Assembly (NCBI GenBank): GCA_029263455.1
Contig: JAJCXM010000034.1
Span: 62,001 to 126,000 of the forward strand
DNA from: Holophagae bacterium
GTDB lineage: Bacteria; Acidobacteriota; Holophagae; Acanthopleuribacterales; Acanthopleuribacteraceae
Direction: 5' to 3'
Length of the DNA stretch: 64,000 nt
Under the pieces are notes generated by a model, which saw nothing but the letters and a program-made list of their open reading frames with translations, was not told where the DNA came from and did no database searches. Shown one piece after another: positions 1-64,000 of the stretch (position 1 is its first letter; the number at the start of each line of letters is the position of its first letter). A program made the translations under genes and the position numbers.

Positions 1-33
1 GAGGAAAACCATTCCAATCACTGAATTGATGTC

Positions 34-127
34 GCAGAACTGTCACGCCCCTTCAGGGCTCGAATACCTTTGGATTCCTGACCCAGGGCGTTGCCCTGGG
101 CCGCCATGTGTGGCCCTTTCAGTGCCT
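34..127. repeat. Dispersed hairpin repeat, copy 1
   Basis: Non-coding segment built on a perfect 8-bp stem with a 3-nt loop (CCCAGGGC-GTT-GCCCTGGG, about 85-103), with outer GGGCT/GGCCC-rich arms. A diverged copy lies at 3531-3612; both share the core CAGGGCTCGAATA, a TTGGAT block and CCCAGGGC. This is the architecture of REP/BIME-like intergenic repeats. The hairpin is directly visible; mobilisation by a RAYT-type transposase is an inference. Confidence 0.75.
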
Positions 128-540
128 TTGGATGGTCAGGCTAATCACGTTATGAATCGAACGGTGCGTTCCGCCGTCGCTTAATCTATAGCGCGGCATG
201 CAGTCGTTTCTTTTTGACGACGACGCCCCCAAGGAGTGGATCTTCTAAGAAATCCTAGGCTGAGACCATCTTTCGTCGGACACTTTATTTATCTCAACTT
301 AAACTATTTAGAATAAGGCTATTGCGACTGTGTATCTCAATCTCCCTTCGTCATTCGATTCAATTAGGCTCTTGAGGAATGTAAACTTGAAAAATGTCAA
401 AGAAGCAAAGAAATCGATTACGCAATCTGGCAATGCAAGTCAGTTGGAAAACATTGACACCCTAAGCGATATGATCAGAAGGCGAATTCCAGAAACCACG
501 CTATCGGCGGGCAGCGGTTAGGCTTTTGTTCTTTTTAGTC
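128..540. other. Gap without a supportable gene
   Basis: Only short open frames are present. The longest, 330-521 on the + strand, would start at GTG, has no ribosome-binding site and matches nothing I recognise. It ends just before the HEAT-like frame at 541, so the two could be halves of one decayed gene, but no sequence feature proves it. Confidence 0.4.
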
Positions 541-798
541 ATGGTGGCCGACGGAATAGAGAATCGCGGAAATGAGGTTAAAGAAATTTTGCGAAGCGAA
601 GCTCTGACGTCCAGCCCAGTTCATCGCTCCTTCTATTTTGACCTATTGTCAATACTAGGTAGACTTGGCGACGAAAGCATCGTTCCCATCCTTCGGGAGA
701 TCGCAAGCAAGGGAGTAGACCCTGACTGCCTGCACCTGGCCAAGAGCTGGTTAAAAACAGATTGGATGAAAATTGACGAGGAAAATAGTCTGCACTGA
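541..798 (+). CDS. Small HEAT-like protein, possibly a fragment
   Basis: An 85-residue frame from ATG at 541 (a longer TTG start at 526 has no better signal). The middle, around GRLGDESIVPILREIASKG, looks like the second helix pair of a HEAT repeat as found in small repeat proteins of accessory regions, and the C-terminus is charged. There is no signal peptide or membrane segment. It overlaps the next gene by 26 nt. It could be an intact single-repeat protein or the C-terminal piece of a larger HEAT protein whose N-terminus decayed in 128-540. The function is unknown. Confidence 0.4.
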   Translation: MVADGIENRGNEVKEILRSEALTSSPVHRSFYFDLLSILGRLGDESIVPILREIASKGVDPDCLHLAKSWLKTDWMKIDEENSLH

Positions 799-1192
799 GG
801 GAACTTGTGGAGGCAATCCACGAATCGAAGGAACCCGATTGACGTGCGCAAATATCGTCAATTTGCTGACTTATCAATTCAAGACGGTGTTTCATTTCTT
901 GCACAGCTACACGTATCTTACAGTTAGCGATATTGTCGAATGTCTGAACTATTGCGGCCAAAAAAGATGCATTGACGACCAGCCGATAAATTATTGTTGT
1001 GGCTGCACCTTGGATGACAGACCTGAAGAGCCCCCTGCCCTTTTTTTGGACAATGATTTTTCACGTATGTACGAAGTAAGGAATGTGGATGGTTATGCCT
1101 ATATGGGAACGAAAGAAGAGTATGAGAAAGACCTCCCTCAGGATATGTGGGAATTGGCTGAAGATCTACTTAACGGGACGAGAAATCGGTGA
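773..1192 (+). CDS. DUF433-domain protein
   Basis: A 139-residue frame with a TTG start. Residues 3-65 carry the DUF433 signature: CGGNPRIEGTR matches the family's GGxPxIxGTR core, and LTVSDIVECLNYCGQ matches its final helix. DUF433 is a small winged-helix-like family often found as the antitoxin half of VapBC-type pairs. The tail (residues 66-139) is acidic and Cys-rich at its start and is not part of the domain. No PIN-domain toxin is visible next to it. The stop codon TGA (1190-1192) lies inside a REP-like repeat that begins at 1188, so the natural C-terminus may have been altered by insertion. Confidence 0.6.
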   Translation: MTRKIVCTEGTCGGNPRIEGTRLTCANIVNLLTYQFKTVFHFLHSYTYLTVSDIVECLNYCGQKRCIDDQPINYCCGCTLDDRPEEPPALFLDNDFSRMYEVRNVDGYAYMGTKEEYEKDLPQDMWELAEDLLNGTRNR

Positions 1193-1221
1193 CAGCGAGC
1201 GATTAACGAGGTCATAGACGT
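1188..1221 (+). repeat. REP-like copy related to the RAYT-flanking repeat
   Basis: This segment matches 62288-62321 at 29 of 34 positions and begins with the same GGTGACAG. It is in direct orientation with the left flank of the RAYT transposase gene at the other end of the window. It overlaps the stop codon of the DUF433 gene. Confidence 0.65.
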
Positions 1222-1263
1222 GACGCTACCCCTAATCGAAGGACACGAGAAGAAGACGATTGT

Positions 1264-1647
1264 ATGATGAAGGTAGTGAGGGCAAATAGATCAATGGTCA
1301 CGATGAGAAACAAATCCTTAAGCATTCAGACGAAGTTAGCCGCTGCCAGCTTTATCCCGTTATTAGTATTAATACAGACTTATCCATATCGTCCCTATTG
1401 GTTTGAAGGTTTCGAGTTTTTTCCGCTGATATCCATGTCATTTATTTTGCCGGTATGCGTAATCTCTGGGTTTCCCTATACATGGTCGCCCCCGATTTCC
1501 TTGTCGTTACTGCAAGCAGGGTTTTTCATGCTGTTCCCTCTTTGGGCGTGGCGTGGACGACTCGTATTAATAAAGACGAGCATTCTGCTAACACAGTGTT
1601 TCCTATTTTGGGTGTTGTTTATGAAACTCAGGATTTTGGCGATTTAA
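1264..1647 (+). CDS. Small membrane protein, unknown
   Basis: A 127-residue frame with three to four strongly hydrophobic segments (about residues 26-42, 54-70, 78-96 and 103-122) separated by short basic or aromatic loops, and a basic N-terminus that predicts an inside start. I do not recognise a family. The ribosome-binding site is weak. A second in-frame ATG follows at 1267. It lies in an accessory patch behind a REP-like element. Hydrophobicity of this consistency is unlikely in a random frame, but expression is unproven. Confidence 0.45.
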   Translation: MMKVVRANRSMVTMRNKSLSIQTKLAAASFIPLLVLIQTYPYRPYWFEGFEFFPLISMSFILPVCVISGFPYTWSPPISLSLLQAGFFMLFPLWAWRGRLVLIKTSILLTQCFLFWVLFMKLRILAI

Positions 1648-2251
1648 GCGGCGGCCTGGGCTAAGGTCACGTGATCGTCATGAATCGAATTTCCGCCCCG
1701 CCACCGTACTGTCAGGCGAAGTGCGCGTATCGACAGGAGTGCGGCGACTGAGGTACCGCTTTGGACGAAATGCTTGCCAAACTGAAGATCTCGCAGCGGG
1801 CATCGAATGCAGTGGGGTGCTCGAGTACGTGGCTTAAAATCACGCGCAACTGCCCTGCCTTGTCGCTTGCGAACCTCGCTGTGCTCGATTTACAGACCGG
1901 GGACCTTCGATTCATTCCAGCTCGTCGGCGAAAGCGCTGCCTCAGTCGCTCAGGCTCCTGTCGACACCATCTCCGCTTGAGAAGAACCGGCTTTGCAATC
2001 GTTCGCGTCCCCAACAATATTTAGAATTGAATGGCAAAATTGAATTTGGACGAGACAATACAGCTCAAAAAGACGTCAATGAGCCCTCATCAGACACGCC
2101 AATAGTGGAATCACCTAAGCAGTTGAGTTATGTTGGAACGGCCAACCCTGAAAGCACAAGAATAGCGGTCTCGGGCTGTCTATCGGCGGACCATAGCCGA
2201 AATGCAATTTTTTATGCGTGTCATTGGGACGTCGATTGATGGAGGAAGCTC
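1648..2251. other. Gap of about 600 bases with no recognised gene
   Basis: Overlapping open frames lie on both strands (1712-2017 minus, 1761-2024 plus, 2027-2239 plus). None has a convincing start signal or a recognisable domain; the first two are Arg/Ser-rich in the way out-of-frame translations of GC-rich DNA are. The last bases (about 2240-2246, GGAGGA) are the ribosome-binding site of the antiporter gene. Confidence 0.4.
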
Positions 2252-3511
2252 ATGGATAACGCGGTATTTGCGCTGATCGCACTGTTTGTGTTGGGCTTTG
2301 GCGCCATCTCAGGCCGTATCAGCAAGTCCATTCTGACACCGCCCATGATCTTCACCTTATTTGGGTTCCTGGTTGGGGCTGGCGCTTTGGGTCTGGTTGA
2401 CCTTGAGATGGACCATCCCATGATTCACCTGCTAGCCGAGATTACGTTGGTGCTTGTCTTGTTTACCGATGCGGCTCGGATCAACTTGAAGCGCCTGCGC
2501 AGTGAGCACAACATTCCCGTACGTTTACTCGCTATCGGATTGCCGCTTACCATTGTGGCCGGTGCTCTGATCGCGATGCCCTTGTTCCCACACCTCGGTA
2601 TCTGGGGCGCGCTGGTACTCGCCGTAGTCCTCGCTCCAACCGACGCCGCGCTCGGACAATCCGTAGTAACCAGCCCCGAAGTGCCGGTTCGCATCCGCCA
2701 GGCACTTAATGTTGAAAGTGGCCTCAACGACGGGATTGCCCTTCCCGTCCTGCTGTTTTTTGTCTGTCTGGCAGTAGCCGCCAGCGGTGGTATGGAGAGT
2801 CGTGTTAACTGGCTGGTTTTGGTCACATCACAGCTAACTATTGGACCGCTCGTCGGCATTGCTGTGGGCTATTTTGGAGGCAAACTAGTCATTATCTGTT
2901 CGCAAAATGGTTGGATGGATGCCTCCTTCGAGCGGCTTTCTTCTCTTGCACTAGCACTCTTTGCCTTCGCGTTCGCTGAATGGGCGGGCGGAAACGGATT
3001 CCTGGCCGCCTTTTGCGCAGGCTTAACGTTAGGGAACACTACTCAAGGGCTATGTGCCAGTTTGTACGAATTCGCAGAGGCTGAGGGACAACTTCTAACC
3101 CTGTTAACGTTTCTCCTCTTTGGAGCGGTGATGGTCCCAGCGGCGCTCGAGCATATCAATGGCACCATCATCATTTACGCGCTATTGAGCCTAACGTTGG
3201 TGCGATTGCTGCCGGTGGCGCTATCGCTCATTGGATTGTCGTTGAAAGGTCAAACTTTGCTGTTTCTGGGGTGGTTCGGTCCGCGCGGCATCGCTTCGAT
3301 CATTTATGGAATTCTGGTCCTGGAAACGGCGGGACTAGCGATTAGGGAAGAGATATTCACCATCACCGTGGTCACGGTTCTTTTCAGCATCGTTGCCCAC
3401 GGCGTCAGTGCCTGGCACGCGTCCCATTGGTACGGTAACCAGGTGGCATCACATGAAGATGCTTGCGAGCATCAGCCAGTCAGCGAAATGCCTGTTCGGA
3501 TACGGACTTGA
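2252..3511 (+). CDS. CPA1-family Na+/H+ antiporter (NhaP-like)
   Basis: A 419-residue inner-membrane protein with about 12 hydrophobic segments. It would exchange cytoplasmic Na+ or K+ for external H+ and so help control pH and salt tolerance. The family's functional motifs are visible: APTDAAL near residue 130, and ESGLNDGIALP near residue 153 with the Asn-Asp pair of the ion-binding site. GPRGIASIIYG near residue 350 corresponds to the conserved G-x-RG segment. The C-terminal cytoplasmic tail is short (about 40 residues) with no TrkA-C regulatory domain. GGAGGA sits about 6 nt before the ATG. The gene appears monocistronic, between an unassigned gap and repeat copy 2. Confidence 0.92.
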   Translation: MDNAVFALIALFVLGFGAISGRISKSILTPPMIFTLFGFLVGAGALGLVDLEMDHPMIHLLAEITLVLVLFTDAARINLKRLRSEHNIPVRLLAIGLPLTIVAGALIAMPLFPHLGIWGALVLAVVLAPTDAALGQSVVTSPEVPVRIRQALNVESGLNDGIALPVLLFFVCLAVAASGGMESRVNWLVLVTSQLTIGPLVGIAVGYFGGKLVIICSQNGWMDASFERLSSLALALFAFAFAEWAGGNGFLAAFCAGLTLGNTTQGLCASLYEFAEAEGQLLTLLTFLLFGAVMVPAALEHINGTIIIYALLSLTLVRLLPVALSLIGLSLKGQTLLFLGWFGPRGIASIIYGILVLETAGLAIREEIFTITVVTVLFSIVAHGVSAWHASHWYGNQVASHEDACEHQPVSEMPVRIRT

Positions 3512-3530
3512 TCACCAATGGGTGGATGTG

Positions 3531-3612
3531 CCAGGACTGTCGGGCCCATCAGGGCTCGAATATTTGTTGGATCTTCAACCCAGGGCTTGCATGGGGCTTT
3601 GTCCTTTTTTGT
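3531..3612. repeat. Dispersed hairpin repeat, copy 2
   Basis: Diverged copy of the element at 34-127, starting 19 nt after the antiporter stop. CAGGGCTCGAATA and the downstream TTGGAT are retained. The central CCCAGGGC stem has lost perfect pairing (CCCAGGGCTTGCATGGGG), so this copy looks older or decayed. Confidence 0.65.
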
Positions 3613-3708
3613 CCGGGCATCTTGCGGTGCAAACTTGGGAATAGGCCTAATTCTTACCTCGTGGATTGTTTTTGACCACGTGCTAGGATTCAGCATCGAG
3701 GGTTTGAA

Positions 3709-3846
3709 ATGAAGAAGGAAATCACCGTTTTTTCGTCGTTGGAAGAAGAGAATCGAGCCGAAGACAGGCGACGCGCACCGATGAGTTCTGCTGAAAGGTG
3801 GGATGAGTTTGCCATGCTTAAGGAACGCGTATTCGGACCCAATTGA
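3709..3846 (+). CDS. 45-residue hydrophilic protein, orphan of a two-gene module
   Basis: ATG at 3709 is preceded by GAGGG at the right distance. The 45-residue product begins MKKEITVFSSLEEENRAEDR and continues with a SSAERWDEFAMLKER helix. It resembles the small proteins of the form K-E-I-x-x-F-x-S-F-E-E...P-x-E-R encoded immediately before nucleotidyltransferase-fold genes in many bacteria, a toxin-antitoxin-like arrangement. No such partner follows here: the next gene is a surface protein after a 53-nt spacer. That makes this a probable orphan left after loss of its partner. The family resemblance is from memory. Confidence 0.6.
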   Translation: MKKEITVFSSLEEENRAEDRRRAPMSSAERWDEFAMLKERVFGPN

Positions 3847-3899
3847 CAATAATTCAAAACAATTTACAATTGTTGACATTCTGATTCTCGGGGGAGCTC

Positions 3900-4682
3900 A
3901 TGTACCGATCCAAACGTGGCCTTATTCTTTTCTGTTTAACCCTATTTGCGCTTGTGCCTCATGCATGGGCCAATCTTGCCGCAGATGGCGGTCGCAATGG
4001 CTCTACCTTTGTTCAAGGAGCGAATCAATCCGTCCTGGGCATCACGCCGGTGGACCTTATCTTAGATGATGGCACCATTGAAAACACCATTGGCGATGCT
4101 GGCCAGTTCATTTGGCTCAATGTCTTTACTCCGCTACCAGACGATTTCCCGTTTCAGTTACAGGAGATTTCGGTCGTTTTTGGCGGCACACTCGTTAATG
4201 TGGGTGATGCCATCGAACTCTTGGTTTACAGCGATACCGATGCGGATGGTGATCCTGGAACAGGCGCAGTTTTGGTGGGCAGCGAGAACGTGACAGTCCA
4301 ATTCAATGATGGCGTTACGTTTTCTGTGTACAATTTGACAACCCCTGTTTCTCTTTTTGGTCCTGGAGATGTGATCATTGGCGTCGTTAACCGTTATGGT
4401 TCTGAAGGATTCAATGACTTTCCAGCCACACTGGATACCACCGCTACTCAAGGAAGATCTTGGGCTGCTACTTACCTGGCTGGCGACGTCCCTGCAAACC
4501 CAACATTGCCGGGTGATGAGCAATGGGGCACTATCGACAGTTTTGGTTTTCCTGGTAACTGGGTGGTTCGCGGAAGAGGTACAGGAATCGTTACTGTGCC
4601 TGCCCTGTCCAACACCTGGTTGGCTATCTTTGGCACGCTCATCCTTGGTGCTGGGTTGGTCATTATTCGTCGGCGCGCCTAA
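3900..4682 (+). CDS. Secreted protein with VPALS-type C-terminal sorting signal
   Basis: A 260-residue protein. Residues 1-24 form a signal peptide (MYRSKRGLILFCLTLFALVP, cleavage after AWA). The body is rich in Asp, Gly and Thr and beta-predicted, with no named domain. The C-terminus is tripartite: VPALSNTW, a hydrophobic helix of about 18 residues, then RRRA. That matches the IPTLS-CTERM class of exosortase/rhombosortase-type sorting tags with VPALS replacing IPTLS. Such proteins are exported, anchored by the tail and trimmed by a dedicated membrane protease, which is not encoded here. GGGGGAG lies just before the ATG. Its specific surface function is unknown. Confidence 0.8.
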   Translation: MYRSKRGLILFCLTLFALVPHAWANLAADGGRNGSTFVQGANQSVLGITPVDLILDDGTIENTIGDAGQFIWLNVFTPLPDDFPFQLQEISVVFGGTLVNVGDAIELLVYSDTDADGDPGTGAVLVGSENVTVQFNDGVTFSVYNLTTPVSLFGPGDVIIGVVNRYGSEGFNDFPATLDTTATQGRSWAATYLAGDVPANPTLPGDEQWGTIDSFGFPGNWVVRGRGTGIVTVPALSNTWLAIFGTLILGAGLVIIRRRA

Positions 4683-4727
4683 GCCGACTTACACCAACAC
4701 AGCCAATTCTTGGACTGACAGGTTCAT

Positions 4728-4748
4728 GGACCAAGGGGTTCTTGGACC
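4728..4748. terminator. Possible hairpin after the sorted surface protein
   Basis: GGACCAAG-GGGTT-CTTGGACC can fold with 7 of 8 pairs, 45 nt after the stop, and is followed by a short T-rich stretch (TGTTTGT). It also lies between two converging genes. The weak T-run makes this only a candidate. Confidence 0.3.
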
Positions 4749-4802
4749 TGTTTGTACATGGACCGGTAGGTCTCCACACGATTACAATGACAGGAATTGA
4801 GG

Positions 4803-5660
4803 TTAATAGGGCTTTCGGGCACGGGTTGCCCAGCTTGCCGTAGGCAAATGGACCCCTTCCGGCGTCGCGAATTCGCTTAGATACGCACGCAATTCCTTTT
4901 CAATAGTTGGCAGCTTGACAAGTCCCTCTTCGCCCGCTTCACGGATGATCTCGCCCATGGGCCCTACTTTGAGTTGAAAATCGACTGCTTCATCCAGGCT
5001 GCCGCCTAAAGGAGCCAGGATATCGATGGGCTGAGATTCTATTTCGGTAAAACCAGCGGCAGCTAACATGCTGTGATTTCGTTCCTTGTCAAACATGAAG
5101 AAGGGTCCGGGACCGCATGACTGGCCATCGTCACCAGGTTGCGGTAAATGTTTTGATGCAATGTCTTTAGCTACGCGAAAACAATCGTTCTCAGATAAGC
5201 CACGCCAAACGATGAAGGCCAGCCGTCCGCCAGGTTTGAGCGCTTTATAAAAGTTTCGGAAAGCTAAGATATGTTGGGCAAAGAACATCACCCCATAGCG
5301 GGAGAAACAAAAATCAAAGCGGCTTTCACCCAAGAACGTCATTTGGGCGTCGCAGCATTGATAAGACAGGTTCTTTTGCATTTGGCCCTCGTGTCTCGCA
5401 ATCTCAATGAAGGACTCGTTACAATCAATCCCTAAGACTTCGCCGTTGGGACCCACCGCCTTAGCGAAATTCAGGGTCGATTCGCCGAAACTGCAACCTA
5501 CATCCAATACCTTTTCACCGGAGTTAGCCATAAACCAATCAGGTACGGCATCTTGGTTGGCGCGGCTATTGGCTGCGAATACTTCTCTAAAGTGGATCCA
5601 TTTTGGGGTTAGGATTTCATTCCAAGTTTGAATGAAATCGCTATTAGGTCCTAAAGTCAT
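4803..5660 (-). CDS. Class I SAM-dependent methyltransferase
   Basis: A 285-residue cytoplasmic enzyme. VLDVGCSFGESTLNFA (motif I, about residue 54) binds S-adenosylmethionine; GIDCNESFIEIA is motif II with the acidic ribose-binding residue, and ALKPGGRLAFIVW is motif III. The overall shape is Methyltransf_11/25-like. The substrate cannot be read from sequence. I start at the ATG at 5660 because GGAG precedes it by 6 nt; the ATG at 5675 has no such site. A single gene, converging with the surface-protein gene. Confidence 0.85.
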   Translation of the reverse strand: MTLGPNSDFIQTWNEILTPKWIHFREVFAANSRANQDAVPDWFMANSGEKVLDVGCSFGESTLNFAKAVGPNGEVLGIDCNESFIEIARHEGQMQKNLSYQCCDAQMTFLGESRFDFCFSRYGVMFFAQHILAFRNFYKALKPGGRLAFIVWRGLSENDCFRVAKDIASKHLPQPGDDGQSCGPGPFFMFDKERNHSMLAAAGFTEIESQPIDILAPLGGSLDEAVDFQLKVGPMGEIIREAGEEGLVKLPTIEKELRAYLSEFATPEGVHLPTASWATRARKPY

Positions 5661-5930
5661 GTCGTGCTCCATCATTTTTTACGTCATAACACTCATCGAA
5701 AAGGAATCGGATTTCCCGACAAACAAAATAATCATTGCCTGCTATTCAGCCGGAATTGATGCTAAGTAGTTTGAGGTACTGTTGTAAGCGTTTCTTGATC
5801 ACAATCTGATCACTCAAATTGCCTATTTCTAGCGCTAGTAAGGCTCTTGATTGCTTGAATATTCTCGCATGTATTCAAGGCGAAACCCAGCAACGCTTTT
5901 ACCTCGGACACGTTAGAAGTTGCTTTGGGC

Positions 5931-6659
5931 TCACTGGTCCCCTATCGAGTGTTCAAACTTACGGTACATCAGCAAAACCGCCGTTAGTTGCACGACTAAT
6001 CCGGCGGCAATCGCCAGCCAGAAGAAGAGCTGGGAGCCATCGGCTTTGACCGCCGTGAAAAACGCAATGATGGGCCAATAGGAAGGTAAGAAACCACTGA
6101 AGAGATGCCAGTAGTCTGGCACAAAAAACATGGCCAAAGGCACGAGAATCACCATGCCGATGCCTTTGATCAAGGCGAATCCTTCAATTTGGTTTTTGGC
6201 ATAGGTCGAAACAAAAAGTGCGATCAGCGGCGTATTCAGCGACGTCAAAAGGGCGATCGCCCAAAGTTGACTTAGGCGCATTGTCGTGAGACCGATGAGC
6301 TCGTGCACGATTACAATGACTGGAATAGAGATCAAGGTGTACAGCAATGTGCGGAACACAAAATAACGTCTCAGGTTGAAAGGCGTGACGGCCACGGCGA
6401 GCAAGATCTGCTCGTCTTTCTCCTCAAGAACCTGAAAAGCCATCACCATACCGTTGTACAGCGTGGGCGTGAGCACAAAAAGAGCAATGACGAGTGGGTA
6501 GTAGTAGGTGAGATCAAATTTGGTCGCCAATTTCACGGAAATGGCAGGTAGGGCAACTCGTATCACGATTCCCAGTAAAAAGGGTGCCAGCAACACAAAA
6601 AACAGAAATGGTTCCCTGATGATACGGCGGCCTTCACTTTTTAACAACGTTAACCACAT
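5931..6659 (-). CDS. ABC-2 type exporter permease, second subunit
   Basis: A 242-residue integral membrane protein with about six hydrophobic segments, last gene of a three-gene ABC operon. It begins MWLTLLKSEGRRIIREP, a typical cytoplasmic lead-in of ABC-2 permeases, and carries the intracellular segment LEEKDEQILLAVAVTPFN also seen in related half-exporters. I place the start at the ATG at 6659, four bases after the upstream stop; the upstream extension would overlap the previous gene by 80 nt. The two different permeases probably form a heterodimer. The substrate is unknown. Confidence 0.8.
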   Translation of the reverse strand: MWLTLLKSEGRRIIREPFLFFVLLAPFLLGIVIRVALPAISVKLATKFDLTYYYPLVIALFVLTPTLYNGMVMAFQVLEEKDEQILLAVAVTPFNLRRYFVFRTLLYTLISIPVIVIVHELIGLTTMRLSQLWAIALLTSLNTPLIALFVSTYAKNQIEGFALIKGIGMVILVPLAMFFVPDYWHLFSGFLPSYWPIIAFFTAVKADGSQLFFWLAIAAGLVVQLTAVLLMYRKFEHSIGDQ

Positions 6660-6663
6660 AGCG

Positions 6664-7359
6664 TCAAGCGCCCCTGCGATCGGTAATAAATCGTTTGTAA
6701 CTGACCAGGCAAAGCCAAAAAGCAAGCGCAGCCCAAAGAACAAGTAGACCCATAGCGATAAGATATTCCGGCATAGGTTTGGGGTCCAATCCCGAGCTAA
6801 TGGCGACCATGGCAGGATGAGCGGGGATCAACCAAAGAAGGCCGTGATCCATCAAGCCTAATCGCCATAAGATAGGCAAACCTGTAACCCCTGTTACCAA
6901 GGACATCATCGGAAAGTAGCTGGTCACGCTGCGAAACGGGGCGGCGATCATGAAGCCGATTAAGGTGTACAGGGCCGCACTCAGAGCGAGCGCCGGAATC
7001 AAGCGAAGCCAGTCAACATCGTTAGCAGAAAAAAGAATAATCAGCATTGAAAAGAAGGTGCAGAAAATCGTCAGTGATACGATTTTTGAAAGTAGCCATA
7101 GGTGGGTAGGCAGTGGGGTGACGGCCACGGCGAAGACGGATCCCTGACGAAGTTCCAGAAACAATAAACCAGCGATGAATAAAAGGCCCATGGTGCAGGT
7201 ATCGGCGAAAAGCACGATCGCCAACCATAGGGACGTTTGTTCAGGTGGGATAAGCTTGAATAGTAGAATCCATACCATCGTCAACACAGAGCCCGCATGC
7301 CAGAATTTGTAGCGGAACTGTTGTTTGAGATCCCATTTGAGCAGGGTCAAAAACGTCAT
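6664..7359 (-). CDS. ABC-2 type exporter permease, first subunit
   Basis: A 231-residue membrane protein with about six hydrophobic segments. It begins MTFLTLLKWDLKQQFRYKFWH, and LRQGSVFAVAVTPLPTHLW is the cytoplasmic loop equivalent to that in the partner permease (both contain the AVAVTP motif), so the two are paralogues. Its ATG overlaps the stop of the ATPase gene (ATGA at 7356-7359), showing translational coupling. Function: transmembrane half of an exporter for an unidentified substrate. Confidence 0.82.
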   Translation of the reverse strand: MTFLTLLKWDLKQQFRYKFWHAGSVLTMVWILLFKLIPPEQTSLWLAIVLFADTCTMGLLFIAGLLFLELRQGSVFAVAVTPLPTHLWLLSKIVSLTIFCTFFSMLIILFSANDVDWLRLIPALALSAALYTLIGFMIAAPFRSVTSYFPMMSLVTGVTGLPILWRLGLMDHGLLWLIPAHPAMVAISSGLDPKPMPEYLIAMGLLVLWAALAFWLCLVSYKRFITDRRGA

Positions 7360-8213
7360 GTTCTCAATTCCCGGCCTGTGGTTTTGATGAAGACATCTTC
7401 TAGTGTTGCTTCCTGACTGTGGATAGCCTCGATGCGATCTGTTCTCAACACAGACAGGAATGCCTGGTTCTCAGCCAAGCCGTCAAGACCAAAGTAGTGG
7501 CTTTTTGTGCCCTGCTCGCTTGATTCATCAACGCGAACCTGGGCACTCCCGTATTTGAGTTTCAGTGTGCGCGGCGAGTCAATTTGAGTGATTTCACCAT
7601 CCACAATAAAGGCCACACGGTCACAGAGCTCATCGGCGTCGTGCATATTGTGCGTCGTTAAGAAAATGGTTTTGCCTTGGCCCTTGAGATCAAGGATGAT
7701 GTCTTTCATGGCGCGCGCATTGACTGGATCCAAACCAGCCGTTGGCTCATCAAGAAAGAGCAATACCGGGTCATGTATGATGGCACGGGCAAAATTGAGC
7801 CTCATTTTCATGCCTTTGGAAAACTCGCCGACCGCCTTATATGTCGCATCGCCTAGCCCAAGCATCCTGAGCAGCTCCATGGGTTGTCTGGTCGTCCCCG
7901 CATAGAAGCTGGCAAACAATTCCAAGTTCTCCAAGGCGGTAAGTTTCGAGAAATGATTGGGTAGCTCAAAGCCGACGCCGATTTTTTGGTAGAAATCGTG
8001 GCGCCATTCTGTGGCGTTCTTGCCCAGGATTTGGATTTCCCCGTCAAAGTTTCTTAACAGACCAATCAAGAGTTTTTGCGTGGTGCTCTTTCCGGAACCG
8101 CTTGGTCCCAGAAAACCAAAGATCTCGCCCGCCTGGATGTTGAAGTTCAAATTCCTGAGTGTCGGCGTATCGCCCTTGGGGTAACGAAAATTAAGCGACC
8201 GCACATCTATCAT
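7356..8213 (-). CDS. ABC transporter ATP-binding protein
   Basis: A 285-residue ATPase that energises the two downstream permeases. Walker A GPSGSGKST near residue 38, signature EFSKGMKMRLNFARA near residue 132 (FSKGM replaces LSGGQ), Walker B VLLFLDEPTAGLDP, and the H-loop TTHNM. It belongs to the CcmA/drug-export type (DrrA-like) with a C-terminal extension after residue 215. I start at the ATG at 8213 because GAGG lies 8 nt before it and the protein then opens with the usual MIDVRSLNFRYP; the frame stays open to 8306. First gene of the operon. Confidence 0.9.
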   Translation of the reverse strand: MIDVRSLNFRYPKGDTPTLRNLNFNIQAGEIFGFLGPSGSGKSTTQKLLIGLLRNFDGEIQILGKNATEWRHDFYQKIGVGFELPNHFSKLTALENLELFASFYAGTTRQPMELLRMLGLGDATYKAVGEFSKGMKMRLNFARAIIHDPVLLFLDEPTAGLDPVNARAMKDIILDLKGQGKTIFLTTHNMHDADELCDRVAFIVDGEITQIDSPRTLKLKYGSAQVRVDESSEQGTKSHYFGLDGLAENQAFLSVLRTDRIEAIHSQEATLEDVFIKTTGRELRT

Positions 8214-8431
8214 CAAGTTAGCCTCACCAAAACAATCGACATATTTAAACACGGCTGGAAAGTGAACCGGCAAAAACTTAGGATCCCAAACGGGGAACCT
8301 TTTCATTGCGCTGGTACCGGCTGTTCACGTTCGAGCTTCGATTGTTGATCAGACACAGTCTTGCAGCATTTCTGTGGCGAGCAGATTTGTCGATCGAGCA
8401 GGTACAGAGGCCAATCGTATAGCTCGTTCGC

Positions 8432-10393
8432 CTATGCTTTGCCAATTAGGGAGGTGACGAGCTGTTTGAGATAGACAAGGTAGTGGTCCAATGTGTTGAG
8501 GCCATGTTCGTCTGTCTTAATTAGCCATGGGTTCATCAGGGTGTGGCGCAGCACAAAAAGGTGATCGCTTTCTGTTTCGGGGTCGTTGGGGATTTCGCGA
8601 AAAGTGTCTGGATCTAAGTCGAGCGTCGCCAATATGCGTTGTGCCTGGACGTTGCCCAGTGTGCCACGTTCCACCGATGTATAAGATCCAAAAAACTCCA
8701 TTACCTGAATAGGCTGTCCTGGCTTGGGACACATGGCGTCATATACCGAGCGCAGGAAGCGGTTGGCCCGAGCCACCGAACGATTGCCATTGGGATTGAT
8801 ACAAAGACAGACAAGGTTTGTATCGGGTTCAAATGGGACGGAGACCTGAACAAGATCCGAAACTTCCTGTTTCCATTCGCTCAGTCGATCGCTGAGATAC
8901 TCACAGGCATGCACCGTTTCACTGATGATCCTGCCGAAGCCAGTGCGATCGAGAGGCAACGTCTTATGCGTGACGTAAACGGCGGCTGCCGCGGATCCGG
9001 GTTTAGAGCCTTCAATGATGTATTGGCCAAGTCTCCTAAGTAGCTGTTTCTTGCTTGGTCGCTGCGCAACATCAAAAACATAAGCAATTTTTTGGATAAT
9101 GAAATCAATCACGTCTGAATGGCGGCACAGGTAAGCGCCAGCTGGATAAGGTATGTAGCCCAATTTGTGAGGGTCGATGGTCACCGAATCTACCTCACTC
9201 AATGCGGAAAATGAGCGGTAAACGGCCTCACTGGGAAAATGTCGGAAGGATTTTCGGACTTGGGAACGGGGGGCAAAAGATCCGTCGGGGTTGCGGAACA
9301 TGGTTGTCAAGTAGCCGCCCCACGCCGCATCAACGTGGACCGGAATTGACACGCCTTTGCTAGCGAAAACTTCGCGCAACGCCACGAGTTTATCGATGGG
9401 GTCCACGGTCCCGTATTCAGTTGTACCAAGCACGCCAACGGTCATCAGAATGTTTGTTTGCTTTTTTAGTAATTGATCAGCAAGTTCATGTGCGCTTTCT
9501 GCTGATAATCGCAAATGTGCGTCTACTTCTATGCCAACGATATTCGACGTCCCTAGCCCAAACAGTCTCATCGCTTTGGACCACGAATAATGAGCTGTAC
9601 AAGGCGCTAACAACACGGGTGGCCCCAGCGCCTGATGTTTCTTGAAGAAATCCACTAAGCCAAGCGTTTCCAGTCGTTCGGCATCGAGGTTTTTGACAAA
9701 ACGATCAAAAATCGTCGCGTCTCCTTGTTGGCGCATGCGGTCAAAAACGCTTTCTCTCAATTTGATGACGTCCTTGATTGACATATTGGTTAGTTGCCAG
9801 GGAGATCGATCTTTCAGATCTATTTCCAAAGTGAACCCATGCTTTCGCTGCAAATTCAAAAGCGCTTGTTGGCATGCCAGCGGAAAGTATTTAACTGTAA
9901 GACAGCTACGCATCGCCGCGTAGTTTGCCACGGTCCCACCAGACGTCAAATAGCCCCATGCGCCGTCTGAGCCGGTTTTATAGCCCACCATGGTCGCCAA
10001 TTGATCAATGACCTTCAGCTCCTTTTGCACGGTGATGGGAGCGACTTCTTCACTGACGTTATTGGGGTTGTAGAGCGTGGTAATCATGTGTGCTAATAAG
10101 CCAGGCATGAGTAAATCAGATGCCATGTGCCCCATATAGCGAGGACTAAACAAAGGGACGGCAGCCTTGAGATCTGCGCTAAGGGCAAACAGCTCGCGTT
10201 CCAGAAGCGAGAGAAACTTCAGGAACTCCCTTTGGTAACGCGCATCGGTTGGGATGGTGGGCGCATCCATGGGATGAAAGTTACGGCGCCAGTAGCTGTG
10301 GTCGCGAAGAAAGCCGATGAGTAGTTCCTCAAACAATGCATGGTTTTCAGCCTTAGGACCCAAGAAATAGGGATACATGAATGACTGTGTCAT
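8432..10393 (-). CDS. Group II PLP-dependent amino-acid decarboxylase (tyrosine decarboxylase-like)
   Basis: A 653-residue enzyme that would remove the alpha-carboxyl group of an amino acid using pyridoxal phosphate. SGGTVANYAAM near residue 140 is the PLP phosphate site, HVDAAWGGY near 350 contains the Asp that pairs with the pyridine nitrogen, and DPHKLGYIPYPAG near 410 has the Schiff-base lysine. The length and the DPHK-x-GYIPYPAG form are closer to bacterial tyrosine decarboxylases (about 620 residues) than to the 480-residue aromatic or 466-residue glutamate enzymes. ATG at 10393 has GGAG 8 nt upstream. No amine/amino-acid antiporter is adjacent, so a classical acid-resistance pair is not evident. 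The substrate is an inference. Confidence 0.85.
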   Translation of the reverse strand: MTQSFMYPYFLGPKAENHALFEELLIGFLRDHSYWRRNFHPMDAPTIPTDARYQREFLKFLSLLERELFALSADLKAAVPLFSPRYMGHMASDLLMPGLLAHMITTLYNPNNVSEEVAPITVQKELKVIDQLATMVGYKTGSDGAWGYLTSGGTVANYAAMRSCLTVKYFPLACQQALLNLQRKHGFTLEIDLKDRSPWQLTNMSIKDVIKLRESVFDRMRQQGDATIFDRFVKNLDAERLETLGLVDFFKKHQALGPPVLLAPCTAHYSWSKAMRLFGLGTSNIVGIEVDAHLRLSAESAHELADQLLKKQTNILMTVGVLGTTEYGTVDPIDKLVALREVFASKGVSIPVHVDAAWGGYLTTMFRNPDGSFAPRSQVRKSFRHFPSEAVYRSFSALSEVDSVTIDPHKLGYIPYPAGAYLCRHSDVIDFIIQKIAYVFDVAQRPSKKQLLRRLGQYIIEGSKPGSAAAAVYVTHKTLPLDRTGFGRIISETVHACEYLSDRLSEWKQEVSDLVQVSVPFEPDTNLVCLCINPNGNRSVARANRFLRSVYDAMCPKPGQPIQVMEFFGSYTSVERGTLGNVQAQRILATLDLDPDTFREIPNDPETESDHLFVLRHTLMNPWLIKTDEHGLNTLDHYLVYLKQLVTSLIGKA

Positions 10394-10694
10394 GACATTA
10401 CTCCAACGCAAACATAAGAGAGACTACCAGATAAGCGAGGCAACCCCGTATGACGGAGCACATGTTTCACGATGATTGGCGCAAATTGCTAGCGGTCAAA
10501 AGCGTCCGGCAAAGACAATTCAAATGAGGCTCAATACCTAATAAACACATTTATCTGGCTGGATTTATCTGAATTTGTAGATGCGTATGAATTAAGCCAT
10601 TGGCTTGGCCTCGAGCGGCAGCAAAATGGTAACGTTCGGTTTATTAGCGTCCGGTCGCAACGTCGATGCGCTGTTTGTTTCGCGCGGATAATTG

Positions 10695-10747
10695 AACCTG
10701 TTACGGGGTCCACTCGGGAATGACCCAAGCGGACCTCGCAACAGGTT
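10695..10747 (-). terminator. Long 24-bp imperfect hairpin after the M36 gene
   Basis: Two 24-nt arms (10695-10718 and 10724-10747) separated by 5 nt, starting 20 nt beyond the M36 stop. Twenty of 24 positions pair exactly; of the four differences, three become G-U pairs in RNA read from the minus strand and one becomes a G-U pair only in plus-strand RNA. There is no U-run, so this may be an mRNA 3'-end stabiliser or Rho-type terminator element rather than an intrinsic terminator. Confidence 0.55.
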
Positions 10748-10767
10748 AGCTTCAAGCTTGACGGAGC

Positions 10768-13700
10768 TTAACGAGCACAGGCCCCGAAAAGTGCTTCAAC
10801 CATGATCATGTCTAGCAAGTTGTTGGTATTGTCAGCGTTCAAATCATGGGCGAGGTTGAGCGTGCCCCAAGACCCAGCCATCATGTTCAAGTCACCAATG
10901 TCCACGACCATGTCGCCATTGAAATCACCCAAACATGCTGAACACGAACCCGCACTTAGATCACTTTCAACATAATCAACCGGCAAGCCGTTGCCGTCCG
11001 ATATACCGGATAATCCGTCTGTAATATCAATGCCAAGGTACGTGACAATAATGTCGCCATTAAAGAACATTTCTATCTGGAAGCTGTTGGAGTTGGTTGT
11101 ATTATATTCCGCTACCCCGTCGTAGGTAACCACAACTCGGTCTGCGAGTTCTCTATAACTCACGGACCCGCCAGCCGTTGGATTCATATCATCAAATACG
11201 CCTGAGATCCGAGGTAAGTCGAAATGGTCTGCAAGGGTTTCTGTATAGTCCGTATCGGATTGACCAAATGTAAGGTAGCCATTTGAGCCAACGAAGAGGC
11301 TTGCATAGGAAACCCCATATAGGAATACAGGATTAACAAGAACCACTTCCTGAGAATCGTCGTCGCTGAGAACTAAATTTACGCCGCCAGTAGGGTCAGT
11401 TGGGAAGCTTGCAGCAGCCTCGCTACATGAGTTATAAAAGTCACCACTTCCATCTGGCAAATAACTGACCGTCATAAATGCCATGTCATTGTTGGTGTCG
11501 AACAATTCTGTGAAGTAGTCGGGTTGTTCAAGTGTAGTGAAGCTGAATACTGAAGAAAAGACGCTCTCGCCGCAAGGATTTGATGATTTTACCCGCCAGT
11601 AGTGAGTCGTCAGACTGGCCAATCTACTGGCCGTCTGTGCGCTGCCTGAATCGGTCATTGTGGTGAACACGATATTCGAGAACGCCATGTCGGTCGCGAC
11701 TTCTAGTGTGCTTTCATCAGTTTGTGAACCGTCAGACCACATCAGTGTCGGCTGAATGGCCACGTCAATCGCGCCATCACCAGGCGTACCCAGAGTAGGA
11801 ATTGCCGGAATGGCGTCAAAGGTGTGAAGGGTTACATCCATAAGTTCAACGGTAACGCCATCTGTACCTGATATGGTTATCGTTGTGTCACCGAAAGGGA
11901 CAGAACCTGTATTCGAAACCGTCATTGTGACCATTCCCGGTGGTACTGGGATGGGGTTAGGAGAGAAAACAACGGTTGTCCCGGCTGGTTCGCCGCTGGA
12001 GGAGAAGGTGACAGCACCCACCCAAGCTTCACCTACGGCTATCTCGAATACGGCATCGCCACCAGCACAAATAGACTGCTCGTCGAGCGCCACGCCAAAC
12101 GTATCGCAGGCTACTGGAATATTGAAGTCAGCAGTTCCGTCGGTGGTGTCGTCAGCCGAACCCTGGTCTGCCGCGGCACCCAGGCCACGCTTCGCAAAGG
12201 CTCGCCATATGATGCACTGATTGACGCCACCGGTTAAAGCTACATCGGCCTGGAGGATTGCATCTCGTCCGTCAACCATGCCTGGTCCGCATGGTTGAAG
12301 CTTCATGCCGTCCATAATGAGTTGGATGGCAAGATTGTTTCCGCCAGTCGTCCAATCTCCATATACATCGGGATTAAAACCGTATTCGTCGACAAGTCCC
12401 CAATATACTTCCCAAATGATGCTGCACCATAGGAAGCCCACTTGATGAGAGCCTGACTGACCAGGTAAGTCTGCGTATGTGAATTCGTTAATAGCAAGAT
12501 CTGTCGTATAACGGCGTTGTCTAATTCCTGCCCCTTCAATGGGTTGACCCAAAGCATACACGCCAATACCCCTTGGAAGGACATCGGTGTCGCTTGCAAC
12601 AGCCGTCAGTACTAATCCAAAAAAATCACTCCAGCCTTCGCCCATCTGTTCCGCGTTATTCAAGCAGCTAGCTGTGGAAGGACCACCCGTTAATCGGTTG
12701 GAAACCCCATGACCAAACTCGTGAGCCATGATGCCACTTGAAAAATCACCGTCGCGATTTGGGGTTGTCAGATTCCATTCAAGCATCAACATCTCAGGTC
12801 GGCCGCCATCAGACGGTGTTCCAAAAAACGCATTGTTAAATTGGCCAGCGTCGGCGCCTTTTTGGGCATATGCGATGACGTCATCGTTATCCGCGCCGCC
12901 GTTACCGTAATTATTCACCTGGAAGTTACCCGATGCTTCATCAAACCCGTAGTTATACAAAATATCGTGTATGGTATTGACCCAATAGAAGAGGTTAACA
13001 ACCGCGGCATTGGAATATGTTGACGGTTCTTCCATCAGATCCAATTCAACCAATGAGCCGCTAAAGTCGAGATCGGCTCCCCCGTCCACATCTGCGCCTG
13101 CATCGGGATTATCATTGTTGTCGCGATCGAGGAACGCGTGGGTATTGTTGCCGCGGGTGATGGTGAATTCGGCACCAGGAGCACCGTTCGTGTCATGCCA
13201 ACCAAAAGGAGAAGCCGTTGGGCTTGCCGGATCGACGAGGCTCATTCGCGGGCCATCATAGGGATACTCGAACGGCTGTGGGAAAACTTCGTAGACATTG
13301 ATGCCTCTTCGTTTTGAGCTATCCCTTTGTGCCTGCGGGAGATGATTGCGGGTGGGATCACCAGGTCCCTCAAATCGATCTGCTACCACTAAGTTCCGCT
13401 GAAGCAAGGGCTGTCCGTTGTCTGCGTCGACACCCATGATCCAGTGGTTCTGAGCACCGGGTTCATTAATATCTACGGTCCAAATGGGTCTTATCTCTTT
13501 TTCGCTTACTGCTAAATAGGCCAGCTCAGTGGCAATAGCACCACGTGCAAATCCACCGTTACTAACCGTGCCCCGGCGCGATATGCCCTGTTCCGTGTCA
13601 ACCACTTGAATTTCAGTCGAAACAACATATCCAAGGTGAAGGGCCGCCGCACTGGTGGCCTCGATCGCTGTTTGACGAACCGTCCCCTTAATTTTTTGCC

Positions 13701-14121
13701 ATGCACCTTGCAGGAAACTACTATTCACAGATACGACGCTGCCGTCAGCGGCAATGTGGATACCTATCTGCGCACGATCGATCTCAATTCCGCCAACTGT
13801 CTGGGAAAGATAAATGTGGCTGATTCCACTATGCTTGCTGAGGTACTGATCTTTTACGAATGCTTCGTCTAGATCTCTAGCCTCTATACTCAACTCCGCT
13901 GCATGTTCGTATAAATAGGCAAAAGCAATGTCCAACGCATCGCCTGAGTTTGGACCTGTCAAAAAGCCAGTATGACCAGAATTGACCACCGTTTGCGTTG
14001 GAATCTGGTAGCCGTTAATCTCAGGAGACTTTGAGTTAGCCTGAAGATAGGTTGTCGTTAAGGCAAGAAAAGTGACAAAGCTAAAGACAATTCGGACAGC
14101 AGCGATTCTATTCTGGTGCAA
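10768..14121 (-). CDS. Secreted M36 (fungalysin) metallopeptidase with dockerin-like C-terminus
   Basis: A 1117-residue exported zinc protease. Residues 1-28 form a signal peptide, followed by an FTP-type propeptide and PepSY-like region, then the M36 catalytic domain with MAHEFGHGVSNRL near residue 465 (HExxH) and GEGWSDFFG near 490 (third zinc ligand). After about residue 700 come Ig/Fn3-like beta domains (VTMTVSNTGSVPFG; TTHYWRVKSSNPCGES), a nidogen-like segment (SLFVGSNGYLTFG), and two EF-hand loops at the extreme C-terminus (DFNGDMVVDIGD, DLNADNTNNLLD) as in dockerins. I choose TTG at 14121: AAGGAG lies 8 nt before it and the signal peptide then starts properly; a longer TTG start at 14199 would add 26 residues and bury it. 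Acts outside the cell on protein substrates. Confidence 0.92.
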   Translation of the reverse strand: MHQNRIAAVRIVFSFVTFLALTTTYLQANSKSPEINGYQIPTQTVVNSGHTGFLTGPNSGDALDIAFAYLYEHAAELSIEARDLDEAFVKDQYLSKHSGISHIYLSQTVGGIEIDRAQIGIHIAADGSVVSVNSSFLQGAWQKIKGTVRQTAIEATSAAALHLGYVVSTEIQVVDTEQGISRRGTVSNGGFARGAIATELAYLAVSEKEIRPIWTVDINEPGAQNHWIMGVDADNGQPLLQRNLVVADRFEGPGDPTRNHLPQAQRDSSKRRGINVYEVFPQPFEYPYDGPRMSLVDPASPTASPFGWHDTNGAPGAEFTITRGNNTHAFLDRDNNDNPDAGADVDGGADLDFSGSLVELDLMEEPSTYSNAAVVNLFYWVNTIHDILYNYGFDEASGNFQVNNYGNGGADNDDVIAYAQKGADAGQFNNAFFGTPSDGGRPEMLMLEWNLTTPNRDGDFSSGIMAHEFGHGVSNRLTGGPSTASCLNNAEQMGEGWSDFFGLVLTAVASDTDVLPRGIGVYALGQPIEGAGIRQRRYTTDLAINEFTYADLPGQSGSHQVGFLWCSIIWEVYWGLVDEYGFNPDVYGDWTTGGNNLAIQLIMDGMKLQPCGPGMVDGRDAILQADVALTGGVNQCIIWRAFAKRGLGAAADQGSADDTTDGTADFNIPVACDTFGVALDEQSICAGGDAVFEIAVGEAWVGAVTFSSSGEPAGTTVVFSPNPIPVPPGMVTMTVSNTGSVPFGDTTITISGTDGVTVELMDVTLHTFDAIPAIPTLGTPGDGAIDVAIQPTLMWSDGSQTDESTLEVATDMAFSNIVFTTMTDSGSAQTASRLASLTTHYWRVKSSNPCGESVFSSVFSFTTLEQPDYFTELFDTNNDMAFMTVSYLPDGSGDFYNSCSEAAASFPTDPTGGVNLVLSDDDSQEVVLVNPVFLYGVSYASLFVGSNGYLTFGQSDTDYTETLADHFDLPRISGVFDDMNPTAGGSVSYRELADRVVVTYDGVAEYNTTNSNSFQIEMFFNGDIIVTYLGIDITDGLSGISDGNGLPVDYVESDLSAGSCSACLGDFNGDMVVDIGDLNMMAGSWGTLNLAHDLNADNTNNLLDMIMVEALFGACAR

Positions 14122-14169
14122 TGGTAGAACTCCTTGGTTTAGTAAATTCGTAATTTCTGAGTTGACCAG

Positions 14170-14193
14170 AAGACTTGTCTTTTTACAAGTCTT
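14170..14193 (-). promoter_or_regulatory. Leader hairpin upstream of the M36 gene
   Basis: Perfect 9-bp inverted repeat, AAGACTTGT and ACAAGTCTT, with a 6-nt spacer, 49 nt upstream of the chosen M36 start. In minus-strand RNA it would form a stable 5'-leader hairpin; alternatively it is a dyad operator. On neither strand is it followed by a terminator-type T-run. Confidence 0.4.
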
Positions 14194-14420
14194 TTCCAAA
14201 ACTAATATGAATTTACATCCTTGAGCGAGATCAACTTACCCGTATTTGCGGAACCGCCATTCGGGCAAAAAAAGAACAATCTTTACCCAACACGAAACAT
14301 GAGTTCGGCAATGTTGGTGTCGATTTTTATCGATGTTTAAAATGTGATTTTGTTCATCTTCATCACGGGACCTATCGGCTATTATCTTGTTACCCATTGG
14401 ACAATTTGATTGAGGCGAAC

Positions 14421-14663
14421 ATGCGTGTCTATTCACTGTGGCTGGCTATGCTTAGTATTCCACTCTGGGCGTAAGCTGACTGTAGTCTTTTTGGAAGTTA
14501 CACGGAAGCTTTGGCCAGCAATCAAACCGCCCAGTTGGTCGATCATTTGGATGATGGTTGGATTGATATCCGAGATCTAGTTGCCCACATCAACCGATGT
14601 TCCACGCCTTGTGCTGGACCCGGAATTCCAACTTACCCCTATGACCCAGCATCCATCGATTGA
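14421..14663 (+). pseudogene. Small secreted dockerin-like protein interrupted by an in-frame TAA
   Basis: ATG at 14421 is preceded by GAGG at 5-nt spacing. Codons 1-17 encode a signal peptide ending PLWA. Codon 18 (14472-14474) is TAA, and the same frame then runs open for 62 codons to TGA at 14661-14663. The downstream part includes DHLDDGWIDIRDLVAHINRC, an EF-hand/dockerin-type calcium loop (Asp at positions 1, 5, 9 and 12, Gly at 6), then a Cys-, Pro- and Gly-rich end. TAA is one transition from CAA (Gln), which would give an ordinary signal-peptidase site. Most likely a recent nonsense mutation; readthrough cannot be excluded. Divergently oriented from the M36 gene, which has similar EF-hand loops. 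Confidence 0.65.
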
Positions 14664-14689
14664 GAAAGGCGGTGACATGATTGCGGCTT

Positions 14690-15202
14690 TTAGGACATGA
14701 ATGCTCGACCTTCTCGTCCTAGCCACGCCACAAAGGCTGCAAGCGGGGGTGTCCAGCCTTCAGGAGCCTGTAAATCACCTTCCCACGCTCCGTTAACTTG
14801 ATCTTGGAAGGAGCGCGACACGAGGCGGCCAATTTCGTCGGTGTCATTGGACAGAACGTAGGTAAGCGCGTGTCTGCCCTCGGGCACCAGCCGCAATGCA
14901 AGACCTTGGAGATTCAGTTCAAATTCCACAAATTGGTGCCTAATTAGGGGTCGATCCGCTTCAAAAGCATGCATTCGGGCCTTTTTTTTTGCATTCGCCA
15001 ATTCCGTTTCACCGTGGAACAAACGGTAACAGAATTGGGTCCATGGAGCCGGTAACTTAAGCTGGTAATCTGCCCAGCTGTCCTGTCCCTTTAAGTTGTG
15101 AATAAAGAAACTGGTTTTAACAAAAACAGCAACTTGTTGATTGTCCAAGCCAACTCGTATTGAGCGTTCTTTGTTCTTCCGCGTATCGACTTGAAATTCC
15201 AT
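14690..15202 (-). CDS. Conserved-looking hypothetical protein, 170 residues
   Basis: I do not recognise this protein. It has no signal peptide or membrane segment, is predicted mixed alpha/beta, and has alternating hydrophobic residues (EFELNLQGLALRLVPEGRH) followed by a helical region. ATG at 15202 is preceded by AAGGAA about 6 nt upstream, which supports translation. It converges with the interrupted dockerin-like gene. No operon partner; probably cytoplasmic. Confidence 0.6.
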   Translation of the reverse strand: MEFQVDTRKNKERSIRVGLDNQQVAVFVKTSFFIHNLKGQDSWADYQLKLPAPWTQFCYRLFHGETELANAKKKARMHAFEADRPLIRHQFVEFELNLQGLALRLVPEGRHALTYVLSNDTDEIGRLVSRSFQDQVNGAWEGDLQAPEGWTPPLAAFVAWLGREGRAFMS

Positions 15203-15404
15203 TCCACTTTCCTTGCTGCAAGTGAGTCTGCGCTTTTCTCCATTCTAAGCTGGCTGCCAATCAACAAGCAAATCTGCAAGACCGTTTCCAAAAGAGATAA
15301 TCAATGGCCGGTTTGGCCTGGTTGAAAGGCGTTTTCTAGGCCATTCGATTCACGAAAATCACTTCGAGCCTTATTCCCTAAATGTCAGTAACACGACTCT
15401 TGCG

Positions 15405-15462
15405 ATGATGAATATTCAACATGCGTTGAATTGCGCAGGCAACATTGTTGAATATTCATCAT
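15405..15462. repeat. Perfect 16-bp inverted repeat upstream of the DUF937 gene
   Basis: ATGATGAATATTCAAC at 15405-15420 is repeated as its exact reverse complement at 15447-15462, with a 26-nt spacer. It lies 110 nt before the DUF937 start. It has no T-run and is AT-rich at its core, so an operator or cruciform is more likely than a terminator. Confidence 0.7.
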
Positions 15463-15508
15463 ATTGGGGTTGAGTTGCGACAGAATCACTGGCACGGGCA
15501 TTGCTCAT

Positions 15509-15559
15509 CCAGGCTAATTGACTAACCAGGCTAATTGACCAACCAGGTGAATTGAAGAA
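15509..15559 (+). repeat. Three tandem 17-bp repeats
   Basis: Three contiguous 17-bp units, each CCAGG-x-x-AATTGA-x-x-AA (15509-15525, 15526-15542, 15543-15559). The first two differ at one base; the third differs at four or five. The array ends 14 nt before the DUF937 start codon, abutting its ribosome-binding site, so it sits where a regulator or slippage-type control would act. Confidence 0.7.
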
Positions 15560-15572
15560 AAAAGGAGTGGCC

Positions 15573-16100
15573 ATGAATTTGATTGACGATATTTTGAAAT
15601 CACAAGGGGGGAACGTTGTTGGTGAGTTGGCACGCGCATTTAATCTCAATGAAAACCAAGCAAAGTCCGCCCTATCCGGTCTATTACCCTCAATTACGAA
15701 GGGACTAGAGCAGAAATCAGGTAATAAGAATGCATTAGATTCTCTTTTAGGGGCTTTGGATAAGGGCAACCACGATCGCTATATTGAGCGGCCACAAGAG
15801 CTTAGCCAAGCTTCGTCAATCGAGGATGGTAAAAAGATACTTGGCCATTTACTGGGATCAAAAGAGGCAAGTCGTCAAGTAGCCAAGCAAACGGCTGAGT
15901 CTACTGGCCTATCAGAAAGCCTGCTCAAACAAATGCTACCGGCCGTAGCCAGTCTTGCCATGGGTTCCCTGAGCCAGCAGCGCAAGAAACCCGCACAATC
16001 TGGATCTTCGTTGGGCAGTCTAATGGGATCTCTCTTAGATCGCGACGGTGACGGCAGCGTGGCTGACGACGTTCTTGATATGGCGCGTAAGTTGTTTTAA
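15573..16100 (+). CDS. DUF937 family protein
   Basis: A 175-residue soluble protein. The N-terminus MNLIDDILKSQGGNVVGELA, with FNLNENQAKSALSGLLPSI after it, is the typical DUF937 repeat, seen again around residues 85-120 (SRQVAKQTAESTGLSESLLK). The C-terminus, LLDRDGDGSVADDVLDMARK, contains the DxDxDG calcium-loop-like sequence common in this family. The fold is helical and the function unknown; homologues are often linked to stress or envelope genes. ATG at 15573 has AAAGGAG 5 nt upstream; a TTG further up (15552) lies inside the tandem repeats. Upstream repeats suggest specific regulation. Confidence 0.82.
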   Translation: MNLIDDILKSQGGNVVGELARAFNLNENQAKSALSGLLPSITKGLEQKSGNKNALDSLLGALDKGNHDRYIERPQELSQASSIEDGKKILGHLLGSKEASRQVAKQTAESTGLSESLLKQMLPAVASLAMGSLSQQRKKPAQSGSSLGSLMGSLLDRDGDGSVADDVLDMARKLF

Positions 16101-16478
16101 ACAAAAGTCTTGAAAAGAGGTATGTCAACTGGACGAGTTGGCAGCCCTGAATTCTGGATAAATTCGAACTAACAGGCAGGCTGCAAGAATGCGCGCTTTT
16201 GCAGCCTTGCTTTGGTTCTAGGCTTTGTTCTCAGCTGCAGACTCTAAGAAAGTCGACCAGCATAGCAACAGCTGCCTTGATTGCGTAGTTAGGCAAATCG
16301 TTACAGTCATGAATTCAGGTCCCTGAGCTCATAACTCGGCGTTAAAGATGCGTTTCGATACCATTTAAGCCACCGGAACAGAGGACTCAGCGATATCAAT
16401 TGTGCCATCAAATAGGTGCGTAGTAAGTGAGAGCCTCACAGCGCGAGCCAGGAAAAATGAAATAGGGACTGCTTTTTC
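16101..16478. other. Gap of about 380 bases, nothing recognised
   Basis: Region between the ends of two converging genes. I see no open frame with a start signal, no repeat, no tRNA-like fold and no terminator with a T-run. Confidence 0.4.
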
Positions 16479-16892
16479 TCATGGTTCTTCCTTTTGTGAG
16501 GAAGTAAATTCGATCAGATCCCAGAGATTCCCGTACAGGTCCTTAAACACGGCCACGGTACCATAATCTTCAACTTTGGGATCTCGCACGAATTCTACGC
16601 CATTCGCCTGGTAGCTGTTGTAGTCACGCCAAAAATCATCGGTCGCGAGGAATAGAAAAACACGCCCACCTGTCTGATTACCGACACGCGATTTTTGTAT
16701 TTCACCGACCGCTCTCGCCAATAAGACCGAGGTACCGGAATCACCGGCCGGTGTAATCAAAACCCAACGCTTTTTTTGTGCTTCGATAAAGGTGTCTTCA
16801 AGTAGTCGGAATCCGAGTTTCTGGGTGTAAAATTCGATGGCGTCGTCATAGTCATCGACAACGACACTGACATGGGCAATGGACTGTTTCAT
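16479..16892 (-). CDS. VOC-superfamily protein (glyoxalase/dioxygenase fold)
   Basis: A 137-residue single-module pair of beta-alpha-beta-beta-beta units. HVSVVVDDYDDAIEFYTQKLGF at the start and FKDLYGNLWDLIEF at the end are the two halves of the vicinal-oxygen-chelate fold; His7 and the terminal Glu are the usual metal ligands. Size fits glyoxalase-like or resistance proteins of the lactoylglutathione lyase/bleomycin-resistance group. Substrate unknown. It is encoded on the same strand as the kinase and the small gene between them, 33 nt after the latter. Confidence 0.85.
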   Translation of the reverse strand: MKQSIAHVSVVVDDYDDAIEFYTQKLGFRLLEDTFIEAQKKRWVLITPAGDSGTSVLLARAVGEIQKSRVGNQTGGRVFLFLATDDFWRDYNSYQANGVEFVRDPKVEDYGTVAVFKDLYGNLWDLIEFTSSQKEEP

Positions 16893-16925
16893 GGCCTTAA
16901 CCTCGAATCAGCATAACAAAACAGA

Positions 16926-17333
16926 TTAGCTGTCAGAACCAGTCAAATGAACGGTGCTTCCTTCACTTAGGAGGTCGCTATTAAGTCCGGTAATGCCGTA
17001 GACGACAACAAATGGTAAATCCTGGGCATCGTGTCTTAAAGCCGTGTAGATGTGATGTTTATCTTGCCGCCAGACGCTCAAACGTAGCGATGAGTACCAG
17101 CCAGGATATCCTTCATCACCGACATCGCCTTCGAAAATAGGATTTCCCAAATGGGCTATGAAGTCGCGCGTCACTTCTCGGTATTTGACCGTGTAGCGAG
17201 CTTCGATTTGGGCTAGTTCACGGACCTCAATATCGCCATCAAATCCTTCAGAAGCAGCATACGTGAACTCATGATCCGTCTCTGGTCGTGTGGCCAACAT
17301 TCGTTTCATTATGGAAAGTGGTTTTTCCAACAT
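16926..17333 (-). CDS. Hypothetical protein coupled to the TPR kinase
   Basis: A 135-residue soluble protein I do not recognise. It begins MLEKPLSIMKRMLATRPETD, then has a beta-rich body (IEVRELAQIEARYTVKYREV; RLSVWRQDKHHIYTALRH) that reads like a small single-domain fold. The ATG at 17333 has GGGGAG just upstream; a GTG at 17354 overlaps the kinase stop (GTGA), so either start gives close coupling to the kinase gene. It may be a target or accessory of the kinase, which is only a guess from position. Confidence 0.6.
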   Translation of the reverse strand: MLEKPLSIMKRMLATRPETDHEFTYAASEGFDGDIEVRELAQIEARYTVKYREVTRDFIAHLGNPIFEGDVGDEGYPGWYSSLRLSVWRQDKHHIYTALRHDAQDLPFVVVYGITGLNSDLLSEGSTVHLTGSDS

Positions 17334-17350
17334 ACGGCTCCCCTGCCCCT

Positions 17351-19723
17351 TCACTTTTGAGGTTTTGAGATTTGTCCAGTCTGCTCGATGATTTTCGATC
17401 CGACTTCCTGAGCTTTCATGCGTTCTTCATGTTCCAAGGTTTCAGCATGCGCCAATACGGACTTGAACATCACGCGCGCTTCATCATATCGTTCCTGATC
17501 TAATAGAAACTCAGCATATATTAATTGAATTAGGGTCGTTTCATGGTGGCCCAAATCTAGTGTTCGAATCGCCTTTTTCTCACAAGCAATCAGAAGCTTC
17601 TCAGCGGCTTCGATTTGACCGTTTGCCGATAGTGATTCTGCCAAATAGGCTTCCGAGCGGACCACATGAGGGTGATCTTCACCCAATAAGCGCGTGCGAG
17701 CGGCGAGATTCGATTGATGCAAATCAACGGATTCTTGTACCCGCCCCAATTTCAAAAGAGTCTTAGCCTTTAATTCAGCTGAGATAAAGGTTTCTGGATG
17801 TTCTCCCAGGGTCACTTGTTGGCGTTGTAAGGTGTCTTCGATTATTTCAAGTGACTGTTCCCACTCCTTCATTCCAAAGAGAATGACCGCAAGGTTACTT
17901 TCTGAATTTAATGTATTCGGATGATCTGGCCCAAGGATGCGTTGTAATTTCTGCCAGCCATCTCGTTGCAAGGCAACGGCTTCATCGTGACGGCCAATAC
18001 GTGATAAGAACAAGCTGAGACTGTTGGTTGAAACAAGTGTGTGTGGGTGTTCCAAACCTAATATTTCCTGCCTTACCTTGAGGTTTTCGCGATACAGCGA
18101 TTCGGCCTCTTGTAGTTGACCCAAGCGGTCCAGGACTTTGGCCAAATTATAGAGCGTCCACTGAGTACGTGGATCACGGGCACCATGCAACGCCTTTTGG
18201 TCGACTAAAACGCTACGATGAATCTTTTCTGAGGCGTCGTATTTACCCTGCTTGTAATACACGCGACCTAAAGCATTACGTGTCTCAAGCGTCGTATGGT
18301 GTTGTTTGCCCAATAACATGTCCTGAAAAAGCAGGGCTTGACTAAGTTGTTCCTGAGCCTGGTCGTACATGCCAAGTTCGAGAAACGTCCAACCGATCGT
18401 TTGCCTAATGGAGGCAGCGATTTCTGGTTGATCGGCTAAATCTTGGCTAACGGCCAAGGAGGCGTTCTCGAGAAGCTCAGCCACCTTCATTTTTCGGCCA
18501 TCTTTGTAGGGATCGGCAGACGCAAGCACACGTCGTAGATAGTCAACGGTTGCGTTTGCTTTTGATTCTGAAACCTCGGCCGCGTTTTTTGCTTTGATCG
18601 CTCTAACCATTCCTGTTGAGGTTCCGATAACGCCGGCAACTAGAGTCAATAAGAACAAGAGGCTCGTCGTGGCCAGCATCTTGTTGCGCTTAATGAACTT
18701 ACGCAGCCGATAACGCCGCGAAGGGGGTCCCGCTAAAACAGGCTCGTGGGCCAAATAGCGTTCGATGTCCTCGACAAATTGATTAACCGATTGATAGCGC
18801 TGATCGCGATCTTTCTCCAACGCTCGCATGATCACCCAATCCAACTCACCTCGTAAGCGTTTGCGGAACGTCGAAACTTGCGTCCCGCGTTTGTCTGCCA
18901 GCTCATCAATATTATCCAATTCAGCCAATCGTACGCTGGGTGGGGGTGCCACTTCATTGACAATGACATGAAAAATCCGAGCGCGGCTCACATTATTCAG
19001 GTCAAAAGGGTAATCGCCAACGAGTAACATGTACAACAGCACGCCTAACGAATAAACGTCAGAGCGAATATCGATATCGGCAACCGCACCTTCCACTTGT
19101 TCGGGGCACATGAAAAGCGGTGTGCCCACGGTCCAGCCAAATTCCGTCAGGTGCACTTTCGTTTCCTGATCCTCGAGCTGTTTTGCCATGCCGAAATCAA
19201 TGATTTTAGGCACAGGATTACCTGCGTCGTCTTCAGTTACCATCACATTTGATGGTTTGATGTCGCGGTGGATGATGCCCTTCTGGTGAGCGTGGTGCAT
19301 GCCGCGACACACATCAAGAAAGACTTTGAGCCGGTCATCAATACTCAATCGATGTGAATCGCAATACTCGTCGATGGGTTCGCCCTTTAGCAACTCCATG
19401 ACAAAGTAAGGCATAGCATGACGTGTGGTGCCAGCATCGTGGACCACGGCTATGTTGGGGTGGTTAAGTGATGCGAGTGCTTGGCGTTCTACTTGGAATC
19501 GAGCTAAAAAATGCTCGCTATCCATCCCAAAACGAACAACTTTTAGTGCGACCTCGCGTTTTACTGGCGCTATCTGCTCTGCGCGATAGACCGTTCCCAT
19601 GCCGCCTTGTCCCAAAATTCCCAATATACGGTATGGACCGATTGAATCCCCTCCAACCGAAGGCAAAGTATCTTCTGAAGGCAGACCTGATTTTGGTTTG
19701 TTTGGATCGTTAGGATCGTTCAC
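17351..19723 (-). CDS. Transmembrane Ser/Thr protein kinase with TPR repeats
   Basis: A 790-residue membrane-anchored kinase. The N-terminal kinase domain (about residues 30-310) has GILGQGGMGTVY (P-loop), VALKVV (ATP Lys), IIHRDIKPSNVM near residue 149 (catalytic Asp) and KIIDFGMAK. A single membrane helix lies near residues 346-366. The outer part has about seven kinesin-light-chain-type TPRs of roughly 42 residues, each marked by LG-x-x-HP-x-TL-x-S-x-x-x-LA. I start at GTG 19723: GGGAG is 8 nt upstream and the longer frame (to 19810) would run into the L31 terminator. It probably senses a protein ligand through the TPRs and phosphorylates cytoplasmic targets. A related kinase lies at 58307-60766. 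Confidence 0.9.
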   Translation of the reverse strand: MNDPNDPNKPKSGLPSEDTLPSVGGDSIGPYRILGILGQGGMGTVYRAEQIAPVKREVALKVVRFGMDSEHFLARFQVERQALASLNHPNIAVVHDAGTTRHAMPYFVMELLKGEPIDEYCDSHRLSIDDRLKVFLDVCRGMHHAHQKGIIHRDIKPSNVMVTEDDAGNPVPKIIDFGMAKQLEDQETKVHLTEFGWTVGTPLFMCPEQVEGAVADIDIRSDVYSLGVLLYMLLVGDYPFDLNNVSRARIFHVIVNEVAPPPSVRLAELDNIDELADKRGTQVSTFRKRLRGELDWVIMRALEKDRDQRYQSVNQFVEDIERYLAHEPVLAGPPSRRYRLRKFIKRNKMLATTSLLFLLTLVAGVIGTSTGMVRAIKAKNAAEVSESKANATVDYLRRVLASADPYKDGRKMKVAELLENASLAVSQDLADQPEIAASIRQTIGWTFLELGMYDQAQEQLSQALLFQDMLLGKQHHTTLETRNALGRVYYKQGKYDASEKIHRSVLVDQKALHGARDPRTQWTLYNLAKVLDRLGQLQEAESLYRENLKVRQEILGLEHPHTLVSTNSLSLFLSRIGRHDEAVALQRDGWQKLQRILGPDHPNTLNSESNLAVILFGMKEWEQSLEIIEDTLQRQQVTLGEHPETFISAELKAKTLLKLGRVQESVDLHQSNLAARTRLLGEDHPHVVRSEAYLAESLSANGQIEAAEKLLIACEKKAIRTLDLGHHETTLIQLIYAEFLLDQERYDEARVMFKSVLAHAETLEHEERMKAQEVGSKIIEQTGQISKPQK

Positions 19724-19782
19724 CACAACGGCTCCCAAAAGGTGCGGTTGCACATATTCTAATTCAATCCAGTCCCAAAACG

Positions 19783-19808
19783 AAAAAAGGGGTGGAAAAA
19801 TCCACCCC
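19783..19808 (-). terminator. Intrinsic terminator of rpmE2
   Basis: Read on the minus strand: GGGGTGGA, loop TTTT, TCCACCCC, then six T. A perfect 8-bp GC-rich stem with a T-run, 29 nt beyond the L31 stop. It separates rpmE2 from the kinase gene, which therefore needs its own promoter in 19724-19782. Confidence 0.9.
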
Positions 19809-19836
19809 AAAATACGTCTTAACGTATGGTAATAGT

Positions 19837-20079
19837 TTAGCTGCGGCCGTATTTACGCTGGAAGCGCTCGATACGCCCTTCGGTGTCAACGAGTTTCTGC
19901 TGACCAGTCCAGAAGGGATGACTGTCTGCCGTTATCTCGAGACGAACCTCGAAATGGTCCACGCCATCCACCTCTCGAACTTTGTCCGATGTCATGGTGG
20001 AATAAGTGAAAAATTCTTTACCGGTGCTGGTGTCTACAAAAACCACCGCATTTAGTTTTGGATGTATTCCGGATCTCAT
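19837..20079 (-). CDS. rpmE2: Ribosomal protein L31 type B
   Basis: An 80-residue 50S subunit protein. It begins [20 protein letters not shown] and has the family's [21 protein letters not shown] segment. There are no cysteines, so it is the zinc-free (C-minus, type B) form that often replaces the zinc form under zinc limitation. Monocistronic, with a terminator right after. Its upstream region holds the MITE at 20202-20349. Confidence 0.96.
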
Positions 20080-20201
20080 ATTGTTACTGGCCCTCCGCCT
20101 TGCTCAATTCGCACGAAGCGAAAGTATGACACATCTAGTCGCTTTTTGTCATCGGTTTTTTGCACAAAATTCATGAATTGACCGGTGCCATAGCCAATCT
20201 A

Positions 20202-20349
20202 GAGACTGTCGCATAAGTCGCTTCAAGGCCCAAGAATGTGAGTTTGGCTTCTAGCCAGAGGTTATAATCCGTTTGTACTCAGTTAAATACAGTAAATGTT
20301 GGTCGTTCTAACCGCTCCGTCGAATTATTAGGACTTATGAGACAGCCTC
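20202..20349. mobile_element. 148-bp MITE with 18-bp inverted ends and 6-bp target duplication
   Basis: Ends GAGACTGTCGCATAAGTC (20202-20219) and, inverted, GAGGCTGTCTCATAAGTC (20332-20349) match at 16 of 18 positions. Directly outside, AATCTA occurs at 20196-20201 and again at 20350-20355, a 6-bp target-site duplication. The interior has no open frame. This is a non-autonomous transposable element, placed between the start of rpmE2 and the serine-hydrolase-like gene. The matching transposase is not in the window. I cannot assign the IS family with certainty. Confidence 0.82.
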
Positions 20350-20498
20350 AATCTAGCATATAGAAACAGCGAAAACCCTGTCTGAGAATCGTCGATTGCT
20401 TGGTTTCCCATATTCCCTCATTGAACGAGTGAAAGGCAAAAGAGGCATGACGCAACGAAAAAGCCGGTTACAGGTTAGAATGAAAGCTTGGAGGCTAT

Positions 20499-21443
20499 GT
20501 GAAAAGGATATCGATTGCCTTGTTTTATACCCTATTCGTTTTGGGGCTTATTGGCGGAATCTATGGTTTCTTTCGCGCCCCGTTACCCATTGATCCAGTT
20601 GCAAAAGTGGAACAACTACTGGTAGATGCGCAAAAGTATGAGTTCAGGGTTTCTCGTTTCGAGCGTGAAATTTACGCTTCACCACCCCAATTTGAAGCCT
20701 TACTTGCGGGACGTGTAAGCGACAGTTGGATTTGTCTATTAGCCATGCAATGTGTGGCCGATAAGATGTTGACGCTTGACGACTCATTGAGCCTTTATTT
20801 TGATGAATTTGGTGAGCAGGACGCGGTCATAAAGATTCGACATCTTATGAACCATACATCTGGCATCACACCCAACGCCGCCTTTGCAGCGCCTACCCTT
20901 TTTGATGCCGCCTTTAGACCGCTAGCCTTCGATCCTGGCTCTGAGGTTCTCAATTGCTCCACCAATATCGAGTTGTTAATCGCTGTTATTGAAAAGGTTA
21001 GCCATGAACCAATTAGTCGTCGTATCGAAAGAGATCTCTTTGAACCCTTATCAATGACCGCAACACGTTGGCAAGACGATGGCACTTGCACGACGTCCAT
21101 TGATGACTTAGCAAAGTGGACGGCTTCAATGAACTCAAACCGCGTCCTTCCTCTTCGAGCCATGCTTGAGTTGTTAACGCCTCCCAAGCTCGTTTCGACT
21201 GGCTACGGTGATTACGCTGGCGGGTGGCTAATTGAGGAGGCGCAGGGGTTGAGGTGCGAATTAGCGATTAGTCGGGCCTCTGATCAGCAGATCGCTTTGA
21301 TTCGGTTCCCGGAAAAAACATGGACCGCCGTTTTGGTGGTTCAAGGTTCGCAAATAGACATAACGCAACTGGGCCTTGATGTGGGGCTTGCCTATCTAGA
21401 ACGAGAAGTTCGAGGCGCATCCAGACTAAAGCGGAAGGACTAA
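20499..21443 (+). CDS. Beta-lactamase-fold protein lacking catalytic residues
   Basis: A 314-residue protein with an N-terminal membrane anchor or signal (residues 6-24), then a serine beta-lactamase/PBP4*-like domain (IRHLMNHTSGI, DPGSEVLNCST, EPLSMTATRW). The nucleophile motif SxxK should stand where GRVSDSW is read: the Ser is Arg and the Lys is Asp. The YxN motif is replaced by CST. So this is a probable pseudoenzyme: fold retained, hydrolysis unlikely. GTG start with GGAGG 4 nt before. The stop lies 2 nt before the pgi ATG, so the two are cotranscribed. Possible role: binding a peptidoglycan-like ligand. Confidence 0.78.
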   Translation: MKRISIALFYTLFVLGLIGGIYGFFRAPLPIDPVAKVEQLLVDAQKYEFRVSRFEREIYASPPQFEALLAGRVSDSWICLLAMQCVADKMLTLDDSLSLYFDEFGEQDAVIKIRHLMNHTSGITPNAAFAAPTLFDAAFRPLAFDPGSEVLNCSTNIELLIAVIEKVSHEPISRRIERDLFEPLSMTATRWQDDGTCTTSIDDLAKWTASMNSNRVLPLRAMLELLTPPKLVSTGYGDYAGGWLIEEAQGLRCELAISRASDQQIALIRFPEKTWTAVLVVQGSQIDITQLGLDVGLAYLEREVRGASRLKRKD

Positions 21444-21445
21444 TC

Positions 21446-23008
21446 ATGAGCCACACGAGAGATCTAGATCAAACCCAGAGTCATAAGACATTACTTGAGC
21501 TTGCACGAAATCCCTTTGCGCTCAACAAAGCAGATTCCCTAACCAAGCAGCGTTTGTCTTCGCTTATCTGCCAAACAGATTTACTTGCATTGCACTATGC
21601 TTTTGAACATGTAAATGAGCCGCTATTGCAGGCATTTCAAGAGCTTACTGATGAGCTTAAATTGGACGAGCAATATCAAGCAATGAGCCATGGCGAGGCG
21701 ATTAATCAAGTACAAGGGTGGACTGACGATCCGGTCGCGGTTCTGCATCAACTGACACGCGGTTTCCCCGAGGATCAGTCTGTACTAAAAAAAGAACGCG
21801 CATTGATTGAAGGTGAAAAACGGCGAATGAAACAGTTCCTTGCTGATCATCCCCAATTCACCACCATGATTCAGATTGGCATTGGTGGTTCTGAATTGGG
21901 ACCCAAAGCCATGTTTCGCGCACTGAGCGCATATAAACAGCCCAACCGTGACCTGCGATTCTTGTCTAATGTCGATCCCGATCACGCGATTGATGTATTA
22001 CAAGGCATTGATTGGCGTCATACGCTGGTCGCTGTGGTTTCAAAGAGCGGGTCGACCCTTGAAACAAAAACGAATGAAGCATGGGTGCGAGCCCAACTGG
22101 AAACGGCAGGCTGCAACACCCGCGAGCACATTGTCTCAATCACAACACCGGCCAGTCTACTCGACGACAACAATAAATACTTGACGTCTTTTTATATGTT
22201 GCCATCAGTTGGTGGCAGGTTTAGTAGCAGTTCGGCGGTTGGTGAGTTGGCGCTCAGGTTTGCGCTTGGAAACGATGTGGTGGACGACTTTATGGCAGGT
22301 GCAAAGGCCATGGATATACAGTGCCGGCTGACCGACGTGCGCCGTAATCCAGCATTGCTCGCAGCCTTACTCAATATTTGGAATCACGTTTATCTGGGTA
22401 TCAATAACCTTGCGATCCTGCCCTACACACAGGCGCTTGATGATTTTGTACTGCACTTGCAGCAGTGTGTGATGGAGAGCAACGGCAAATCAATTAACCG
22501 GGTAGGAAAAAAGTTAGGGTATTCAACTTCCGCGATCCTATGGGGTTCTCCCGGAACCAATAGTCAACACTCTTATTTCCAGCAGTTACATCAAGGTACA
22601 ACACGCACGTCGACCTGTTTTGTAGGATTCAAAAACCCGCAAAATGAACGGGCGTCAAACGCTGCGCACGTGGCCTTGAACAATAATTTGATTGCGCAAA
22701 TGGTGGCACTGGCTTGCGGCCGCAAGAGCGACAATCCAAATCATAACTTTGATGGTAATCGCCCTTCGCGTTTGATTATGGCCGATAGACTGGACGGTAG
22801 GACTGTGGGTGCCTTGCTGTCGTTATTCGAAAACCAAATCGCATACGAAGGATTTATTCTTAACCTCAACTCCTTTGACCAAGAGGGCGTTCAACTGGGT
22901 AAGAAACTCGCGCAAGCCCTTGAACCCAATCAGGATGCATTGCGCGCGCAGCTTGGACCTCTACAAGATGTTCTCTTAGACGCCAAACACGTATTTTTAG
23001 GTGACTAG
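21446..23008 (+). CDS. pgi: Glucose-6-phosphate isomerase
   Basis: A 520-residue cytoplasmic enzyme interconverting glucose 6-phosphate and fructose 6-phosphate in glycolysis and gluconeogenesis. QIGIGGSELGPKAM, VSKSGSTLETKTNEAW, MLPSVGGRFSSSSAVG and YFQQLHQGT are recognisable PGI motifs, though GRFSSSSAVG departs from the usual GGRYSLWSAIG, so it belongs to a divergent branch. Length is normal. Encoded 2 nt after the beta-lactamase-fold gene; its end overlaps the converging small membrane-protein gene by 4 nt. Confidence 0.95.
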   Translation: MSHTRDLDQTQSHKTLLELARNPFALNKADSLTKQRLSSLICQTDLLALHYAFEHVNEPLLQAFQELTDELKLDEQYQAMSHGEAINQVQGWTDDPVAVLHQLTRGFPEDQSVLKKERALIEGEKRRMKQFLADHPQFTTMIQIGIGGSELGPKAMFRALSAYKQPNRDLRFLSNVDPDHAIDVLQGIDWRHTLVAVVSKSGSTLETKTNEAWVRAQLETAGCNTREHIVSITTPASLLDDNNKYLTSFYMLPSVGGRFSSSSAVGELALRFALGNDVVDDFMAGAKAMDIQCRLTDVRRNPALLAALLNIWNHVYLGINNLAILPYTQALDDFVLHLQQCVMESNGKSINRVGKKLGYSTSAILWGSPGTNSQHSYFQQLHQGTTRTSTCFVGFKNPQNERASNAAHVALNNNLIAQMVALACGRKSDNPNHNFDGNRPSRLIMADRLDGRTVGALLSLFENQIAYEGFILNLNSFDQEGVQLGKKLAQALEPNQDALRAQLGPLQDVLLDAKHVFLGD

Positions 23009-23430
23009 CCCAATATGAGCTGCTTCAGCCAAGCCCAGCCTTGGCCTAGCCCCACACCTAGAGCAATCAAAACACTAAAACCAAGCAAACACAGAAGGAC
23101 ACAACTTAGTGTTTCTTTGCGCAAGCCAGCACGCTCATTCTGAAACGTGATTTGGCTCAATTGCGTGAGCCGCTCTACTTCTCTTGCCGACTCCTCTGCA
23201 GTCAGCTGGTTTTTGGCCGGGGTTGCGTCTGAAAGCAATGCTCTGTTTTGATCTTCCTCGGATGACTGATATCCCTTGCTTGCTTGCAATTTAGATGGCA
23301 AGTTAGCCAAAAGTTCTTCGCGTTCTGCAACATCCAAGGAGGCCAACACTTCGGTCAAGAATTCGATTCGTTGATCGCTGGGGATGGCTTGGAACATGCT
23401 GTGGATAAGTTGTTTACTGTCACCAGTCAT
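23005..23430 (-). CDS. C-terminally anchored small membrane protein
   Basis: A 141-residue protein with a soluble acidic N-terminal part (SLDVAEREELLANLPSKLQ, AEESAREVERLTQLSQ, probably helical) and one membrane helix near residues 108-130 (TLSCVLLCLLGFSVLIALGVGLG). I do not recognise it. It is the last gene of the pseudopilin-like operon, 10 nt after the preceding stop; a GTG at 23466 would overlap that gene. Position suggests an accessory for the pseudopilin assembly. Confidence 0.55.
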   Translation of the reverse strand: MTGDSKQLIHSMFQAIPSDQRIEFLTEVLASLDVAEREELLANLPSKLQASKGYQSSEEDQNRALLSDATPAKNQLTAEESAREVERLTQLSQITFQNERAGLRKETLSCVLLCLLGFSVLIALGVGLGQGWAWLKQLILG

Positions 23431-23440
23431 GGCGAAAATA

Positions 23441-23770
23441 CTACCATGTCTCGATGCCGGAATCACGAATGATCAAACATCCTTGTGAATAGACGATGCA
23501 GACGATTTGACAGCTGTCTGCGTTTTCAACGTCAACCTCCCATTCAATCACCGAGACTTCGGTATCCATGGTTAGTTCGATGGTCGGCTGCACGTCAAAC
23601 CATCCGTCTGTCCGTTTATTCAAATCAAGCACCGCAGGTTGAAATGATCGGGTGCTTTTGGTTAATGACAATACAAAAGCGCGCTGAGCCAGTACTAATT
23701 GAAAGAGAATTGCCATGCACAAAAGTGCCATTAGACTGACATACGCCCTATTACCATTCGATGAAGACAT
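23441..23770 (-). CDS. Small secreted or pilin-like protein, third gene of operon
   Basis: A 109-residue protein, ATG at 23770 with GAGGAGG 6 nt upstream, overlapping the preceding gene by 20 nt. A hydrophobic helix at residues 10-28 (YVSLMALLCMAILFQLVLA), then a beta-rich 75-residue outer domain (VEIEWEVDVE-like strands, two Cys). It lacks a clear prepilin peptidase site, but TadE/PilX-like N-terminal anchors look the same. Best read as a minor pilin-complex component. Confidence 0.6.
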   Translation of the reverse strand: MSSSNGNRAYVSLMALLCMAILFQLVLAQRAFVLSLTKSTRSFQPAVLDLNKRTDGWFDVQPTIELTMDTEVSVIEWEVDVENADSCQIVCIVYSQGCLIIRDSGIETW

Positions 23771-24569
23771 CTCGACCCTCCTCGTCATAAATCAAACGCA
23801 ATACATTGCCGTTAGCAGATGGATAGCTCTCAAACTTCTTTAAGTGCAAATAGGAGCTGCTTGTCCTGCCACCTGTCCAGCCATCCTCAGTCATGGATAT
23901 AGGCCGCAGATTCAAGCGCCCTTCCCTTTGTTTGTCGCTGGCCACGGCCATGTGGCGAAGTTTTAGGGTGGCCATGTGGACCACGTGGGCTGCATCCCAA
24001 TCCAGCTCGTCTGCGAGCAGCCAGGGATGATCCTCCCCCTCACGCAAAAATACTTGCGTTGCCTCCACGTGATCCACAAGCAGCGGCATATGCCGCAAGC
24101 CATCGGAGACGAACAAAACGCTCATAGCTCCGATTTCTGGTCCTGGCCCAGCTTGTGATGATTCATCCAATGAGCTGAGTTCGAGCCAAGAAGGCATGTG
24201 GTGATCTGATATTTTGTAAACGTCGGGCGAACGTTCCTCGTGTGTCAGGTTCCAAAAAGTAATGCAAAGCCCATCAGTATGATCGAGGGTGCAGGAACGT
24301 GAAATATCGACTGCGGGCGTGGGACGGTGGTCTAGCTCGCAAGTTGCCGCGTTTGTACGCGGAAACTCTGTCCAAAAATCGGGCTCTAACTCAAGAAGAT
24401 GATCAAGAATTTGCTCTTTTGCCATTTGCAAGTTGCCATGAATAGCCACGTCTTGCCGCATCTGAATGTAACTTCCAGTAATCGCTTGGCAGAGACCGAT
24501 TAGACCGCCTAGCACAATGGTCCCGATGGCAAAAGCCATGATTACCTCCATTAATGTTTGGCCCCTCAC
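23751..24569 (-). CDS. Minor pseudopilin-like protein (PilW/GspJ-like)
   Basis: A 272-residue protein. RGQTLMEVIMAFAIGTIVLGG is a type IV prepilin N-terminus: Gly at the cleavage site, Glu at position +5, then a 20-residue hydrophobic helix. The long outer domain, with Cys pairs and AxxxLKLRHMAV-type strands, fits PilW/GspJ-class minor pilins. GTG start at 24569 overlaps the previous stop (GTGA), so translation is coupled. It would sit at the tip of a pilus or pseudopilus and needs PilD-type processing from elsewhere in the genome. Confidence 0.72.
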   Translation of the reverse strand: MRGQTLMEVIMAFAIGTIVLGGLIGLCQAITGSYIQMRQDVAIHGNLQMAKEQILDHLLELEPDFWTEFPRTNAATCELDHRPTPAVDISRSCTLDHTDGLCITFWNLTHEERSPDVYKISDHHMPSWLELSSLDESSQAGPGPEIGAMSVLFVSDGLRHMPLLVDHVEATQVFLREGEDHPWLLADELDWDAAHVVHMATLKLRHMAVASDKQREGRLNLRPISMTEDGWTGGRTSSSYLHLKKFESYPSANGNVLRLIYDEEGRDVFIEW

Positions 24570-24916
24570 AGCTCATGACTCCAGAACCGACGAACGATCA
24601 TGGCTACTGATTGCGAGTTTTCGGCATCAATGATCGAGCACCTGAATTCGACAACTGGGCCTAGTTGTTGTGACTCGATGTCTAGCCTAAATGCTGCGTT
24701 TTGGTCACTTGGTCGACCATGTTCGTCGTAATGGCGTGTACTGGCTTCAGCCAATCGATACTTAGGTTGTGTGAGCAGCGATGTTTCAATATTCCAAACC
24801 GCGCACTGCCTGCGATAACTCGTAAACCCCTTTTGGGCATATATGCAAACGGACGTACATGCAACGACAGCCAAGGAAACCAAAACCATTGCGAACAGTG
24901 AATCTAATAAGGTCAT
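24566..24916 (-). CDS. Minor pseudopilin-like protein (PilV/GspI-like)
   Basis: A 116-residue protein. TLLDSLFAMVLVSLAVVACTSV resembles a class III-like prepilin start (TLLE-S-x-x-AM), with Asp replacing the usual Glu and no leader before it; the size and single outer domain fit GspI/PilV. ATG at 24916 has GGGAGG 7-8 nt upstream. First gene of the four-gene operon ending at 23005. The missing leader Gly is an oddity: processing by a prepilin peptidase may not occur. Confidence 0.65.
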   Translation of the reverse strand: MTLLDSLFAMVLVSLAVVACTSVCIYAQKGFTSYRRQCAVWNIETSLLTQPKYRLAEASTRHYDEHGRPSDQNAAFRLDIESQQLGPVVEFRCSIIDAENSQSVAMIVRRFWSHEL

Positions 24917-24926
24917 TTGACACCTC

Positions 24927-24947
24927 CCATGCCTCCTAAAGGCATGG
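24927..24947 (-). promoter_or_regulatory. Hairpin touching the ribosome-binding site of the pseudopilin operon
   Basis: On the minus strand CCATGCC-TTTAGGA-GGCATGG forms a perfect 7-bp stem. The last two G of the stem belong to the GGGAGG ribosome-binding site of the gene at 24916, so folding could reduce translation. A regulatory role is inference. Confidence 0.3.
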
Positions 24948-25115
24948 TTTGTGCCATTGAGTCACTAAAGCAACATCCGTAAAGTGCTGATTTACAGGGT
25001 GTTATCAGCTAATCCGGAATCTCATCTCTTGTCGGTGTCCAAGAAAGTTGACGGCAACAGTTGAATAAGATTGGTTAGATGGGTTGTTTTTCCAGAGGCA
25101 TTGCAGGCTACGTGA

Positions 25116-25640
25116 CTAGAGTTTGAGCACGCCTATGTAAGGAAGTTGCCGATAATGCTCGTCAAAATCGAGACCATAGCCGACCACAAAATGATCTTCA
25201 ATCACGAATCCCGTGTAGTCGATATCGATGGAAATCACGCGGCGGCTGGGTTTGTCCAATAGTGAACAAACTTTAAGAGTTTTTGGCTTCCTGAACCGTA
25301 ACAGGTCGAGCGTCTTGGCAAGGGTGCGACCTGTGTCGACGATATCTTCAACCACCAACACGTCCATTCCAGAAATATCGCGATCCAAATCTTGCAGGAT
25401 CTTAACGCTGCCAGACGATTCCATGGCTTGGCCGTAGCTGGAAGCCCTCATAACTTCGAGCGTAATTGGCATGTTGAGACGACGAATGAGATCACTCATG
25501 AAAATCATGGAACCTTTAAGAAGGCAGACAGCCAGGATCTGGCCACCGTCATAGTCGTCGTTGAGTTGCTTACCTAACTCATCGATGCGCGCGTGAATGG
25601 TTTCTTCCGACAGTAAAACTCGCTCAATGGTTCCTTGCAT
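25116..25640 (-). CDS. hpt: Hypoxanthine phosphoribosyltransferase
   Basis: A 174-residue purine-salvage enzyme that makes IMP or GMP from hypoxanthine or guanine and PRPP. The PRPP loop VLVVEDIVDTGRTLAKTL near residue 95 is definitive; LKGSMIFMSDLIRRL and FVVGYGLDFDEHYRQLPYIG are the other family blocks. Normal length. It follows the gene at 25650-26120 by 9 nt on the same strand, so these two form an operon. Confidence 0.95.
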   Translation of the reverse strand: MQGTIERVLLSEETIHARIDELGKQLNDDYDGGQILAVCLLKGSMIFMSDLIRRLNMPITLEVMRASSYGQAMESSGSVKILQDLDRDISGMDVLVVEDIVDTGRTLAKTLDLLRFRKPKTLKVCSLLDKPSRRVISIDIDYTGFVIEDHFVVGYGLDFDEHYRQLPYIGVLKL

Positions 25641-25649
25641 TGCGTCCCC

Positions 25650-26120
25650 TCAGAAGAATAGACATTGATCAGATGCTTGGGCAGCAAGCGGCAGGTCCAC
25701 ATCAGGTTTTCCACCCATCATAAAAATGAGTGGTTGCCATAGTTTGTCATCCATTTCGTACAAGGCATTTAGCCGGTGGCGATCGGAGGTTTGCCTCAGT
25801 AAGGTGACCAGTCCGGCGTGGTTAAGCACGGAAAGAAAGGCAAACATCGATTCAATAGGCACATCACTTGGCATATCAACTTTTTGGAACAGCACCATCA
25901 AGTACGGCATGCGCGTAACTAACGAGGCAATATCATCTTCGGGGATATCCATGGACAGAACTTCTAAGGAGCGAGCCAAATAGTGGGGATCCTGAATGCA
26001 GACCCATTGATACGATGAGGACTCAACGGAAAGGTAGCGATCCCATTCGACCAACGCCCGTGCCATCAGTCCTTCGATTGTGGTTTCCAGTTTCACAAAG
26101 GAAAGTTTCTTACTGGTCAT
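25650..26120 (-). CDS. Hypothetical protein in the hpt operon
   Basis: A 156-residue, mostly helical cytoplasmic protein (LARSLEVLSMDIPEDDIASL; FAFLSVLNHAGLVTLLRQTS). I do not recognise the family. The ATG at 26120 has GGGAG about 9 nt upstream; a GTG at 26141 is the alternative. Located directly ahead of hpt, divergent from the glycosyltransferase gene. Confidence 0.65.
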   Translation of the reverse strand: MTSKKLSFVKLETTIEGLMARALVEWDRYLSVESSSYQWVCIQDPHYLARSLEVLSMDIPEDDIASLVTRMPYLMVLFQKVDMPSDVPIESMFAFLSVLNHAGLVTLLRQTSDRHRLNALYEMDDKLWQPLIFMMGGKPDVDLPLAAQASDQCLFF

Positions 26121-26301
26121 TAAACAATTCTCCCGGCTCACATCCTCTGAATGTGCATCATTCTAGCGGTTTGAGGTTGTGGAACCAAGGACTTCCATGT
26201 GTATCCTGTTTTGCTGCTTTCGAGATGTGACCAAAATGTGCACGCAGAGCGGGTTGAGACAAGGATTCCTGCGAAACGCTGATTCTTAGCGCGGCTCCAT
26301 C

Positions 26302-26307
26302 TATAAT
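26302..26307 (+). promoter_or_regulatory. Perfect -10 box giving a leaderless start
   Basis: TATAAT lies 7 nt before the ATG at 26315. A start site at the usual distance would fall at or next to this ATG, giving an mRNA without a leader. No good -35 TTGACA is visible. Confidence 0.4.
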
Positions 26308-26314
26308 GCGCAGC

Positions 26315-27391
26315 ATGACACACATTGGTTATATGATTACGGACCACGGCCTTGGACATGCTGCCCGTGCTTGTGCAGTCATGAATGCCTTAAGCGAACT
26401 GGACTCAAACATTCGCTTCACGCTAATCGCAAAAACGCCGGCCTGGTTCCTGTCACAGTCGTTAGAATTCGAGTTCGTCACGCTCCCCTTGACTTGTGAT
26501 TTGGGATTGATGCAAAAGAACGCCTTTCAAGAAGACCCCAAGGCGACATTGGATCGACTAAATCAGAGTGATATCTACAGCCAGACGCACATTGATCATT
26601 TGGCTCGGGTCTTATCAAGTCATCGATTCGATGCCTTAGTGAGTGATATCTCACCGATTGCAGCACCGATCGCGAGGACACTATCCATCCCCAGCGTGCT
26701 CATCGAGAACTTCACATGGGACTGGATTTATGAGGCTTACCAGACCAAGCATGAAGAATTCGAGCAACACATCAGCTACTTGAAGGAACTAACACAGCAG
26801 TTTGATCGCCAATATCAAACAACCCCTATATGTCACGTTGATACAGGTGCCATTGCCGTCGACCCCGTATACCGTGGGCCGCGACGCCAGCCGAACGAGG
26901 TTAGGCGAGAATTGGGTATCGCGGAGGATGATTTTGTGGTGCTCATGTCGTGGGGCGGCCTTGGTCACGAATTGGGTTGGCTGCAGAATTACGAGCATAA
27001 CGAGGTGAAGATTCTGGTGGCCGCTGGCATGGGCGCCAGCAAGCGTGGAAGGTCCGTGATTTCTCTAGGTCAAGATATGGGTTATTATCATCCCGATCTG
27101 ATGGCCGCCTGCGATGGCGTGATAGCAAAACTGGGTTACAGTACGGTGGCTGAGGCCTGGTCTCAGGGCCGGCCAATTGCCTATGTAGGGCGAGAAACAT
27201 TTCGCGAGGCCCCTGTCTTAGAGCGTTTTGTTTGCCAGCAATTACCCGCTGTGAAAATAGAACAGCAAAGCTTGGATCATGAAGTCCTTAAGCAAACAAT
27301 CCATAAATTACGTTCCTTTCAACCAGCACAGCGTACCTCCGTCAATGGAGCTGACAGGATTGCGCACGACATGCGAGAATGGTTGCCTTAA
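26315..27391 (+). CDS. Glycosyltransferase-like protein (MurG/GT28-type fold)
   Basis: A 358-residue cytoplasmic protein. MTHIGYMITDHGLGHAARACAVM is the N-terminal glycine-rich loop with the conserved His of GT-B UGT-like and arabinokinase-N-terminal families. VLMSWGGLGHELGW and ACDGVIAKLGYSTVAEAWSQG are the donor-binding C-terminal half. Donor and acceptor are unknown. I use the ATG at 26315 because the one at 26306 lies inside the TATAAT box. The following oxidase gene starts 6 nt after this stop, so they are cotranscribed. Confidence 0.8.
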   Translation: MTHIGYMITDHGLGHAARACAVMNALSELDSNIRFTLIAKTPAWFLSQSLEFEFVTLPLTCDLGLMQKNAFQEDPKATLDRLNQSDIYSQTHIDHLARVLSSHRFDALVSDISPIAAPIARTLSIPSVLIENFTWDWIYEAYQTKHEEFEQHISYLKELTQQFDRQYQTTPICHVDTGAIAVDPVYRGPRRQPNEVRRELGIAEDDFVVLMSWGGLGHELGWLQNYEHNEVKILVAAGMGASKRGRSVISLGQDMGYYHPDLMAACDGVIAKLGYSTVAEAWSQGRPIAYVGRETFREAPVLERFVCQQLPAVKIEQQSLDHEVLKQTIHKLRSFQPAQRTSVNGADRIAHDMREWLP

Positions 27392-27397
27392 AGAAAC

Positions 27398-28582
27398 ATG
27401 CCTGAAGGAAACGAATCATTGAATCAACCATTCTGGAGTTTTCCACCCGAAAGAAGCGACGTCGTGGTTGTTGGAGGTGGCCTGATAGGTACCGCCATTT
27501 GCCTGCATTTAGCCATGAAAGGCATTCAGGTTTGTTTAATCGAATCGCAGCGTTTAGCAAGTGGAGCATCCGGTCGTAATGACGGCCAAATCATACTCGA
27601 AACGGTCGATTATTATCCCCGCATGATTGAGCTATACGGCCACGAAACTGCCCACGGCATATTGAACTTTAAACGCGAAGGCCAAAATGAGTTGCACGAT
27701 TTTCTGATCGAAACAGGCGTCCCTGAAGAGCTTGCTTATCATCGCTCAGGAAGCTTAACCCTTGCCTATAACGATGCTGAGAAAGAGAAAATTACTGACG
27801 CTGTTGAGGCGATGGAAAAGGACGGTTTTCATTCACAGATTGTGAATGCCAATGAAATCGAAGAATTAATAGGTAGTCGAGCCTTCGACTATGGAAAACT
27901 TGACCCGTTAGATGCCGTTGTCAATCCAGCCGAACTAACCAAGACATTTGCAAAACAAGCCGCCGCGCACGGCGCACGAATCGTTGAGGGCCTACCTGTC
28001 ACAGGCATAGGACCAGGTGTTGTTGAATTTGATGGTGGCAGCATAGGCTGCGAGATCGCTTTAGTAGCGACGAATGCCTATGTCTCGAACCTTCTACCTC
28101 AGTTCAAGAAATGGGTCTTCCCTACCCGCGGCCAAGTCCTTGCCACTGAGCCAAGTGAGCATCGTTATGCCCCCATGGGTTGTATTACGAATTTTGGCTA
28201 TGATTATTGGCATTGGGCGCCAGATGGCCGTTTGATTTTGGGCGGGCGCCGGTTTGTTGATGAACACAGAGAAGTAGGCACAGATGAGTTCATTAATCCA
28301 AAGATCCAATCGGCGTTGGACGATTTGATCAAAGAAATATATCCAAATCTAGATCTAAAAATAGCTACCCGCTGGAGCGGGATAATGGGTTTTTCTGGTG
28401 ATGGTTTACCCATCGTGGGTCCCATAAGTGGAGACCCAACCATGTGGTCGGCAGTGGCCTTTACGGGTTATGGGTTGGGGTTGTCTTGGTCGATCGGAAA
28501 AGCTGTCGCAGAAGCGTTGGATGGCCAAGACACAGCACGGACCCGATTCTTGACTAAACTCCATCCGAACCGATTCGCTTAG
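27398..28582 (+). CDS. FAD-dependent amine/amino-acid oxidase (DAO family)
   Basis: A 394-residue flavoenzyme. SDVVVVGGGLIGTAICLHLA with LIESQR is the FAD-binding Rossmann start; SGASGRNDGQI and the C-terminal FSGDGLPIVGP plus FTGYGLGLSW are DAO-family blocks, closest in layout to gamma-glutamylputrescine or glycine oxidases (DadA/PuuB-like). It would oxidise an amine or amino acid, reducing oxygen or a quinone. Cotranscribed with the glycosyltransferase 6 nt upstream. Substrate unknown. Confidence 0.88.
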   Translation: MPEGNESLNQPFWSFPPERSDVVVVGGGLIGTAICLHLAMKGIQVCLIESQRLASGASGRNDGQIILETVDYYPRMIELYGHETAHGILNFKREGQNELHDFLIETGVPEELAYHRSGSLTLAYNDAEKEKITDAVEAMEKDGFHSQIVNANEIEELIGSRAFDYGKLDPLDAVVNPAELTKTFAKQAAAHGARIVEGLPVTGIGPGVVEFDGGSIGCEIALVATNAYVSNLLPQFKKWVFPTRGQVLATEPSEHRYAPMGCITNFGYDYWHWAPDGRLILGGRRFVDEHREVGTDEFINPKIQSALDDLIKEIYPNLDLKIATRWSGIMGFSGDGLPIVGPISGDPTMWSAVAFTGYGLGLSWSIGKAVAEALDGQDTARTRFLTKLHPNRFA

Positions 28583-28650
28583 ACCGATGATGGTCTCATT
28601 CACAGAATGCTCCTTATAATGAGTGCATCGACGAGAAGGACAAGAACGCC

Positions 28651-29187
28651 ATGAAACGTATGCTTTGGATAGATTTGGAAATGACCGGCTTGGACCCTGA
28701 AAGCTGCGCCATAATTGAATTGGCAGCCATTGTCACAGACCTTAAGCTAGAGCCGTTAGCTACATATCATTCGGTTGTCTTCCAACCCAAATCACTAGTT
28801 GAGGCGATGGACGAATGGAATACGCGTACACATGGTGCAAGTGGTTTGCTTGCGAAAATTCCAAACGGAAAAGCGATTGTCGAAGTGGAAGAGGATATGT
28901 GCGCCTTCGTCACACAACATTTCCCGGACGAAAAACCGGTCATGTGTGGCAACTCAATCCACCAGGACAGAAAATTCATTGATCGCTATATGATGGACTT
29001 CAGCAACATGCTCCATTACCGCTTGATTGACGTCAGTTCATTCAAGCAGATTTACGAACACATGTTCGACGTGAAATTTGATAAGAAAGGCGACCATCGC
29101 GCACTTGACGACATTCTTGAATCGATGGCTGAATTAAAGCATTACCTCGAATTTATTCAAGTTCCCACTGGCCCAGAAACGGTATGA
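28651..29187 (+). CDS. orn: Oligoribonuclease
   Basis: A 178-residue 3'-to-5' exonuclease that degrades di- to pentaribonucleotides, the last step of mRNA decay and of pGpG removal after c-di-GMP hydrolysis. DEDDh motifs: WIDLEMTGLDPE (Exo I), VMCGNSIHQDRKFIDRYM (Exo II), DKKGDHRALDDILESM (Exo III). Length is standard. TATAAT lies at 28615-28620 as a candidate -10. The stop overlaps the next ATG (ATGA), so it is coupled to the acyltransferase fusion gene. Its link to c-di-GMP is relevant to the GGDEF protein in this window, an inference. Confidence 0.95.
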   Translation: MKRMLWIDLEMTGLDPESCAIIELAAIVTDLKLEPLATYHSVVFQPKSLVEAMDEWNTRTHGASGLLAKIPNGKAIVEVEEDMCAFVTQHFPDEKPVMCGNSIHQDRKFIDRYMMDFSNMLHYRLIDVSSFKQIYEHMFDVKFDKKGDHRALDDILESMAELKHYLEFIQVPTGPETV

Positions 29188-31727
29188 AACGACCGCAACG
29201 ACACGCTATTAGGACATCACTGTGGCTCATGAGCCACGGCGTCATGGGCGTGTTCGCAGGCAGTATCGGCGTCATGATGCGCGAAACGATGGCGCCCAGT
29301 GGTTTTTTGATCCTCATTCTGTCTCTTTCATTTGTGCTCACTTTATTGGTCTCGTGTTTCAGTGACTTTTATCACTTCCAAAATGAGGTTTCAGCTATTG
29401 CTGGCATTCTGCTGACCGGCCTTTTATTGATCTACTTCGTCTTGGACCTATCTTGGCTAAACCGAATGTTGATCCCCCCTTGCGTCTTGCTTATGTCGCT
29501 CATGGCACTGAATCTGGTGAGTACATTGGCGAACGAATCGCGGATCGAACGCGCATTCCTAGCGTCTTTGGGTACGGCGATTGGCTTGGCGACGGGCATC
29601 GCAACACTCATATTAGGATTGGTCCCCACCTTCCCGTTCAGAAGCTCTGGGACTCTTTATGGGGCGCTTTTCCTAGTTTGCTTACTCGTCATCATCCTGC
29701 AAGGATGGCTCGGACGTCTCAGCGATCGTGTTGAAGAGGTTGTTGATCGATCATTCTTGCGTGATTCTCTTTTCCAATTGTTCAAATACAGTACGACCCG
29801 ACGCGATCTAATCACCTTTATGATCTCCGTATTCTTGATTGTGGCTTCGATTGCCATTTTGGCATCGAATACTTATCAGTTCGCTGCCAATCGGTTGGGT
29901 TTACAGCAGTGGGACAGTGTCTCCTGGGCATTGTTGTTTGCAGCGCCGATAGGTGCAGGCTTTGCGCTCATTCCACTACGGGAATTGGGCGCGAAGAGAT
30001 CCTTCGTACTGGTTATTCTTATTTGGCTGGGATTTGTCATCTCGGCATGGTTCGCCCATACAGACTGGGAACGGTCGTTGCTTCATATCTCGTTTGCTTT
30101 GGTATTTGGGATGTTGGTTGCCACAGCCGCAGCCTTTCAAGCAGCCATTACGCCGCGCGAAAAATCAGCCCAGCTACTGAGTGTTTTCGCCTTTTTTGCT
30201 TCGCTTGGGTTAGTGAGTGGCATTTGGCTTTTTGTGTCCGCCAATCCCGAGTATGCGATAGAGATCGCTTTGGTCATGACCGCTGTCGGTCTCTATTTGT
30301 TACAGCTAACCCGCGCTTCGCGGGCAGCGGCTGTGATTGAGGGTCGTCCAATCACGCTGAGGTTAGACGATGTTGAAGAGCTTGATTGGCAGGATCTGGA
30401 CGGATTGTCGAAACACACGCTCTTGAGTCGTTTTTCACAGATTCTGGCGCGTATTCTTATCGAGTTATTCTTTGGTAGAGTTCGTGTCATTGGTCTAAAT
30501 CGTTTAAGCCAGCAACACGGCGCTATTTTGGTTGCCAACCACCCCAACACTTTTTTGGACCCTTTACTTTTGACCGCGCTCTCGCCGACAAGGCTTCACT
30601 ATCTTGCCAAGTCAACGATTTGGCGGATCCCTTTCCTTGGAAGTGCACTCGATCGATTAGGCGCTATCCCCGTGATGAGACGTCAAGACCATCCTGAGAT
30701 GGATCAGGACGCAAATGCGAATATGTTTGAGGTGGCGAGTCAGAAACTGATTCAAGGGGCCCACATACTTGTTTTTCCTGAGGGTGTGAGTCAGCCAGGA
30801 CTATCGCTGAAACCCGTTAAGACAGGGACAGTTCGCTTGGCCAAACATGTGCTCTCACACCCCGAGTGGCAGGGCCCGGTGCCCGTCATTCCCATCGGCA
30901 TTGACTACGCCGAACCGTCTATTTTCCGTTCATCGATTACTATTCGTGTTGGCGAGGCAATCGAAATCAGTGATCCCTCTCCGCAACGTGATGATGTACA
31001 GCAGACAAGTCAGCAAATTAGTGACGAGCTGCGTCTCTTGATTCCGCATTTGGAAGCTAAGGAACTGGAGATCCTCGTCCATCAAATTCAGGCGCTTTAT
31101 GGTTCCCACCTAGATAGTGCGTTAGGACTGGACGACCCGCAGGAAGCACGCTTAAAAATTGCTGAGGCCGTCAATCACTATCACCGTATGGACCCTGATA
31201 CCGTGAAGTTGTTTCAACAACGTATGCAGGTCTACTCCCACCAAGCAAGTCAACTTGCGACTCCAGAAAATCATGAACCCCTGCGGATTCGTGACTTATG
31301 GTCGGCGTTTCTGACGCTGATGTCGCCAACCACCATTGGTTTATTGTCAAATTGGATCCCGTACCGATTGACAGGTGCTGTTGTCGACCGTTTGAGCCTG
31401 GGTCCAGTATGGCGGGCCACGGCCAAATTGAGCATTGGACTTTTTGTATACGCGCTGTACTACGGCGCTGTGGCTGTTTTTATAGGCCTGACTGTTAGCA
31501 CGTTGCTGGCTTATTGGTGCGTTTTGTTCTTGGCTGGTACGGGACTCATGGCACTCGGGGCTATTGACCGATATGCCTTCCGTATTCAACAGTTGACCAC
31601 CATCTGGCGGGCGTTTTGGACACAGGACACGGATTCTGAATTGGATGATATGCGCGTTAGATTGATCCAAGACTTGGAGCGGTTCCGCGAAAGTTACGCA
31701 TTCTACAATCAAGGGGCAAGCCAATGA
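29184..31727 (+). CDS. MFS-like membrane domain fused to a phospholipid acyltransferase
   Basis: An 847-residue protein. Residues 1-400 contain about 12 hydrophobic helices in two groups, as in MFS transporters (LplT-like). Residues 430-650 are a PlsC-type acyltransferase: ILVANHPNTFLDPLLLT near residue 447 carries His-x5-Asp (the Gpt2/Sct1-like spacing rather than His-x4-Asp), and VFPEGVSQP near residue 530 is the FPEG block. Three more hydrophobic helices follow (690-790). It probably imports or flips a lysophospholipid and acylates it, analogous to LplT-Aas, but no acyl-ACP synthetase is fused. Coupled to orn upstream and the MDR reductase downstream by ATGA overlaps. Confidence 0.85.
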   Translation: MKRPQRHAIRTSLWLMSHGVMGVFAGSIGVMMRETMAPSGFLILILSLSFVLTLLVSCFSDFYHFQNEVSAIAGILLTGLLLIYFVLDLSWLNRMLIPPCVLLMSLMALNLVSTLANESRIERAFLASLGTAIGLATGIATLILGLVPTFPFRSSGTLYGALFLVCLLVIILQGWLGRLSDRVEEVVDRSFLRDSLFQLFKYSTTRRDLITFMISVFLIVASIAILASNTYQFAANRLGLQQWDSVSWALLFAAPIGAGFALIPLRELGAKRSFVLVILIWLGFVISAWFAHTDWERSLLHISFALVFGMLVATAAAFQAAITPREKSAQLLSVFAFFASLGLVSGIWLFVSANPEYAIEIALVMTAVGLYLLQLTRASRAAAVIEGRPITLRLDDVEELDWQDLDGLSKHTLLSRFSQILARILIELFFGRVRVIGLNRLSQQHGAILVANHPNTFLDPLLLTALSPTRLHYLAKSTIWRIPFLGSALDRLGAIPVMRRQDHPEMDQDANANMFEVASQKLIQGAHILVFPEGVSQPGLSLKPVKTGTVRLAKHVLSHPEWQGPVPVIPIGIDYAEPSIFRSSITIRVGEAIEISDPSPQRDDVQQTSQQISDELRLLIPHLEAKELEILVHQIQALYGSHLDSALGLDDPQEARLKIAEAVNHYHRMDPDTVKLFQQRMQVYSHQASQLATPENHEPLRIRDLWSAFLTLMSPTTIGLLSNWIPYRLTGAVVDRLSLGPVWRATAKLSIGLFVYALYYGAVAVFIGLTVSTLLAYWCVLFLAGTGLMALGAIDRYAFRIQQLTTIWRAFWTQDTDSELDDMRVRLIQDLERFRESYAFYNQGASQ

Positions 31728-32737
31728 GAACCCGCACCCTCACCTTCCCAGAATTTGGATTAGAAAAAGCTGAATGGATTGAACGTGAGTTGCCAGTTTT
31801 AGCGGACGATCATATTCGGGTAAAAGTCTTGGCCATCTCCCTTAATTACCGTGACCTCCTAATGGTTGAAGGTTTGTACAACCCCAGAGTCCCGCGCCCG
31901 CTTGTCCCCTGCAGTGATGCCTGTGCACAAGTACTGCAAGTGGGATCAAAGGTTCAGGAATTCAAAGTGGGCGATCTAGTGATCACGCAAATGGTGCCTG
32001 GTTGGCAAGATGGTCCTCCGCCTGAGAACGCGCACCATCGAACGCTCGGTGGACCTGCTGCAGGCGTTTGTTGCGATTTCCAGGATTTTCAACAAGACGC
32101 CTTAATTAAGGTGCCCGCTCAGTGGAATCCCAAACATGCCGCTTGCCTTCCGGTGGCGGGCTTGACGGCCTGGAACGCGATCCGTTCGCTACCTAAATGG
32201 CGCAGCCCTGCCTGGGTCCTCACCCTTGGCACAGGTGGTGTGAGTTGTTTTGCGGCGCAAATCGCAAAGAAGTTGGGCATGAGGGTGGTGATGACATCGA
32301 GTAGTGACCAGAAATTAACGCGATTGGCCCAGCTACATGATGTGGGAATCAACTATCGAGCGACACCCGCGTGGGATAAAGAAGTCCTGACCCATTGCCC
32401 GCAAGGCGTCGATGGCGTGATTGAAGTGGGTGGCGCAGGCACCTTCAATCGCTCCGTGAATGCGACCCGATTGGGTGGCTGTATCGCCTTAATAGGTGTA
32501 TTAGCGGATCCAGATCAGCCGCCAAACTTGACCAAAGCGTTAATGAAAGATATCCGTATCCAAGGGATCTTGGTAGGTAATCACAAGCGAGCGCAAGAAT
32601 TTATTCAGTTCTTACAAGACAATCCCATTGAACCTATCATTGACAAAGTTTTTGATGGACTGGACTCAATCCCATCGGCTTTTGCATATCTTAAGACGGG
32701 TCAACATGTGGGCAAGGTTGTTATTGACCTGACATGA
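31724..32737 (+). CDS. Zinc-independent MDR alcohol dehydrogenase/quinone reductase-like
   Basis: A 337-residue NAD(P)H oxidoreductase. N-terminal GroES-like fold (ISLNYRDLLMVEGLY, PCSDACAQVLQVG) and C-terminal Rossmann fold (VLTLGTGGVSCFAAQIAKKLG). The structural-zinc cysteine cluster is absent, so it belongs to the quinone-oxidoreductase-like branch. The catalytic substrate is unknown. ATGA overlap with the preceding gene. Its end overlaps the converging tesA by 17 nt. Confidence 0.88.
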   Translation: MRTRTLTFPEFGLEKAEWIERELPVLADDHIRVKVLAISLNYRDLLMVEGLYNPRVPRPLVPCSDACAQVLQVGSKVQEFKVGDLVITQMVPGWQDGPPPENAHHRTLGGPAAGVCCDFQDFQQDALIKVPAQWNPKHAACLPVAGLTAWNAIRSLPKWRSPAWVLTLGTGGVSCFAAQIAKKLGMRVVMTSSSDQKLTRLAQLHDVGINYRATPAWDKEVLTHCPQGVDGVIEVGGAGTFNRSVNATRLGGCIALIGVLADPDQPPNLTKALMKDIRIQGILVGNHKRAQEFIQFLQDNPIEPIIDKVFDGLDSIPSAFAYLKTGQHVGKVVIDLT

Positions 32738-33359
32738 CCGCATTCAGGATTGGTTCCAAATATCGCCAAACATGTTCAGCTACGCGTTTGTGGCCTGCTT
32801 CGTTTGGGTGGATTCCGTCACCCAAGTTGAATTCTTGCTCACCGGCAACGCCTTCTAACAGGAACGGGATCAAGGCAATATCCAGATCCTTTTGCAGTCT
32901 TGGGTAGATCGACTCGAACGCTTTGGTAAATGAAGTTCCCATGTTTGGTGGTACCTTCATGCCGGCCAGGAGAACAACTGCATCGGGATACTTTGAGCGG
33001 GTACGCGCCACAATTTCTGCCAAGTTCGAGTAAGTGTCGTCTGGGTTTAAACCCCGAAGCCCATCATTGGCACCTAACTCGAGAATCAAAACATCAACGG
33101 GCTTTTTCAATAACCAATTAATGCGTCGCAAGCCGCCAGCCGACGTTTCGCCACTTACACCTGCCGCTACAACCTCAAAAGGCCAACTTTTCTCAAGAAT
33201 GCGCTCACTGATGAGAATAGGAAATGAGCGATCCGAGTCAAGACCAAAACCAGCCGTTAAGCTATCGCCGACAAACAGGATTCTCTTATTAGGTTCTTCA
33301 GCTTCAGCGAAGAATGCAAAGTTGAAACAAAGTGTAAGTGTGAGCAGTTGAAACTTCAT
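32721..33359 (-). CDS. tesA: GDSL esterase/lysophospholipase, TesA-like
   Basis: A 212-residue exported SGNH hydrolase acting on acyl esters or thioesters in the periplasm. Signal peptide at residues 1-20 (MKFQLLTLTLCFNFAFFAEA). Block I FVGDSLTAGFG with the nucleophile Ser, block III GANDGLRG, block V DGIHPNEAGH with Asp-His. Frame starts upstream to 33401, but ATG at 33359 gives a clean signal peptide. Divergent from the ABC pair at 33416, as tesA is from ybbA-ybbP in E. coli. Confidence 0.9.
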   Translation of the reverse strand: MKFQLLTLTLCFNFAFFAEAEEPNKRILFVGDSLTAGFGLDSDRSFPILISERILEKSWPFEVVAAGVSGETSAGGLRRINWLLKKPVDVLILELGANDGLRGLNPDDTYSNLAEIVARTRSKYPDAVVLLAGMKVPPNMGTSFTKAFESIYPRLQKDLDIALIPFLLEGVAGEQEFNLGDGIHPNEAGHKRVAEHVWRYLEPILNAVMSGQ

Positions 33360-33415
33360 GAGATAGAATCTTAGGCCGACAACCGTGAGATTGACAAACA
33401 AAAGCAGGAGTTACC

Positions 33416-34093
33416 TTGATCCTAGAATGTCGCCAAGTAAATAAATCCTTTGTAAGTGATGCCGGCACCTTGCCAATCCTCAATGATATTTCGTTCAGCG
33501 TTCTCGAAGCCGACACCCTGTCGATCGTTGGACCTTCGGGTAGTGGGAAGACCACATTGCTCGCTTTATGTGCAGGTTTAGATGACGCCACATCTGGAGA
33601 GATTCTTTTTGAAGGCAAGTCATTTGCCGAAATGAACGAAAATGAACGCGCTTATATTCGCAATCGAAAAATTGGCTTTGTCTTTCAGTCCTTTCATTTG
33701 ATTGCCAGTCTTTCAGCGCTGGAAAACGTCATGGTTTCGTTAGAGCTATCTGGTGATCGCGAAGCCAAATCTAAGAGTTTAGAACTATTGGAACGCGTGG
33801 GTTTACAGCATCGCGTCAATCACCTACCGGCACAGATGTCGGGCGGAGAGCAGCAACGAGTCGCCATTGCGCGTGCCTTCGCCAATCGCCCTGCGCTGGT
33901 TTTTGCCGATGAACCCACGGGCAATCTCGACGAAGAAACTAGCCACATGATTGAACAGCTCCTTTTTGATATGAATAAGGAATTCCAAACGGCACTCGTT
34001 TTAGTGACCCATAATCTCAATTTAGCCAATAGAACCGCCCGTTCGGTGACCCTGTCCGGCGGGCGCATGATAGATCGAGTACCAACACCATGA
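33416..34093 (+). CDS. ABC transporter ATP-binding protein, LolD/YbbA-like
   Basis: A 225-residue ATPase. Walker A GPSGSGKTT, Q-loop FVFQSFHLIASLSALENV, signature MSGGEQQRVAIARAFANRP, Walker B LVFADEPTGNLDEETS, H-loop THNL: the MacB/LolD class, which drives FtsX-like permeases rather than classical importers. TTG start at 33416 with AGGAG 6 nt before. Coupled by ATGA overlap to the permease. Divergent from tesA. Confidence 0.93.
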   Translation: MILECRQVNKSFVSDAGTLPILNDISFSVLEADTLSIVGPSGSGKTTLLALCAGLDDATSGEILFEGKSFAEMNENERAYIRNRKIGFVFQSFHLIASLSALENVMVSLELSGDREAKSKSLELLERVGLQHRVNHLPAQMSGGEQQRVAIARAFANRPALVFADEPTGNLDEETSHMIEQLLFDMNKEFQTALVLVTHNLNLANRTARSVTLSGGRMIDRVPTP

Positions 34094-36630
34094 ATGCGTT
34101 TTTGTGGGCCAATCGCATGGTGCAACGAGAGATTCGCCGAAATGGTTGGCGGTTCCTTACCTTTTCGTTGGCAGTTAGCCTGGGTGTAGCAGCGCTGGTC
34201 ACCACCGAGGGCTTTGCCATCAACGTGGACCAAGCCATGCGCGTTCAGTCCAAATCACTGGTTGGCGCAGACCTCATACTTAGTGGTAATCAGGAGATGA
34301 GGCCTGAAACGTTTCCTTTGCTCAATGATTTGCCTTTTGAAAATTCGTCGCTGGTGAGCTTTGCCTCAATGGTTCAATTCACAGGCAAGGAAGGCACCAG
34401 ATTGGCGCGTATACGCGCAATAGACGGCGGCTTCCCCTACTATGGAGAACTTGAAACAGACCCGCCCGAAGCTTCACAAGAATTTGTTCATCAAATGGGT
34501 GCACTGGTAGATAGCGGCCTAATGAACCAGTTCTCGATCGAAATTGGCGACGAGATCTTGATTGGCGAATCTAAATTCACGGTCTCTGGCCGCTTATTGA
34601 AGATACCCGGTGAAGCGGCACTAATCTCATCTGTGGGACCGCGGGTTTTCATCCCTTTTAGTGCCATTGACCGCACAGAGCTGGTGAAGAAAGGGAGTCG
34701 TGTCACCTACCGAAAGGCTTTTCGCACACCGGTAGACTTTGATGCGGACGCATGGGCTGAGAAACACAAGCAATCTTTAAGGGCAGCTAACGTATCTTGG
34801 GACACGGTCGTAAAACGACGCGAAAACATAGGCGACTCGCTCGATAACTTGTTCACATTCCTCAATCTAATAGGCATCGCAGCGCTACTTATTGGTGGCA
34901 TGGGTGTGGCAAGCTCCATGATGTTATTTGCGCGTTCCAAACTGAAGACGATTGCCCTGTTACGTTGCTTAGGTGCAACGTCACGACATGTCATGCTGAT
35001 GTTGGTCGCCTACGCGCTGGTTATTGCGCTGATGGGCACGTTATTGGGACTGGCTCTAGGGGTCGTCACCCAGTTAGCGTTCCCGGCGATGATACGAGAA
35101 TTTCTGCCAATGGAAATCGAGGCCAAGGTCATTTGGAGCGCCGTTGCTAGAGCCGGCGCGGTCAGCTTAGCTATGGCGTTCTGTTTTGCGCTTGTCCCTT
35201 TTTCAAAACTTTGGTCAGTCACGCCATTGATCCTACTTCGTCAAGGCAGCCATGCGGCAGCCAAGAGAGGATCAAGAATGGAGCGCATTGCAATCGCGGT
35301 TACGCTCTGCGTCGTTGTTGTTGCGACTATGTTGCAGTCACCCTCATGGACTTTGGGTTTAACGATCTTATCTGCCTTTGCCGGCATTCTTTTAGTCGTC
35401 ATGGCGGTCGCGTACCTGCTGATGCGCGTACTAAGGCGGTTGCCGTTAGGTCGACTGCCGTTCGCGTTTCGCCAAGGTTTAAGCAATATTTATCGACCGC
35501 ATAATCAGTCGCTAATGGTAATTGTTGCAGTTGGACTCGTTACCTTCGCCATCGTTAATCATATGTTGGTTCACAATAGTCTCGTTGGCCAGTTCGAGCA
35601 GTCGCAGCGGGCTGACCGACCGAACCTAATCCTTTTCGATATTCAATCGGACCAGAGAACGGCAGTTGATGAACTCGCCCAGGCACATCAACTCTTGATT
35701 GGTGAATGCATTCCAATGGTCACAATGCGTCTAACCCATAGAAATCAAACTCCTCTAATCGAGCTGATTGGCGATGAGTCGAGCCAAATCCCTGAATGGG
35801 CCGTGCGCTGGGAATACCGTTCCTCATACCGTGCGACTTTAAGAGAGACCGAAAAAGTGACGGCAGGTTCTTGGGTGGCTCACTTTGAAGCCGGTATCGA
35901 AGGCACGGTTCCTGTTTCTATCGAAACAAGCATCGCCGAAACTTTACACGTGGAAGTCGGTGACCAGTTAACGTTTGACATTCAGGGCATTCCCGTTGAG
36001 ACACAAATCGCTAGTTTACGAGAAGTCGACTGGCAAAGCATGCAACCCAACTTTTATATATTGTTCCCAGCAGGCGTGCTTGAGGATGCTCCTCAAATTT
36101 TTGTACAGGCCATGACGGCAAAGAGCCTAGATGTCTCCTCTAAATTTCAACAAGAGCTTGTGCAGCAGCTTCCCAATGTTTCCGCAGTCGACCTGCGCTT
36201 GCTGTTGAGTTCCATCGATGATGTGGTGGGAAAAGCCCGTTTTGCAGTCCGTTTTATGGCTGCCTTTTTTATGGGTGCCGCATTCATTGTCCTAGCCACA
36301 TCGCTTTTCAATACAAGATTTGAACGGGTGGAAGAAGCATCGATACTCAGGGCACTAGGCGCCAAACGTAGCCAAGTAACAGCGGTATTAGCCTTTGAGT
36401 TTATGGCTTTGGGGAGTATCAGCACGCTTTTGGGTGTACTTATTGCCGTGCCAACAAGTTATTTGATTTCAACTCGCTTACTCAATTTGTCGTACCAGTG
36501 GTCTACGGGCTTAATAGCGGCCATTGCCTTGACGGTGGTCGGTGTCACCATGTTCATTGGTTCGTTATCAGCTTGGGGCGTGTGGCGGCGAAATGTGATG
36601 CAAGTCCTAAGATCGGAAGCAAATGCTTAA
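34090..36630 (+). CDS. FtsX-family ABC permease, YbbP-like
   Basis: An 846-residue membrane protein with a helix at residues 20-40, two large periplasmic domains, and two FtsX blocks (about residues 255-400 and 715-840); LLRCLGATSRHVMLMLVAYA and ILRALGAKRSQVTAVLAFEF are the paired transmission motifs. This size with two FtsX repeats matches the YbbP type. With the ATPase it would move or extract lipid-linked or hydrophobic compounds at the inner membrane. The stop overlaps the converging TPR gene by 4 nt. Confidence 0.9.
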   Translation: MNAFLWANRMVQREIRRNGWRFLTFSLAVSLGVAALVTTEGFAINVDQAMRVQSKSLVGADLILSGNQEMRPETFPLLNDLPFENSSLVSFASMVQFTGKEGTRLARIRAIDGGFPYYGELETDPPEASQEFVHQMGALVDSGLMNQFSIEIGDEILIGESKFTVSGRLLKIPGEAALISSVGPRVFIPFSAIDRTELVKKGSRVTYRKAFRTPVDFDADAWAEKHKQSLRAANVSWDTVVKRRENIGDSLDNLFTFLNLIGIAALLIGGMGVASSMMLFARSKLKTIALLRCLGATSRHVMLMLVAYALVIALMGTLLGLALGVVTQLAFPAMIREFLPMEIEAKVIWSAVARAGAVSLAMAFCFALVPFSKLWSVTPLILLRQGSHAAAKRGSRMERIAIAVTLCVVVVATMLQSPSWTLGLTILSAFAGILLVVMAVAYLLMRVLRRLPLGRLPFAFRQGLSNIYRPHNQSLMVIVAVGLVTFAIVNHMLVHNSLVGQFEQSQRADRPNLILFDIQSDQRTAVDELAQAHQLLIGECIPMVTMRLTHRNQTPLIELIGDESSQIPEWAVRWEYRSSYRATLRETEKVTAGSWVAHFEAGIEGTVPVSIETSIAETLHVEVGDQLTFDIQGIPVETQIASLREVDWQSMQPNFYILFPAGVLEDAPQIFVQAMTAKSLDVSSKFQQELVQQLPNVSAVDLRLLLSSIDDVVGKARFAVRFMAAFFMGAAFIVLATSLFNTRFERVEEASILRALGAKRSQVTAVLAFEFMALGSISTLLGVLIAVPTSYLISTRLLNLSYQWSTGLIAAIALTVVGVTMFIGSLSAWGVWRRNVMQVLRSEANA

Positions 36631-37451
36631 CGGCCGTTCGCACCTGAAGTGGCTAAACTGCCAGTCACCGGCGCCACCCGCTTAATAAGATCATTCTTAA
36701 TCCAGGCAAATTGTGGGTTTGAATCGAGGCCGCGGCGAAAGGCATCGTAGGCCATCTTGTCTTTACCATCATCTAAGTATGAGATTCCCAGCCATGAGCA
36801 GGCATCCTCAAAACCCCAGTGCGGGGCCAAAGGATCGGTTCCCACTTGCCTTGAAAGTAAATTTGCCGCAGCGGCAAAACCCATGTGTGCCTTGAGTCGG
36901 TCGCCACCAAAACGCTTGGGGGCGTGGTAATCGTAAATGGCTTGAATCAACATCAGACGAGGATGGTTAGGGTCTAGCTGTTTGGCTGCATCTCTGACAT
37001 CTTCCATCTTCGAGAACAGAGATACGCCAGAAAGAGGTTTCAATCCTATTTTACGGCTATAAAACGAATACAAGAGCACAAGCGACTCGATATGGTCAGG
37101 ATTGGCTTTAATAATGGATTCAAGGTGTTTAATGGCGCGGTCAATCCGGCGAAGATGTGCTTTTTCGTCTCGTTGATCGGTGATGTTCATGACGTTAATG
37201 GCACGATACTCAGCCAGTGCCGAATAATAGTGGGCTTGTGTGACGAAACCTTCGTGGTTCAAGAGCGGTTCAAGCTGCGAAAGCGCTTGATCAATCAGAG
37301 CCATATTCTGGTGGCAATAGCCCTGTTCGAGTTGAAAGGTAGCTTTGAGGAGAAGATCGTGAACAATAGGCTTGTCAACGCGATCAGCAGCAAACATAAA
37401 AAAACTATGTAATAAGATTCCTATTGCTGAAAGCCGTTTGCTCCACTCCAT
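36627..37451 (-). CDS. TPR-like exported protein
   Basis: A 274-residue protein with a hydrophobic N-terminus (residues 8-22, AIGILLHSFFMFAADR) consistent with a signal peptide, followed by helical repeats of TPR type (HYYSALAEYRAINVM; HLESIIKANPDHIESLVLLYS; DLDPNHPRLMLIQAIYDY; AYDAFRRGLDSNPQFAW). I start at ATG 37451, which has GGAG 8 nt before it; the frame opens to 37493. Possible scaffold; function unknown. Confidence 0.72.
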   Translation of the reverse strand: MEWSKRLSAIGILLHSFFMFAADRVDKPIVHDLLLKATFQLEQGYCHQNMALIDQALSQLEPLLNHEGFVTQAHYYSALAEYRAINVMNITDQRDEKAHLRRIDRAIKHLESIIKANPDHIESLVLLYSFYSRKIGLKPLSGVSLFSKMEDVRDAAKQLDPNHPRLMLIQAIYDYHAPKRFGGDRLKAHMGFAAAANLLSRQVGTDPLAPHWGFEDACSWLGISYLDDGKDKMAYDAFRRGLDSNPQFAWIKNDLIKRVAPVTGSLATSGANGR

Positions 37452-37589
37452 CCACGAATCTCCAATACCTTCTTTATTAGTGTAAACACACACAAAACCG
37501 GTGTTATTCTACTGGAGTCAGCGGACTCTAGTCACGTAAAAGTTTGCCGAACTAAATTAATTCATATTTATGGACGAAAGGATTCAGTT

Positions 37590-37991
37590 ATGTTTGCCCA
37601 TATCAAATGGCGAGAAGACATGGTTTTCGACGCCACCGATGATGTTCAGTCGCTGGTTATGGATTCGGAACGCGTCAAGGGACATTCTCCTATGCGTCTG
37701 GTGCTAATGGCTTTAGGGGGATGCGCGTCGATAGACGTCGTTGAGATCATCAAAAAGCGGCGTCGAGAAATTGTTACCTTAGAAATTGATGTGAAGGGCG
37801 AACGGCGCGACCTGCCCCACCCTCGCATTTTTGAAAAGATCCATGTTCATTTCAAACTCACGTCGCCTGATGCCAATGATCGTGAACTCGAACGTGCCAT
37901 TTCACTCTCGGTCCAAAGCTATTGTTCTGTTGCCGGCATGATGCAGGCAACGGTCGAAATTACGACGTCCTTCGAAATCGTTCGTCCTTAG
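37590..37991 (+). CDS. OsmC/Ohr-family protein
   Basis: A 133-residue protein of the OsmC fold, thiol peroxidases active against organic hydroperoxides, acting as a dimer in the cytoplasm. Both conserved cysteines are visible: LMALGGCASIDVVEIIKKRR near residue 46 and SVQSYCSVAGMM near residue 112. It belongs to the YhfA-like OsmC branch. Single gene with ATG at 37590. Confidence 0.9.
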   Translation: MFAHIKWREDMVFDATDDVQSLVMDSERVKGHSPMRLVLMALGGCASIDVVEIIKKRRREIVTLEIDVKGERRDLPHPRIFEKIHVHFKLTSPDANDRELERAISLSVQSYCSVAGMMQATVEITTSFEIVRP

Positions 37992-38158
37992 GCTTGATTT
38001 TAGGCAAATCAATGCTTCGTTTTCACAACGCTGCCTTTGCGAAGGCGAGCAAATGTCAAGCCAGTGATCAAAGACTCAATACTTTGCGGGGCCAGTGGTT
38101 TAATACCGCCAGCCCGCAAATTGTTTCATGTCAGCCTTGACGTCCCTCGCTGTTAGTC

Positions 38159-41100
38159 TTAATGAACAAATGCGTTTAGGCCCGCCAAGTTTTGGCGGAT
38201 GGCCGTTCCTTGGTCTCCCCACAATGCAAATCCACTCCACTGCGAGGCTGTGGCGGTTGCTCTCACCCAATCACCATCCTCAATGACAACACCGGGAAAC
38301 AGGTTTTGAAGCAAGAGCGTTGACTTTGTCTTTGCGGGGATATCAGCTTGGTTGTTTGATGCCTTTACAACGCCATTTTGGCCAATTAGCTCGAAAAGCA
38401 GGTCTGCGGTCTCGTCGCCAACATTCAACGCCACTAAACCCGTCCAGCTATTTTGACTACCTTCCACATGGGCGTAAGTCAATGACTGCCCAGCCTGATG
38501 GCTGCCTTTGAGACCAGAAAAGAAATCGTGACTGCCACTGAAAGCCGCACCAAAGAGTTCGTATCCGATTAGATTACTGCTTCCAGTTACCTCCAACCAC
38601 GCTGCGCCAGCTGGGACGGGTGCTGCACCAGAATTCTCGTCGAGCAGCAGCGTCACTTTTTCAAATGGCGCTAAGCTCATGGCGCGTGTACTTATGACTT
38701 CACCGCTATCTGAATAATAGGATTCAGTCACTTCATTCGCTGAAGTGCCGACATTAATGTAAACCATGCCGGTCCAGAATATTTGCGTATCTTTGGCGAT
38801 ATGACTGAATCGAATCGTTGATCCCTGTTCATTGGTCAACCCAAGAGACGCGACTTGATTCTCCCCTGGTAGGACCGTGAAATATTCCATTGCTGAGATA
38901 GGCGCTGGAGCGCTACGTATCACACCCCATTCAGTTACCGATATAGAATCCCCAAGTAACGAGGCAGCAGTTACCTGCAATTTTTGGTAAGCGCCATGGC
39001 CGTCGCCTATGTCGATAGGATCCGATCCGTCAACTGAGGGTACAAGTTCCGTCATCGACGGCTCAGGGCTGCCGTTGACCATCGCAAGATAGGTTTCAAA
39101 TACAGCGGTATTCTTTGCTACATGGGGCAGAAAAACCTCGTCCACACCCGAATCAGACGCGCTATAGGCCGATCGCGTTCCTGGCCCTTGAAATTCCGCC
39201 ATAACGTCGATTTCTAGTGTCGACCCCAGTTGAAGCCATGCGACTTGTTCGTGCTGCGAAATCACGCTTGAAACTGGCATCCATAGCGAGTTTAGGGGCG
39301 CAAGATTACTATTCCAACTACCCAGCGTCCGCCCAAAAGCATCAAATGCGAAGACTTCAATATCAGCCGCAACCTGCCCACCGTTAATGGCACCAATCAT
39401 GGTTTCATGGTTCTGGCCCGAAACGGCGTGGGGAATCGTGTATACAAATGGTAAAAGGCTGCCTTTGATACTGCTGCAATCTGAGCATGCTTCCATATCG
39501 GCTGAAGGAGGCAATTCCCAAGAAACACCTGATATCTGAATGCTATCCACCCAGAACCCTTGTTGCGACGATGATTCATCACAAGCCAGGCGCCACCTCA
39601 ACCTAATTTCCTGGTTCATGAACTCGGCCAAACTCACTTCAGCTTTGCGCCATGACGTTTGCAAGCCAGACCAAGCGTCTCGAAGGTAGAGGCTAGTGTT
39701 GTTGTGAAGTTGACCGTCATAAGTAGCGCCGCTGACCGCATGCCCAAGATCACGCCATTGTCCATCAACTTCAACTTCCAAAACGGCACCGTCCCAATAC
39801 TGCTGGCTATTACCTTCGAGATGATAGTAGACATAGAATTCGGCCGTCGAGTTGCTTTCGACCACAGTCAATGGTGGTGTTTCCAGTGACCGGTCGGCAA
39901 ACGCGTTTTCATTGGCTGAGAACCACGACATGGTGCCCATATGAAACTGAGTGATGACACGTTGCCAATCGTCATTAGCAATCATTGACGAGTGGGTCAT
40001 CAAACCATCTTGCTCGGCATTCTCGCTGAAGTTGCCTATCATCAGATTTGGGTTTGCACCTAAAAGAGTTGTCGTTTTGTGACTAAAGGTCACATTGTCG
40101 GCATGCAGCGTCGCAGTCAACTCGATTTCCTTCAGCGGCAGATCCAGTTCCGAAAGAAAGGCTTCAAAACTTAAGGTTTGTGACGTGAATCCGGCAAGCG
40201 TGCCAATCTGCATGCCGCCTGATATCTCTAAACGCGGATCGCTGCTTGTGATTTCAAGCCAGGCTTCGGTTAAATCAACTTGCGTATCGTTGCGGACAAC
40301 GACGTCAATCTGATGAGTTTCGTTCAGATCGATGAAGCGATCTCCATCACCCTGAACCTGAACGTGGCTGAGGTCAAAAACGACGCCATCACGCGTCATA
40401 CGATAGGTTCCACGACCATGTGTCGCTATCCACATTTCGTTTCGATCATTGGCCCATTTCATTTGCACAATCCGCGTTCTTGCCGGTCCGTATTCGTATG
40501 GTGCCCAGCTCATGCCGCCGCCACCGTTGTTCACACTGACCCACAATCCCAGCTCGGTCCCAATGAATACTTGATTAGGATTAAGTGGATCAACGCTCAA
40601 GCAATAGACCGGCAAGTTAGGTAAGTCGCCATGTATCGAGAACCATGTTGAACCGCCGTCTTCCGTTTTCATAATACGATCGGCTCTGTAGCCAGAGAAG
40701 GTCGCGTAAAATGTTTGTCCGCTGGTGTCGTGGCGATCGATCTCAAGCCATGTCACGATACCGGACATGTCGCCCAAGGACGTCAGTTCGGTGAAGAACC
40801 CGCTACCACCGAGGTCCGTGTTGACGTAAATTTTACCGGCATTCGTTCCAGCCAGGGCAAAGCTGCCATCGTGTTGGCTAATCGTTGTGGCAGATACGGA
40901 TGTACCAAAATCGGCAGAAACCGATTGCCAACTCGCGCCAGATGTTAGTCGCACATTAGGCGCAAAATACACTTTGTTAGTACCTACAATCATTCGGTTT
41001 CCATTGTTGGGGTCTAAACTAAAGGGCTGAATAAAAGCGGCACCGGTTGTATCTGGCAGATTAATGCCAAACAGGGTGTTGCCGCCATCGGTTGATCCGA

Positions 41101-43045
41101 ACATGCTGCCGGAAGGGTTTGAACCGTACAAAAAATTTGGGTTTTGCTGGTCCCAGGCACAAAAGCCGCCATCACCACCTGCCCACTCAAGCCAAACCGA
41201 GCGATCGCCAAAAAAGAGATGAGAGCCGTTGTCTTGTGTCCCGGTAATGACAGAATCACCGTTGGGGTGGATCGCGATACCATAATTCTGAGCTACCCGG
41301 AGATCGTTATTCAAACTGACAAAGTTATCTCCCCCATCCGTTGATTTGTAAATGCCACCGTCGGTTCCGATCCAAAACGTATTTGGGTCGGTAGGATGAA
41401 AAGCGATCGTATGCAGATCTGCATGCACGTGATGCGGAATTTGTCCGGACCCGGGATTCCAGAACGTGATTTTGTCGATGCTTGTGCCCCCATTGATACT
41501 TCTAAATGTATCAACAGCGCCCAAATAGACGCGTTCGGAATCGCTAGGATCGACACCAATCATCAAGTCATACCAACCTTGGCGTTCAATGAAGGCGGTG
41601 GTGGAACCCGTTTTCGCAAAACTATTGCCACCGTCTGTCGATTTCCATAAGCCACGAGTGCTTGGGTCTGTGTTGTCATTTGCCACGGCAACATAAACCA
41701 CGCCGTCGGACCCAATTCCAATTTCCATTCTCGAAATATCTGAAGCAGGTAATCCATTACTGGCACCAAGTGCGACCCACGTTTGGCCCGCATCAACGGA
41801 CCTAGCCAGGAATCGTTGGGCTAGATTGGAAGCGCCGATTGTTACGGAAACGCCCTGGCTCAAAGCTGCTTTGATCGTATTTCCGTTGGCCAAACTAATC
41901 ATCACGGACGGGATTTGCACGCTGGCATCGGTTCCGCCCATGGTTGTTGGTGCGCCTTCTTCGTTGTTCACGACGATCGCAGCAATAGCACCGGCGTCTT
42001 GAGCGTTCTTGACCTTAACGGTGAAATTGCAGCTGCCTCTGTCGATCAAGGCAATGTTTCCAGCTAGAGCGGAGGCATTGGTGAATGCGCCACAGCCCAA
42101 AACTGGATCTGTCAAAATTAAGTTCCCACTAACTGAGCCCACCTGGCCGATAGAGGGTCCAAAACTTGCCGGCGCCGATTCCAGCACAGTTCCAGCCAAA
42201 GATGCAGGTGAATTTACAGTGACCGTCGTCGCGGAGCCAGCAGCAGCTGAGCCATAGTGATACGCATATAGACGCTGTCCGTTGCTAGGGTCGACTTTCA
42301 AATCAACGAACCCTCGGCTGTCTACCAGAAAACCATCAACGCGGTTCCAATTAAGACCCAGATCGATTGATCTAAAGAGTCCTGTTCGAGTGGCTGCCAT
42401 TAGTGTGTCGCTGCCTGGAATGCGCGCAAGCCGGTTGATGTAATAAAATTCGCCATTTGCGGTCGCGGTTAGGTGCTCCCATGTTTCGCCAAAATCTTCA
42501 GAAACGAAGATGCCTAACCCTCGAGCTGCATCCGTATTAAAAAATCCTTCCCCGGTACCGATAAAAACTCGATTGTGTTGATCTGGGTCAACGACCATCG
42601 AGGAAATAGCTATGCTGCTCAAGAAATCGCTCTTTGGCTGCCAGTGATTACCGCCATCGGTTGATTTCCAAACACCTCCACTGACACACCCAACCAACAT
42701 CTGGTTGGGTTCATTTTGGTGAATGATAATTGATCTCAGCCGTCCCCCAAAATTGCCCGGTCCGAAGCTTTCAAAACCATAAGCAGGAATATGCCCATCA
42801 CGTTTGTTACGTGCCAACTCTTGTTTGATTTGAAAATTCAAGAGCGCAGGATTTGTTGATCCAGGTGATGTTAACCGGTCTTGCCAGAATTGAGCTGCTT
42901 CACCCGGTCGGTCGGGACGTGGTCCCTTTTCTCGCTCCGCATTGATGGTCGATTTCTTGTCAACTATTGTGCTTGTTGACGTCGTCTTAACCGCAACCAT
43001 TACGGCAACGACAATTAGTGATAAAGCAAAGATTCTTATTCGCAT
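38159..43045 (-). CDS. Giant secreted BNR/sortilin-like protein with inserted PA domain
   Basis: A 1628-residue exported protein. Signal or anchor at residues 1-20. Residues about 85-880 are Asp-box/BNR repeats (WKSTDGGNHW, RSVDAGQTW, GIYKSTDGGDNFVS, DGGSTWFS), the fold of sortilin/VPS10 and sialidase propellers. A protease-associated (PA) domain is inserted at about 282-395 (LDRGSCNFTVKVKNAQDAGA). After 885 come NEW3-like and jelly-roll-like beta domains and a 400-residue tail with no named domain. No catalytic triad is apparent. Likely a surface glycan- or protein-binding protein. No partner gene is coupled. Confidence 0.82.
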   Translation of the reverse strand: MRIRIFALSLIVVAVMVAVKTTSTSTIVDKKSTINAEREKGPRPDRPGEAAQFWQDRLTSPGSTNPALLNFQIKQELARNKRDGHIPAYGFESFGPGNFGGRLRSIIIHQNEPNQMLVGCVSGGVWKSTDGGNHWQPKSDFLSSIAISSMVVDPDQHNRVFIGTGEGFFNTDAARGLGIFVSEDFGETWEHLTATANGEFYYINRLARIPGSDTLMAATRTGLFRSIDLGLNWNRVDGFLVDSRGFVDLKVDPSNGQRLYAYHYGSAAAGSATTVTVNSPASLAGTVLESAPASFGPSIGQVGSVSGNLILTDPVLGCGAFTNASALAGNIALIDRGSCNFTVKVKNAQDAGAIAAIVVNNEEGAPTTMGGTDASVQIPSVMISLANGNTIKAALSQGVSVTIGASNLAQRFLARSVDAGQTWVALGASNGLPASDISRMEIGIGSDGVVYVAVANDNTDPSTRGLWKSTDGGNSFAKTGSTTAFIERQGWYDLMIGVDPSDSERVYLGAVDTFRSINGGTSIDKITFWNPGSGQIPHHVHADLHTIAFHPTDPNTFWIGTDGGIYKSTDGGDNFVSLNNDLRVAQNYGIAIHPNGDSVITGTQDNGSHLFFGDRSVWLEWAGGDGGFCAWDQQNPNFLYGSNPSGSMFGSTDGGNTLFGINLPDTTGAAFIQPFSLDPNNGNRMIVGTNKVYFAPNVRLTSGASWQSVSADFGTSVSATTISQHDGSFALAGTNAGKIYVNTDLGGSGFFTELTSLGDMSGIVTWLEIDRHDTSGQTFYATFSGYRADRIMKTEDGGSTWFSIHGDLPNLPVYCLSVDPLNPNQVFIGTELGLWVSVNNGGGGMSWAPYEYGPARTRIVQMKWANDRNEMWIATHGRGTYRMTRDGVVFDLSHVQVQGDGDRFIDLNETHQIDVVVRNDTQVDLTEAWLEITSSDPRLEISGGMQIGTLAGFTSQTLSFEAFLSELDLPLKEIELTATLHADNVTFSHKTTTLLGANPNLMIGNFSENAEQDGLMTHSSMIANDDWQRVITQFHMGTMSWFSANENAFADRSLETPPLTVVESNSTAEFYVYYHLEGNSQQYWDGAVLEVEVDGQWRDLGHAVSGATYDGQLHNNTSLYLRDAWSGLQTSWRKAEVSLAEFMNQEIRLRWRLACDESSSQQGFWVDSIQISGVSWELPPSADMEACSDCSSIKGSLLPFVYTIPHAVSGQNHETMIGAINGGQVAADIEVFAFDAFGRTLGSWNSNLAPLNSLWMPVSSVISQHEQVAWLQLGSTLEIDVMAEFQGPGTRSAYSASDSGVDEVFLPHVAKNTAVFETYLAMVNGSPEPSMTELVPSVDGSDPIDIGDGHGAYQKLQVTAASLLGDSISVTEWGVIRSAPAPISAMEYFTVLPGENQVASLGLTNEQGSTIRFSHIAKDTQIFWTGMVYINVGTSANEVTESYYSDSGEVISTRAMSLAPFEKVTLLLDENSGAAPVPAGAAWLEVTGSSNLIGYELFGAAFSGSHDFFSGLKGSHQAGQSLTYAHVEGSQNSWTGLVALNVGDETADLLFELIGQNGVVKASNNQADIPAKTKSTLLLQNLFPGVVIEDGDWVRATATASQWSGFALWGDQGTAIRQNLAGLNAFVH

Positions 43046-43284
43046 GTGTTCCTTTCACTCCGGCTCCACCCAGTTAATCGTTTGATGAAGCCATTGCTGT
43101 TTAGCTTTTGAAGTTTTGCGCCGGAATATCCCACTGGAAGTTGCTCTTCGCTCAAGCACGTTAATCCGAATCGACACCATACCTGCGTGGATTGTTGTAT
43201 TTGCTGCATTCTAAATGAAAGCAGGTCATTGTCAAAAGGCAACGCAAACTTGTCGCCCATCAGCCATCATTATTATGAATGAAT

Positions 43285-46185
43285 CTAGGCGAGAGCTAAG
43301 CGTTCAACCCGATTGCGCCCTAGGTGCTTGCTCTGATACAAGGCTTCGTCTGCCCGTTTCACCAAATCATGCCAATTCTTGTCGTCGGTGGGGATGGTGC
43401 TGGAAACGCCGATACTAATCGACAGTTGCGGCATGATCGACGAGCCGCTGTGATCGATATGCAGACTGATGACGCGTTCTCGCATACTTTCTGCCACCAC
43501 ATGTGCGCCATCAAAATCTGTTTCCGGTAGAAACACGATGAATTCTTCTCCCCCATACCTGACGATAATGTCGCCGGGCCTGTTCAGTTCCTGAGCTAAG
43601 GAGTTGGCCACCACCTTGAGGCATTCATCGCCGCTTTGATGACCGTAGGTGTCGTTGTAGCTCTTAAAGAAATCGATGTCGATCATGAGGATGGAGATAG
43701 GTTGTTGGTTACGCAGCGTCCGACGCCATTCCTTCTCGATCACCTCTTCGAAACGTCGTCGATTTCCAACGCCGGTTAATGGGTCAGTGAACGATAGTTC
43801 TTCAAGTTTATGATTGGCATCCTTCAACTTGTGAGTCACTTTCCAAAGGTCCTTAGTGCGGTCTTCGACCAAACGTTTCAACTCTTGTTCTCGAACACGT
43901 CCAGCACGTTGGCGCCACATGTATAGACCAACCACGGATGCTAGGGCGACTAGTGCGACAAGAAATTGATAGGCGTGGGTTTGGTGGAAATACGGTTTCA
44001 ACTCAAATTCGACAGAGGCGTCCGTTTCACTCCAGACGCCAAATCCGTTATCGGCACGTACCAGGAAGGCGTAACTGCCAGGTGGTAGGTTGGTGTAATA
44101 AGCCACTTTTCGGTCTTCGACATCCAACCAGTCGGCATCAAATCCTTGAAGTTTATATGCATAACGCACTTTCCGAGGATTACTAAAACTGAGAGCCGCA
44201 TAGTTGATTTCTAGATCGCGGATACCTGGACCTAAACTCAACGATCTCTCTAAATCGGTGATCTTCTGATCACCGACAGTTATGTATTCGATATTGAGTT
44301 TGGGGGGTGTTGGATTATGGAATAATCGACCGGGCATTACCTTTACGATGCCTGCAATGGTGGCGAACCACAAGGCACCATCCTTGGCGGTTAGCGCGCA
44401 CGCTTGTACGCCTCCATTGCATTCCACCGTTCGTAATCCGTCTTCCGTATCGAAAAGCTCGAAAGCGATTTGTGTCATTGAGTTACGATGGAAACGCTCC
44501 AGGTCAGCCCGATCCAACCGAAAAATGCCACGCGTGCTAGAGCACCACAGATTGCTCTGGTTATCTTCTAACGTGGCGTAGATAAGGTTTGAGGGTAAGC
44601 CATTTGCCATACTGAGGCCAACGAATCGACCTTGATCAAATCGAAAGAGACCGCCTCCATGGGTTGAAACCCAGATGATTCCACTTTGATCTTCAAGGAT
44701 GGCAGTCACACTCAGATGACTTAAACCCGCCTCTTTGCCAAACGAGGTGAACTGGTCACCATCCAAACGGTAAACACCGCCGCCATCGGTCCCCACCCAG
44801 ATTTGCCCAAGTCTATCTTCGACTAAGGCCGATACGGTCATTGATTGTAAACCAGAGTGCCTACCAAATCGGGTCCATTCGCCAGCATGCAGGCGATACA
44901 CGCCGGAACTAACCGAACCCACCCATAGTGCGCCGAGCCGATCAATCATAAGGGCCCAAATCGAATCATCGTCCAAGCGTTCATGGTGGATTTGTGCAAC
45001 CAATCCATTGTCGACCCGGTAAAGGCCTGAATTCGTGCCCACATACACAGGCCCTTGATGTGTTGCCTGTATCGCCGTTACGGATCCAGCGCGTTCTGGC
45101 ATCTTAATTTGACTAATATTGTGTTCCAGGACCCTATTTATGAATCCATCTTCGGTTCCCGCCCAAACACCTTGGCCCGTCGTCTCCGCTATCGGAAATA
45201 CAACTTCATTGCTCATTCCTTCAGCCAAACCATAGGTGATGAACGGCGTGTTTCTAATTTGAATAACTCCGTGGTTGTCCGTACCCACCCAAATGTTACC
45301 TTCCCGGTCCTCGAAAAGAACAAGAACGGTTTCAAATACAACAGGCATATTGCCGGTCGCTAAGCTGCTTTTTTGGCTGCCCAGAACTCGGCTCAGGGTA
45401 CCGTACGAGCCAATCCAAAACTGGCCATCGCGATCTTGCAACATGCTGGTAGGAACATAATTACCCCGTGCTTCCGGCAGCAGATCAAAATCCAGCGCTT
45501 TACCAGAAACCTTACTGAATCCGTTGGTATGGGGGAGCCACAATCGATCTGCCTGATCGCGATAGACCAAGCTTACATAGCCGTCCAGGAGCAAATTGTT
45601 GGGATCAAGATCGAGAGCAACACCGGCTTTGATGGCAATGACGCTTTCTTGTGTCACCACCACGATCGAACCATCTTTACCAGCTTGGATATCTATGATC
45701 TGAGCGTCGGTTGTTAGGCTGGATTCAAAGTTTTCGAAGCCGTGATGGCCGCCAAAATAAATACCTTTTTCGCAGGCTACCCAAACGAGCCCATCTTCGG
45801 TGAGGGTGACGCTATCGATATTGTCGGACGAGACACCCTTGCTCTCATCAAATGATTCAAAGGTGTGCCCTTTGAAGTAGATAAGACCTCGACCATGGGT
45901 CGCGATCCAGATTCCACCCTGTGAATCGGCCTGCATGTCGATGATATTCAGACTCATATCTGAAAATCGCAAGAATTGCTGCCCATTGAAGCGCGCAAGC
46001 CCGTCTTGGGTTCCGAACCACATGAAACCGTCTGTGGTTTGCGTGATGGCCTGAACCGTACTCTGTGGCAAGCCATCAATCAATGTGAATTGCCTAAACC
46101 CATACTGAGTAATGTCGCGGTTTGGATCTAGCGAAAACGATGTGCAAGACCAAACAAGACACGTCAGCAAAATTGGAGTTTTCAT
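43285..46185 (-). CDS. Propeller-sensor diguanylate cyclase
   Basis: A 966-residue inner-membrane receptor that makes c-di-GMP. Signal peptide at residues 1-19. Residues 20-650 hold a two-component-regulator (Reg_prop) beta-propeller with many W-x-G-T/S-x-D/G-x-G motifs (WFGTQDGLARF, WVGTDGGGVYRL). A Y_Y_Y Ig-like domain follows (660-725), one TM helix (738-758), a coiled coil, and a GGDEF domain (about 800-955). RPGDIIVRYGGEEF holds both the active-site GGEEF and an upstream inhibitory RxxD site, so product feedback is expected. Start ATG 46185 chosen for the signal peptide and AGGA 8 nt before it. Confidence 0.94.
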   Translation of the reverse strand: MKTPILLTCLVWSCTSFSLDPNRDITQYGFRQFTLIDGLPQSTVQAITQTTDGFMWFGTQDGLARFNGQQFLRFSDMSLNIIDMQADSQGGIWIATHGRGLIYFKGHTFESFDESKGVSSDNIDSVTLTEDGLVWVACEKGIYFGGHHGFENFESSLTTDAQIIDIQAGKDGSIVVVTQESVIAIKAGVALDLDPNNLLLDGYVSLVYRDQADRLWLPHTNGFSKVSGKALDFDLLPEARGNYVPTSMLQDRDGQFWIGSYGTLSRVLGSQKSSLATGNMPVVFETVLVLFEDREGNIWVGTDNHGVIQIRNTPFITYGLAEGMSNEVVFPIAETTGQGVWAGTEDGFINRVLEHNISQIKMPERAGSVTAIQATHQGPVYVGTNSGLYRVDNGLVAQIHHERLDDDSIWALMIDRLGALWVGSVSSGVYRLHAGEWTRFGRHSGLQSMTVSALVEDRLGQIWVGTDGGGVYRLDGDQFTSFGKEAGLSHLSVTAILEDQSGIIWVSTHGGGLFRFDQGRFVGLSMANGLPSNLIYATLEDNQSNLWCSSTRGIFRLDRADLERFHRNSMTQIAFELFDTEDGLRTVECNGGVQACALTAKDGALWFATIAGIVKVMPGRLFHNPTPPKLNIEYITVGDQKITDLERSLSLGPGIRDLEINYAALSFSNPRKVRYAYKLQGFDADWLDVEDRKVAYYTNLPPGSYAFLVRADNGFGVWSETDASVEFELKPYFHQTHAYQFLVALVALASVVGLYMWRQRAGRVREQELKRLVEDRTKDLWKVTHKLKDANHKLEELSFTDPLTGVGNRRRFEEVIEKEWRRTLRNQQPISILMIDIDFFKSYNDTYGHQSGDECLKVVANSLAQELNRPGDIIVRYGGEEFIVFLPETDFDGAHVVAESMRERVISLHIDHSGSSIMPQLSISIGVSSTIPTDDKNWHDLVKRADEALYQSKHLGRNRVERLALA

Positions 46186-46345
46186 GTTGGCGATCCTGTC
46201 ATACTCTTCGCCATAATGGCTCAAATTCTTGAGTTTTTTGGTAGGAAGAACACCACTATTTCTTGTTCGAATGGACAAGCGGCACTTCATTTCAAGTTAG
46301 CTAGATGTGCTTGGATCGCGATAGACGAGACCCAAGCCATGGTCT

Positions 46346-47287
46346 ATGGTCATAACTGAAATGAAAAAAAGGCGCGTTTCAATCCTGATCTCAGCACTTT
46401 TGCTGACCATGCTGCTGGTAACGCTCATATGGGTGAATTGGCAGCGATCTCATTGGCAGACGTTACATGACACACGACTCACATTCGAGAAACCGTGCGT
46501 CATTGCCCATCGCGGCGGAAAAGCACTATGGCCTGAGAACACCATGTACGCATTTGAGCGCGCAGTGAATTTGGGTGTAGATGTGTTGGAGTGTGATATC
46601 TGGCCAACGCTTGATGGCGTGTGGGTGATCCATCATGACGAAACCATCGATCGCACAAGTGATGGCACAGGTCGGATAAGCGAAATCAACATTGCAGAGT
46701 TAGCCAAATTTGATTTTGCCTATCGCTTCGATCCGCAGCAAGACCAGCGTTTTCCGCTACGCGGACAAGGTATCCGACTGCCTCGTCTTGAACAGCTTTT
46801 ACGAGATTTCGACCACATCCCCTTTAGTATTGAGGTCAAGTCTAGTCAGGTTAAGTATCTAGATGAACTTGTCCAGTTGGTCCGGGATTTCAATGCGCAG
46901 GATCGTGTTGTATTCGCATCCTTCCATGATGAGGTGATTGAGACACTGAGAACGCTTGATGATTCGCTGATGACCTCACCGACACGTCGCGAAACCAAGT
47001 TTCACCTGATTACCCAAGCTATTGGCATGGATAGATTACACACACCCAAATCGGTCATTTACCAATTGCCCAGTCACTATCAAGGACGGGACATTTTGAC
47101 GCCCTCTTTCATAAACAGCGCCCATCAAAACGGCCAGCTTGTTTGGGCTTGGACGATTGACGACCCAGCGGAAGCACAGCGATTAATTGACCTTGGTGTG
47201 GATGGACTGATGAGCAATAGACCTGACCTTATGTTAAAAGTATTGGGCAGAATGCCAAATGACGAGGTCCTACATGATTCGATTTGA
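46346..47287 (+). CDS. Glycerophosphodiester phosphodiesterase, membrane-anchored
   Basis: A 313-residue hydrolase releasing glycerol 3-phosphate from deacylated phospholipids. An N-terminal membrane helix (residues 12-30), then a TIM barrel: CVIAHRGGKALWPENTMYAF (catalytic His and Glu), ECDIWPTLDGVWVIHHDETIDRTS (Asp ligand and His), FSIEVKS. A second ATG at 46361 is an alternative; neither has a clear ribosome-binding site. First gene of a coupled trio with the LRR protein and the fructosamine kinase. Confidence 0.9.
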   Translation: MVITEMKKRRVSILISALLLTMLLVTLIWVNWQRSHWQTLHDTRLTFEKPCVIAHRGGKALWPENTMYAFERAVNLGVDVLECDIWPTLDGVWVIHHDETIDRTSDGTGRISEINIAELAKFDFAYRFDPQQDQRFPLRGQGIRLPRLEQLLRDFDHIPFSIEVKSSQVKYLDELVQLVRDFNAQDRVVFASFHDEVIETLRTLDDSLMTSPTRRETKFHLITQAIGMDRLHTPKSVIYQLPSHYQGRDILTPSFINSAHQNGQLVWAWTIDDPAEAQRLIDLGVDGLMSNRPDLMLKVLGRMPNDEVLHDSI

Positions 47288-47783
47288 AGATTGGTTGAGA
47301 CGATATCCGACACCCGACTATGCGACCACACTCCGCATCATGCATGTAGGGCTTTGCGACTTGAATGGGATTGAGCGTTTCCGAGATTTACAGCATCTTG
47401 ATTGTTCAAGTAATCAAATCGAGACCCTGCCCAATCTCGCAGTCTTTCGGCAATTACGTCTGCTCAACGTATCTCAGAATCGCATCCGAGAGCTTCCGCT
47501 CTTACCTGACTCCATTGAGAGTCTCGATTGCTCGAGTAACCTGCTCGAAAGTCTTCCGTCATTGCCGAGGCGCCTTTCCCAGTTCTATTTTTCTTCCAAC
47601 TACGTAACCAAGTTACCTTCTCTCGTTGGCCTGTCGTTGCGGGTTATTGACGGACGGGCTAACCAGCTGAAAAAGCTGCCCGAGCTACCTGAACACGTTA
47701 GTGTGTCCATGTTTGACGGTAATCCGATTGAAGTAGACGACGATCTAACAAAGGATGAATCCGCGAATCAGATCCAAGGATGA
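47274..47783 (+). CDS. Leucine-rich-repeat protein
   Basis: A 169-residue protein, ATG at 47274 with GAGG 7 nt before, overlapping the GDPD gene by 14 nt. LRR units of about 20-23 residues: LQHLDCSSNQIETLPNL, LRLLNVSQNRIRELPLL, IESLDCSSNLLESLPSL, LSQFYFSSNYVTKLPSL. No signal peptide, so probably cytoplasmic. It likely binds a protein partner. Coupled by ATGA overlap to the fructosamine kinase. Confidence 0.85.
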   Translation: MIRFEDWLRRYPTPDYATTLRIMHVGLCDLNGIERFRDLQHLDCSSNQIETLPNLAVFRQLRLLNVSQNRIRELPLLPDSIESLDCSSNLLESLPSLPRRLSQFYFSSNYVTKLPSLVGLSLRVIDGRANQLKKLPELPEHVSVSMFDGNPIEVDDDLTKDESANQIQG

Positions 47784-48646
47784 GCCCCTCGTTCTGGGAC
47801 CAATTGCGTAGTCAGCTTGGCTTTGCTGGCAATCATGCGCCACTAGTAACGGAAGTGGCGGGTGGCTGTATTCATCGAGCACAGCATGTGCGTTGGGGCA
47901 GCCAACATGTGTTTGTTAAGACATCGACGGCTGACGCATTTGATATGTTCGATCAGGAGGCGTCCGCTCTGCGCTTGATTGCTGCTACCAAGAGCGTCAA
48001 AGTACCGCTTGTCGTTTCTCATGGCGTTATTGAGGATCAAGCATATATCGCTTTAGAGTGGTTAGAGCTAGTTCCACTTCAAGCCAAAATAGCCAAGAAG
48101 TTGGGCACGCTACTCGTCGAATTCCACCAGCAAGGACCAAAACGGTTTGGGCTCGAAACAGACAATTATATTGGCGCGACACGTCAACTAAACGGCCAAT
48201 ATCGAGAAAAATGGAGTGAGTTTTACGTAAAGGCGCGATTACAGCCTCAGCTGTCGTGGGCTGCACAAAAGGGTTATCGATGGTCACAGGGCGAGCAAGT
48301 TCTGGGTAGGGTCACTCACCTATTGGAACAGCGTCATATTGTTCCTGGATGGCTGCATGGTGATCTTTGGTCTGGTAACGTCGCTGCAACGGCGGATGGC
48401 GAGCCTGTCATTTTTGATCCCGCCCTTTATGCCGGTGACCCGCTGGCTGATATTGCCATGACCCAACTGTTTGGCGGGTTACCGCGTGAATTTTACGAAG
48501 CTTATGCGAACCAGAGTTCAGACAAAAGCTTTGACGACCTGCTAATGAGTGTTTACAACCTCTACCACGCTTTGAATCACGTTAATCTTTTTGGCAGCGG
48601 CTATTGCAGGTTGGTCGAAGGCTTCATGGATCAAATCATGGCGTAA
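47780..48646 (+). CDS. Fructosamine kinase family protein
   Basis: A 288-residue APH-fold kinase. FGLETDNYIGATRQLNG is the family's signature, WLHGDLWSGNVAA is the catalytic loop with Asp, and VIFDPALYAGDPLADIAM provides the metal-binding Asp. Members phosphorylate ketoamine (Amadori) products such as ribulosamine on protein, reversing glycation. Third gene of the trio. Whether its substrate relates to the upstream phospholipid hydrolase is unknown. Confidence 0.92.
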   Translation: MSPSFWDQLRSQLGFAGNHAPLVTEVAGGCIHRAQHVRWGSQHVFVKTSTADAFDMFDQEASALRLIAATKSVKVPLVVSHGVIEDQAYIALEWLELVPLQAKIAKKLGTLLVEFHQQGPKRFGLETDNYIGATRQLNGQYREKWSEFYVKARLQPQLSWAAQKGYRWSQGEQVLGRVTHLLEQRHIVPGWLHGDLWSGNVAATADGEPVIFDPALYAGDPLADIAMTQLFGGLPREFYEAYANQSSDKSFDDLLMSVYNLYHALNHVNLFGSGYCRLVEGFMDQIMA

Positions 48647-48653
48647 TGAGCCT

Positions 48654-49346
48654 TCAAACATGGCCGCGCAGCGGAATCAAGGCGCCGGTGATGTGGGTAC
48701 TGGTCGGTTGCAGTAGGTATTCAATCGTTCCAGCTACTTGTTTCGTTGTCACCCATTTCGCATAATCAGCGTCAGGCATGGCTTGTCGATTGGCAGGTGT
48801 ATCAAGCACGGTTGGCAACACGGCGTTGGCGGTGATTTGCGTATCCAATGTTTCTTCGGCGATTGACTGGATGAGATTGAGTAAGGCCGCTTTGGACGCT
48901 CGATAGGCGGCCAAACCGCCAGCTGGCTGAATGACTGCATGAGAGCCGACGGCAATAATACGGCCCCCTCTTCTTGCGTCCATTCGCCTAAGCGCTTGCC
49001 GGCAAGATAAAAAAGTTGTGGTTAAGTTGATATCGAACATTTGCTGCCAAGCATCCAACTCAGTGTTTTGTGTGGCACCCATTTGAAACCCGCCCGCCAT
49101 GGAACACAACGCGTCAATGGTGCCCAATTCGTCAAAAAAGCGAGTTACTTGAGATTCGTTGGTTAGTGAGACAGAATGTGCTTTGAAATTTGGGTGGTTG
49201 ACTATCTTGTCGGGCAGCCGCTCAAGTTCTTCATCCACGATGTAGGTGGCATGTACTTCTGCTCCACCCAGCAACAACATTTGGCAAACGTCCGTGCCTA
49301 AGGCGCCCGTTCCGCCCGTTACGACGGCTTTGTAGTTTTTAAACAT
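48654..49346 (-). CDS. Short-chain dehydrogenase/reductase
   Basis: A 230-residue NAD(P)-dependent enzyme. VVTGGTGALGTDV is the cofactor loop, AVGSHA supplies the Ser and YRASKAALL the Tyr-x3-Lys catalytic pair; CSMAGG is the family's NAG equivalent. ATG at 49346 has AGAGGTG a few nt upstream; the frame stays open to 49436 without a site. Converges with the fructosamine kinase; substrate unknown. Confidence 0.88.
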   Translation of the reverse strand: MFKNYKAVVTGGTGALGTDVCQMLLLGGAEVHATYIVDEELERLPDKIVNHPNFKAHSVSLTNESQVTRFFDELGTIDALCSMAGGFQMGATQNTELDAWQQMFDINLTTTFLSCRQALRRMDARRGGRIIAVGSHAVIQPAGGLAAYRASKAALLNLIQSIAEETLDTQITANAVLPTVLDTPANRQAMPDADYAKWVTTKQVAGTIEYLLQPTSTHITGALIPLRGHV

Positions 49347-49506
49347 GGATTCACCTCTTGCGGGTTTTAACTGTTCCATTCTACATGGCGAGCGCAGAAA
49401 TGTGCAGAAACCGGCCGACGACGGCGAATAATGCAATCACAATTTCCTGAGGTTCATCATTGCCGTAGTTCACAAACGCAATTTCCGATAATATGACCTA
49501 TAAACA

Positions 49507-52500
49507 ATGTCTCCCAAACATCTCATATCCGTTGTCTTAATGGTGAACCTGGGGTTGCTGGCCTCAACGGGCTTGGACCCTTCACGATTATTGTCCCAAT
49601 ACCAGCACACTCAATGGACCACCGACGACGGCTTACCTCAGAGTTCAGTGATCGACATCCAACAAACTGACGATGGCTACTTGTGGTTTGGTACTCAAGA
49701 AGGTTTAGTTCAATTTGACGGTCTCCACTTCCGAATTTTCGACACACGTACAAATCCCAACCTCAAGAATCATTTCATTAATGATCTGTTTTTGAGCCGT
49801 GAAGGTCGTTTATGGATCGCATCTAGAAGTGGTGTCTATTGGATGTCGAATCACGACTTCGTAGCTATCCCTGAATTTGAGCAATGGAAAGATGCACGCG
49901 CCTTTGCCTTCGAACAGAGTGATGATGGTTCGATTTGGATAGCCACGAACCAGGGTGTCGCCCGTTGGAAGAACAATCAGCTCTCAACCTTTACGACCTC
50001 GGATGGCCTTCCTGACAACGCCGTACGGGCCCTGGCTTTTGACGGCCAGCGCCTTTGGATAGGCACGCGAAACGGGGTCGTTTCCTGGACCGAAAACGAG
50101 GGGCTGAGGTTGGAAAGAGACTTACAGTTCCCGGTTTGGTCCTTGCTCTTAGACCATCAACAGCGATTATGGATAGGGTCTCGAAATAGCGTGTTTACGA
50201 AAAAAGACGGCATTCTGCGCGAGATCAGTATTTTCCCTGACAAACTGGGTGACAACCTGGTGTTGGCATTAACAGAAGATCGGCCAGGCCAAATCTGGAT
50301 TGGAAGTTCACTGGGATTATGTCGTTGGATCGAGGGAGAAATCGAATATCCGCCAAGCCAAAGTCTACTAGATCGAGTTGTCATCAGGTCTCTCTACAGC
50401 GATCGCGAAGATCATTTATGGATTGGTGGCGGTTGGAGCGGCCTGCACAAACTCAGCAATAGCCCTATTCTGTGTTTCTCCGTCGATGAGGGCTTATTGG
50501 AGAGCAATACTTGGGCGATGGCTGAATCACCGGCCGGCACGATGTGGGTCGGTATGGATAGCGGTATCAGTGAGATTCGTGATGGTGAGGTTCGCTCCAA
50601 CTGGGGCAACGAGGAAGGTTTTCCGGCCAAATTCATACGATCCATGTTTGCACACGAAGATGGCACGGTTTGGATGGGGACCCGCAACGATGGTATCTAC
50701 TTGTTCAAGCAAGATAAGACTTGGATGCATATCGATGATGAACTGGGCTTGCCCAACAACAATATACGTGCTTTCGCACAATTGTCAGATGGTGGTGTGT
50801 TGGTGGGAAGCTTTGGAGCCGGGCTTGCTTGGGTTTCCGATCTCGGCGACCAGGTCGAGCCTTGGGGCCCGGACATAAGCAACCAGTTCATCATGTCCCT
50901 GGCCATCGATCACGATTCACAGGTCTGGGTAGGTACAGACGGTGATGGCGTTTATCGAATTCGTGACGGCGAATTAACCCACTTTGGCGCTAAGCAGGGC
51001 GTGACCAATCCTCGTGTTTTGCAGATCGCGATCAATGACGACAACACGATTTGGGCTGGTACCGAAGGTGGAGGCATCTTCTATTTTGATGGTCACCAAT
51101 TTCACAATCTCAACGTTAGCTTGGGACTCTTCGACAATATCGCCTTTTCACTTCTGAAAGATGACGAGCAAAGTTTGTGGGTGAGTTGCAATCGCGGTCT
51201 CTATCGACTATTTGAGCCCACCGCAATCGAGTCGGCATTGGGCCAATTTCAGCTCCCACCCAACCAAATATACGGACGTGCAGAAGGCATGCGCAGTGTT
51301 GAGTGCAACTTCGGCGGTACCAACTCTGGCGTACGAGCAGCGGACGGGGCCTTGTGGTTTCCCACCTCAAAGGGTGTGGCTATTGTGGATACGAAAAGAC
51401 TAAGTCAGGCGGCTGAAATGCCGCTTTCGCCAAGTATCACCGCCGCTCGAGCCAATGGCGTTATCTTTATTGAGGGACAGACACTTGAATCTGGGGTTGA
51501 ACGGCTAGAGGTGAGTTTCACCGCGCCAACCATGGATCATCCTGAGCGCGTTCTTTTCTCCTACTTATTGGAAGGATACGATCGAAAGTGGAGTGAGGCT
51601 GACACATCGCGTCAAGCGACCTACACAAAAATTCCTCCCGGAAGCTATGATTTCCGTCTGCGTGTCTCACGAGACGGCAAGCGATGGAACGAAATCCCCA
51701 TTGCCTTTGATTTTTTGGTCAAAGCCAAGATCCACCAGACATGGTGGTTTTTTGCGCTCGTCTTCTTAGCCATAGCTTTTTCTGTGTTCCACGCGCTGCG
51801 GTTACGAACCGCCCAGATTCGTTTACGAGAAACTGAGCTGAAGTACTTGGTCGCCGTGCGCACGAAGGAACTTGAAGAGACCAATCACCAACTTGTTGAA
51901 ACACAAAATCAGTTGATCGAAACGGCACATTCTGCAGGGATGGCTGAGGTGGCTACCCAAGTGCTGCACAATGTTGGTAATGCGATGAATTCGATCAACG
52001 TTTCCGGACAAATACTCAAGAAGCAGACCTCCTCCCTACAAACCGATTTCGTGGCTCGAATCCTGAAGCTGCTTAAAGGACATGCCGACCAACTCCACAC
52101 ATTCCTGAATGATCCCAAAGGACAGAAGGCACTCAATGGGCTCAAGAAATTTATCGAATCACTGAAGTCGACCCAAACCGCGATGAATCAGGAAGTGGAT
52201 GAGTTATCGCATCGAATTAATCACGTTAACGAAATCATTCATGCGCAACAGATTACGGCTGCCGGGGGCCGACTTTTTGAACGTGTCTCTGTCTCTGAAC
52301 TGATATCCCAAGCGCTCAAAATCCAAGAATCCGCCTTGCAATATCACTTAATTTCCATGCGCCGTGTTGAGCTGATGCTTGCACCGGTGGAACTTGAAAA
52401 AGCTAAGTTTCTGCAAGTGTTAGTCAATATCATCAAGAACGCATGCGAATCATTTGATCATCACGACACAAAAAAGTCGCGGCACTTGGATATCTCACTT

Positions 52501-52746
52501 GGCCAAGCAAGCGACCTAGATGGCCAACCACACGCCGTCGTTGTGATAAGTGACAATGGAATTGGCATAGACCAGCAAGAAATGAACATGATATTCAGTC
52601 ACGGATTTACAACCAAAGAGACCGGCCATGGATTCGGTCTCCATTTCTGTGCCAACGCCATGGCGGACTTAAATGGAGATATTTCTGTCTATTCGCGGGG
52701 CCAACATCTGGGCACGGCCTTCACCTTGATCGTTCCACAGAACTAA
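49507..52746 (+). CDS. Propeller-sensor histidine kinase
   Basis: A 1079-residue membrane sensor. Signal peptide (1-21); Reg_prop propeller about 30-640 (WFGTQEGLVQF, WIGSSLGLCRW, WVGTDGDGVYRI); Y_Y_Y domain (about 650-735); TM helix (745-765); coiled coil; a His box with ATQVLHNVGNAMNSI (phosphorylated His near residue 821); then HATPase_c: LVNIIKNACESF (N box, about 972), DNGIGI (G1, about 1015) and GHGFGLHF (G2, about 1039). No receiver domain is fused and no response regulator gene is adjacent, so the partner lies elsewhere. A paralogue in architecture of the diguanylate cyclase at 43285-46185. Confidence 0.93.
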   Translation: MSPKHLISVVLMVNLGLLASTGLDPSRLLSQYQHTQWTTDDGLPQSSVIDIQQTDDGYLWFGTQEGLVQFDGLHFRIFDTRTNPNLKNHFINDLFLSREGRLWIASRSGVYWMSNHDFVAIPEFEQWKDARAFAFEQSDDGSIWIATNQGVARWKNNQLSTFTTSDGLPDNAVRALAFDGQRLWIGTRNGVVSWTENEGLRLERDLQFPVWSLLLDHQQRLWIGSRNSVFTKKDGILREISIFPDKLGDNLVLALTEDRPGQIWIGSSLGLCRWIEGEIEYPPSQSLLDRVVIRSLYSDREDHLWIGGGWSGLHKLSNSPILCFSVDEGLLESNTWAMAESPAGTMWVGMDSGISEIRDGEVRSNWGNEEGFPAKFIRSMFAHEDGTVWMGTRNDGIYLFKQDKTWMHIDDELGLPNNNIRAFAQLSDGGVLVGSFGAGLAWVSDLGDQVEPWGPDISNQFIMSLAIDHDSQVWVGTDGDGVYRIRDGELTHFGAKQGVTNPRVLQIAINDDNTIWAGTEGGGIFYFDGHQFHNLNVSLGLFDNIAFSLLKDDEQSLWVSCNRGLYRLFEPTAIESALGQFQLPPNQIYGRAEGMRSVECNFGGTNSGVRAADGALWFPTSKGVAIVDTKRLSQAAEMPLSPSITAARANGVIFIEGQTLESGVERLEVSFTAPTMDHPERVLFSYLLEGYDRKWSEADTSRQATYTKIPPGSYDFRLRVSRDGKRWNEIPIAFDFLVKAKIHQTWWFFALVFLAIAFSVFHALRLRTAQIRLRETELKYLVAVRTKELEETNHQLVETQNQLIETAHSAGMAEVATQVLHNVGNAMNSINVSGQILKKQTSSLQTDFVARILKLLKGHADQLHTFLNDPKGQKALNGLKKFIESLKSTQTAMNQEVDELSHRINHVNEIIHAQQITAAGGRLFERVSVSELISQALKIQESALQYHLISMRRVELMLAPVELEKAKFLQVLVNIIKNACESFDHHDTKKSRHLDISLGQASDLDGQPHAVVVISDNGIGIDQQEMNMIFSHGFTTKETGHGFGLHFCANAMADLNGDISVYSRGQHLGTAFTLIVPQN

Positions 52747-53999
52747 TCACCGATGCTTGGCGGGTTTTCGGGACTTAATGCGCCGCGATCGGTTGCCGAA
52801 ACAGCTGGGCTCAACCATCCTTGTCGGTGGCCCGGATCACGGTTTTTGATGGCTTGTTGGGCGTTGTTTACGGCGCGACGAAGCGCTTTGTCTGCCCCGG
52901 CCAGGCTGCGGTGCAGTGCTTCTAAACACTCTCGAGTCCCGGATATGGTCATGCCTCGGGTGACGGCATGGCGAACTTCTAGGTCTTGAGTACTGGATAA
53001 CAGCAAATCGCACCACAACTTCTCGAAAGCTGGATCAGGTACGCGAGACCAGGCCTCAACCATCATCGCCTTTTTGTGGTGAGCTACAGTTGGTTGCCTT
53101 TCGTAGATTTGTCGAATCGGTGCAATCGATTCTCGGTCACCCATATTTGCGAGTGCCGTGGCTGCTTCGTATTCATACTCAGGTTGTTGCATCTTATCGC
53201 GCAATGCTTGCAGCGCTTGATCGCCGCCTATCTTTCCTAGGAAATGGATCAACAGTTCGGTATCCGTTCCTGACGAGCTGTGAAGTTTTTTCACCAGATG
53301 GGCAACCGTTTGGCGACCTAAAGTTTTTGCAATGAGAATGGCCGTAAAGGCTGAGCATGTTGGCAAGTGATCCATCAAAATGCGTTCGGCTTCAGGGGTT
53401 ATCTCGATTGTTTTCAATTGACTGGCGATGAAATGAACGAAGGGTTCCATTGAATCCGTAGCCACGAGCTTAGCCGCCAATTCTGAAATGGGCGTTTGAC
53501 CATTAAGCGCACGGTGGAGATTGGTCGCGAATTGCTCGGCTGCAGCCAACGTCAAGTTAGGCGCCTGAAATGAGATCGATGACGGTTGTATATCGATACG
53601 CTTCATCCGTAACAACGTATGTCGAGAGTCACAATCAAAACAGGCCAAAACGATTGGGTCACCAAAGTAGTCAGTCACTTGTAACAAGTTGGAATCGCCA
53701 TGCTCGAGGGCGTTAGGCGATTCTTCTTGGTTCACAATTGATTGTAGCCGGAAACCCCACTGATAAGGTTCGTTGGGCATAAGGATCAATTGGCCATGCA
53801 AACTCCTAATCGTCAAACTAAAGTCTGACCCTTCTTTTGACCAAATGTGCCAACCAGATCGTGAAAAGCCTAGACGTTTAGCCTGCGTCTGGACTTCTGT
53901 GGCCCCGAAGAACGCGAATGATACGAGTCCAAGGGCGCAAAGGCCAATAAAAAAGGAAAATCCCATTCCAGATACCCAGTTTTCGGTCACGACGACCAT
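52743..53999 (-). CDS. Membrane-anchored HEAT-repeat protein
   Basis: A 418-residue protein with one N-terminal membrane helix (residues 12-32) followed by HEAT-type helical repeats: LIHFLGKIGGDQALQALRDK, ATALANMGDRESIAPIRQIY, MVEAWSRVPDPAFEKLW, TRGMTISGTRECLEALHRSL. Outside the repeats there is an N-terminal beta region around residues 60-150 with one CFDCDS cysteine pair. Likely a periplasmic scaffold. Its stop overlaps the histidine kinase gene by 4 nt in convergent orientation. Confidence 0.75.
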   Translation of the reverse strand: MVVVTENWVSGMGFSFFIGLCALGLVSFAFFGATEVQTQAKRLGFSRSGWHIWSKEGSDFSLTIRSLHGQLILMPNEPYQWGFRLQSIVNQEESPNALEHGDSNLLQVTDYFGDPIVLACFDCDSRHTLLRMKRIDIQPSSISFQAPNLTLAAAEQFATNLHRALNGQTPISELAAKLVATDSMEPFVHFIASQLKTIEITPEAERILMDHLPTCSAFTAILIAKTLGRQTVAHLVKKLHSSSGTDTELLIHFLGKIGGDQALQALRDKMQQPEYEYEAATALANMGDRESIAPIRQIYERQPTVAHHKKAMMVEAWSRVPDPAFEKLWCDLLLSSTQDLEVRHAVTRGMTISGTRECLEALHRSLAGADKALRRAVNNAQQAIKNRDPGHRQGWLSPAVSATDRGALSPENPPSIGD

Positions 54000-54154
54000 G
54001 ACTACGATATGTTTAACGTCTTAATAAGTATATCTCTTACGCCAAGGGTCGTTTACCCGGCACAAAAAAGCTCGATCGCTTTGAGACAGAATCACTACGT
54101 TGAAATGATCCGCCCTCAGCAAATTGGAATCATGACCTGTAAGCCATGACTCCG

Positions 54155-56119
54155 TTAACTAGCAGCCTCAGGAGGTTTAGCCGTTGCAGCCGGTCTGTTT
54201 TTCTTGAGTTGCTGTTCCATTAATGATGCGGCGATCGTCATAAAGTCACTATCGGTGACCACGCCAACCAAACGATCGTCTTTTATCACCGGCAAACATG
54301 AGATGCCATTCTCGCGCATCATTTGGATGGCATCTAATGTCGACGTTTCAGGCGTGATGGTTAACGGGTTACGTCGCATGATATCTGAGACCGGCGGCAT
54401 GTCTTGATTACTATCAGGCTGAAAGCAGCGACCAAGTAATCGGATCAAAGCCCGGTGTGAAATAACACCCGTTAAACGGTTCTTGTCATCTTCAACCAGA
54501 ATATGGCGGATTTTGTTCCAGTCCATCAAGTTAGCGACCAGTTCGATGGGTTCATGCTCCTGAACGGTTACTAGGTTTGTGCTCATATACTGTTCGATTC
54601 GCATGTAGTTGTGTGCCCAACCACCGGATTCCTCAATGGTCGCCAGTCGCCATGTATGGACCGGGTCGCCTGTCAATTGACGGCTTTCCATGGCGGCCGT
54701 TAACGCACTCATCTTTTCTGATGTTGTGCCACCCAGCTCCTTCATCTTGTCGAATGAAGAAAGTAACCATTGAGATCCTGTTTGGCTTGTACGTACGCGT
54801 TGTCGAATGACGTCTAAATAAACTTCAATATCATCACTATTAAGTTTGGCTTCTTTTAGACCTTGTTCTGCCAAGGGCAGTAAATGAGACGTGATTAGAC
54901 GTCGCACCGGTATTGTCTTTTTACCCATCCACGTTAATTGCGCATTGAGTCCATGCTGTGCGGAGGCGAAGAAGTTGGTTTTAATGTCTTCAAAACGAAA
55001 ATGATCAGGGACGTGTTTCACTTCATTTGATAGACCGGCCATCAGGCCAAACCAGAATGCAGCATTGGCCATTTCGTCTCGTGGTGTGGGTCCAGCTGGC
55101 AGGATCCTGTTCTCTATCCTTAAATGCGGTTTGCCATTATCGGAAATCCCGTAACAAACACGGTTCCAACGATAGATAGTACTGTTGTGAAGACGTAATG
55201 CTTTGAGCGACGGAGCCCGTCCAGCCGCCAAGGCTTCAAACGGGTCTTCATCAATCTCGGTACTCAAAATGGTGCGGTTGCGGGAAATATCTTCGCGGAA
55301 AATCTCTAAGGGTGATTCCTTAATCCATTGACTACCAAACCTAACTCGTGGGGACTGTTCACGCAGGTGCGGAGAGACCTGGCGGGTATCGATGGACTGT
55401 TGGAACAGAGCAATACGGGTTTCGCGCCACAGTCGGCGTCCAAACAGCAACGGCGAATTAGCAGCTATGGACATCACTGGTGCTGCAACGGTTTGCGCGA
55501 CATTGTAGAGTTTTGCGAATTCATCGACGCCCACCTGAAAGTGGATTTGGAAACTGGTGTTACAAGCTTCAACCATGACAGATTCATGGAAAACATTCAC
55601 TTCATCGACGCCTTTGATGCTGAACTGGTAGGGACCGCCACGCAGTTGAGTTAACGCGTCATTCAGCGCGTAGTAACGCGGGTTAGGAGTCATGTTTTCC
55701 ATACCCAGATGGGACTTGTGTAAGGTAGGCAAAATGCCAACCATAATGACCTTGCCACCGCATTTGGCGGCTGTCTTGCGGACTTTGGTCAATAATCTGT
55801 CGATTTGTTTCTCTAAATCACTTAAACAGGCGCCACCAAACTCCAGTGGCTTGAGATTGTATTCCAAATTAAAAAGTGCCAGTTCAGGTGTGAAATGTTC
55901 GTCATTAATCTTTTTGAGGATTTCCAGAGCTAGCGGCGCAGGGCGAAGATCCTCATCAACAATAAAGAGCTCCTGTTCTGCTCCAATACGACGAATACCC
56001 TCTTCAAAGAGACCTTCCTTAATCATCTTCTCGAACGCGCCCAGATCAGAGAGTAAGTACTTCAAGAATTGATGAAGATCTTCACCGTCCGTTTTCTTTT
56101 TAACATCCTGGGTACCCAT
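54155..56119 (-). CDS. Glutamate-cysteine ligase (GCS2 type) fused to two CBS domains
   Basis: A 654-residue enzyme. Residues 35-430 are a GCS2-type ligase, which joins glutamate and cysteine in the first step of glutathione synthesis: RRIGAEQELFIVDEDLRP at the start and the FNLEYNLKPLEFGG block, then VMVEACNTSFQIHFQV. Residues about 515-635 hold two CBS repeats (MSTNLVTVQEHEPIELVANL; MRRNPLTITPETSTLDAIQMM) which bind adenosyl nucleotides in other proteins, so allosteric control is likely. ATG at 56119 has GGGGAG 7 nt before. A single gene. Confidence 0.88.
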   Translation of the reverse strand: MGTQDVKKKTDGEDLHQFLKYLLSDLGAFEKMIKEGLFEEGIRRIGAEQELFIVDEDLRPAPLALEILKKINDEHFTPELALFNLEYNLKPLEFGGACLSDLEKQIDRLLTKVRKTAAKCGGKVIMVGILPTLHKSHLGMENMTPNPRYYALNDALTQLRGGPYQFSIKGVDEVNVFHESVMVEACNTSFQIHFQVGVDEFAKLYNVAQTVAAPVMSIAANSPLLFGRRLWRETRIALFQQSIDTRQVSPHLREQSPRVRFGSQWIKESPLEIFREDISRNRTILSTEIDEDPFEALAAGRAPSLKALRLHNSTIYRWNRVCYGISDNGKPHLRIENRILPAGPTPRDEMANAAFWFGLMAGLSNEVKHVPDHFRFEDIKTNFFASAQHGLNAQLTWMGKKTIPVRRLITSHLLPLAEQGLKEAKLNSDDIEVYLDVIRQRVRTSQTGSQWLLSSFDKMKELGGTTSEKMSALTAAMESRQLTGDPVHTWRLATIEESGGWAHNYMRIEQYMSTNLVTVQEHEPIELVANLMDWNKIRHILVEDDKNRLTGVISHRALIRLLGRCFQPDSNQDMPPVSDIMRRNPLTITPETSTLDAIQMMRENGISCLPVIKDDRLVGVVTDSDFMTIAASLMEQQLKKNRPAATAKPPEAAS

Positions 56120-56296
56120 ATATTGACTCCCCTCGGCATCAGCCGGGCGCTAAATTTCGTCTTTTCGAGCAGTGTCTTTAGAAAAGGTTATCACAAATAG
56201 GGCGAGCTTGGCGCGCAAGAAAAACGTCTAGCTATGTAACCCAGATCGGCTTACTGCGCGTCTAACTCACTGAAACAAATTAATCGGAGGAACTAT

Positions 56297-57043
56297 ATGA
56301 TTCTTTGGTGCTTATTTAGCTTATTGGGCGATCAAGCCAACGAGCAAAACACCCATTTCGAATTCAATGTTGGTAGCCAAAGCGAGTTTTCGTTAGATAC
56401 TCATAAAGGCAACATCCACATAAGACGTAATTCGGGAGATAAACTAACCGTGGACGTTAGAGTTTGGGACGAACATCAGGGCGAGACGCTCAAGTATGTT
56501 GACGTCATCGTCGTTCAAGAAGGCAACTTGGTGCGCGCTGAAGTTGATCACCATTCCGGATCGGTCAGTGGCATGTGGGAAAAACGTGACTACGACAGCC
56601 CGTATGTTGACTTCACCGTTTCCATACCCGATCGTTGCTCTCTCACCATTGACGATCATAAATCTAGCTTCGATGTGGAAGCCCCTATGGGCCGAGTTAG
56701 TATTGAGTCCCATAAAGGCCAAGGCCATATCTATAACATTGCTAGTTCGTTGTCTTTAGAGACACATAAAGGCAAATTCAAAGTGGAGATCGCATCTTTC
56801 CAAGGCGCTCGAGTTGAAACCCATAAAGGTGATATCGAACTCATTATCGAAGGCGCATCTGACTTTGAGTTGCGTGCGGAAACACACAAAGGTGATATAT
56901 CCTTTGAGGGGATAGACGCCAAAATGCGACGAGAAGATGAACACGACCATCACGGCTATTCAGCGCGCTACAAACAAGGTGCAGGTACCCTACCTTTACG
57001 ACTTGAAAGCCACAAAGGACGTATCCACGTCGATGTTCGATGA
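56297..57043 (+). CDS. HKG-repeat beta-helix-like protein (DUF4097-like)
   Basis: A 248-residue, probably exported protein (short hydrophobic N-terminus). Its body repeats a unit containing THKG or SHKG: LDTHKGNI, ESHKGQG, LETHKGKF, VETHKGDI, AETHKGDI, LESHKGRI. These are DUF4097-type adhesin-like turns, predicted as a right-handed beta-helix ladder. GGAGGA 5 nt before the ATG. Its stop overlaps the sigma-factor start by 11 nt, so it is the first gene of the sigma operon. Function unknown; a surface or envelope-stress substrate is plausible. Confidence 0.75.
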   Translation: MILWCLFSLLGDQANEQNTHFEFNVGSQSEFSLDTHKGNIHIRRNSGDKLTVDVRVWDEHQGETLKYVDVIVVQEGNLVRAEVDHHSGSVSGMWEKRDYDSPYVDFTVSIPDRCSLTIDDHKSSFDVEAPMGRVSIESHKGQGHIYNIASSLSLETHKGKFKVEIASFQGARVETHKGDIELIIEGASDFELRAETHKGDISFEGIDAKMRREDEHDHHGYSARYKQGAGTLPLRLESHKGRIHVDVR

Positions 57044-57560
57044 ATCCCAATGGATTGCACGCGCCCAAACGGGTGACCACGAAGCCTTCATGGCTTTAGT
57101 GAAACAGTATGACCACCGCGTAATGGCGGTGGTCTACCGCTTCACGTGCGATCAATTTGACAGAGATGATCTCTATCAAGAAGTTTTTATGGCTGCTTTT
57201 CGTCACATCAAAAAGTTCCGCCAGGACAGTTCATTTTCTACCTGGCTTTATCGCATTGCGCTGAATCGCTGTATGGATCAGGAACGGAAAAGGAAGTGGC
57301 CGACCAGTGATCAAGAACCTTCAGAATCGGTTGACTGGGAACAGAGACAAAAGCTCAAAGCTATTCATTTGGCCATTAAACGCTTGCCAAAGAAGTCACG
57401 GATCTGCTTTCACTTACACTATATAGAAGGCTTCAATATCGACGAAATAGCGGACATATTGCCCGCCCGTCCAGGAACAGTAAAAAGCCACCTTCACCGT
57501 GCGCGATGTTCTATTCGCAAAGATCAGGAGGTCCTAGCGTGGATCCAACAAGAGAATTGA
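57033..57560 (+). CDS. ECF-type RNA polymerase sigma factor
   Basis: A 175-residue regulator. Region 2: ALVKQYDHRVMAVVYRFTC and DDLYQEVFMAAFRHIKKFR with FSTWLYRIALNRCMD; region 4: LPKKSRICFHLHYIEGFNID and PGTVKSHLHRAR, the DNA-binding helix. Typical extracytoplasmic-function length. I start at ATG 57033; the frame stays open upstream within the previous gene. Coupled to the HKG gene upstream and to the membrane protein that follows (22-nt overlap). Confidence 0.92.
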   Translation: MFDESQWIARAQTGDHEAFMALVKQYDHRVMAVVYRFTCDQFDRDDLYQEVFMAAFRHIKKFRQDSSFSTWLYRIALNRCMDQERKRKWPTSDQEPSESVDWEQRQKLKAIHLAIKRLPKKSRICFHLHYIEGFNIDEIADILPARPGTVKSHLHRARCSIRKDQEVLAWIQQEN

Positions 57561-58081
57561 AACAAGCCATCCAATCAATCGAAGTTGATGAGTCTGAATT
57601 TGAGGCACGTCGAAATCGTCTATCGGCAAACCTGCCAGAGAACCGACAACATTCAGGTGCCTGGCTATGGGGCTTTGCGGGTGCGATGACGGTAACAGCC
57701 GTTTTATTCGCTTTGTTCTATCATGCGCCGGGTCAAGACGCTGTGCTTGATTTGTCTGAGCTTGAATCCTATGCCGCGAATCACGATTGTGAAGCGGTTA
57801 CCCAACGTGCTCAGGCACTAACGGCCGATCAACGACCCGAAGCCCGCGCCAATGGTGACTATTTGTCGTTGGTATGTGCCTCATCGGACGAGGGATTAGA
57901 CATCGCGGTCTCCGCCCTACGATTTGAGCAACGAACCGAATTCAGACTGGCATTTCTCGACTTCTTAATTGAGCAATCGGATCAGGTCAAGTTCAGCGAA
58001 GACTTTATCGATGAATTGATCGATCAAGAAAACAGCCCGGAATGTGTGCAGCTCATCAGAACCTTACACAAGGTGAGCTGA
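57539..58081 (+). CDS. Putative anti-sigma or membrane regulator
   Basis: A 180-residue protein starting at GTG 57539 (AGGAGG 7 nt before). A cytoplasmic N-terminal segment of about 40 residues, one membrane helix (residues 41-60, WLWGFAGAMTVTAVLFALFY), and a helical periplasmic domain with Cys residues. It lacks a zinc-binding HxxxCxxC, so it is not a ZAS-type anti-sigma factor; position directly after the sigma gene makes it the likely regulator by analogy. Confidence in that role is moderate. Confidence 0.7.
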   Translation: MDPTRELKQAIQSIEVDESEFEARRNRLSANLPENRQHSGAWLWGFAGAMTVTAVLFALFYHAPGQDAVLDLSELESYAANHDCEAVTQRAQALTADQRPEARANGDYLSLVCASSDEGLDIAVSALRFEQRTEFRLAFLDFLIEQSDQVKFSEDFIDELIDQENSPECVQLIRTLHKVS

Positions 58082-58306
58082 CGCGCCTGAGGCTTTTCCA
58101 ATACTGTCAATTCAAGGTCTTCATCCACTAAAGAGAAACTGATCCAATGACGGGCACGATTGTTCCAGAAGCACACATGACTTGTCCCCTAATAGGACCG
58201 GTCAAGGTTGTACTTTAATCTGCTGCGAACATAAATTAGATACGACTAAGCACACTCGACCCCGAAAAACGCTATTTGGTCATCTCTTTGGGGTGTGGGA
58301 GGCAGA

Positions 58307-60766
58307 GTGATTGACACGAGCCTGTTGGGTACCAGTATTGGCCACATCCGAATGATCGATGTGATCGGCGAAGGTGGCATGGGCCATGTCTACGTGGGCT
58401 TTGACGAGGTGCTGAAACGTAAGGTCGCCATTAAGGTCATTAAGGGCGAACGCAAGCTTGATGAGCAAGCGAAACTGCGCTTGATCAAAGAGGCTCAGGT
58501 ACTTTCGCAGCTGAACCACCCCAACATATGTCAAATCTACGATTTGATTCATGAACCCGATTGCGACTACCTTGTGCTCGAGTTCATCCAAGGGCGTGCC
58601 CTTCAACATCTCAGTCGCGAGGAGTTAAGTTTTCATGACAAACTTGCCATCGCCCGCCAATTGACGGACGTGTTGGTGGTAACCCACAGCAAAGGTATAG
58701 TTCATCGCGACCTGAAACCCGACAATGTCATGCTTACAGAGAACGGACAAGTCAAGGTGCTCGATTTCGGTCTGTCGCGCACTACAACGGATCAAGAGTC
58801 GGAGACCCTGACACTAGATGACTTCCCTGTCGAAACCGATACGTCACTGACCCCGGAACTATCGGCCGTTCTCAAGACGCGGTTGGGTGCCGTTTTTGGG
58901 ACGCCCCGATACATGAGCCCGGAACAGGCGCGCGGGGAACCGGCCACTGCAGCTAGCGACATGTATGCTCTAGGCCTCGTGCTGCAGGAACTGTTCAGTG
59001 GGAAACGAGCCTACCCTGCAGATTTGGCTTCTGAAGCCCTTTTATGGAAGGCCATGAACGGCGACACCTTACCGATGGAAGGCGATGGTGACCTGGAAAG
59101 AATGATCAATCGTCTCAAGGCGCGTGCCTGGGACATTAGGCCTACCGCCGTGGAAACCCAAGCCCGTCTGGAATGGATTCGGCTTGCTCCACGACGTCGC
59201 GTCAAACGTATTGCTGTAGTCTCGTTTATCGCGCTGTTAATACTCGGCATAGCAGGAACGAGCATCGGTTTCTCTCGAGCCAAATCATCCGAGCACCGTG
59301 CGCGAACCGAAGCGGACAACGCCACGCAGACAGTGGTACTTTTGCGTGAGTTCCTGTCTTCTGTCGATCCACGCGAGCAAGGTAAGGACGTCAAGGTGCG
59401 TGAACTCCTTGAGGCTTTTCGGCCCAAACTCGATCGTCTTGAGGGAAATGCCGCCATTCAGACTAGCCTGTACAGTACCTACGCGGCCACCTATACCGGG
59501 CTAGGCCTTTACGATGAGGCCGCGACCTATTCGGAAAAGGCATTCACATTGTCTAAGGCCGAATTTGGTCCTGAACATCCAACGACCTTACAAGCGTGGG
59601 ACGCGTTGGGATGGAGCTGCGCCAATCGTGGCAAATTCACAGAAGCTGAACAGATCCACCGCAGCTGTTGGCAGATTCAGAAACGTGTATTGGGAGACAA
59701 ACACCCTGATACGTTGAGTACAGAAAGTAGCTTAGCTGCCGATCTCCACTTGCTTGGTCTCTATGATGAGGCAGAACAGGTCTTCCGTAATTGCCTCGAC
59801 GGACGTCGCCAGGTATTGGGGGATGAAAACAGGTCAACGCTCATAACAATGACAAACCTGGCATCGCTGCTCAGTGACAGCGGTAAGTATGAAGAGTCTG
59901 AGCGCCTGCATCGGCAATGTCTGGAGATCCGCACGCGCAAGATCGGCACAAATCATCCGGACTCGTTGGACACTCTGTCTAATCTCGCAAAAACATTGTT
60001 TTACCAAGGTAAGTTCGCGGAATGCGAAGAAGCCTTTCGCACGTGTGCGGCGGGGCGTAAAGCGGTACAGGGTGAGGAGCATCCTAAAACATTGGGGACG
60101 CTAAACAATCTAGGAGCCGTTTTGACCAGACAGGGTAAACTCGAGGAGGCTGAAGAGATTCACCGCAGTGCCCTAGAAACCAAGATACGCGTCTTAGGTA
60201 AGGAGCATCCGGATACACTCTACTCTCAATCAAACTTGGCTGGCACTCTCCATGCTCAAGGGCTCTACGACGAGGTAGAAGATATTTCCCGCGAGATCTT
60301 ACGGGTACGCAAAAAAACGCTGGGCGATGAGCACCCAGAGACATTGCTGTCGCTCAATAATCTAGGGACAACGCTGAGTTCACAGAATGAACACGAAGAG
60401 GCGGAGAAGATTCATCGCCAGTGCCTTGCGATTCGAACCCGAGTCTTGGGACCTGAACATCCCGACACACTGCTATCACTCTTCAATCTGAGCGACTCTT
60501 TGCTCCAATTGGAACGTTTCGACGAAGCGGTCCAGTTGCAACAACAATGCATTGACCAAAGGACGCGAATTCTGGGTCCCAGTCACCCCGACACCCTGAA
60601 ATCGCTCCATAGCCTTGCCTTGATCGAGCACATGCGAGGGAATTCTTCGCGCGCTATTGAGGTGCTCATTCAGGCTATTAACCAGGGCAGCGACCCTGGT
60701 GAACTGGTGAAACACCCGCAGCTCAAGGTGATCCCAGGCATCGAAGAAATTGTTGCCCAAAAATAA
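58307..60766 (+). CDS. Transmembrane Ser/Thr protein kinase with nine TPRs
   Basis: An 819-residue membrane kinase. Kinase domain: VIGEGGMGHVYVGFD (P-loop), VAIKVIKG, IVHRDLKPDNVML near residue 133, VLDFGLSRT, and GTPRYMSPEQARG (activation segment/P+1). One TM helix near residues 300-320, then nine kinesin-light-chain-type TPRs with LG-x-x-HPDTL-x-S. I start at GTG 58307, with GGAGG 4 nt before it; a GTG at 58295 is the alternative. Shares architecture with 17351-19723, probably by duplication. Lies after the ECF sigma operon with a 225-nt gap. Confidence 0.9.
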   Translation: MIDTSLLGTSIGHIRMIDVIGEGGMGHVYVGFDEVLKRKVAIKVIKGERKLDEQAKLRLIKEAQVLSQLNHPNICQIYDLIHEPDCDYLVLEFIQGRALQHLSREELSFHDKLAIARQLTDVLVVTHSKGIVHRDLKPDNVMLTENGQVKVLDFGLSRTTTDQESETLTLDDFPVETDTSLTPELSAVLKTRLGAVFGTPRYMSPEQARGEPATAASDMYALGLVLQELFSGKRAYPADLASEALLWKAMNGDTLPMEGDGDLERMINRLKARAWDIRPTAVETQARLEWIRLAPRRRVKRIAVVSFIALLILGIAGTSIGFSRAKSSEHRARTEADNATQTVVLLREFLSSVDPREQGKDVKVRELLEAFRPKLDRLEGNAAIQTSLYSTYAATYTGLGLYDEAATYSEKAFTLSKAEFGPEHPTTLQAWDALGWSCANRGKFTEAEQIHRSCWQIQKRVLGDKHPDTLSTESSLAADLHLLGLYDEAEQVFRNCLDGRRQVLGDENRSTLITMTNLASLLSDSGKYEESERLHRQCLEIRTRKIGTNHPDSLDTLSNLAKTLFYQGKFAECEEAFRTCAAGRKAVQGEEHPKTLGTLNNLGAVLTRQGKLEEAEEIHRSALETKIRVLGKEHPDTLYSQSNLAGTLHAQGLYDEVEDISREILRVRKKTLGDEHPETLLSLNNLGTTLSSQNEHEEAEKIHRQCLAIRTRVLGPEHPDTLLSLFNLSDSLLQLERFDEAVQLQQQCIDQRTRILGPSHPDTLKSLHSLALIEHMRGNSSRAIEVLIQAINQGSDPGELVKHPQLKVIPGIEEIVAQK

Positions 60767-61099
60767 TTACACCGACAAAAATTGAACATGAACAGAGCAT
60801 CAGACAATTTCAAAGCGTAAAATCTCTATTTCTGGAGGTAAGCGTACAGATATCTTGATCCAATGCCGCCTCCGACGTAGGACCAAAATGCCTCGTTTGG
60901 ACAAATCAGGGCTACCTGCTCGATGAGAATTGATTTGCCTTTGTTCATTCAGGGATCGGCAATGGGCTTGTCGATTCAAACCTATTCGTGCCGTTTCTAC
61001 CTCTCTTCACAGGTGGTATGAGCAGAAATATCACGCCGCCTCCGAGTACCGGCAAGCAAGGCAGACCGTGATTTTCTCGATCAAAAAAGCGGCATCAAG
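60767..61099. other. Gap of about 330 bases with only short frames
   Basis: Short minus-strand frames (60826-60948 and 60964-61083) read through glycine-rich stretches such as PVLGGGVIFLLIPP. They have no ribosome-binding sites and no recognised family. No repeats or hairpins with T-runs were found. Confidence 0.35.
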
Positions 61100-62047
61100 C
61101 TAATTGCTGTGGACCTTACGTTTGCTCACGATTCGCCAAGCAATGGATGCGAGCACGACCAAGATCATCCCAACCCAAAAGAGGTACGTCCGTTCGCCTG
61201 AAATGGTTATCAACGTCGTCTTGACGCCCGAAGCAGAGAATTTCTGGATCCTCAGGTACGGTCCGATCCTTAATGCCGCCAGTATGCCCTGCCATCCTGG
61301 TCCGCAGTGCTGCAATACATAGATATCACCCTCATCCACAGCCACGCCCGTAGGAGACCACCACCAACCTGTGTCAATCTGCTCATGAACGTCACCACTT
61401 GGAAGGATCTTAAGTACCACGTGATAATCATAGTCAGCTACTAGGAGGTTGTCCTGTGCGTCTTGTGTCAGGCCCAAGATGAAGCGACGTGCGCCGTATC
61501 CGGGCAATGGAGCGTTTGTACAAGACGACCAGGTTCCGGCATCAAGTCGTTGCACAGCATCACCGGTGGTAACGTACAATTCACCTGAGTTGCTCAGCCA
61601 CACTGCCTGAAGATTGGACAATGGCGCAACAGCTAGCGAGCCCTGTTTGTTTTGAAGATTAAACTGGCGACTTGAAGCGTCAAAGTCAAACCAGATATCG
61701 CCCCATTGCGGGTGTTGGAAACTCAGTCCCCATTGGTTAGGGGAAATTATGACATCCGTTGCAGCCGGGCGACCCTGCCTATCCATGCTCCAAATTTCCT
61801 GTTTGAAAGTCTGGTCTTGGTAGTAAGAGTGAACACCAAGCAAGTGTCCCGCTGAGTCGTCAACCAATTCATGGGTATGGACGCCTGTAACGTACTTGGA
61901 GAGTTCTCCATCTCGCCATACCCACACGGTTTGCTGTGCCAAATCGCAGAAATAGATCTCTTTATTGTCGCCAATCAGAATTCCCCAGGCCGGATGCGCT
62001 GCGCAACTACAACATAACCAAATACATACATACCATGCCCTGCTCAA
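61100..62047 (-). CDS. NHL/propeller-like exported protein with C-terminal membrane anchor
   Basis: A 315-residue protein. Signal peptide at residues 1-22 (ends HPAWG), a six-strand-group propeller-like body (ISPNQWGLSFQHPQWGDIWF, LQAVWLSNSGELYVTTGDAV, LGLTQDAQDNLLVADYDYHV, SPTGVAVDEGDIYVLQHCG are NHL-like), and a membrane helix near residues 286-305. TTG at 62047 has GGAG about 9 nt upstream. It probably displays the propeller outside the membrane as a sensor or adhesin; no partner gene is adjacent. Confidence 0.7.
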   Translation of the reverse strand: MSRAWYVCIWLCCSCAAHPAWGILIGDNKEIYFCDLAQQTVWVWRDGELSKYVTGVHTHELVDDSAGHLLGVHSYYQDQTFKQEIWSMDRQGRPAATDVIISPNQWGLSFQHPQWGDIWFDFDASSRQFNLQNKQGSLAVAPLSNLQAVWLSNSGELYVTTGDAVQRLDAGTWSSCTNAPLPGYGARRFILGLTQDAQDNLLVADYDYHVVLKILPSGDVHEQIDTGWWWSPTGVAVDEGDIYVLQHCGPGWQGILAALRIGPYLRIQKFSASGVKTTLITISGERTYLFWVGMILVVLASIAWRIVSKRKVHSN

Positions 62048-62287
62048 TTACTACATCTCCGCTCTCGTTTTTCGGGGACTCAGGTGATTAAATCACAGGA
62101 ATGACCGGGAAATCATTATTCCCGCACATATTCTTCAATGCTGAATTGTGAAAGGGGCACCGATCATCCATCGATTGGTGGCGGGACTTCTGAATAGACT
62201 CATTCACTAAATTGGAACCGCATCGACGATTAGGCCATCAGGCACCCGGCTGGCTGAATCGCTTTTCAATTTCAAGGTGCGGAATTC
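62048..62287. other. Upstream flank of the RAYT element, no gene
   Basis: No supportable frame. A small dyad (CGGGAA-ATCATTA-TTCCCG near 62109) is visible. The REP copy starts at 62288. Confidence 0.35.
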
Positions 62288-62321
62288 GGTGACAGGGAGC
62301 GCTTAACGAGGTTATAGGCTT
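62288..62321 (+). repeat. Left REP copy beside the RAYT gene
   Basis: Starts GGTGACAGGGAGCG. The exact 14-base reverse complement lies at 63636-63649 beyond the transposase gene, and a 29-of-34 match lies at 1188. Inverted flanking REPs are typical of RAYT genes. Confidence 0.8.
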
Positions 62322-62447
62322 GGATAATCTGAATTTCCTGTTTTCAGTGGGTTTGTTCTTTTTGGTTTATTGATTTTGATCAATATATTCGTTACGATTG
62401 GTTTACCCAATTTCAACTCGGTGTTCCTCAACTTAAAGAGGAAACCG

Positions 62448-63377
62448 ATGACTAGACAACCCCGCATAAAATCGAAGCTTGATAATCAGGTTTATCACGT
62501 CATGACGCGTACCATTCGACGTAGTTATTTGTTTGATAACGATGGGCGTAAAGAGTGGATTTACAAGGAAATACAAACCTTGGCTTCGATCTACTGTGTT
62601 GACTTGTTTGCCGTTACGGTCATGAGCAATCACTATCACATCGTCTTGTCGATGCGTAAACCGTTACTTACGGAAGCACAGGTGCAGCAACGATTTGAGC
62701 GATATCAGGCACGCATTAAGCGGCCTGCGCCATGGCGGCCCTGGCTCTTTAAAGAATGGTCGAAAAGACTTACCGATTTATCTCGTTTCATGCAGGACCT
62801 CAATCGCAACATCTCCATCAACATGAATACACGTGATCGCACTCATGGCCATTTCTGGGGCGAGCGCTACAAGAGCGTGCTAATTGACGACGACGAAGGA
62901 CTCTTTCGCTGCATGGTGTACGTGGAAATGAATAGCGTGCGTGCTGGTTTATGTCAGCGCCCGTCCGAGTACCGGTTTTGTTCGGCCGGTCGATTTCATC
63001 TAGGCGGCGCCGGGGCCGCAGGCGTCACTATTCCAAAGATGAAGAATTTGAACTTTTGTCGCTCGGGTAAAGAAAGGCAACGAGCTTTTGGGTTGTTCTG
63101 CGATCATGTGGCTGACAAAGACGCTGAACGAGAAACCGAGTCCGCATACCTGATCCCTGACAAGGTTATGGGCTTTGCTACGGCAGAACTAGCTGACCTA
63201 GTGCTAAGACGGACGCAATGGGCGGTCTATTCGCTAGTTTTAGGATCCGAGGAATTCTGCCGCACCATGATGGACCGCTTCAAGATTCGTCCTCTAGCGG
63301 CGCACAGTAACCCGTATGCTTTAACGGACACGCTCTTCAATACCCATCAACGGGCCGGACCTCACGCTCACCACTAA
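62448..63377 (+). CDS. REP-associated tyrosine transposase (RAYT, IS200/IS605-type Y1)
   Basis: A 309-residue single-strand DNA transposase that acts on REP sequences. The HUH pair is AVTVMSNHYHIVLSM (HYH motif), with KLDNQVYHVMTRTIRR at the N-terminus. MQDLNRNISINMNTRDRTHGHFWGERYKSVLIDDD is the RAYT C-terminal block with the conserved G-x-RYKS-x-LI and candidate catalytic Tyr. ATG at 62448 has GAGG 6 nt before; the frame opens further upstream without a site. It is flanked by inverted REPs. RAYTs are domesticated IS200-like enzymes; mobility of this copy is not shown. Confidence 0.9.
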   Translation: MTRQPRIKSKLDNQVYHVMTRTIRRSYLFDNDGRKEWIYKEIQTLASIYCVDLFAVTVMSNHYHIVLSMRKPLLTEAQVQQRFERYQARIKRPAPWRPWLFKEWSKRLTDLSRFMQDLNRNISINMNTRDRTHGHFWGERYKSVLIDDDEGLFRCMVYVEMNSVRAGLCQRPSEYRFCSAGRFHLGGAGAAGVTIPKMKNLNFCRSGKERQRAFGLFCDHVADKDAERETESAYLIPDKVMGFATAELADLVLRRTQWAVYSLVLGSEEFCRTMMDRFKIRPLAAHSNPYALTDTLFNTHQRAGPHAHH

Positions 63378-63635
63378 GGTCAACGTTTCTTCAAATCGCT
63401 CAAATAGATCACTTAAATAGCCGACTCAGCTGAGTCTATGATCCAGGTTTGTGCCCATTTTCGGAAATCCCAATGGGCAGGACCGATTTACGAAACAGCT
63501 GTTAGATTTGCACTCGAAGGTCAAGACTTGAAAGCTCCGTTGGCCTCATCGTCGAACGAAGCCAAGCCCCTCAACCCCACTAATCGATGCCTAAAGCCAT
63601 TCCACATACTCAACTAGCTACTAGTCCTCTCTCCA

Positions 63636-63649
63636 CGCTCCCTGTCACC
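63636..63649 (-). repeat. Right REP copy beside the RAYT gene, inverted
   Basis: CGCTCCCTGTCACC, exact reverse complement of 62288-62301. It ends 8 nt before the truncated GxxExxY fragment. Confidence 0.8.
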
Positions 63650-63657
63650 GTTTCATC

Positions 63658-63801
63658 ACAGGAATTGAAAACGGACTGCTCATCAACTTCGGGCCCGACA
63701 AGGTCGAAGTGAAACGCAAATACAAAACCTATCGCTTAACAAGAAATCCTGTCCAAAAAACAAGCGGACAGGATGGACAAGATTTACAGGATGAGGAATG
63801 A
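63658..63801 (+). pseudogene. C-terminal remnant of a GxxExxY family protein
   Basis: In frame without a start, this reads TGIENGLLINFGPDKVEVKR, then KYKTYRL and a Gln/Asp-rich end to TGA. NGLLINFG-x-x-x-VE-x-KR is the last strand block of GxxExxY proteins (PD-(D/E)XK-like superfamily); the N-terminal GxxExxY motif part is absent. The cut lies next to the right REP, so REP/RAYT insertion or deletion probably removed the first two-thirds. Confidence 0.6.
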
Positions 63802-64000
63802 GCAGGCGCTACATGATCGACTAGCTCCAACTCACCGGCGGTTTCCTCCGATACGCCACCGAAGACTCGCAATCGCGTGTACAGTGCCGTTTCCAGGAGG
63901 AGACGATCTGTTTAAGCCAACAGGTGATGTCGAAACTTTTCGATGTCGAGGTGCCTACCATCAATGAGCACTTAAATCCTCTATGAATCAAGCTGAAATT
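63802..64000. other. End of window, nothing recognised
   Basis: Only one overlapping frame (63773-63967), which runs out of frame through the GxxExxY tail, and no other signal. Confidence 0.3.

Follow-up and report, generated by a model that had tools for sequence, protein, structure and literature searches.

The window, by which we mean the whole 64-kb stretch of DNA that was analysed, contains a 148-bp element at 20202-20349 that lies beside rpmE2, with a serine hydrolase gene on its other side. The features of the locus are as follows.

19837..20079, minus strand: rpmE2-type ribosomal protein L31 gene (PF01197, 87 bits), its start 122 bp from the MITE
20196..20201, plus strand: left target-site duplication (TSD) AATCTA, with an exact second copy at 20350-20355
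20202..20219, plus strand: left terminal inverted repeat GAGACTGTCGCATAAGTC, 18 bp, one base different from the IS1182 end GAGGCTGTCGCATAAGTC at G000:C34:331436
20220..20263, plus strand: REP2-like segment within the MITE, the reverse complement of AACCTCTGGCTAGAAGCCAAACTCACATTCTTGGGCCTTGAAGC, a repeat that is present outside MITEs too
20243..20259, plus strand: internal hairpin TTTGGC-TTCTA-GCCAGA, with the loop TTCTA at 20249-20253
20332..20349, plus strand: right terminal inverted repeat GACTTATGAGACAGCCTC (GAGGCTGTCTCATAAGTC when read inward), identical to the IS1182 right end
20350..20355, plus strand: right target-site duplication AATCTA, read from the sequence
20499..21443, plus strand: beta-lactamase-fold serine hydrolase gene (PF00144, 67 bits), its start 149 bp from the MITE

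The two arms of the element, 18 nt each, match at 16 of 18 positions (89% complementary) and enclose a 112-nt interior. The earlier note had pointed to these inverted ends, to the exact AATCTA duplication and to a non-coding interior; re-reading the sequence bears out the first two, and the third agrees with the open reading frame list, which has no frame of at least 50 amino acids inside the element. Within the 64-kb window, a search for the end motif with as many as three mismatches allowed returned two sites, both of them ends of the element, with 0.10 expected from shuffles. A promoter and terminator scan around the window MITE found promoter-like sites, with no excess over shuffled expectation; the change to either neighbouring promoter that the earlier note suggested is thus no more than a possibility.

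We searched the window genome (G000; 6.25 Mb in 40 contigs) for related sequences, and the genome counts given here are based on such searches together with about 123 kb of retrieved loci. BLAST returned 74 matches to the window element, about 20 of them near full length, so the absence of further copies, which the earlier note had named, together with the lack of an empty site in relatives, as what would speak against its reading, is not what was found. The end motif occurs at 112 sites genome-wide (46 + 66), compared with 10 (3 + 7) for a reversed control pattern, and is therefore far beyond chance. These results bear on the idea that nothing mobile is involved and that the element is either an inverted repeat arisen by chance or a static element, such as a structured RNA or a regulatory site. 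Folding through its own ends is possible, as a structured element would require, but the folding energy is no better than that of shuffles (z −0.96), an Rfam search at the locus was negative with the E-value limit set as high as 1, and the element is multicopy, flanked by TSDs, found nested and equipped with ends that it shares with an IS. We consider the probability of such a static or chance origin negligible; the genome-wide copies refute it. Short and non-coding, bounded by terminal inverted repeats and a TSD, present in many copies and ending like a resident autonomous element, the window element is a real MITE; taken alone, the one copy beside rpmE2 is nothing unusual.

The exact duplication had also been read as the mark of a recent insertion. 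The TSD is indeed exact, but the identity of the window copy is about 93% to the consensus of the family and 94–95% to its nearest sister, and the freshness of the insertion is not borne out. Contigs C10 and C31 terminate in a MITE and C12 begins with one, and these copies have the same sequence over 140 bp; because these members are mutually identical over that length, they are younger than the window copy, and some have moved recently. The end motif, at no more than one mismatch over 16 bases, was absent from six other genomes of the family. In G001, the sole congener compared, rpmE2 and the serine hydrolase gene stand in the same order with the element absent, and the intergenic region is 135 bp long, versus 265 bp in the window genome minus the MITE. 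The alignment of this region is gappy, its score of 67 being a modest excess over the shuffle maximum of 57. The comparison with relatives proposed in the earlier note thus yielded a conserved gene order without the element; the exact empty site (predicted as CCAATCTAGCA at the window locus) was not recovered, because divergence between the two intergenic regions prevents a reliable alignment. The comparison supports the view that the element was inserted in the window genome's own lineage.

A full IS with the ends of the MITE, which had been proposed as a further search, is present in the same genome. This intact 1,941-bp IS1182-family element lies on the same contig, outside the window (G000:C34:331436-333376; L062:937-2877), and is the one intact copy in the genome. 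Its transposase, encoded at L062:1176-2702, is a DDE-type protein of 508 aa that matches NF033551 (386.9 bits; cut-off 270), PF05598 and PF13751. The ends of the IS, GAGGCTGTCGCATAAGTC and GAGGCTGTCTCATAAGTC, are those of the MITE family, including the same left/right G/T difference at position 10; the left end of the window copy has one further change relative to the IS, G4 to A. Together with the many genomic copies, this IS supports the reading of the window element as a non-autonomous transposon, and, judging from the shared ends, it is the likely source of transposase for the MITE family. The partner transposase and the 18-bp ends are like those of the IS1182 family (NF033551), but the DDE transposase that marks membership is found in the autonomous partner only: the window element encodes none, and the 5–6-bp TSD of its family corresponds to a hairpin loop. 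The shared ends would also be expected if the MITE were a degenerate IS1182 remnant, derived from one full element by internal deletion. We regard this origin as highly improbable, however, because the similarity between the two interiors amounts to about 4 bp adjoining one end, and the MITE contains a REP2-like segment instead of IS sequence; it is in its ends only that the MITE matches the IS. Further IS ends at the ends of contigs C13, C39, C4 and C6 suggest additional copies that were collapsed. Separately, an apparent second, diverged IS1182 element is represented by ends at G000:C25:76925-77057 and G000:C35:1-133 and by a transposase C-terminus (93% identical) at G000:C6:33155-33527, in each case cut by contig ends.

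At loci with paired ends, we recorded the direct repeat lying flush with the ends and rebuilt the empty site by joining the two flanks; the duplication was set first and pairing was counted afterwards. Exact flush TSDs are present in 17 copies (5 bp in nine and 6 bp in eight). Across 14 non-redundant copies, an average of 4.79 of 7 positions outside the TSD are complementary when the loop is taken to be the duplication, compared with 1.57 of 7 when the loop is shifted to offset −1 or +1 and 1.2–2.1 at other offsets up to 20 bases. At least six of eight pairs form at 7 of the 17 sites, as against 0.5% of random positions. Example targets are AACAGGC-AAGAT-GCCTGTT (C6), CACAGGC-GTCTC-GCCTGTG (C19) and TTTGGC-TTCTA-GCCAAA (C11), and, with other stems, TCCGAC-ACGGAT-GTCGGA (C3 and C19) and CGGCC-GAAGAT-GGCCG (C38). 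These sites show that, as far as sequence records it, the family inserts so that the 5–6-bp duplication is the exact loop of a hairpin-forming palindrome. The window site is a weak palindrome, with five of eight pairs (reached by 3% of random positions) and −1.3 kcal/mol, and the window copy is atypical in that its palindrome is among the weakest of the site set.

A different outcome is known from IS1272, a member of the IS1182 family that targets hairpins (PMC5678879, PMC4923244): the target stem-loop is replaced and no TSD is left. A few copies in the window genome show no TSD, or two loop halves that differ, as such replacement would produce, but the 17 copies with exact 5–6-bp TSDs mostly keep both stem halves, and eight copies in another genus, described below, likewise have TSDs. 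We therefore consider replacement very unlikely as the way in which this family inserts. Because some copies have no TSD or have hybrid flanks, the intact IS included, recombination or another outcome must occur as well as insertion into loops.

The landing sites are concentrated in repeats. By a rough count, 74 of 100 ends adjoin halves of two repeat palindromes, a share that we state as about 70% because a few assignments are doubtful. REP1, ACAGGC-N4-6-GCCTGT, has 18 exact sites in the window genome, 1–4 in relatives and none in a reversed control for the window genome; it is a multicopy intergenic palindrome, as a REP is. The REP1 halves on either side of the intact IS differ in their loops (TTCCA and ATCCCT), and there is no matching TSD, as if flanks had been exchanged by recombination between copies. 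REP2, CCTCYGGCTRGAAGCCRGACTCACATTCTTGA, stands alone and also forms the first ~45 bp inside the MITE, and elsewhere in the genome (for example, G000:C11:13600) nested copies have inserted into the internal MITE loop TTCTA. Consistent with this, further end motifs in nested arrays stand outside a complete copy, at distances of about 104 and 53 bp. Because the hairpin target is carried inside the MITE, copies nest within copies and modular arrays result. A composite at C19:15285-15565 has two left ends, one right end and an ACGGAT duplication of its own; we infer that the outer left end and the inner right end were used together, a situation that resembles TnSha1, in which a third IR is used (PMC4923244). 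In another nested array (G000:C21:852-1266), a 105-bp MITE half stands in exact tandem duplicate, which suggests slippage or unequal exchange.

A second IS1182 lineage was found in G003, which belongs to another genus of the same family. This genome has eight identical IS1182 copies of 1.73 kb with ends GAGGCTGTGTGAAAA, and their transposase is 50% identical to that of the window genome over the N-terminal 187 aa. All eight copies lie in the 5-nt loop of GTAG-GTKGAGC-AGCTT-GCTCMACC palindromes (one of the eight with an imperfect stem) and have 5-bp TSDs (AGCTT, AAGCT or AGCCT). More than 100 intact copies of the target palindrome are unoccupied in G003, and the window genome has none. The G003 copies are an independent case of the loop rule in a second IS1182 lineage of the family. 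A crude survey of IS1182 elements in other phyla, with ends taken from four loci only, gave no convincing hairpin and TSDs of 4–7 bp (ACGT in two Bacteroidota); we therefore do not claim the rule for the whole IS1182 family. As a separate observation, GTAG-tagged hairpins often occur in runs on G003:C1 (for example, 79604-79925, 962696-963343 and 2960094-2960415) with a spacing of ~149–156 bp and 116 forward matches, possibly as a tandem or BIME-like repeat of its own kind.

Taking the copies, the partner IS and the target sites together, we propose, with a probability of roughly 0.9, that the MITE is a non-autonomous member of an IS1182-type family, presumably moved in trans, that inserts into hairpin loops with duplication of the 5–6-bp loop and so gives rise to nested arrays. 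In this mechanism, the 508-aa IS1182 DDE transposase would bind GAGGCTGTCKCATAASTC ends and move the MITE in trans. The target would be a palindrome, perhaps extruded as a cruciform; on each of its strands the transposase would attach an element end at the 5′ edge of the loop, and repair of the 5–6-bp staggered gap would then copy the loop.

What the transposase recognises in such a site is a separate matter. It may choose the sequence of REP1 (ACAGGC-N5-GCCTGT) and REP2 rather than hairpin structure, with a dimer recognising a two-fold symmetric site; about 70% of ends fall in just two repeat families, a symmetric site with a 5–6-bp stagger places the TSD on the axis without any extruded hairpin, and ISRm22 of the IS4 family behaves in this way in REPs, with 6-bp repeats (PMC1525189). 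By contrast, the CGGCC-GAAGAT-GGCCG (C38) and TCCGAC-ACGGAT-GTCGGA (C3) sites follow the rule as well as ACAGGC sites do, and the stem in G003 is unrelated. We give sequence recognition somewhat less than even odds. Structural (cruciform) and two-fold symmetric sequence recognition both fit the data, the variety of stems favouring the first and the dominance of two repeats the second. A more far-reaching reading, which we offer tentatively and consider possible rather than probable, is that in this bacterial family the IS1182-type transposases recognise DNA by its structure, attacking extruded hairpin loops and duplicating exactly the loop, and that the MITEs took up a REP hairpin as a landing pad, which would have produced modular nested arrays on the REP system.

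According to Siguier et al. (cited in PMC5678879 and PMC4923244), palindromes are the targets of some IS1182-family members, and because palindrome targeting is already known for IS1182 elements, the kind of system described here is known. The hairpin targets, with little preference for primary sequence, are like those of IS1272 and TnSha1 of staphylococci (PMC5678879, PMC4923244). IS1272 deletes the stem-loop or takes its place, with no TSD; the family in the window genome, by contrast, keeps both stem halves and duplicates the loop, an outcome that is drawn as the hypothetical 'pathway c' in Fig. 13 of PMC5678879. Insertion at a REP axis with a direct repeat has been described for ISPsy8 (IS3 family; 3 bp) and ISRm22 (6 bp), but these belong to other transposase families, and the parts of PMC1525189 consulted describe no MITE derivatives that carry their own target. 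A literature search, with ISfinder and subscription reviews outside its scope, found no paper on IS1182 MITEs that target hairpin loops. The worthwhile extension of this known kind of system is the base-exact loop rule together with self-nesting.

IS1182 transposition is poorly understood, and published outcomes extend from stem-loop replacement, in which no TSD arises, to the formation of ordinary TSDs. Because the duplication coincides with the loop to the base in two IS1182 lineages of one family, nature here supplies a clean data set on structure-guided targeting, and the loop-duplication pathway, which exists only on paper in PMC5678879, becomes simply testable. MITEs that contain their own target also pile up in REPs and break assemblies.

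A Y1 transposase gene (PF01797) lies between REP1 copies at G000:C16; it scores 54.6 bits against NF047646 (RAYT), below the cut-off of 80. REP1 around this gene is the arrangement of a REP/RAYT locus, as in REP/BIME systems with Y1 (RAYT) transposases (PMC2817692). The difference is that in the window genome the REP is the landing site and not the element; the moving part is the MITE, with ends of the DDE type. At G000:C3:353485-353922 (L252:886-1323) there is an IS200/IS605 transposase gene (NF033573, 68 bits), with REP2-like hairpins and a MITE a few hundred bases away. In the window itself, a Y1_Tnp domain (PF01797, 29 bits) is present at 62484-62693 on the plus strand, in a 349-aa open frame, and is among 11 Y1-type matches in the genome.
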